From positions 1 to 24,393 of IMG/VR virus record IMGVR_UViG_3300043410_001344: DNA of 24,393 nt, one strand, 5' to 3'. A model generated the notes under the pieces. It was not told the origin of the DNA. It was given only the letters and a program-made list of their open reading frames with translations, and ran no database searches. Positions within the stretch are counted from its first letter, which is position 1; each line of letters opens with the position of its first letter. The DNA is from a virus. The position numbers and the translations under genes are program-made. Positions 1-24,393 of the stretch are shown here, piece by piece.

Positions 1-437
1 TACTTCACCCACTCGTCCCAGACCCTACGGAACATAGGACTGTGAGGAAGGGGTAAGGGGTTATTGTTATCCTCTGTCTTATCCTCTGTACTATCTGTAT
101 GAAGTCTATTTCGTGGGGGGCGTGAAACGGATTTCGTGGGGGGTATGAAATTGGCTGCATCCCCCTTGAGGGCTACGAGTGCCTGTTTCTCCACCGTCCG
201 CAGGATGCGTTTGCCGTCCACTTCCAGGCGTACCACAAGCCCGTTATCGATAAGGGTCTTGAGGAGGTTCTGGACTTGCCGTGGAGTCAGCGCCAAGTTC
301 GTGGCGATCCACCCGTTGGAAGCGTAGCATCCCTCGTCGCCATCCAAGGCATCGATTAGTCCGTAAAGGACACGGGCAGACAAAGGAATGTCCACCCGTT
401 CCAATACGGCCTTGGGAATCCAAGTGCCGTGCGTCAT
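1..437 (-). CDS. Winged-helix replication initiator-like protein (partial)
   Basis: This reading frame begins with ATG at 437 and runs leftward off the window edge, giving about 145 residues without the C-terminus. Residues 1-75 form a winged-helix-like domain: a segment typical of phage O-like/DnaD-like initiators (SARVLYGLIDALDGDEGCYA, then TPRQVQNLLKTLIDNGLV), followed by a basic wing (KRILR). The next stretch is a Pro/Thr/Asp-rich linker coded by two DNA repeats. In lambda-type phages such a protein binds origin repeats in its own gene and recruits the helicase; that role is inferred here. The downstream neighbours of a nuclease and a RusA resolvase fit a replication/recombination operon. 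No SD is seen. It could also be a plain HTH regulator, because the C-terminal domain is missing. Confidence 0.72.
   Translation of the reverse strand, partial: MTHGTWIPKAVLERVDIPLSARVLYGLIDALDGDEGCYASNGWIATNLALTPRQVQNLLKTLIDNGLVVRLEVDGKRILRTVEKQALVALKGDAANFIPPTKSVSRPPRNRLHTDSTEDKTEDNNNPLPLPHSPMFRRVWDEWVK
62..150. repeat. Iteron-like repeats inside the initiator gene
   Basis: Two 19-bp copies of TTTCGTGGGGGGYRTGAAA lie at 109-127 and 132-150 with a 23-bp period. Each is an interrupted palindrome (TTTC...GAAA). Beside them, at about 68-98, the sequence TATCCTCTGT occurs twice in a row with a degenerate third copy. Lambda keeps its origin iterons in the linker of gene O, and these repeats fall in the equivalent linker of the initiator-like gene. 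Origin function is inference. More copies may lie outside the window. Confidence 0.5.
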
Positions 438-442
438 ATGCT

Positions 443-1246
443 TTAGACCGTGTCGCCTAGGGTAAGGGTCAACGGCTTGCCGAAGTTGAAGCCTGGATAC
501 ACATCGGACTCATAGCAGTCGTTGTAGATGCGGTAGTACTCGTCCAGACGCATCTCAGCGTGGGCGAGCCAGCCTTCGTCCAAGGTGACCTTGCAACTGT
601 CATGAGCAGCCGTTTCCGTTTCACCGAAGTACAACGCCATCTCTTCCGGGGAACGGTTGAGGGCGATCTGGAGACAGCGACGATAGTGAGCGAGTTGAAT
701 GTCGTAACCCCGGTCACGGATATCCCAAAACAGGGACTTCTTGGTCAGAGCCTTGCCGTAGGTCTTCACGTCGCCCAGCCACATCCTGTCGCCATCGGTA
801 ACCAGGATGTCGATACGAGCCTTCATAGGGAAGCCGTACTTGGGATGCTTGACGAAGATGGTAACTTCCGTGTCCACCTTGCCACGCTTAAGCAGCTCGT
901 CGTAGTACGGATAGTTAGCCAGCGACTGTGCGGTTGCCTTGCCCTGCTCCATCTGTGCCGGAGAGAGGAGGACACCATCGGGATGTTCTTCACGCCACTT
1001 GGCGCGAGCCGTCTTGCTACCTTCACCCGTGGTCGGGAGACAGGCGAAGTTGTCCAACGTGCCACGGTCAATCAGCAGGGCGTGGACGTAGTTGCCGAGG
1101 TCGGTGGCAGCCGAAGACTCAAACGTGTCGGTCTTGGCGTACAGGGGCGAGACGGCGAACTTCTTGAGGAAGGACGCATTCACGCCGGGGTTCTTCTTGT
1201 AATCTGCGAAGGACAGATCGTGGATGATTTGGGATGTGTTGCTCAT
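443..1246 (-). CDS. RecE/Exo VIII-like PD-(D/E)XK nuclease
   Basis: This 267-residue protein matches phage PD-(D/E)XK exonucleases of the RecE C-terminal/lambda-exonuclease type. Near the N-terminus is a GNYVHALL segment (residues 51-58), equivalent to the family's G-x-x-x-H-A motif. The catalytic core follows: Glu127 in TEVTIF, Asp146 in ARID, Asp159-x-Lys161 in GDVKT, and a QLAHYRR motif at 184-190. Such enzymes resect double-stranded ends for annealing recombination or concatemer formation. It sits between the initiator-like gene and RusA on the same strand. The ATG at 1246 was chosen; an in-frame TTG at 1258 adds four residues. Neither has an SD. No single-strand annealing partner is visible in the window. 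Confidence 0.85.
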   Translation of the reverse strand: MSNTSQIIHDLSFADYKKNPGVNASFLKKFAVSPLYAKTDTFESSAATDLGNYVHALLIDRGTLDNFACLPTTGEGSKTARAKWREEHPDGVLLSPAQMEQGKATAQSLANYPYYDELLKRGKVDTEVTIFVKHPKYGFPMKARIDILVTDGDRMWLGDVKTYGKALTKKSLFWDIRDRGYDIQLAHYRRCLQIALNRSPEEMALYFGETETAAHDSCKVTLDEGWLAHAEMRLDEYYRIYNDCYESDVYPGFNFGKPLTLTLGDTV

Positions 1247-1263
1247 AGGTGAGGACAAGTGGG

Positions 1264-1701
1264 CTATTCGGTGTAAGGAGTAATGTCAACAATAACCATC
1301 GGCTGTTCTCCGTGACCCTTACGCAGAACCAGTTCGACGATAAGCCCGTCGTCCTTCAGCCAGCCAGAGTCAACAAGGCAGTCCAGCACGGACTTGGCTA
1401 GGTTGTCCAGGTCTGGGCGGGTGGACTTTGATACCACATCAGCCCCGGTCTTGTCGGCAGTCTTCTTACTCTCCTTGGTATGGGGATAGATGAACACTAT
1501 ACCTACCTGGCAAGGCTCGTCAAGGGGGGTGACCTTGGCTTCCTGCGCCAACTGCTTCATCATACTGGTAGCCTCAACGCTCCATTTCTTTGCGGATGAC
1601 TTAGCCATCTTGCCGATAAACTGCCGACCATCCTTGGTCTTGAGGATACGCAGAGCTGCTTGATGGGTGGGCGGTGGCTCGATCTTGATGTGGAACAACA
1701 T
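1264..1701 (-). CDS. rusA: RusA-family Holliday junction resolvase
   Basis: The 145-residue protein has the RusA signature RPDLDNLAKSVLDCL (residues 96-110), followed by WLKDDGLIVEL and Lys128. The acidic residues Asp97, Asp99, Asp117 and Asp118 correspond to the metal-binding catalytic set of the family. RusA cuts Holliday junctions symmetrically and is common in phage replication/recombination operons. The length is normal (RusA about 120 residues), with a moderately longer middle. Unlike most genes here it has an AAGGAGGG sequence upstream of the ATG, about 13 bases away, which is longer than usual. It is the first gene of the leftward operon and diverges from the gene at 1754. Confidence 0.92.
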   Translation of the reverse strand: MLFHIKIEPPPTHQAALRILKTKDGRQFIGKMAKSSAKKWSVEATSMMKQLAQEAKVTPLDEPCQVGIVFIYPHTKESKKTADKTGADVVSKSTRPDLDNLAKSVLDCLVDSGWLKDDGLIVELVLRKGHGEQPMVIVDITPYTE

Positions 1702-1753
1702 ACTATTGGGTTACCCTCCTTGATTAACCGGGTCAACTGTGTATATTTACTTA
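1702..1753. promoter_or_regulatory. Divergent promoter region
   Basis: This is the only head-to-head gene junction in the window. On the plus strand, TTGATT (1720-1725) and TATATT (1742-1747) are 16 bases apart, which would put the start of transcription about at the ATG at 1754 and imply a leaderless or nearly leaderless mRNA. On the minus strand a TTGACC hexamer is present but has no good -10 partner. This is a visual call only. Confidence 0.4.
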
Positions 1754-2230
1754 ATGGATACAGACCCAAAGTTTGAACGATTGGATGGCACGAACCCGGA
1801 GGCCGGCAAGAAGTTGCCCAAGCACACAGTGAAGCGTATCGAGCAGCTCCTCAAGCAAGGCACTGCACCATCCGACACAGCCAAGATGACGGCTGTCGAA
1901 CCGAAGGTAGTCACAGAGATTCGTAATAACTTACAGGATACAGGACAACTCGATGTCCTGGCGTTCAAGCGCAAGACCGCACACCGCCTGGCATCGTTCG
2001 TCGGCAAGGCTACCGAACGGTTGGAGCAGGAAGTGGATGGCATCCCCCTTGGTCAACTGATGCTCTCCACCGCCATCGCCATCGACAAGTTGGAGAAGTT
2101 GGTCGATCCCACGCCAAGTGTGAACATCAAGGCAGAGTTGCGTATCTCTGCGGACGACATCAATAAACTGCTGGATACCAAGGGTTTGATTATCGATGCC
2201 GAGCCTATTGACCCGCCCAAGCCGGAATAA
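1754..2230 (+). CDS. HTH-domain phage protein, possible TerS or regulator
   Basis: This 158-residue protein has a predicted helix-turn-helix near the N-terminus (about residues 22-52, VKRIEQLLKQGTAPSDTAKM then a second helix VEPKVVTEIRNNL). It looks like the homeodomain-type HTH found in small terminase subunits and phage regulators. The middle is helical and basic (FKRKTAHRLASFVGKATERL), followed by a conserved-looking segment IPLGQLMLSTAIAIDKLEKL. The C-terminus is acidic/Pro-rich. It is the first rightward gene and sits beside the divergent promoter, which favours a regulator. A TerS role is possible, but it lies about 12 kb from TerL. The ATG at 1754 is preferred over the upstream GTG at 1739, which would overlap the promoter. 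Confidence 0.7.
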   Translation: MDTDPKFERLDGTNPEAGKKLPKHTVKRIEQLLKQGTAPSDTAKMTAVEPKVVTEIRNNLQDTGQLDVLAFKRKTAHRLASFVGKATERLEQEVDGIPLGQLMLSTAIAIDKLEKLVDPTPSVNIKAELRISADDINKLLDTKGLIIDAEPIDPPKPE

Positions 2231-2243
2231 AAATACAAAAGAG

Positions 2244-2260
2244 TTATTTTTGCGTTGACT
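2244..2260 (+). promoter_or_regulatory. Promoter-like element shared with 5433-5448
   Basis: TTATTTTTGCGTTGAC (2244-2259) matches TTACTTTTGTGTTGAC (5433-5448) at 14 of 16 positions. Both sit 39-47 bases before a start codon, follow an AT-rich stretch and end in a TTGAC -35-like hexamer. No convincing -10 box lies 16-18 bases downstream in either, so this may be a phage-specific or regulated element. Confidence 0.4.
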
Positions 2261-2297
2261 GAAGGAAGGGGCTTTGCCATCACTGGCAGTCCTTCCT

Positions 2298-2627
2298 ATG
2301 AGCATCAAAGAAAAAACCCACTACGCCTGTGTGCTAAACATCCGGGCTGTAGATGTCCCTAACTGCCACAGCCAGGTCGTCAGCATTCAGCGCACCCCAG
2401 CTGCGTTCATCGAACGCATCAACAAGAAGGGGCTGTTTCCGAAGATCGTGGCTCACGAATGGTATGTGCGTCCTGTGAGCATCTACACCTATCCCGACGG
2501 CGACTCTGACATCCAGACCGATTTGAGCAGCGAATATAATATTCCCTACGCATACACCGACGAGGACGGCAAAATCGTCTTCAACGAAACCCACCCTCTC
2601 TTCAACCAATTCCCCCCTACCAAATAA
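2298..2627 (+). CDS. Hypothetical protein
   Basis: This 109-residue protein is not a family I recognise. It is a mixed alpha/beta sequence with two Cys near the N-terminus (YACVLNIRAVDVPNCHS), no membrane segment and an acidic middle. The ATG at 2298 was chosen; a TTG at 2274 would add eight residues but has no better context. It follows the promoter-like element at 2244-2260 and is separated from the next gene by only one base, so the two are probably co-transcribed. Confidence 0.7.
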   Translation: MSIKEKTHYACVLNIRAVDVPNCHSQVVSIQRTPAAFIERINKKGLFPKIVAHEWYVRPVSIYTYPDGDSDIQTDLSSEYNIPYAYTDEDGKIVFNETHPLFNQFPPTK

Positions 2628-2628
2628 T

Positions 2629-3003
2629 ATGCCTCCCGAAACCAATACCAAGCAGAAGCCCCAGACCATCGCAGAGGTGGTCGAGTTCTTCGATCTCAAC
2701 AAGCGTCCGGCTCAACGCCTCCACGACGCAGTCACCGACGAGGTGGTCAAGGCTCTGACCTGGACGACCCTCCGTTCGCTGGCGTTCGCCTGTCGTGACC
2801 CGAAGACCAGTGCCAAGGGTATCACCCTATCCCAGAAGGTTATGATGTACCGCAAGTACGACAAACTCTGGGAGTCCATCGCTGAAGCCGTCAAGGTCTA
2901 TGGCGCGAACATCAACGACGTGAAGTGCGAGCCGGAGATTGGCGAGGACGTAGCTGCGTTCCGCACCCGCTACCTTCAGTCCGTCCTTGGTCTGACCAAG
3001 TGA
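2629..3003 (+). CDS. Hypothetical protein
   Basis: This 124-residue helical protein has no recognised family. The N-terminus is polar (PPETNTKQKPQT), followed by an amphipathic segment IAEVVEFFDLNKRPAQRLHD and several further helices. There is no signal peptide or membrane segment. It starts one base after the previous stop and its stop overlaps the GTG start of the next gene, so the genes at 2298-3233 form one coupled unit that reads into the methyltransferase. Confidence 0.72.
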   Translation: MPPETNTKQKPQTIAEVVEFFDLNKRPAQRLHDAVTDEVVKALTWTTLRSLAFACRDPKTSAKGITLSQKVMMYRKYDKLWESIAEAVKVYGANINDVKCEPEIGEDVAAFRTRYLQSVLGLTK

Positions 3004-3233
3004 GCAACGAAGACTATATCCTTTCCTTAGAAGCCACCAACGAAGAACTCGAAATGGAAATCCAAATCCAATGCGAGGAACGCCTCATCCTTGAGAAGCG
3101 TATCGAGACCATGAAGAAACTCTTGAGCGAGTTTGAACAAGCCTGTTCCGGCAGGGCTTCTGACAAGATGCAAGCCACGATCAAGAAGTGGCGCTCCTTC
3201 CAGAAGAAGATGGAAAAGGAGAACATCGTCTAA
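3000..3233 (+). CDS. Small coiled-coil protein
   Basis: This 77-residue protein starts at a GTG that overlaps the upstream stop (GTGA). Residues 5-45 form a long charged helix with heptad-like spacing of Leu/Ile (SLEATNEELEMEIQIQCEER and on through LEKRIETMKKLL), so a coiled coil is likely. The C-terminal third is basic and rich in Lys. The reading frame is open further upstream, but those residues would overlap the neighbouring gene without a good start. Its stop overlaps the ATG of the methyltransferase gene (TAATG), giving tight translational coupling. The function is unknown. Confidence 0.72.
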   Translation: MSNEDYILSLEATNEELEMEIQIQCEERLILEKRIETMKKLLSEFEQACSGRASDKMQATIKKWRSFQKKMEKENIV

Positions 3234-4840
3234 TGCGATACCTTTCAGTATGCTCTGGGATTGAAGCTGCATCTGTGGCCTGGGAGTCCCTTGGTTGGAC
3301 TCCGGTTGGGTTCGCAGAAATCGAGCCGTTCCCGTGCGAGGTGCTGAAAACCCGCTTCCCCAACGTACCTAATTATGGAAACCTCGAAAACTACAAAGAC
3401 TGGCCAATCGAACCAGGAACAGTTGATGTTCTGGTCGGAGGCCCACCCTGCCAAGCATTCTCAGTTGCCGGTATGCGAGAAGGAATGGATGACCCACGTG
3501 GTAACCTATCCCTCATCTATTTCGGACTTGTTAAACGACTTAAGCCGAAGTGGCTGGTGTACGAGAATGTCCCAGGACTTCTGTCATCGAAGTCTGGATC
3601 AGACTTTTCGTCCCTCCTCACAGCGTTGGCTGACTGCGGCTATGGGTTCTGCTACCGAGTGCTGGACTCACAGTTCTACGGCCTTCCCCAGCGACGGCGC
3701 AGAGTTTTCCTCGTTGGCTGCAGTTCTGGAGACTGGCGACATTCCGCAGCGGTATTACTTGACGGCCCGGGCAGCTTCGGGGGTTCTACGACGAAGCCTC
3801 ATGCGTGGAAAGGAACTCCCCCCCCTTCTGCTACAGGCGTTGATGGCGCAAGCCGGATTAACTGCCGACCAGATGGAATCTCTGGTACGGTCACCCGAAA
3901 GTGGCACAAAGGAACCGGAGGCCCAGCAGGAGATGAGCATTATAACCTCGTCGCCACAGGACCTGGAGATGGAGCAGGACTCGACGGAGGAGATGCCGGA
4001 GGAGTAGACCCACGGCCTGTAGTCCTAGATCGTGCTGCCTACTCGCAAGGAATTAACGCAAAGTTCGACCCGCTTATCCAACATTCGGACTCTGTTCCTG
4101 CTCTGGTTGCCCGTGGCCCTCATGCTGTACAGCCTCCCATCGCCTTCAAGGTGCGATGCGGTGGCGAGTACTCTGGTGCTAAAGGTGGCGAGGTTAGGCC
4201 CACCGAGCGTGGCGGTACGGGTATGTTGCACTATGAAGACAAGACCTTCACTGTAGCTGCCACGCAAGACCAGTTCGTTGCCACGCCTCAACAGGTGGTC
4301 TATGAGAACCATCCGAACGACAGCCGTGTCACCGGCCCGCATGATGTCGCCCCCACTGTGGCAGCACGGTTCGGCACGGGCGGTGGTAATGTTCCGTTCG
4401 TCCAGAACATCCAAGGCGTTGACCTGTACAACCAAGCGTTGACTGGGGATATCCACTGCCCCTTACGCACGGCCGGTGGTCACGGTGCGCCAGCGGTGAT
4501 GCAGGAGTGCATCTCCTTCCAGCCTGGCAACCTTCGCAGGGATGCCGGTGCAGAACCTAATGCCGAGACTACCACGACGCTGAAGGCTTCTATGGGTGAC
4601 CAGATTCCGCACATCGCCACGCCTATGGCGGTACGCCGGTTGCTGCCTTCCGAATGCGAAGCCCTGCAAGGGTTTCCGAAGGGATGGACTGACATCCCTT
4701 GGAACGGTAAGCCAGCCCCAGACGGTCACAGGTACAAGGCCATCGGCAATAGCATGGCTACGAACTGTATGCACTGGATCGGTAGACGCATCCAAATGGT
4801 GGACGACTTGGTTACCGAGTTGAACAAGAAGCAGGGGTAG
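3233..4840 (+). CDS. C5-cytosine DNA methyltransferase
   Basis: This 535-residue Dcm-type enzyme transfers a methyl group from SAM to C5 of cytosine in a specific DNA site. The ordered motifs are visible: SAM-binding motif I (CSGIEAASVAWESLGW), the catalytic motif IV GGPPCQAF with Cys73, motif VI ENVP (111-114), motif VIII QRRRR, motif IX RRLLPSECEALQGFP and motif X GNSMA. Between VIII and IX is an expanded target-recognition region of about 300 residues with degenerate repeats. No restriction partner is present, so host-restriction evasion is the likely role (inference). The ATG overlaps the upstream stop. A long +1-frame ORF overlaps the catalytic half. The target site cannot be read from sequence. 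Confidence 0.95.
   Translation: MRYLSVCSGIEAASVAWESLGWTPVGFAEIEPFPCEVLKTRFPNVPNYGNLENYKDWPIEPGTVDVLVGGPPCQAFSVAGMREGMDDPRGNLSLIYFGLVKRLKPKWLVYENVPGLLSSKSGSDFSSLLTALADCGYGFCYRVLDSQFYGLPQRRRRVFLVGCSSGDWRHSAAVLLDGPGSFGGSTTKPHAWKGTPPPSATGVDGASRINCRPDGISGTVTRKWHKGTGGPAGDEHYNLVATGPGDGAGLDGGDAGGVDPRPVVLDRAAYSQGINAKFDPLIQHSDSVPALVARGPHAVQPPIAFKVRCGGEYSGAKGGEVRPTERGGTGMLHYEDKTFTVAATQDQFVATPQQVVYENHPNDSRVTGPHDVAPTVAARFGTGGGNVPFVQNIQGVDLYNQALTGDIHCPLRTAGGHGAPAVMQECISFQPGNLRRDAGAEPNAETTTTLKASMGDQIPHIATPMAVRRLLPSECEALQGFPKGWTDIPWNGKPAPDGHRYKAIGNSMATNCMHWIGRRIQMVDDLVTELNKKQG
3375..4007 (+). CDS. Overlapping ORF inside the methyltransferase gene
   Basis: This 210-codon frame lies entirely inside the methyltransferase gene in another frame of the same strand. 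Normally it would be dismissed, but its sequence looks like a phage protein family I recall as annotated in its own right: a segment near MFWSEAHPAKHS (start 3426), then SSLAAVLETGDIPQRYYLTA, then a helix with GVLRRSLMRGKELPP. In the family as I recall it, the pattern is LETG-x-x-P-x-x-Y/F-x-LS ... GILRRA-x-x-RGK-x-LP. The overlap with methyltransferase motifs IV-VIII may also be general, so the family could be a frame-shadow artefact or a true dual-coding gene. An ATG at 3426 is an alternative start. Confidence 0.4.
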   Translation: METSKTTKTGQSNQEQLMFWSEAHPAKHSQLPVCEKEWMTHVVTYPSSISDLLNDLSRSGWCTRMSQDFCHRSLDQTFRPSSQRWLTAAMGSATECWTHSSTAFPSDGAEFSSLAAVLETGDIPQRYYLTARAASGVLRRSLMRGKELPPLLLQALMAQAGLTADQMESLVRSPESGTKEPEAQQEMSIITSSPQDLEMEQDSTEEMPEE

Positions 4841-4853
4841 GTATGTATGGGGT

Positions 4854-5162
4854 ATGTCGTATATCCGCATCGAACCACGGAAGCATTTTGATAAAGCCAT
4901 CGTCAAGGTACGCAGAGATGGGTACATCACATATGACTACTGGGGTCTGGTGCGGGTATGCGAACGCCTGTACGACTTCCAACAAGACGACGCAATCGAA
5001 TGGGTAGAGTACAATATCCTTGGTCTAAACGACGGGCAGGAAAGCCAGTTCAAGGTATGGTACGAAGATCCAGAGAAGACCGTAAAGGTACACAGGGTAC
5101 GCAAGGTACGGCCCAAGGTAGGCAAAGGGGTAGGCAAGGTACGCAAGGTACGCCGGAGGTAG
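4854..5162 (+). CDS. Hypothetical protein with Lys/Arg/Val repeat tail
   Basis: This 102-residue protein has a normal-looking globular part (residues 1-72, with YWGLVRVCERLYDFQQDDAI). A very basic tail follows, coded by a low-complexity GGTACGCAAGGTA-type repeat, which gives VRKVRPKVGKGVGKVRKVRR. The tail may bind nucleic acid or may be an expansion of DNA repeats into the end of the gene. It starts 13 bases after the methyltransferase stop, so it probably belongs to the same operon. No family is recognised. Confidence 0.6.
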   Translation: MSYIRIEPRKHFDKAIVKVRRDGYITYDYWGLVRVCERLYDFQQDDAIEWVEYNILGLNDGQESQFKVWYEDPEKTVKVHRVRKVRPKVGKGVGKVRKVRRR

Positions 5163-5215
5163 GTAGGCGGGTAGGTAGGCTTAAGGTATGCACAGGTAGG
5201 TACGCATACATACGC
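5085..5215 (+). repeat. Low-complexity GGTA(C/G)G repeat tract
   Basis: About 130 bp is built from variants of GGTACGCAAGGTA and GGTAGGTAGGC. It spans the end of the gene at 4854-5162 and the following non-coding sequence. A related tract, four GTAG units followed by CACATACGCA repeats, occurs after the terminator at 8088-8112. Slipped-strand expansion is a likely origin. Confidence 0.7.
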
Positions 5216-5224
5216 CCGCATGAC

Positions 5225-5431
5225 GTGTGTGCGCCCGCACTGCATGGAGCTGCCAGACGCAAGCCTGGGCCTCCTGGCTCTAGACTCCTGGCTTACGATT
5301 ACGATCTCCTGGTAGACGCACTGCACAGGCACACCGGCAGACCGCGCCATGTAGTTATAGACTGGATACAGGAGAAGATCGTACCCCTAGCTGCCAGGCA
5401 AAAACCGGCCCTTAAAATAATCTATAAATAG
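5225..5431 (+). CDS. Doubtful small ORF, ribbon-helix-helix-like end
   Basis: The frame is open to a stop at 5429-5431, and its last 45 residues read like real protein (YDLLVDALHRHTGRPRHVVI, then DWIQEKIVPLA). This resembles the two helices of ribbon-helix-helix repressors. The upstream half is low-complexity. GTG at 5225 is the best start (68 residues), but it lacks both an SD and the CA-rich leader of neighbouring genes. It may be a decayed gene or chance. If it is false, 5163-5494 holds only the repeat tract and the promoter/operator before the next operon. Confidence 0.28.
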   Translation: MCAPALHGAARRKPGPPGSRLLAYDYDLLVDALHRHTGRPRHVVIDWIQEKIVPLAARQKPALKIIYK

Positions 5432-5459
5432 TTTACTTTTGTGTTGACGCAGTAAACTA
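5429..5459. promoter_or_regulatory. Operator-like inverted repeat around a TTGAC box
   Basis: TAGTTTAC (5429-5436) and GTAAACTA (5452-5459) are perfect 8-bp inverted repeats separated by 15 bases. The spacer contains the TTGACG hexamer of the promoter-like element also seen at 2244-2260. This is a good layout for a dimeric regulator that blocks or activates the promoter of the small-gene module beginning at 5495. Confidence 0.55.
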
Positions 5460-5467
5460 CCAGGGTT

Positions 5468-5495
5468 TGTGTGTGTGTCCTTACCCATACACACA
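5468..5495 (+). promoter_or_regulatory. GT/CA hairpin over the start codon
   Basis: A (TG)n tract (5468-5478) is followed ten bases later by ACACACA (5489-5495), which includes the A of the ATG start. The two can form a stem of about 7 bp with the start codon at its edge. It could restrain translation of the gene at 5495, and the GU tract could also pair with the CA leaders of the other genes in the module. Confidence 0.4.
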
Positions 5496-6253
5496 TGATT
5501 ACTACATTCGCAGAAATGACGCAGTTGGAACTGACTCCGGCACAGGCACTCGCCCTGGAGTCCATGAAGCAGATCCAGAAGCAACTGGAGACTGCCAAAA
5601 AAGAACAGGCCCAGATTCACGCTGATAAGGCACTTCGGGTTTCGACGCGCCTAAAGAAATCTGAAAGTGAACGGATTGCCTACCTTAATGGGCAGATTGA
5701 AGTCTACAGGGCCAATCTCGAAACCATTTCCGAGTGCTATAACAATCTCATTAAGGACAGTCTGCGTAACCATGTCCTGGATAATTATACTATTCCGGCC
5801 CTTAAGTCTGCCGGTCTTATTCACCACTTGGATTTGGACAATCGAGACAAGAGTCAGTCACTTCACGCAGACAAGTACTACGCACTGTCGATTGCGTCTG
5901 CACACTGCCGGGTGCGCTTCAGTCTGGGTACTTACGGCGAGCTGCGTGATATCGAGTTCGACACAAAGGAAGACATTTCTGGAAACCGTCTATGGGTTTC
6001 CATTTCCCGAACCTGGGGTAACAAGTGTTTCAATAATCTCTTCCTGCATAAATATAACTTGAGTCTTTCCTCTTCTACTTTGCAGTCCGGCGAGGAAGGC
6101 CAGAAGGTAGTTAACCTACTTTCCAAAGTGATGCAGATTTGCGAATGTATCGACAGTGCAATCCCTACGCAGGACGGGTTAAATTATATTGCCCGTAAGT
6201 ACGATCACGAGGAAATCGAGAAAATGAAATCCAGTTACAAGACTCGCGCCTAA
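5495..6253 (+). CDS. Hypothetical protein with N-terminal coiled coil
   Basis: This 252-residue soluble protein is of unknown family. Residues 15-85 form a long charged helix rich in Gln, Lys and Glu (LALESMKQIQKQLETAKKEQ and onward), probably a coiled coil. The C-terminal 150 residues are mixed alpha/beta. It is the first gene of the CA-leader module, lies below an operator-like promoter, and its start may be masked by a GT/CA hairpin. A GTG at 5471 would extend it through the hairpin sequence itself and is not preferred. Confidence 0.75.
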   Translation: MITTFAEMTQLELTPAQALALESMKQIQKQLETAKKEQAQIHADKALRVSTRLKKSESERIAYLNGQIEVYRANLETISECYNNLIKDSLRNHVLDNYTIPALKSAGLIHHLDLDNRDKSQSLHADKYYALSIASAHCRVRFSLGTYGELRDIEFDTKEDISGNRLWVSISRTWGNKCFNNLFLHKYNLSLSSSTLQSGEEGQKVVNLLSKVMQICECIDSAIPTQDGLNYIARKYDHEEIEKMKSSYKTRA

Positions 6254-6272
6254 AACTTTTCCATACACGCAC

Positions 6273-6680
6273 ATGAGCAAACTAGACAAACTTATGACCA
6301 GGGCTTTGGGATTCGCTTACGACCTGGGCATGAATGTAGGTGAGAACCATGCCAACTGGGTTGAACAGGATTTGTTTGGAGGAAGGTACACCGGTGACCA
6401 GCGTAAAGCTGCCAGGGCCGTACTTAAGACTCTAGACGAGGGTTATGACAACGGGTTGTATGACGGTCTGCCGGACTTGTCTGGAGAATGGGCAGACGGC
6501 CCTACCCCACAGTCCGTATTGTCTGAAGTACTTCACGCGCTTGATGTGAAGCCTGGCACTAAACAGGCAGACCATGTGGAAGAGTTTCTGGACGATCTCT
6601 GTAATGAATGGTCACTAGGGGTTCAGTCTGGATTTGAATGTGAGCTGCACCGGCTTGCAACTGAAGCTGCTAAAGAATAA
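6273..6680 (+). CDS. Conserved phage hypothetical protein
   Basis: This is a 135-residue acidic, helical protein. The segment LGMNVGENHANWVEQDLFGG and the later LPDLSGEWADGPTPQSVL recall a protein found in many phages (pattern G-x-x-x-A-x-W ... LSGEWAD-x-PTP) whose function is unknown to me. That link is from memory. It has a CA-type leader (CCATACACGCAC) and follows the previous gene by 19 bases. Confidence 0.78.
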   Translation: MSKLDKLMTRALGFAYDLGMNVGENHANWVEQDLFGGRYTGDQRKAARAVLKTLDEGYDNGLYDGLPDLSGEWADGPTPQSVLSEVLHALDVKPGTKQADHVEEFLDDLCNEWSLGVQSGFECELHRLATEAAKE

Positions 6681-6684
6681 TCCC

Positions 6685-6954
6685 ATGAGTCTCGATCCAA
6701 CATTAGCAGACATGAGTGCCTTCCTGCGCCAGAAGACTTCTGGTCTTATAGACTGGAGGGATTGCACTGCCCATTATGAAATGAATATTGCCATACATTA
6801 CTTTGCCGGTGCGTACTATAATGGACAGTTCTCAAATCTCTACCAGGCACTGTGTGCTGTAGACTATAACCAGAAGGACATGGAACTGGAAGACGAGCCG
6901 GATGAGAATGTACACTTGATGTACGATCTACTGGTAAAAGAATATGTGAAATGA
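6685..6954 (+). CDS. Hypothetical protein
   Basis: This 89-residue acidic protein has several aromatic residues (HYEMNIAIHYFAGAYYNGQF), and its C-terminal part is rich in Asp/Glu (MELEDEPDENVH). It has no recognised family, signal or membrane segment. It starts four bases after the previous stop (TAATCCCATG), so it is probably translated by coupling, which may be why it lacks the CA leader. Its negative charge fits the general pattern of this module. Confidence 0.7.
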   Translation: MSLDPTLADMSAFLRQKTSGLIDWRDCTAHYEMNIAIHYFAGAYYNGQFSNLYQALCAVDYNQKDMELEDEPDENVHLMYDLLVKEYVK

Positions 6955-7001
6955 GTTTACTTTCCGCGCTGCACATCACACATTAACCAGACCACACACA
7001 C

Positions 7002-7238
7002 ATGAAATGTATAATTAAAGAAGACAGTATGGGTTCACTTCACATATGGAAGGGCCATGTCACTCCTACTGGGCATAAGTACACCTGGAAGGCAGAAGGC
7101 AAATGGGCAGACTTATATGTGCAGGACAGTGAATCACGCGCCTACATACTGGAGTACCTAAAACCGGCTAAACGCAGAGAACTGGAAAAGGGTTATGCAG
7201 TTACTGCGGAAATCCCTTCCGAATATTTTCCCGAATAA
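7002..7238 (+). CDS. Hypothetical protein
   Basis: This 78-residue protein has a beta-rich start (MGSLHIWKGHVTPTGHKYTW) and a charged helix near the end (YLKPAKRRELEKGYAV). No family is recognised. A clear CA leader (CCACACACACATG) precedes it, and no SD. It is separated from the previous gene by about 47 bases and followed by another CA-leader gene after nine bases. Confidence 0.68.
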   Translation: MKCIIKEDSMGSLHIWKGHVTPTGHKYTWKAEGKWADLYVQDSESRAYILEYLKPAKRRELEKGYAVTAEIPSEYFPE

Positions 7239-7247
7239 CACACACCC

Positions 7248-7547
7248 ATGTTCATTAAATCCAAGTCTGAATTAATCGAGCAACTGAAGTACGGGCAATT
7301 CGCTTTTCCCGGCGGCTACCCAAGGTATTTTGTGGCAAAGGACTGTAGCTGCGTCTGCTACAAGTGCCTAGTGCCTAAAGGCCGGTGCGATCAAGAAAGT
7401 GATATCGAATCACGCGCCATAGACGCAATCGACAATCCAGGTTCAGACAAAGCCTGGGAAATCTTTTATGTAGACGTGAACTGGGAAAACAATTCCCTTA
7501 CCTGTGACGAGTGTAACGAGAAAATCGAATCCGCTTACTCTGAATAA
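7248..7547 (+). CDS. Small Cys-rich, zinc-ribbon-like phage protein
   Basis: This 99-residue protein has two Cys clusters: CSCVCYKC in the middle (about residues 33-40) and CDECNEKIESAY at the end. Between them is the segment FYVDVNWENNSLTC. The pattern of PRYFVAKD, VDVNWE and C-x-x-C-NEKIESAY recalls a small zinc-binding phage protein common in diverse phages; its function is unknown to me. Four Cys could bind one Zn ion. It has a CA leader (ACACACCCATG). Confidence 0.75.
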   Translation: MFIKSKSELIEQLKYGQFAFPGGYPRYFVAKDCSCVCYKCLVPKGRCDQESDIESRAIDAIDNPGSDKAWEIFYVDVNWENNSLTCDECNEKIESAYSE

Positions 7548-7565
7548 TTTCCCCCACACACACAT

Positions 7566-7844
7566 ATGAGCAAACAAAAGAAAGAACCCAAGGTATACAC
7601 GATTTCTGAAACCATTCATGTCTGCTACCAGGTAGTTGCCATGTCTGAAGAGGAAGCCCGTGAAGCATACCAAAACTTGGATAACGAGAAATGGTTTGAA
7701 CTCGCAGGAGAAGCTGCATCAAACAATTATAATGACGAGGAAATCGTTAATGAGGAAGATTACGATCACGAGTCTGAAGCCGGTGATTTTCCTATCACTG
7801 AAAAGGCCCAGAAGTTCATTAACGAAAATCTTCCAGAAGAGTAA
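7566..7844 (+). CDS. Highly acidic hypothetical protein
   Basis: This 92-residue protein has a basic first eight residues and then an overwhelmingly acidic remainder (SEEEAREAYQNLDNEKWFEL, then DEEIVNEEDYDHESEAGD). No family is recognised. Size and charge are compatible with a DNA-mimic protein of the anti-restriction/anti-repressor sort, but that is only a hypothesis. The leader is CCCCCACACACACAT immediately before the ATG. The stop is three bases before the next start. Confidence 0.7.
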   Translation: MSKQKKEPKVYTISETIHVCYQVVAMSEEEAREAYQNLDNEKWFELAGEAASNNYNDEEIVNEEDYDHESEAGDFPITEKAQKFINENLPEE

Positions 7845-7847
7845 TCC

Positions 7848-8069
7848 ATGCGTACATTAAAAGACATAGGTTATGGTTTAGCCGGTCAACTGCACACATT
7901 TACCATACCCAAAGGTATGTGGGTAGTCCGCGCCTATAACTTGGAACTTAAAAACGGGAAACCCCGTTACTGGCTGAAGCAGATTCCCACACAGTACAGG
8001 AAGGACAGAAACTTCCTTTCACTGTATCATGGGTACGGGATTTTACTGGAGCATGACGAGGTAGGGTAA
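7848..8069 (+). CDS. Hypothetical protein, related to the N-terminus of 9225-9887
   Basis: This 73-residue beta-rich protein has the segments HTFTIPKGMWVVRAYN and DRNFLSLYHGYGILLEHDE. The same order of elements (IPKG, VR, a W-L-P stretch, D-x-x-FL, YGI, then acidic residues) is found in the first 85 residues of the 220-residue protein at 9225-9887, so the two are probably paralogous domains. It is the last gene of its operon: a strong terminator follows 18 bases after the stop. Its start lies three bases after the previous stop. Confidence 0.72.
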   Translation: MRTLKDIGYGLAGQLHTFTIPKGMWVVRAYNLELKNGKPRYWLKQIPTQYRKDRNFLSLYHGYGILLEHDEVG

Positions 8070-8087
8070 CCTACACTGCCAAGGTAC

Positions 8088-8112
8088 AAGGGCCGGTTGA
8101 CGGCCCTTTTTT
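8088..8112 (+). terminator. Rho-independent terminator
   Basis: There is a perfect 8-bp stem AAGGGCCG/CGGCCCTT with loop GTTGA, followed by a T run. It ends the operon 5495-8069. The downstream words TTTTTTGTGCCTA recur after the next two terminators. Confidence 0.92.
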
Positions 8113-8417
8113 GTGCCTAGGTAGGTAGGTAGGTAGGCACACACATACGCACATACGCACACATACAGGAGCTGCATCACGCGCCACATAAAGCTGCCAA
8201 GCACGGCCTAGTTGCGATCTACTGCCAGGCTTCAGTCACTGGACTCTGCACCTGGCAATCGACGCACACCGGCACAGGCAAGCCCTGGCAAGTGTATCCA
8301 GGAAACACATACACAGGCCCGTAACGATCTGCACACCGGCCCAGTGCGTACCTGGATATTTTCCCTTTACTATGTGATGCGCCTACCTACCTTCATTCAT
8401 GCACACCCACACATCAC
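8113..8417. other. Inter-operon spacer without a supported gene
   Basis: After the terminator come a GTAG tetranucleotide run and CACATACGCA repeats (8117-8166), one CACGCGCC octamer (8178-8185) and a mixed sequence rich in CCTGG, CACACCGGC and ACGATCT words that resemble those in the other spacers of the module. No tRNA-like T-arm or convincing start codon was found. A promoter for the gene at 8418 must lie here, but I cannot point to it. Confidence 0.6.
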
Positions 8418-8711
8418 ATGAAACCAGAACAAAGGATTAAGGCACTGGCTGCCTTCATTAACAGGGAAGACAAGAAACAGGGAAGGCCCAAGGGTTTCCC
8501 ACTGCGTACACCGGCCTCCCTAGAGGCAAAGGTAACCAGTTATGGACTGGTAACTGCGTATGTGGACAATCACTGCCCAAGGGAAGATTTCGCAGTGCTG
8601 ACTATGGACGAGGCAACTACCTCCAAACTTCTGCCCGGTGACCGTGACTATGGACGCAGTGACTGCGTCACAGTTGACGGGGAAACTTTTTTAGTTGTTT
8701 ACCTGGGTTAA
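8418..8711 (+). CDS. Hypothetical protein
   Basis: This 97-residue protein has a Lys/Arg-rich N-terminus (NREDKKQGRPKGFPLR) and a neutral C-terminal half ending in VDGETFLVVYLG. No recognised domain or membrane segment is visible. It is the first gene after the spacer and terminator, with the leader CACCCACACATCAC and no SD. The next gene starts 46 bases downstream, with a CACGCGCC octamer between them. Confidence 0.68.
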   Translation: MKPEQRIKALAAFINREDKKQGRPKGFPLRTPASLEAKVTSYGLVTAYVDNHCPREDFAVLTMDEATTSKLLPGDRDYGRSDCVTVDGETFLVVYLG

Positions 8712-8757
8712 GCCTGGGTAGAAACTTCACGCGCCAAACACTTTCCCACCCACACAC

Positions 8758-9204
8758 ATGAAAAAGAAACCCGCAAAAAAAATGAAGGTAGGCCAGTCAC
8801 TGACTGATAAGCAGTTGCTGCGTCTGGCCGGTCCTATCGAAACCAAACTGCCAAAGCTGCCAGAAAACCCCAAACAAGTACGGGCCGAAAATATTGCCCG
8901 TCACTTGACGAAATACCTGGAGCATAACGCTGCAGACCATGACTTGCGTCTGGCCTTCCTTAACTCCACCCGTGACGAAAATTCCTGCCCGCAAGGTCTG
9001 CTTAACTATGCTTATAGTCTGGTACAGTTGGCCCAGGTAGTCCTGGAGAATGCACAGTATGCTTCCGCATGGGAAGACCGGCAGAACCAGATTTATAAAG
9101 GTACGGAAGACGAGACTCTGTCCATGTTGCCTTTCATTATGGACTTTGATAAGGCACTCCAGAAGGCCCGTGACGAGGTAGCCGGTTCCGTACCCCTTGA
9201 ATAA
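8758..9204 (+). CDS. Hypothetical helical protein
   Basis: This 148-residue protein has a very basic start (KKKPAKKMK) and a helical body (NYAYSLVQLAQVVLENAQYA). The region near 40-75 (NIARHLTKYLEHNAADHDLR) also looks helical. No family is recognised. The leader CCCACCCACACAC abuts the ATG. It is followed after 20 bases by the larger protein at 9225, so the two are probably co-expressed. Confidence 0.7.
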   Translation: MKKKPAKKMKVGQSLTDKQLLRLAGPIETKLPKLPENPKQVRAENIARHLTKYLEHNAADHDLRLAFLNSTRDENSCPQGLLNYAYSLVQLAQVVLENAQYASAWEDRQNQIYKGTEDETLSMLPFIMDFDKALQKARDEVAGSVPLE

Positions 9205-9224
9205 TTTCCCACACCCACACACAC

Positions 9225-9887
9225 ATGACTAAATCACGCGCCAAAAAATCAGAACAAAAGTTCAAACTGACTGCCCGGCATATCACTTATGTCCTGCCCA
9301 ACGGGACAGAGTACGGAATCCCCAAAGGACTTCGCTGCGTCCGAGTGCCTGGAGAGTGCAAACAAGACGGTTCTATGATCAAGAACCCTTGGGCCTTACA
9401 TGACACACCGGCACACTTGGAGGAAGACAGTGACTTTTTGAGGTATGCCCGTACCTACGGGATTATTATTAAGGAAGAGTTTCTGACTGATAAGCTGCCA
9501 GACCGTAAGGTATGGCACTCCCAGTTCAAGGCACGCGCCACTAGTGAGGTACTGCCTGGCAAGAATGTAACCCCAGAAGTAGTCCTGGCATGGGCCAGTT
9601 CATGCGTCTCCAGTGACTACTGGGAACAGTACTCGCCGGACCGGCTGCTGAAAATCTTTAACGAGGTATATCAAGGGGAGTTTGATAATGCCCATGAGTT
9701 CGCTTGGGACTACCTGGAGAACTGCGACGGGAAAGCATACACCGCACTAGAGGAGAATAACCTACTGGCCTACTTCGATATTGCGGGCTACTGGTCACGC
9801 TGCCTTCGATATGACTACCATGAAGTGAAGCATGAAGACCCTTCCACAAAGGTAATCCGCTGCTTCTATGTACGCGCCAACTGGTAA
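9225..9887 (+). CDS. Two-domain protein, C-terminus possibly ArdA-like
   Basis: This is a 220-residue protein. Residues 1-90 resemble the small protein at 7848-8069 (IPKG ... FL ... YGI). The C-terminal half is acidic with the order EFAWDYLENCDGKAY, LLAYFDIAGYWSRCLRYDYH and a terminal FYVRANW. This recalls the end of ArdA anti-restriction proteins (EFA..., YFDYEA-x-GRDL, a final F-x-N/W). ArdA mimics DNA and blocks type I restriction enzymes. The match is from memory and weak, and the usual N-terminal ArdA repeats are not evident. The CA leader is very clear, and a terminator follows 50 bases after the stop. Confidence 0.62.
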   Translation: MTKSRAKKSEQKFKLTARHITYVLPNGTEYGIPKGLRCVRVPGECKQDGSMIKNPWALHDTPAHLEEDSDFLRYARTYGIIIKEEFLTDKLPDRKVWHSQFKARATSEVLPGKNVTPEVVLAWASSCVSSDYWEQYSPDRLLKIFNEVYQGEFDNAHEFAWDYLENCDGKAYTALEENNLLAYFDIAGYWSRCLRYDYHEVKHEDPSTKVIRCFYVRANW

Positions 9888-9937
9888 GGCCCAGTGTGTC
9901 CTGTCCTGCTTTTGATTCTGGTACTCCTGTACTTCGC

Positions 9938-9963
9938 AAAGGGCCGTTAATGGCCCTTTTTTT
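9938..9963 (+). terminator. Rho-independent terminator
   Basis: The stem AAAGGGCC/GGCCCTTT has loop GTTAAT and is followed by Ts and the words TTTTTTTGTGCCTA. It ends the operon 8418-9887. Stem and downstream words closely resemble the terminator at 8088-8112, so the two probably share an origin. Confidence 0.92.
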
Positions 9964-10107
9964 GTGCCTAGTGCCTAGCCGGTCCGGCTACTGGGCCTAG
10001 CTGCTTTTGACTGGTAGGGCCGTTATGATCTCGGCCTAACTGCCTGGGTGTGCTGTACAGACTTCGCGCCAAGTCACACACCCAGGAGTAAATAGGTAAG
10101 AAAACCC

Positions 10108-10258
10108 GAAAATTGCATTAGAGGTGCCTGGCTTGCCCGTAGAGACGGGTTTACTTTTGCCCATGTCCTACCCTTGGCTGCGCCATGCAAGGGCTTCCTA
10201 GGCCATTTTTTTAGTGTGACTAAACCGTTGATTATCAACTACTTATGAAACTGTTAAA
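10108..10258. repeat. Left arm of a large imperfect inverted repeat
   Basis: The left arm matches the reverse complement of the right arm in ordered blocks: CCGTAGAGACGGG (10137-10149 with 10586-10598), ATGTCCTAC (10163-10171 with 10565-10573), AGGGCTTCCTAGG (10190-10202 with 10534-10546), then TATCA/ACTTAYGAAAC further in. Weaker similarity extends outward to about 10108. The arm holds the hairpin CCCGT-AGAG-ACGGG followed by TTTACTTTT, a second CCCTTG/CAAGGG hairpin with a T7 run (10204-10212 area) and the palindrome GTTGATTATCAAC (10227-10239). No gene is supported here. Confidence 0.75.
10136..10157 (+). terminator. Terminator-like hairpin in the left arm
   Basis: CCCGT-AGAG-ACGGG forms a 5-bp stem followed by TTTACTTTT. 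The mirror copy in the right arm (10580-10598) has a run of seven Ts on the minus strand, so both point inward and would keep transcription out of the central repeats. Confidence 0.5.
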
Positions 10259-10278
10259 TAAGTGTAAAAAACTGCCTT

Positions 10279-10400
10279 TAACATGATAACATTACTCATG
10301 ATTACAGGTTAAGCCTGGCTTAACATGACTAGATTACCCAGGATTACAGGTTAAGCCCGATCTAATCATGACTAGATTACCCTGGATTAACAGTTTAAAG
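10279..10400. repeat. Three direct repeats of about 43 bp (iteron-like)
   Basis: The units are at 10279-10320, 10321-10363 and 10364-10400 (partial). They share AACATGACTAGATTACCC, then GGATTACAGGTTAAGCC. At the first junction lies a perfect 17-bp palindrome, GTTAAGCC-T-GGCTTAAC (10308-10324). The array is AT-rich and sits in the middle of the large inverted repeat. Beside it is AGTTTA/TAAACT (10391-10410 area). The layout fits initiator binding sites; no function is proven. Confidence 0.8.
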
Positions 10401-10464
10401 TATTATAAACTATTTTCGATTTCGCCCAGACTTGGCGCACCCCATGCTTGCACTGCCAACTTTA

Positions 10465-10627
10465 TAATATCGTTTCGTAAGTCACTGATAAACAGGCACT
10501 TATGAATAGTAAAAAAAGTATGGCCTGGCTTGCCCTAGGAAGCCCTAACAGACCTTTGCCCATAGTAGGACATAGGCAAAAAAAGCCCGTCTCTACGGCC
10601 CTGCTAGGCCCATTTACTGCGAAATTG
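10465..10627. repeat. Right arm of the large imperfect inverted repeat
   Basis: This is the partner of 10108-10258. It contains CCCGTCTCTACGG (10586-10598), GTAGGACAT (10565-10573), CCTAGGAAGCCCT (10534-10546) and two A runs (10511-10517 and 10578-10584) that read as T runs on the minus strand. An extra segment of about 14 bp (around 10520-10533) interrupts the match. ORFs of 68-84 codons that cross this arm look like chance. Confidence 0.75.
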
Positions 10628-10718
10628 ACTGTTTTACCCCTTCTAACTCGATTTTCTTGCACAGTCCGGCCTCGCGCCCACACTAGTGACTGCCATGAAA
10701 CACACTGAATACACACCC

Positions 10719-10811
10719 ATGGGCCAGGTCCTCCTTGGCTTCCTCGTCATGTCTATGATCTCGAGCTGCATCGTCGCAGTCCCCCTCGTCACTATCTACC
10801 TCCTAAAGTGA
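10719..10811 (+). CDS. Tiny membrane protein
   Basis: This 30-residue peptide is almost entirely a hydrophobic helix (GQVLLGFLVMSMISSCIVAV, then PLVTIYLLK), so a single membrane span is likely. The ATG at 10719 has the module's ACACACCC leader; an in-frame ATG at 10695 would add eight polar residues. Its stop overlaps the next start (TGATG). It could be a small membrane-acting early peptide or holin-like; nothing more can be said. Confidence 0.55.
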   Translation: MGQVLLGFLVMSMISSCIVAVPLVTIYLLK

Positions 10812-11059
10812 TGCGCCCAGTCTTCCCCACAGACCACCGGCGGGCTTACGCAGAGTTTGCGGAAGTGCAGGAGTGCCAAGTCATGAACAATGGGACAGAG
10901 TTCTCTGTCTTTTGCCCAGAGACTGGAAAAGGTTACTTTTGGAACTTTGTACACCCATGGGAGGAAACCAAAGCTGCTTTCCCCGAATCCTTCCATGAAT
11001 GGGAATCCTACCTCTTCACCTGTTCAAAAGGTGTACAATGGGTAATCCATCCACTCTGA
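10811..11059 (+). CDS. Hypothetical protein
   Basis: This 82-residue protein is rich in aromatic residues (ETGKGYFWNFVHPWEETKAA, FHEWESYLF). It is slightly acidic with three Cys, and no family is recognised. The ATG is coupled to the stop of the tiny membrane-protein gene. A GTG three bases earlier is possible but less likely. A CACGCGCC octamer follows within three bases of the stop. Confidence 0.68.
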   Translation: MRPVFPTDHRRAYAEFAEVQECQVMNNGTEFSVFCPETGKGYFWNFVHPWEETKAAFPESFHEWESYLFTCSKGVQWVIHPL

Positions 11060-11102
11060 TTCACGCGCCACACACACCCAGGAAAAGTAAACACCCACAC
11101 AC

Positions 11103-11297
11103 ATGAAGACATCCCAAGCATACCAAGTCGGACTGGAGCAGTGCTGCATCTACTTACCCACTGCTCTCGTCATGGAATCCCAAAAGGAAACATGGTTCTA
11201 CGGCCTCGTTTCCTCAATCGGCTTCTACCATGAAGCCGGTGATTTCGACCGCATGGAATCCGCAATCATGGACATCATGCGCTATCGCAAGATCTAA
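11103..11297 (+). CDS. Hypothetical protein
   Basis: This 64-residue protein has the segments YQVGLEQCCIYLPTALVMES and FYHEAGDFDRMESAIMDIMR; the latter looks like a helix. No family is recognised, and there is no clear membrane span. The leader AAACACCCACACAC abuts the ATG. The next gene, also with a CA leader, starts 20 bases after its stop. Confidence 0.65.
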   Translation: MKTSQAYQVGLEQCCIYLPTALVMESQKETWFYGLVSSIGFYHEAGDFDRMESAIMDIMRYRKI

Positions 11298-11317
11298 AAC
11301 TTCCCACCCACACACAC

Positions 11318-11677
11318 ATGAAACTAGACCCAATCCAGACCGCACTGGTCAATCTGCACACCGGCCCACTGAAGCAGAAAGACCTGGTTCTGCTATGCAC
11401 TGCCATGAGCCATGCTGCAAAGCAACTGCACACAATGGCCCGTGAACAGGAGAACCAAAGAATGGCAGACTGCATGAGTGCAGGAGCATTAGCCCTGCTA
11501 TCACTCGCAGACGAGATTCAAGCCGGTGGAGAAACCCAGAGTTCCGCAGAGTACCTCTCTCGCGCAATCTCATTCGCTGCCTCCTATACGATTGCCACAC
11601 ACCCAAGCAAAAAGGAAGAGGAAGACGACGACGACTTGGGTGCATGGCCACCGGCTAATGCCACTCGCCTAAAGTAA
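11318..11677 (+). CDS. Helical protein with acidic tail
   Basis: This 119-residue protein is mostly helical (LVLLCTAMSHAAKQLHTMAR, CMSAGALALLSLADEIQA, EYLSRAISFAASYTIA) and ends in a short acidic tail with EEEDDDDLG. Acidic tails occur in DNA- or SSB-interacting proteins, but no family is recognised here. The leader CCCACCCACACACAC is among the best examples in the module. A terminator follows 23 bases after the stop. Confidence 0.7.
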   Translation: MKLDPIQTALVNLHTGPLKQKDLVLLCTAMSHAAKQLHTMAREQENQRMADCMSAGALALLSLADEIQAGGETQSSAEYLSRAISFAASYTIATHPSKKEEEDDDDLGAWPPANATRLK

Positions 11678-11700
11678 ACACTCCACACAGTAACACACAG

Positions 11701-11724
11701 GCCCAGGTCACACTGGGCTTTTTT
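11701..11724 (+). terminator. Rho-independent terminator
   Basis: The stem GCCCAG/CTGGGC has loop GTCACA and is followed by six Ts and GTGCCTA. It ends the operon 10719-11677. The downstream words match those at the terminators 8088-8112 and 9938-9963. Confidence 0.88.
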
Positions 11725-11930
11725 GTGCCTACTCACTAGCCGGTGCGTAGAGACATCACGCGCCAGTTATGATCTCAAACTCGTCATGCCAAGCTGCCTT
11801 TGTAATGAATAACTCATGACGGTCTGTATGTGCGAAGTCATTACAGTGCGTATGCGTGAAGTAACTACACACTGCCAGGTCTGACTGACTCGCGCCACAC
11901 CCAGAAGCCGGTGTGCGACGGTCTGGGACT

Positions 11931-12003
11931 TTATAATATTCCGTTATAATAAAATAATATCAGTCTATAATAATATTATAGGAGTATATAATAAAATAAT
12001 ATC
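11931..12003. repeat. AT-rich tract with direct and inverted repeats
   Basis: About 70 bp is nearly free of G/C. A 17-bp direct repeat TATAATAAAATAATATC occurs at 11945-11961 and 11987-12003. Between the copies is a perfect palindrome CTATAATA-A-TATTATAG (11965-11981). This looks like a DNA-unwinding element or a regulator-binding array. Confidence 0.8.
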
Positions 12004-12038
12004 GACCAGTTTGGGCGCGTCTGGCAGCTCGACCCGGC

Positions 12039-12072
12039 GGGGGGGATCGCCCAGGGGGAGGGGGGTGGGGGG
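12039..12072 (+). other. G-quadruplex-forming motif
   Basis: Runs of G7 (12039-12045), G5 (12054-12058), G6 (12060-12065) and G6 (12067-12072) are present on the plus strand, the last three separated by single bases. This meets the usual G4 pattern with ease. It lies about 35 bp after the AT-rich repeats. Confidence 0.75.
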
Positions 12073-12373
12073 TCTAGCGGGTTCACCCATATACCCTTTT
12101 TCTGCAATAAGCCTTACTTATGGGGTCTAGTGGAGTATCTTATGGAGTGATGGATGGATGATGAGGTAGGCTTATCTTGTGTATTAGGAAATCTAATAGG
12201 TCTTTGGAATATGGATGACTGACTTGACTGGGTATGGTGTCACCCCCTTAATAATCCCCCGTCTCCCCCCTCAGTCCCCCAGAGGGGGAAGGGGTTATTG
12301 TCGTAGAGAATCGAAGACATAACTCCTGGGAGACAGGTTGACGAAGTCCTAACTTAAGGTTAGATCGTTGAAT

Positions 12374-12814
12374 ATGGACATCAAGATTGTTAAGGAAGCG
12401 GAGGTAATCCGGCTGACTGGATTGAGTAAGGACGAGATGAAGTCTTGGCGCGAGGCTTTGGAGGAGGGCAAGCACTGGGTGCGTGTTCCGAGCAACAGGC
12501 CGAAGAAGTTATGGGCTATTGGCTGGACGGAGGCCGGTATCCAGGCGTTGAGCAAGGGGGCTTCTTTGGGTGAGCTGCAAAACGATCTGGACAAGAGTCT
12601 GGAGAAGCCGAAGGAGTTCTTTGGGGTGGTCAAGGGCAAGTTCTTGAACAAGCGGATTATCTTCTGTGAGATTGAGTACGATAAGGTGAAGATTGAGGCT
12701 AATGTGTTGGTGCGTGATAGCCGGAACTTCGTGGTGGGTATGCGAGTGCCTTTGAGATCGGATGGGGGTCGCTGGGTGGCGGCGAAGCATCCTCGATTTG
12801 GGGGGCGCTGGTAA
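12374..12814 (+). CDS. Hypothetical protein with HTH-like N-terminus
   Basis: This 146-residue protein begins with a possible MerR/excisionase-like helix-turn-helix (VKEAEVIRLTGLSKDEMKSW, then an EEGKHWVRV wing). A linker follows, then a beta-rich, basic C-terminal domain (FFGVVKGKFLNKRIIFCEIE ... PRFGGRW). The C-terminal pattern (fpNxRxl ... V-x-V ... F-x-x-GM-x-x-P ... PR-x-GRW) recalls an uncharacterised phage domain. ATG at 12374 was chosen over TTG at 12368; there is no SD. Its stop overlaps the next ATG (TAATG). A role in early packaging or regulation is possible but unproven. Confidence 0.72.
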   Translation: MDIKIVKEAEVIRLTGLSKDEMKSWREALEEGKHWVRVPSNRPKKLWAIGWTEAGIQALSKGASLGELQNDLDKSLEKPKEFFGVVKGKFLNKRIIFCEIEYDKVKIEANVLVRDSRNFVVGMRVPLRSDGGRWVAAKHPRFGGRW

Positions 12815-13092
12815 TGGACGAGAAGCCGAAGAAGCGTCGCAAGAAGAAGGATACGGTGACGCACGACGACGAGCAGCTGGAAGGGGCTATGTTGTCCTGT
12901 CTGCAGACCTTGAAGAACTACTGTCCGCAGGGGGTCATCATTTTGAACTCCAGGTCGGACAAGTGGAAGGTGTTGACTTTTGGTGGTGGGGACAGCAGGG
13001 AGAACTTTCACGTCGTCCTGGGAGCTGCTCTTGCAGCCGGGGTCGTAGCCCTGGAGGGTGGGCCGGAAGGTGCGACGGAATGGGAGGCTTGA
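12814..13092 (+). CDS. Hypothetical protein
   Basis: This 92-residue protein starts with a strongly basic segment (DEKPKKRRKKKDT). A globular part follows (LEGAMLSCLQTLKNYCPQGV, HVVLGAALAAGVVALEG). The short Ala/Val-rich stretch is too short to be a confident membrane span. It is translationally coupled to the preceding gene. A terminator, then a tRNA gene, lie downstream. No family is recognised. Confidence 0.68.
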   Translation: MDEKPKKRRKKKDTVTHDDEQLEGAMLSCLQTLKNYCPQGVIILNSRSDKWKVLTFGGGDSRENFHVVLGAALAAGVVALEGGPEGATEWEA

Positions 13093-13132
13093 CACGCCCC
13101 TTTGACTGTTCATTGTGATTTGTACAACGGCT

Positions 13133-13170
13133 CTCCCCTCTACCGCAAGGCACGGGGGAGTCTTCTTTTT
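13133..13170 (+). terminator. Rho-independent terminator
   Basis: CTCCCC (13133-13138) pairs with GGGGAG (13155-13160), followed by TCTTCTTTTT. It closes the two-gene operon 12374-13092 immediately before the tRNA gene. The loop is long (16 bases), so it is less certain than the others. Confidence 0.65.
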
Positions 13171-13242
13171 GCCTTGGTAGCACAATGGCAGTGCGCCTGT
13201 TTTGTAAACAGATGGTTGTCGGTTCGATCCCGACCCAAGGCT
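13171..13242 (+). tRNA. tRNA-Thr (anticodon UGU)
   Basis: A full cloverleaf can be drawn. The acceptor stem is GCCTTGG/CCAAGGC. The D-arm is GCAC/GTGC with GG in the loop. The anticodon stem has loop TTTGTAA (anticodon TGT, positions 34-36). The T-arm is GTCGG-TTCGATC-CCGAC, followed by a discriminator T. One C-A mismatch lies at the top of the anticodon stem. CCA is not encoded. It would read ACA codons. Confidence 0.93.
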
Positions 13243-13247
13243 CTTTT

Positions 13248-13337
13248 GTAGGTGTGGCGTATGGGTTAAGAGCCTAGCCGCCAGCACGACACCAAGGGTG
13301 TCAGTTCGGGCCATTCTAGAACAGGCTCGACACCTAC
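13248..13337 (+). ncRNA. Structured, tRNA-like element of unknown type
   Basis: Starting five bases after the tRNA, an 8-bp outer stem GTAGGTGT/ACACCTAC (13248-13255 with 13330-13337) encloses a second stem GAGCC/GGCTC (13270-13274 with 13324-13328). Inside are two hairpins: GACAC/GTGTC (13288-13302) and GTTC/GAAC (13304-13322). An alternative TGGCG/CGCCA pairing is also possible. It looks tRNA-sized but has no T-arm or normal anticodon loop. It may be a degenerate tRNA or another RNA processed with the tRNA. Confidence 0.4.
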
Positions 13338-13416
13338 TCCCCTTTAAATCAGTCGTTTACTGTCAATAAGGTGGACTACTTGACAAGTTATCCACATTAG
13401 CGAGACTTATGGGACT

Positions 13417-13590
13417 ATGAAGTTCAAGAAGCACGGTATGAAGCACGAAGGCAAGGAATCCGGCAAGAAGGAGGGTCGTGAGCATAAGATGCTTGGCTAC
13501 TCCAAGATGGAGACTTTCGAGAAGGCGATGCACGGCAAGAACCGTGGCGCTGGTTTCAAGTCCTACGGCAAGTCCAAGGGCGGGATGTAA
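13417..13590 (+). CDS. Small Lys/Gly-rich basic protein
   Basis: This is a 57-residue protein too short for most gene finders. It is extremely basic: residues MKFKKHGMKHEGKESGKKEG, then repeated K-x-GK and YSKM/SYGKSKGG motifs. The codon pattern resembles the structural genes. Tiny basic proteins like this are common next to terminase and portal genes. It may bind DNA or act as an internal head protein; this is inference. A TTGACA box lies at 13380-13385, 32 bases before the ATG, with a poor -10. This is probably the first gene of the late operon. Confidence 0.62.
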   Translation: MKFKKHGMKHEGKESGKKEGREHKMLGYSKMETFEKAMHGKNRGAGFKSYGKSKGGM

Positions 13591-13595
13591 CTGCT

Positions 13596-13784
13596 ATGTT
13601 CCCATTCGACTCTGAAGAGGACGAAGAATGGGACGAGCCGGATGCAAGTGAGATTGCGTCCATCATATTTTTGCGATGCCCCTCAAGAAATCCACATCCA
13701 AGTCTGCGTTCAAGTCCAACATCCGTGCCGAAGTCAAGGCCGGCAAGCCCGTCAAACAGGCTGTCGCCATCGCCTATTCGGTGA
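13596..13784 (+). CDS. Doubtful small ORF with acidic start
   Basis: This frame starts six bases after the previous stop with a striking acidic stretch (FPFDSEEDEEWDEPDASEIA). It then runs into the next gene in another frame, where its sequence becomes Ser/Pro/Arg-rich and looks like a shadow. The acidic start fills the gap between two good genes, so translation is plausible. The functional product may be mainly the first 27 residues. Confidence 0.38.
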   Translation: MFPFDSEEDEEWDEPDASEIASIIFLRCPSRNPHPSLRSSPTSVPKSRPASPSNRLSPSPIR

Positions 13785-13819
13785 AACGCCAGGCTTCGCA
13801 CCGTCGGGACAAGAAGTGA
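13676..13819 (+). CDS. Small conserved basic phage protein
   Basis: This 47-residue basic protein contains NIRAEVKAGKPVKQAVAIAY. The pattern K-x-GKP-x-KQA-x-AIA-x-(S/A) is very common in tiny proteins encoded next to terminase or portal genes in podoviruses and related phages (recalled, not searched). It is too short for many gene finders. The biochemical role is unknown to me. Its stop is one base from the TTG start of the terminase gene. Confidence 0.75.
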   Translation: MPLKKSTSKSAFKSNIRAEVKAGKPVKQAVAIAYSVKRQASHRRDKK

Positions 13820-13820
13820 G

Positions 13821-15431
13821 TTGAAACTCACCCAGCATCCAGTCATCAAACTCCCCTCTACGGAGGAGTTGAAGCTGCTCCAGCAGAAACTTGGGTCTGA
13901 AAAACTCGCAGAGGTACTCCGTATCCGTGAAGAAAAAATCCTTGCCGAAAAGACTGACCCATACCGCCACGGTTACGAGCCGTTCCACTGGCGCGATGCG
14001 GACGATCTCCTTAAGACCCACCAGGAACTCTGCGTATTGGGTGGTAATCGTGCGGGTAAGACTGAATGGGCTGCCAAGAGGGTAGTCTCTGCGTTGGTAA
14101 ACATCCCAAACGCCCGTGTGTGGTGTCTGCATACCACATCCCAGTCGTCCATCCAGATGCAGCAGAACGTAATCTGGAAGTATATCCCCCCGGAGTTCAA
14201 GACGCTGAAGAAAGGGCGGGTCACGAACATCCAATATTCCCAGAAGAACGGATTTTCTGACGGTACTTTCATCTTTCCAAATGGCAGCCAGTGCCATTTT
14301 ATGAATTATGCTCAAGAAAAGCGAGTTATCGAAGGTGGCGAGTGCGATATCATCTGGTGCGACGAACTTGTACCTCTGGACTGGATCGAAACACTCCGTT
14401 ATCGTGTTGTCACTAGACGTGGTAAGCTGCTTGTCACTTTTACCCCAGTTTCGGGTTACACTAACGTCGTAAAGGAGTACATTTCCGGCTGCAAGGTGCT
14501 GGAAAGCCGTGTTGCGACCATTCTGGATCAGAAAATCCAGCACGTTCCTGGCGTTCCGAATGGTCATATGCCTTATCGGGCGAAATCCCGCGGCAAGGAT
14601 GCCGGAGTGGTCTGGTTTCACTCCGAGTTCAATCCATACAACCCGTTCGACGAGCTGCGTCGCACTTTGGACGGCAAAACAACCTACGAGAAGAAAATCC
14701 GAGCCTACGGCTGGGCTGACGGACTCGCTGGCGCTCAATTCCCACGCTTCGGTGACCTCAACGAGATTGACGACGACAAAGTCCCGGAGGAAGGGACTAA
14801 TTATATGGTCGTTGACCCTGCCGGAGCGAGAAACTGGTTTATGCTCTGGTTGCGGGCTGTAGGGACTGGCGAAAACGCCCGATGGTACGTCTATCGAGAG
14901 TGGCCCGACGCTTCTTATGGCGAATGGGCGTTGCCAGACACCAAACTTGACGGGAAAGCCGGCCCAGCACAACGAGCAGGGGCTGGCAGAGGTATTGCCG
15001 ACTACAAGGCACTCATCCGTGAGTTGGAAGGCGAAGAAATCGTCGAGGAGCGTCGCATCGACCCTCGCGCCGGGGCTACACAGGCTGCTACCCAAGAAGG
15101 GGGCAGTTCCCTTATCGAGCTGCTCGCTGAAGATCCAGAACCGATGTATTTCGACCCTGCACCTGGCATCCGCATCGACGACGGGGTGTCCATCATCAAC
15201 GACGCTCTGGCACACGACCCAGGTCAGCCCTTGTCGCCCATCAACGAGCCTAAACTGTATATCGCCAAGTCCTGCGAAAACCTTATTTACTCTTTAAGAG
15301 AGTGGACAGGTGCGGACGGAGATAAAGGAGCGTCGAAAGACCCTATCGACTGTCTGCGTTATTTGGCTACGATCCAGCCGGAACAATATGACGAAGACTC
15401 GTTCAAATGCAAAGGTGGAGGCTCTTACTGA
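13821..15431 (+). CDS. terL: Terminase large subunit
   Basis: This 536-residue packaging motor cuts concatemeric DNA and pumps it into the prohead. The N-terminal ATPase has Walker A GGNRAGKT (residues 74-81) and Walker B CDIIWCDE (175-182, Asp181-Glu182). The C-terminal RNase H-like nuclease has VVDPAG (Asp332) and a late acidic Asp in DPIDCLRYL (about residue 510), matching the family's end motif. The start is TTG immediately after the previous stop, without an SD, so translation is probably coupled. A TerS is not obvious; candidates are the HTH proteins at 1754 or 12374. The stop overlaps the next ATG by one base. Confidence 0.95.
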   Translation: MKLTQHPVIKLPSTEELKLLQQKLGSEKLAEVLRIREEKILAEKTDPYRHGYEPFHWRDADDLLKTHQELCVLGGNRAGKTEWAAKRVVSALVNIPNARVWCLHTTSQSSIQMQQNVIWKYIPPEFKTLKKGRVTNIQYSQKNGFSDGTFIFPNGSQCHFMNYAQEKRVIEGGECDIIWCDELVPLDWIETLRYRVVTRRGKLLVTFTPVSGYTNVVKEYISGCKVLESRVATILDQKIQHVPGVPNGHMPYRAKSRGKDAGVVWFHSEFNPYNPFDELRRTLDGKTTYEKKIRAYGWADGLAGAQFPRFGDLNEIDDDKVPEEGTNYMVVDPAGARNWFMLWLRAVGTGENARWYVYREWPDASYGEWALPDTKLDGKAGPAQRAGAGRGIADYKALIRELEGEEIVEERRIDPRAGATQAATQEGGSSLIELLAEDPEPMYFDPAPGIRIDDGVSIINDALAHDPGQPLSPINEPKLYIAKSCENLIYSLREWTGADGDKGASKDPIDCLRYLATIQPEQYDEDSFKCKGGGSY

Positions 15432-15658
15432 TGCGTAACCCAGACGAATACCCAATCCTTCTGTCCAGGTCGCTTGCCGAGCAGCTGACAGGAATTGATG
15501 TCCGAGAATTGGACAAACTGAGGAAAAACGGCATTATCCGGTGTTATACGACACTTGGAGGTCAGCACAGATTCCATAAGTCGTCACTTTTACAATATAT
15601 AGAAACAAAATCTACCAAAAGTTTCCAAGATGAACAGCACAGACTCCCGCAAGGATAA
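15431..15658 (+). CDS. Excisionase/MerR-type HTH protein
   Basis: This 75-residue protein has a clear winged-helix HTH of the excisionase/MerR-like type: SLAEQLTGIDVRELDKLRKN, then GIIRCYTTLGGQHRFHKSSL. It starts on the last base of the terminase stop (TGATG), and its end overlaps the portal start by 29 bases. A DNA-binding protein between TerL and portal is unusual. It could be a late regulator, a packaging-site protein or a misplaced TerS-like factor. It lacks an integrase neighbour, so true excision is not supported. Confidence 0.78.
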   Translation: MRNPDEYPILLSRSLAEQLTGIDVRELDKLRKNGIIRCYTTLGGQHRFHKSSLLQYIETKSTKSFQDEQHRLPQG

Positions 15659-17768
15659 ACTCACGTTCCACACGGATACCCCCGATGTGGTGTATCTCCG
15701 CAAGGAACTTGAGCGTTCCCTGTACAACGGTGGCAACGTCGCCCGCCTCAACAGCAACGACGACATCCGTCTCACCCGCTGGGACGGTCAGACCGACGAC
15801 GGCAAGAAGTACTCCAACAACGAAGGCGTTACCGCTTTCCCGTTTGAGGGCGCTTCCGACGTGCGTTGCCGTCTCGTTGACCAGACCATCAACGAACTTG
15901 TCGTGCTGATGGTGTCTTCGTGGAATCTCGCTCGCCTCCGTGTCTCCGGCACTGAGTACAACGACGCTTCTACAGCCGCCTCCATCCAGAACCTGGCTAA
16001 CTGGGTCATCAACAACCGAATGAAGGCTGAACTCGCCCGTGAGAACGAACTTTGGGCGCAGTACACCCAGCAGTTCGGCTGGTCTGCCGTCCACATCGGC
16101 TGGGAACGCAAACTTGGCATCCGCAACTCCACGATCACCACAGGCGAAATCCAAGCCCGTGGTATGAACGGTGACCAGATGGCTATCGAACTTTATGGCT
16201 CGCTTCAAAATACGGGGGCTTCCGACCTTACAAAGTCGTTGTTAAAGGCCGTCTATAATGTGGCTGACTCCGAGGTGGAGCGAGTCTCCTATGAATTGAC
16301 CACCGCTGGCACGTCCACGTATCGTGAGCAATACACGGTTTCAAGCCAACCGGCCGTAGCTGCTCTTAAGCCGTTCGACGAAATCGCCTTCCCGCCGGAG
16401 ACTCTCGACCTCCAGGATGCCCGTGTCATCTTCCGTCGAGTCCACTACACCGCCGTCGAGCTGCGTGAGTTCATCGAAACCGATGGTTGGAGCGAGGAGT
16501 TCGTCAGCGAAGCCGAGAACGTCACTGGCAAGTCGTCTTGGTATGCAGACCCGAACCTCATCCCGACCACGACCAACATCACGAACACGCTTCACCGCGC
16601 CGATAACCTTGTCGAGATCGTCTACGCCTATACCCGCCAGATTGGGCCGGATGGTATCCCGGCGATCTACTACACCGTCTTCTGCCCGCAAGTCCGTTCC
16701 GAACTGTACGCCAAGCACGAATTGCTTGAGTACGCCCACGGTCAGTACCCGTTCGTTGAAATGCGTCGTGAGCATCTCCGTCGCTCCATCATCGAGTCCC
16801 GTGGCGTTCCCGAACTCGCCTACACAGACCAGTTGGAAATCAAGGCACAGCACGACTCCATCCGTGACCGCACGGCTTTCGAGACACTACCGCCCATCAA
16901 GGTGAAGAAGCGTCTTGGCACTCAGAACCTCATCCAGCCGGGTGGTCTTCTGCCTGTTACCACGCCAGACGACTATACCTTCCTGTCTCCTCCTACTGGC
17001 AATCCTGCGTTGGCGTTCAACCTCATTGACCGTGTCGAAGCACGGAATGCAGCTTACTTCGGTCTGTACCACGCCAGCATCCCGCCCGTCAAGACGCAGA
17101 CCACCCAGCAGTTCCTGGTGAACAACTGGCTCAATGCCTGGAGCAAGGTCACCAAGCAAGTCATCTCGTTGGCGCTACAGTATATGGACGGCACTGAGAT
17201 CGAGCGTGTCTGCGGTCAGCCTATCGTCGTCAGCCCGGATGAAATCTGCCACGCCTACGACTTCAACATCTCCTACAACATCAAGGAACTCGATACCGAC
17301 TATGTCTTGGAAAAACTTAAGGCGATGGCTTCCTTTGTTGTCCCGATGGATGCCGGTGGCGTTCTCAACCGTAATGAACTTGTTACCCGCTTCGTGGAAG
17401 CCATCAGCCCAGAAGCGTCCAAGTCGCTCATCCTCGACCAAGCCGCTGCGTCCCAAAAGATGTATGAGCAAGTCCAGACGGACTTCGCCAAGATGATGCT
17501 TGGTATGGAAGCCAACTACGTCGAGAACGACCCGTCTGCCAAGACAAAGCTGCAATACGCCCAAGACATTATGCAGAAGAACCCGAAGGCTCAACAGGCG
17601 GCTCAAGCCGATCCGCAGTTCCAGGCTCTGCTTCAGAACTACTTCCAGAACCTCCAGATGAGCGTCAGCCAACAGGAGAACAAGACCATTGGTCGTCTTG
17701 GTGTCACCCCGGTGTCCGATAAGTTCGCCCAACAGCAACAGCAGGGCGGTCAGCAGGGGATGATGTAA
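15630..17768 (+). CDS. Portal protein
   Basis: This 712-residue protein has the length and position of a podovirus-type portal, the ring at the capsid vertex through which DNA passes. The sequence is mixed alpha/beta with a clip/wing-like middle (PFEGASDVRCRLVDQTINEL; EMRREHLRRSIIESRGVPEL). A long helical C-terminus ends in a Gln/Gly-rich tail (QQQQQGGQQGMM). Gln-rich barrel or tail ends are common in such portals. It lies between TerL and the scaffold gene. The ATG at 15630 overlaps the HTH gene by 29 bases; no strong SD is seen. Confidence 0.9.
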   Translation: MNSTDSRKDKLTFHTDTPDVVYLRKELERSLYNGGNVARLNSNDDIRLTRWDGQTDDGKKYSNNEGVTAFPFEGASDVRCRLVDQTINELVVLMVSSWNLARLRVSGTEYNDASTAASIQNLANWVINNRMKAELARENELWAQYTQQFGWSAVHIGWERKLGIRNSTITTGEIQARGMNGDQMAIELYGSLQNTGASDLTKSLLKAVYNVADSEVERVSYELTTAGTSTYREQYTVSSQPAVAALKPFDEIAFPPETLDLQDARVIFRRVHYTAVELREFIETDGWSEEFVSEAENVTGKSSWYADPNLIPTTTNITNTLHRADNLVEIVYAYTRQIGPDGIPAIYYTVFCPQVRSELYAKHELLEYAHGQYPFVEMRREHLRRSIIESRGVPELAYTDQLEIKAQHDSIRDRTAFETLPPIKVKKRLGTQNLIQPGGLLPVTTPDDYTFLSPPTGNPALAFNLIDRVEARNAAYFGLYHASIPPVKTQTTQQFLVNNWLNAWSKVTKQVISLALQYMDGTEIERVCGQPIVVSPDEICHAYDFNISYNIKELDTDYVLEKLKAMASFVVPMDAGGVLNRNELVTRFVEAISPEASKSLILDQAAASQKMYEQVQTDFAKMMLGMEANYVENDPSAKTKLQYAQDIMQKNPKAQQAAQADPQFQALLQNYFQNLQMSVSQQENKTIGRLGVTPVSDKFAQQQQQGGQQGMM

Positions 17769-17771
17769 TTT

Positions 17772-18011
17772 ATGGCTAAGACCCTAATCGAACATAAACG
17801 CGCCTTGTCCTTTGAGACAAACGAGGTCTTTGAGGCTGTGATTGCCTATCTCGATGCCAACATCGAGAGCGAGGTGGATCGCGCCATCTCGTACAACATC
17901 GAGGGCGAAAAGCGTGTCCACGGCTGCGGACGGGCAGAAAGCCTCCGGGACTTCAAGGACTTGCTCTTGAGCGAGAACCAGGACGCCAAGGCCGGTAAGT
18001 ACGGTTCGTGA
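17772..18011 (+). CDS. Small hypothetical protein of the head module
   Basis: This 79-residue acidic, helical protein includes FEAVIAYLDANIESEVDRAI and GEKRVHGCGRAESLRDFKDL. A short protein with a GEKR-x-H-x-CGRAE-like segment is found between portal and scaffold or capsid genes of several phages, as I recall; its role is unknown to me. It starts four bases after the portal stop. Confidence 0.72.
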   Translation: MAKTLIEHKRALSFETNEVFEAVIAYLDANIESEVDRAISYNIEGEKRVHGCGRAESLRDFKDLLLSENQDAKAGKYGS

Positions 18012-18056
18012 GTTAAGGCAGAAGTTGCCAAAACTTACAAACACGGGGTCAGCCCG

Positions 18057-18085
18057 TTGACACACCTTGAAATAAGGGGTTATTC
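18057..18085 (+). promoter_or_regulatory. Candidate promoter before the scaffold/capsid genes
   Basis: There is a perfect TTGACA (18057-18062), then TTATTC (18080-18085) after 17 bases, in the 107-bp gap before the scaffold gene. GGGG-TTATT-CCCC (18076-18088) forms a small dyad over the -10. An extra promoter here would raise capsid and scaffold output. The -10 match is only moderate. Confidence 0.4.
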
Positions 18086-18118
18086 CCCATACGCCCCTGG
18101 GAGCGACCCATCCCTGTT

Positions 18119-19153
18119 ATGCCAGAAAATCAAGATGCCGATATCGGTTCGGCTGAAAACAACACCGAGGTACAGTCTAACGCCTACTCCACAGGGCTAA
18201 ATGAGGAAACCCTTGCGAATGAACTTCGTAAGACTCTGTTCGCCGATCCGGTGGAACAGACGGATGAAACCCAGTCCGAAACTGAGGGTGAAGCCCAGAC
18301 GGAGGTCAAGGATGAGCCTGTAGCAGAAGCCGACAACGCTGAAGCCACAGATGAAGTCCCCCAGGCCGAGGATGGCGACGAAGTTCATTCACAGGAAGCC
18401 CAAGACGACGAGGGAGACAGCGATCTCTCTAAGGGTGTGCAGAAGCGTATCGACAAACTTACCGCCAAGCGAAAGCAAGCGGAGGAGGAAGTCGCCAATC
18501 TCCGCAAGGAATTGGAGGCGCTGAAGCAGACGGTAACCGAATCACAGCAAGCGAGCGAGCAGAACGCCAATAGCGTCACAGACGCAGATAATCCGTTCAG
18601 TTCGTTGAAATCGAAGGCTGAAGTTGATAAGGAAACCGAACAAGCCCGATGGCTGCGCTACAAGTGTATGGAGAACCCGGAAGGGTTTTCCCTAGGTGAG
18701 AGTCACTACGGCCCGGACGACGTTAAGCGTATGTTGGTTAATTCTACGAAAGCGATTGAGGAGCATCTGCCCAAGCAGCTTGCTCGCATCGAAACGGAGA
18801 ACCGAATCCGACCTATCGCTGAAGCGAACTATCCGTGGTGGAAGACTCCAGCCTCTAAAGAATACCAGATGGCGCAACAGATGCTCAAGACTGCTCCGCA
18901 GCTCCGCAATTTCCCAGATTGGCAAATCTTTATCGGTGATGCCATCCGAGGAATGCAAGCACGTGAAGGACAAGCGAAAGCGAACTCCAGCACGGCGAAC
19001 AAGTCCAAGTCACTACCGCCCGTCCGTCCCACCGCTACTCCGGCTAAGAGTAACCCTAACGAAGCAAGGGTGAAACAAGCCGAAAGCCGATTCGCAAAAT
19101 CGACCTCCGCAGATGACCTCGCCAAAGTGCTGCTCGCTAAAGGCTTCATCTAA
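18119..19153 (+). CDS. Scaffolding protein
   Basis: This 344-residue protein sits directly upstream of the capsid gene, the usual place of the scaffold that shapes the prohead and then leaves. Residues 1-105 are very acidic and low-complexity (many Glu, Asp, Gln, Thr). Residues 105-150 are a charged coiled coil (VQKRIDKLTAKRKQAEEEVA). The C-terminal half is helical and ends in a basic segment with AKSTSADDLAKVLLAKGFI, the kind of end that binds capsid. No protease motif is evident. The ATG at 18119 has no SD. Confidence 0.85.
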   Translation: MPENQDADIGSAENNTEVQSNAYSTGLNEETLANELRKTLFADPVEQTDETQSETEGEAQTEVKDEPVAEADNAEATDEVPQAEDGDEVHSQEAQDDEGDSDLSKGVQKRIDKLTAKRKQAEEEVANLRKELEALKQTVTESQQASEQNANSVTDADNPFSSLKSKAEVDKETEQARWLRYKCMENPEGFSLGESHYGPDDVKRMLVNSTKAIEEHLPKQLARIETENRIRPIAEANYPWWKTPASKEYQMAQQMLKTAPQLRNFPDWQIFIGDAIRGMQAREGQAKANSSTANKSKSLPPVRPTATPAKSNPNEARVKQAESRFAKSTSADDLAKVLLAKGFI

Positions 19154-19181
19154 TCCCCCCTCCCTCACCCCATAAAATACA

Positions 19182-20213
19182 ATGGCAAAACTTCTCGAAA
19201 AGGACATCGTCAACGCTGGTAAGCGTGAAGACCTGGCTAACCTCATCGCCCTCGTCGATGCGAAGGACACCCCCTTCACCTCGATGGCGAAGAAGGGTCA
19301 GCAGCCCGGCAACACCATCTTCCGCTGGCAAGCCGACCGTCTCCCCGCTACCACTACTCCGACCCCTGTCGTTGACGGCACGGATGTCGATCCCAACACT
19401 GGCACGTCCAACTTCGTGTCCGATGGCGGTACTCAGTACCGTGTGGAACTGTCCAACCGCATCCAGATCTTCCGTAAGGCTGTCCGTGTGTCCAAGTTGA
19501 CCCAGGACGTCGCCAACATCGCTGGTGTCCGTGACGAACTCTCCAACAACGTCTCCAAGGCCATCACCCTTGTGAAGCGTGATATGGAAATCGCTATGTG
19601 CGGTAACCAGGGCGCTCAAGTCGATAACGGCACAGTCGGCTATCGTACCCGTGGTCTGGACAAGTGGCTCGTCGCCGCTGCCAACATCGACACCGTTGAC
19701 CTTCCGGCCGCTGCCTCTGCCTTCTGCCCGTCTGCCTCGCAGATTTCGACAGTCGGTACAGCTGCCCTCACTGAAACAGTCGTGCAGGATATCCTCACTG
19801 GTATCTACAGCCAGACTGGTCAGTTCAAGGACTACGACGCTCTCGTCGGCCCGACCCTCAAGCGCGCGTTCACGAACCTTGTGTTCACGACCACGCAGGG
19901 TACTGGCACAGCCCCGATGACCGCCATCCGCACTCTCAATCGTGAGTCCGATGCGTCCTCGTACATCTCGTCGGTCGATGTCTTCCAGGGTGACTTCGGT
20001 CAGATTCGTCTGCACCCGTCGCTGTTCCTCAAGAACAACTTCTCCGGTTACATCATCCCGTTCGATATGGTCGAAGTCCGCTACGGCGGTAACGTCGCCC
20101 AGGTCACGGAGTTGACGGATAACGGTGGTGGCCCTGCTCGTCTCATCGAAGCGGTTGCCGGCCTCTGCATCTACAACCCGCTGGCCTTCGGTAAGTTCGA
20201 CTTCAGCGCCTAA
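19182..20213 (+). CDS. Major capsid protein, SU10-like
   Basis: This is a 343-residue HK97-fold capsid protein. The N-terminal pattern DTPFTSMAKKG, then FRWQADRL, GTDV and RVELSNRIQIFRKAVRVSK, matches the SU10 major-head-protein family. It is followed by a helix with DEL and RDMEIAMCGNQGA. The C-terminal part has a DYDALVGPTLKRAF spine-like segment and ends in a strand-rich region (YIIPFDMVEVRYGG). Codon use is strongly biased to C-ending codons compared with its neighbours, as expected for a highly expressed gene. A CACCCCATAAAATACA leader without an SD precedes the ATG. Confidence 0.93.
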   Translation: MAKLLEKDIVNAGKREDLANLIALVDAKDTPFTSMAKKGQQPGNTIFRWQADRLPATTTPTPVVDGTDVDPNTGTSNFVSDGGTQYRVELSNRIQIFRKAVRVSKLTQDVANIAGVRDELSNNVSKAITLVKRDMEIAMCGNQGAQVDNGTVGYRTRGLDKWLVAAANIDTVDLPAAASAFCPSASQISTVGTAALTETVVQDILTGIYSQTGQFKDYDALVGPTLKRAFTNLVFTTTQGTGTAPMTAIRTLNRESDASSYISSVDVFQGDFGQIRLHPSLFLKNNFSGYIIPFDMVEVRYGGNVAQVTELTDNGGGPARLIEAVAGLCIYNPLAFGKFDFSA

Positions 20214-20225
20214 TCCCTAGGAGGC

Positions 20226-20591
20226 TTGTCCGACATCATCCAGTCGATCTCTGAGGTTATTCCCTCCCATCTCCGCAAAGAGGTGGAGAGGGAACTCCTC
20301 ACGGGCTGGAGGATGCAGGAAGCGGCTTCCTACACACAGGCAAAGCAGTTTGCGGCCTTCAATCACGCAAACGCAGCTAAATCAATCGATGGGGTAGGCG
20401 AGTTGAAGGCTCGTATCCCCATTTCTGCCTATCATTACTGGGGTCAACGCCTTGGTTATGAGTGCTGGAATGATGAGGAGTTCACAAACGACTTCATCAA
20501 GCACAACCCGGAAATCGCTGTTAATAACCGGGTCAAGCGTACCGTCGTCAACGGCGCTATCTTTACAGCAGACGGTTTCCTCACCAAATGA
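20226..20591 (+). CDS. Head-module hypothetical protein
   Basis: This 121-residue protein is helical at the start (IIQSISEVIPSHLRKEVERE) and has an aromatic middle (ISAYHYWGQRLGYECWNDEE). A small protein at this site between capsid and connector genes is typical for podoviruses, but no family is named. The start is TTG at 20226. An AGGAGG at 20219-20224 is only one base from it, which is too close for normal SD use, so the start is uncertain. The stop overlaps the next ATG by four bases (ATGA). Confidence 0.72.
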   Translation: MSDIIQSISEVIPSHLRKEVERELLTGWRMQEAASYTQAKQFAAFNHANAAKSIDGVGELKARIPISAYHYWGQRLGYECWNDEEFTNDFIKHNPEIAVNNRVKRTVVNGAIFTADGFLTK

Positions 20592-21352
20592 GAACCACCC
20601 ACTTTTCCCCTATCCTGTTCAATGCCCTGCAACTTGCGGGACAGGATCGCCATAACATCACGGATGAGACATTCGCTCAGTTCCGTGATTTCATCAATGA
20701 ACGCCTTCGTGTCGCCTGGGAGTTGCAGGACTGGCCCGACCTCACCCGTGTCACCCAGTTAACCGTATCCAACGACGGAAACGGCCTGGTTACTGCTGCC
20801 ATTCCTGCTGATGCCGGGGAAGTCTTTACCTGTTACGACAAAGACCCTCTCGTAACCACGAAGGCTGTTTCGTTGAACTTCCGTCTGTATGACGACGGTA
20901 CTACACAGAAACTGGTCTTTGCGTCCGACCCTGGCACTGTCTATGGCGAATACCGCATCAAGCGTACCGAACTCGTAGGCGACCTTTATGAGTCTGGCAT
21001 TTCGTATTCTGTTGGCGCTCAGTGCTACTTTGATTCTGGCAGTAACACTGGAACTTATGCTCCCGTAGCCGGAAAGCCTCACTACGGCAATTTCTACAAT
21101 TGCATCGAGGCTACCACGGCTGGTCAGTCCCCGCATACGCATCCTGCCAAATGGCAGCTGGTCACAATCCCTTATCTTTTTGCGTCCTACGTGGCGCGTG
21201 GTGCGTTCGCTGATTGGCTTCGCTCCGAACTCCAGATCGAGGCATCCCAGGTCGCAGAGGCTGAAGCCGAGCGTTATATCACTGATGCCATCGACATCGT
21301 GCTTCGCCAGCAGAAGCAAGTGAACCGCATCAATATGAACCAAACTTACTAA
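20588..21352 (+). CDS. Head-tail connector/adaptor-like structural protein
   Basis: This 254-residue protein follows the capsid gene. The N-terminal helix includes DETFAQFRDFINERLRVAWE, then WPDLTR. A beta-rich middle follows, and the C-terminal helices carry EAEAERYITDAIDIVLRQQK. The all-helical ends and the position are those of podovirus adaptor or head-completion proteins (gp4/gp11-like). The beta insert in the middle is larger than usual. The assignment rests on context more than on a specific motif. Translation is coupled by the ATGA overlap. Confidence 0.65.
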   Translation: MRTTHFSPILFNALQLAGQDRHNITDETFAQFRDFINERLRVAWELQDWPDLTRVTQLTVSNDGNGLVTAAIPADAGEVFTCYDKDPLVTTKAVSLNFRLYDDGTTQKLVFASDPGTVYGEYRIKRTELVGDLYESGISYSVGAQCYFDSGSNTGTYAPVAGKPHYGNFYNCIEATTAGQSPHTHPAKWQLVTIPYLFASYVARGAFADWLRSELQIEASQVAEAEAERYITDAIDIVLRQQKQVNRINMNQTY

Positions 21353-21356
21353 TACT

Positions 21357-21656
21357 ATGGGTCAAATCCAAATCTCATCCCCAATCCTTAAGTCCCTCAC
21401 CCACAGTGAGACTTCTGTGACCACGTCCCCCACCCAAGTCCTTGCTCCTTTGGCTACAGCTGCCAAGCGAGTCATCGTGCTTGTCCAGAACAAGTCCACC
21501 AGCGTGAACATCAGCATTGTCGGCAATTCTACTGACACTGTTGGCATCATTGTCCCCCCCCTTTCCAACATCTCCATCGACAACTACAACGGCGGTATCT
21601 GGGCTTTTGCCGACTCCGGCACTGTCACAGTCCACGTTGCTACGTCGGTTGTTTGA
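21357..21656 (+). CDS. Small beta-rich virion protein
   Basis: This 99-residue, Ser/Thr/Val-rich protein is predicted to be nearly all beta (RVIVLVQNKSTSVNISIVGN, IIVPPLSNISIDNYNG). Such small beta sandwiches placed after connector genes are often virion decoration or tail-knob accessories. No Cys and no membrane span are present. Its stop overlaps the next ATG. Confidence 0.68.
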   Translation: MGQIQISSPILKSLTHSETSVTTSPTQVLAPLATAAKRVIVLVQNKSTSVNISIVGNSTDTVGIIVPPLSNISIDNYNGGIWAFADSGTVTVHVATSVV

Positions 21657-21736
21657 TGAGTATCCGCGCCACATCAACGGACGCTGTGGTTAAGAAATCA
21701 GTCAAGTCCGGCAAAATCATCACAACTAACAAATGA
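21656..21736 (+). CDS. Coupled 26-residue peptide
   Basis: ATG at 21656 overlaps the upstream stop (TGATG), and its TGA overlaps the next ATG (ATGA). The frame exactly fills the gap between two structural genes. The peptide is basic and polar, with DAVVKKSVKSGKIITTNK at the end. It is too short for gene finders. It may be a true micro-gene or a bridge that carries ribosomes across the gap. Confidence 0.5.
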   Translation: MSIRATSTDAVVKKSVKSGKIITTNK

Positions 21737-22188
21737 GTATTACAGCACAAGTCGGGGTTATGATCCCGACAAACGTCGTCGAGGTCGGCAACGAGATTTC
21801 GTCCGACCAACTAGCTGCAATTGCCAACGCACAACTAAACCCATCTGCTGCCAATCCTTTTGTTACTGAGGGAGGTGTTCCAACTTATGACACCAATTCA
21901 CCTTGGCCTACGCCTCCGTCTGGGATGCTTACGGCAGATAAGGCTATGGCTAATGCGATTGCAGCCTCTCTTTGGTATACTTTTGACACAGGAACTGACT
22001 ACAACAAGACAGGTGGCATCGTAAACGTTCAGTTGCTTGCGGGCTATAACACCAGTGGTGTTACCGATGGAACTACGTTTGTTACTGGATTTCCTTCTGT
22101 AATCACATCGTTGTCCAACAACGCATATTGGTATGTTTCCGTAAATGGAACTATTTCTGATTATATTGTTTCAGACGCAGCCCCTTAA
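21733..22188 (+). CDS. Hypothetical virion-associated protein
   Basis: This 151-residue protein is rich in Ser/Thr/Asn/Gly with aromatic residues and looks beta-rich (IVNVQLLAGYNTSGVTDGTT). No family is recognised. Its bases are clearly more AT-rich and its codons more T-ending than those of the flanking structural genes, which suggests recent acquisition, perhaps as a receptor-related or immunogenic surface part. It is coupled to the previous micro-ORF. Confidence 0.65.
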   Translation: MSITAQVGVMIPTNVVEVGNEISSDQLAAIANAQLNPSAANPFVTEGGVPTYDTNSPWPTPPSGMLTADKAMANAIAASLWYTFDTGTDYNKTGGIVNVQLLAGYNTSGVTDGTTFVTGFPSVITSLSNNAYWYVSVNGTISDYIVSDAAP

Positions 22189-22192
22189 TCTT

Positions 22193-22324
22193 ATGTTTAT
22201 CTTCCTAATCTCTCTCGCCTCCGTAGTCCTTGCCTTTGGCTGTGGCTTCTATGCTGGAGTTAAGAACGCTAACTCGTCCAAGGTCGCCAAGTTCAAGGAA
22301 ATCGAAGACTCGCTCAAGAAGTAA
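22193..22324 (+). CDS. Small single-span membrane protein
   Basis: This 43-residue protein has an N-terminal hydrophobic segment (FIFLISLASVVLAFGCGFYA) and a Lys/Glu-rich tail (SSKVAKFKEIEDSLKK). The size and the N-in or N-out single span fit a small holin-like or spanin-like protein, but the Cys-containing start could also be a lipoprotein-like signal. No endolysin is seen in the window. It is too short for many gene finders. Its TAA overlaps the next ATG. Confidence 0.62.
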   Translation: MFIFLISLASVVLAFGCGFYAGVKNANSSKVAKFKEIEDSLKK

Positions 22325-24012
22325 TGCCAGCACGTGAGTATCTAGTCGATGGTGAGCAAGGGTTCATCGGCTTGAACTCTAGGGATAACCCGGTAAACCT
22401 GGGCAAGAACTTCGTATCCAAGTCCCAAAACTTCCGTATGGATCGTGGGGTCGCAAGCGTCCGAAAAGGATGCGAACGACTGACCACTGGGGCTTTGGTG
22501 AATGCAGTGGTTTATGGTAGCTGCGTCTACACGACATCCACTGGTGCTGAACTAATCGTCCTTGTCGTAAGCGATGGTCTATATACCTATACGCCAGATA
22601 CCGAAAGCGTATCCGTAAAGGTTTCATTCCCGTCTGGTCAGACAATCACTTCTTCCGACGATCTGGATGTATACCAGGCTCAAGGCTCTGGATATGTCTA
22701 TATCTGCCGTGGCTTCAGCAAGTCCACGCTTCGCTGGAATGGGGCTTATGGGGCCGGCAACATCGTTGTCCCTGGCGTATCCACGCACACGAACTTCCCC
22801 AATAGCCGTCACGCAGTTTACTACGGCAATCGGCATATCGTCCAAACGGACGGCAATACGTTCAGCGTAAGCCATTACCTACAGGACAATAGTTGGTCGG
22901 CGCTGGATATGTTCAGCATCAATGATGGCGGTAATGACCGACTTATCGCCATTACTCCCTGGACGCTCAACGAGTTCGTCATCTTTATGCGTAACAGCAT
23001 CTTCTACGCATCTGTCGGCGTAGGGGCTAATGTTTCCGGGGATGCAGCTTCCAACAGCAATTCTTACGTTAAGTCGCTTGCTACAGACCTTGGCTGCGTA
23101 GCCAGAAAGTCCGTCGTACAGGCCGGTGGTGGCATTATCTTCCTGTCTGATAGTGGCGTGTATATCGCCAATCCGTCTGGGGCAGGGCAGGGCAATACCA
23201 ACACCCCGGAAGGGATGCGACTGCTTACCCTTGCTGAACCGCTTTCAGCGCCAATCTCCGACGTTATCTCACGGATTAACTATAATTACGTCGATAAGGC
23301 TTTGGCTGTTTACTGGGAAAACAGGTACTACCTGGCTGTCCCGCTGGACGAAAGCACCAATAACAATGCCGTTTTGGTGTATAATTTCGTCAACAAGGCT
23401 TGGGAGTCTGTAGATACCTATACCTCCGGCTTTGACATCAAGGCGTTCCACGTAGCCAAACTTGGCAGCCGTCGCAGACTGTTCGGTATCGACCAGGAAC
23501 AAGGCGTGTTCTTGATGGAGGAACTGGACTGGGACGAATACGATCAAGGAGTGGGCGTACCAAGACTTCCATTACAGGATGGCAACGGTAACTATTATGA
23601 TGGCGAAACGACCATCCTTGTTCGTCCTTGGCAAGACCCAGACCCCTACCCACCTTCGTTTACTTTGTCGCCTCTTGTGTTCATTCCTCGCAAGATTGAT
23701 GGCGTGTTGACCACACGGGCTTACACCTTTGAGACTAACCGTGAAAAGCGGTACTCTAGCCTACAGAGCGACATCTACACACAGGCCGGCGGGTCTATCG
23801 ATATCGACATCACGACGCACAGCCCGGACATCTCCGAGAAACTTTACTCCTTCTCTTCTGGGTCTTCCAATGGTAACTTAATCCGCATTCCAGTTCGCAA
23901 GTCCGCTTACTATTGTCAGATTAAGTTCACATCCAAGAGTTTACGTCAAACCATCCGATCTGTAACACTCCAGGCAGTCGTCACAGGTCAGATGACACAA
24001 ACAAAGAAATAA
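22324..24012 (+). CDS. Tail hub/nozzle-like structural protein
   Basis: This 562-residue beta-rich protein shows recurring pairs of strands like a propeller (VLVVSDGLYTYTPDTESVSV; SVVQAGGGIIFLSDSGVYIA). The N-terminus DGEQGFIGLNSRDNPVNLGK and QNFRMDRGVASVRKG recalls short-tail hub or stabilisation proteins of podoviruses (P22 gp10-like or a T7-like nozzle). These close the portal channel and attach fibres. The position after the connector and before a fibre fits. I cannot choose between the two families from sequence alone. Translation is coupled to the membrane protein. Confidence 0.72.
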   Translation: MPAREYLVDGEQGFIGLNSRDNPVNLGKNFVSKSQNFRMDRGVASVRKGCERLTTGALVNAVVYGSCVYTTSTGAELIVLVVSDGLYTYTPDTESVSVKVSFPSGQTITSSDDLDVYQAQGSGYVYICRGFSKSTLRWNGAYGAGNIVVPGVSTHTNFPNSRHAVYYGNRHIVQTDGNTFSVSHYLQDNSWSALDMFSINDGGNDRLIAITPWTLNEFVIFMRNSIFYASVGVGANVSGDAASNSNSYVKSLATDLGCVARKSVVQAGGGIIFLSDSGVYIANPSGAGQGNTNTPEGMRLLTLAEPLSAPISDVISRINYNYVDKALAVYWENRYYLAVPLDESTNNNAVLVYNFVNKAWESVDTYTSGFDIKAFHVAKLGSRRRLFGIDQEQGVFLMEELDWDEYDQGVGVPRLPLQDGNGNYYDGETTILVRPWQDPDPYPPSFTLSPLVFIPRKIDGVLTTRAYTFETNREKRYSSLQSDIYTQAGGSIDIDITTHSPDISEKLYSFSSGSSNGNLIRIPVRKSAYYCQIKFTSKSLRQTIRSVTLQAVVTGQMTQTKK

Positions 24013-24393
24013 ATGGCACAAATCCAATCCCCAGAGACATACGTAAACGGTGACCAAGTCACTGCAGCTCGTATGAACAATATGGTCAACGGCGCTACGC
24101 TGTTGCCCGGTGTAATCACAGACCAGACAGTCCTAGGCACTGCCCTTAGCCCTACGGACGATTTGTTCCTTGTCTATGACCTTTCTGCCCTTGGTCTTCG
24201 CAAGGTATCCGCAAGCCAAATCACAGCTGCTGGTGCGGATGTGACAACAAGCCTTGTCCAGCCTCTCACTGGTGGTAGCGGTAACCTTACCCTGCAATCC
24301 ATCGCAGATGGAAACCTGTTCATCAACGGCACTTTGAACGGATTCTTCAACATCACTACGCCTGGTGAGTTGGTTGTCACTTCTGCCACTGGG
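24013..24393 (+). CDS. Tail fibre or tail-knob protein (partial)
   Basis: The ATG at 24013 directly follows the previous stop, and the frame runs off the window (127 residues visible). The N-terminus SPETYVNGDQVTAARMNNMV is typical of phage tail-fibre or spike anchor regions (recalled pattern: G-D-x-VTA-x-x-(L/M)N). Polar beta-rich sequence (TTSLVQPLTGGSGNLTLQSI) follows. The C-terminal receptor-binding part is outside the window. Confidence 0.78.
   Translation, partial: MAQIQSPETYVNGDQVTAARMNNMVNGATLLPGVITDQTVLGTALSPTDDLFLVYDLSALGLRKVSASQITAAGADVTTSLVQPLTGGSGNLTLQSIADGNLFINGTLNGFFNITTPGELVVTSATG

Follow-up and report, generated by a model that had tools for sequence, protein, structure and literature searches.

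The gene-free stretch of about 500 bases listed below, called the dyad here, is most likely a cis-acting nucleoprotein site, and from its sequence we tentatively read it as a second (late or auxiliary) replication origin or a fork-control site, not as the main origin of the phage. A preliminary description had proposed an undescribed origin. A conserved non-coding element with origin-type parts is present, and an origin is the leading reading only as a secondary site. The same description found no gene here, and the alignment agrees: there is no conserved open reading frame, and in relatives early stops interrupt the 68-aa frame at 10502. The features, numbered along the window (the whole stretch of 24,393 nucleotides analysed), are as follows.

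109–150, minus strand: two palindromic iterons (109–127 and 132–150) in the O-like initiator gene, outside the dyad
9938–9966, plus strand: rho-independent terminator of the upstream gene unit (scan: 9-bp stem and T7; fold −14.3 kcal/mol, z −2.7)
10115–10205, plus strand: left inverted arm (repeat comparison, self-BLASTN, shuffle test)
10135–10150, plus strand: terminator-like hairpin CCCGTAGAGACGGG with T-rich tail, in the left arm (scan; fold −11.1 kcal/mol, z −1.8)
10149–10155, plus strand: heptamer GTTTACT, in most versions some 80 bp to the left of K1
10220–10246, unstranded: K1, imperfect palindrome CTAAACCGTTGATTATCAACTACTTAT with IHF-consensus matches WATCAANNNNTTR on both strands
10249–10270, plus strand: AT-rich tract after K1, conserved in both clades
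10278–10304, plus strand: 27-bp repeat, copy 1 (38.7 bits)
10308–10324, unstranded: 17-bp perfect palindrome GTTAAGCCTGGCTTAAC where copies 1 and 2 join (read from the sequence)
10320–10346, plus strand: 27-bp repeat, copy 2 (40.3 bits)
10363–10389, plus strand: 27-bp repeat, copy 3 (38.6 bits)
10401–10469, unstranded: AT-rich dyad, TATTATAAA (10401–10409) and TTTATAATA (10461–10469)
10403–10411, plus strand: TTATAAACT, a degenerate DnaA-type box with two mismatches, at the position of clade B's TTATNCACA
10486–10506, plus strand: diverged second copy of K1, a direct repeat (76%)
10531–10620, minus strand: right inverted arm (repeat comparison, shuffle test, fold)

The record is a 24.4-kb virus contig from a group of tailed phages. 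By large terminase the group has many relatives in IMG/VR, and no named phage was found to be close to the window. The L081/G009 contig is effectively the same virus (100% over 11,997 bp) and adds 8.3 kb leftward, bringing its known sequence to 32.7 kb. Larger relatives measure 42.6–44.9 kb (G001, G004 and G008, the last of these with an end repeat of 127 bp) and 36 kb (G003). The genes left of about 1.7 kb form a leftward operon for RusA, an exonuclease, an O-like initiator, a DnaC/P-like loader, Dam and an Erf/Rad52-type annealer (gene names drawn from G008 and the window); the rightward side carries small genes and, beyond them, those for the tRNA, the terminase and the head. Where the two operons diverge lies a highly conserved 163-aa protein (1739–2230), which gives a weak Pfam match of helix-turn-helix-like type (E 0.01) and is a possible regulator; it is not favoured as the binder of the dyad repeats because distant relatives without detected repeats carry it. 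Two further non-coding stretches stand out on the rightward side. Positions 11800–12010 form a second origin- or promoter-like stretch of 24-bp repeats and then AT-rich TATAATAT units spaced roughly 21 bp apart, conserved in all relatives examined and with five copies of the 24-bp repeat in L002. Positions 12040–12340, which immediately precede the gene at 12368 and terminase, hold G-rich and then C-rich runs that are conserved even in L017 and may be a packaging site or structured DNA. Host hints are weak, consisting of two Verrucomicrobiota-labelled MAG contigs with TerL relatives at 51% and 35%.

Relatives with the region were collected by searching for terminase, the left arm and the K1 element, and related phage contigs gave ten distinct versions, which are related phages and not independent samples. 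Four make up clade A (the window, G004, L009 and L091) and six make up clade B (L001, L002, L006, L010, L012 and L090), the region of G008/L089 being identical to that of L012. The module is absent from the examined sequence of L017 and L022, whose TerL proteins are 86% and 82–83% identical, so the wider group does not require it. The K1-pattern match in L092, which lacks the module, is a chance match, as are the 17-mer matches in L112 and L113, which are located elsewhere. Named phages and plasmids gave no match to the region, and the sole match in an Rfam search was a tRNA.

The centre of the dyad is better conserved across both clades than the flanking genes. Identity between the clades peaks at 0.72 over 10222–10266, at K1, and elsewhere is mostly 0.15–0.45. 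The upstream protein has only 38–46% identity within clade A and in clade B was for the most part not detected, and the downstream genes differ between the clades while the array is retained. All ten versions occupy the orthologous place, flanked upstream by a unit that ends in a terminator and downstream by a short unit. At K1 the IHF consensus (PMC10380432), which is that of E. coli and may not be the host's, is matched on one or both strands in nine of the ten versions; genome-wide, each of five genomes holds 1–4 such matches. Substitutions in G004 and L006 break the match on one strand, and the other strand keeps one. In the right half of clade B versions, a near-invariant GGGTTTTATGAGCTGCC is accompanied by what may be a very short leader peptide (MSC-L/R-H).

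The three 43-bp repeats of the preliminary description exist, at 10278, 10320 and 10363, as copies of a 27-bp repeat at a pitch of about 43 bp. The matrix for this repeat scores 29–40 bits in this region alone and at most 12.2 elsewhere in five genomes. Because it was trained on the same repeats, the high scores arise partly by construction, and the informative results are the absence elsewhere and the fixed spacing. The first copy lies at K1+49 in the window and G004 and at K1+57, on the opposite strand, in all others. Later copies follow at 42–44 bp, apart from a single step of 34 bp in L009. There are three copies in the window, G004 and L091, four in L009, and one or two in clade B, where the single copy of L090 is weak (17 bits). 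The 17-bp palindrome and the AT-rich dyad, both previously noted, are likewise present, the centre of the former not being conserved in G004. The most AT-rich 250-bp window in the known 32.7 kb of the virus is 10172–10421 (36% GC), and the lowest-GC window of this size falls at the same site in G004. GC skew shows no clear turn here and is uninformative as an origin signal.

Right after the last repeat, all six clade B versions carry a perfect match to the DnaA box, TTATNCACA, by the E. coli consensus, which may not be the host's. It occurs in two sequence forms with different flanks and lies at K1+89, except in L006, where one extra repeat displaces it by exactly 43 bp, to K1+132. The degenerate TTATAAACT of the window lies at K1+174 with three repeats before it, almost exactly two more repeat lengths. 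Another perfect DnaA box, TTATCCACA, is found at 13388–13396 between the tRNA-Thr and terminase genes, and G001, G003 and G004 have TTATNCACA matches likewise between tRNA and terminase.

The inverted arms are real and shorter than first described. Their inverted match has a local score of 62, the highest among 300 dinucleotide shuffles being 29, with a self-BLASTN E of 2e-9 and a single-strand DNA fold of the region at z = −7.5; the arms span about 90–105 bp instead of about 150 bp. The pair 10155–10205/10531–10581 is 75% complementary and the pair 10115–10157/10578–10620 is 74%. Each arm had been thought to carry an inward hairpin with a T run. This holds on the left, where CCCGTAGAGACGGG is present in the window, L009 and L091 and missing from G004, and where a second hairpin (10192–10204) precedes T7. 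On the right, the terminator scan did not list the minus-strand hairpin at 10599–10585, which is also followed by T7 and whose fold is weak (−6.3 kcal/mol, z −0.1). The terminator at 9938–9959 insulates the site from the left and is a stronger insulator than the arm hairpins, which are not conserved beyond the clade of the window; the protected centre of the preliminary description applies mainly to the window itself. Rightward terminators at 8088, 9938 and 11699 have a common tail, TTTTTTGTGCCTA, and similar ones close the gene units of relatives. After a terminator, 8118–8166 holds TAGG and CACACATACG microsatellites, and GGTAGGTA runs are over-represented in all relatives.

Long arms are kept in all four clade A members, and none are significant in clade B, so they were rejected as a conserved feature. 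Arm pairs combined across species match as well as own pairs, which gives no sign of co-evolution. GTTTACT recurs in other intergenic regions; its inverted partner AGTAAAC, found on the right in most relatives, is lost in the window. Loss of the arms with retention of the flanking genes had been named as grounds for rejecting the preliminary description, and the outcome is mixed: the arms persist in clade A and not in clade B, and the centre persists in both.

The main origin probably lies elsewhere, in the O-like gene. There, this virus, G001, G003 and G004 have two 19-bp palindromic iterons of the TTTCGTACCCCCCACGAAA type, 23 bp apart and adjoined by a purine-rich tract (55–150 of the window, minus strand), and G008 has a different iteron pair at the same place; this is a probable lambda-type main origin. 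That the dyad, with its origin-like parts in a phage encoding O and P-like proteins, is itself the main, O-dependent origin is improbable. The O iteron matrix reaches about 30 bits in the O gene only, and its best matches in the dyad are at chance rank, with marginally better ones in G004 and G008 (ranks 18–20 of about 88,000, 3.5–4.4 bits); this mismatch led us to reject the O-dependent reading. The 27-bp repeat differs from the O iteron. G008 shares its dyad repeat with the other genomes, yet its O is only 43–49% identical to theirs and has iterons of its own, so the O site and the dyad appear to evolve independently. Lacking O iterons, and with a repeat that does not track O divergence, the dyad, about 10 kb from the O gene, is probably not an O-dependent main origin.

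The main and close rival to a second origin is a transcription control region, a real if less favoured possibility in which operators, a bend site and promoters serve the small genes downstream, as far as 11677; the 27-bp repeats would then be operators for a regulator from phage or host, and the arms would be attenuating terminators. Phage operator regions, too, typically contain palindromes, phased repeats and IHF sites, and DnaA can act as a transcription regulator. The dyad has such palindromes, phased repeats and IHF-like sites, lies directly upstream of a short gene unit that ends in the terminator at 11699, and shares its arm heptamer with other intergenic regions. Against this, 500 bp is a large array for a unit of four genes, promoter-like matches occur at chance level, the array stays while the genes it would control vary between clades, and a search by family found no obvious repressor. 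If the dyad is a regulatory region, it is still a sharply defined conserved module that matches nothing in named phages or plasmids.

Little probability attaches to a role as phage attachment site, centromere or packaging site. The IHF-like site and repeats resemble attP, and the repeats resemble a centromere. Family searches of six records, in which the positive controls matched, detected neither the tyrosine integrase (PF00589) nor the serine recombinase (PF00239) that a phage-encoded attP system would use, no ParA-type ATPase (PF13614) of a ParABS-type centromere, and no initiator of the Rep_3 family, the one searched as cognate Rep. These absences argue against an attachment site, a centromere and a standard iteron plasmid, and the segregation site suggested earlier is not supported, no ParA having been found. 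As for packaging, the terminase gene is 3.2 kb away and another conserved G-rich sequence is closer to it. The non-autonomous, MITE-like mobile element that had also been suggested, inserted into the phage, is extremely unlikely: inverted arms do surround a non-coding centre, but single-copy occurrence at an orthologous position in both clades and conservation of the centre, not the ends, argue against it. Moreover, no target duplication was seen at the arm ends, named phages and plasmids gave no match, and no resolvase or integrase was found to go with such an element.

For a second origin or fork-control site, we infer the binding events and the role in replication from the elements, their fixed spacing and their conservation. 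An IHF/HU-class bending protein would bind the palindromic K1, and a separate protein would load onto the 27-bp repeats at their pitch of about 43 bp, which is roughly four turns of the helix. The end of the array may be occupied by host DnaA or by another protein that uses an equivalent box, and the complex would then open AT-rich DNA or halt an arriving fork. The upstream terminator, with the left-arm hairpin as reinforcement in this virus, would shield the complex from transcription. The phage group encodes a resolvase, an exonuclease and an annealer. A more far-reaching and rather doubtful proposal is that this O/P-type phage family has two structurally different origins, one of lambda type in the initiator gene and one intergenic, composed of K1, 43-bp-phased repeats and a DnaA box and served by a different repeat-binding protein.

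A comparison with known systems places the dyad among several types. Iteron plasmid origins of the pSC101 and P1 oriR type combine helically phased repeats, a DnaA box, an IHF-type site and AT-rich DNA with variable repeat number. The dyad shares the phased repeats, in one to four copies at a 42–44-bp pitch, the IHF-type site and the AT-rich DNA, and in clade B the DnaA box, which is perfect in the six relatives there. It differs in that its pitch is about twice that of usual iterons, the box of the window is degenerate, with two mismatches, no Rep_3-type initiator was found and no plasmid sequence matched. Like the lambda-type origin in the O gene (PMC7466680), the dyad sets iterons beside AT-rich DNA in a phage encoding O-like and P-like proteins; unlike it, the dyad lies outside the O gene and has no O iterons, and the O gene has a lambda-like set of its own.

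By layout, the nearest working model is SPP1. In the excerpts of the sources used here, SPP1 oriL lies inside initiator gene 38 and is paired with oriR (PMC6316719, PMC3485210), an intergenic, AT-rich site of direct repeats, which has transcription signals on either side and lies about 13 kb from the initiator-gene origin (PMC6316719). Initiator bound at this site has been proposed to stall forks and so to set off the synthesis of concatemers. As far as these excerpts go, oriL and oriR share repeats bound by gp38, whereas the two repeat sets here differ, with O iterons in the dyad marginal or not above chance; nor do the excerpts describe long inverted arms or a K1 palindrome for oriR. In its likeness to SPP1 as excerpted, the phage studied here has a candidate origin in its initiator gene and a second, intergenic AT-rich site of direct repeats, about 10 kb apart, with transcription signals bracketing the site, a similar genome size and recombination genes for a late replication mode. 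If the dyad is a second origin or fork-control site, it would extend the two-origin plan of SPP1 to an uncultivated phage group, with two unrelated repeat sets in one phage, and would supply concrete sequences for testing a change of replication mode.
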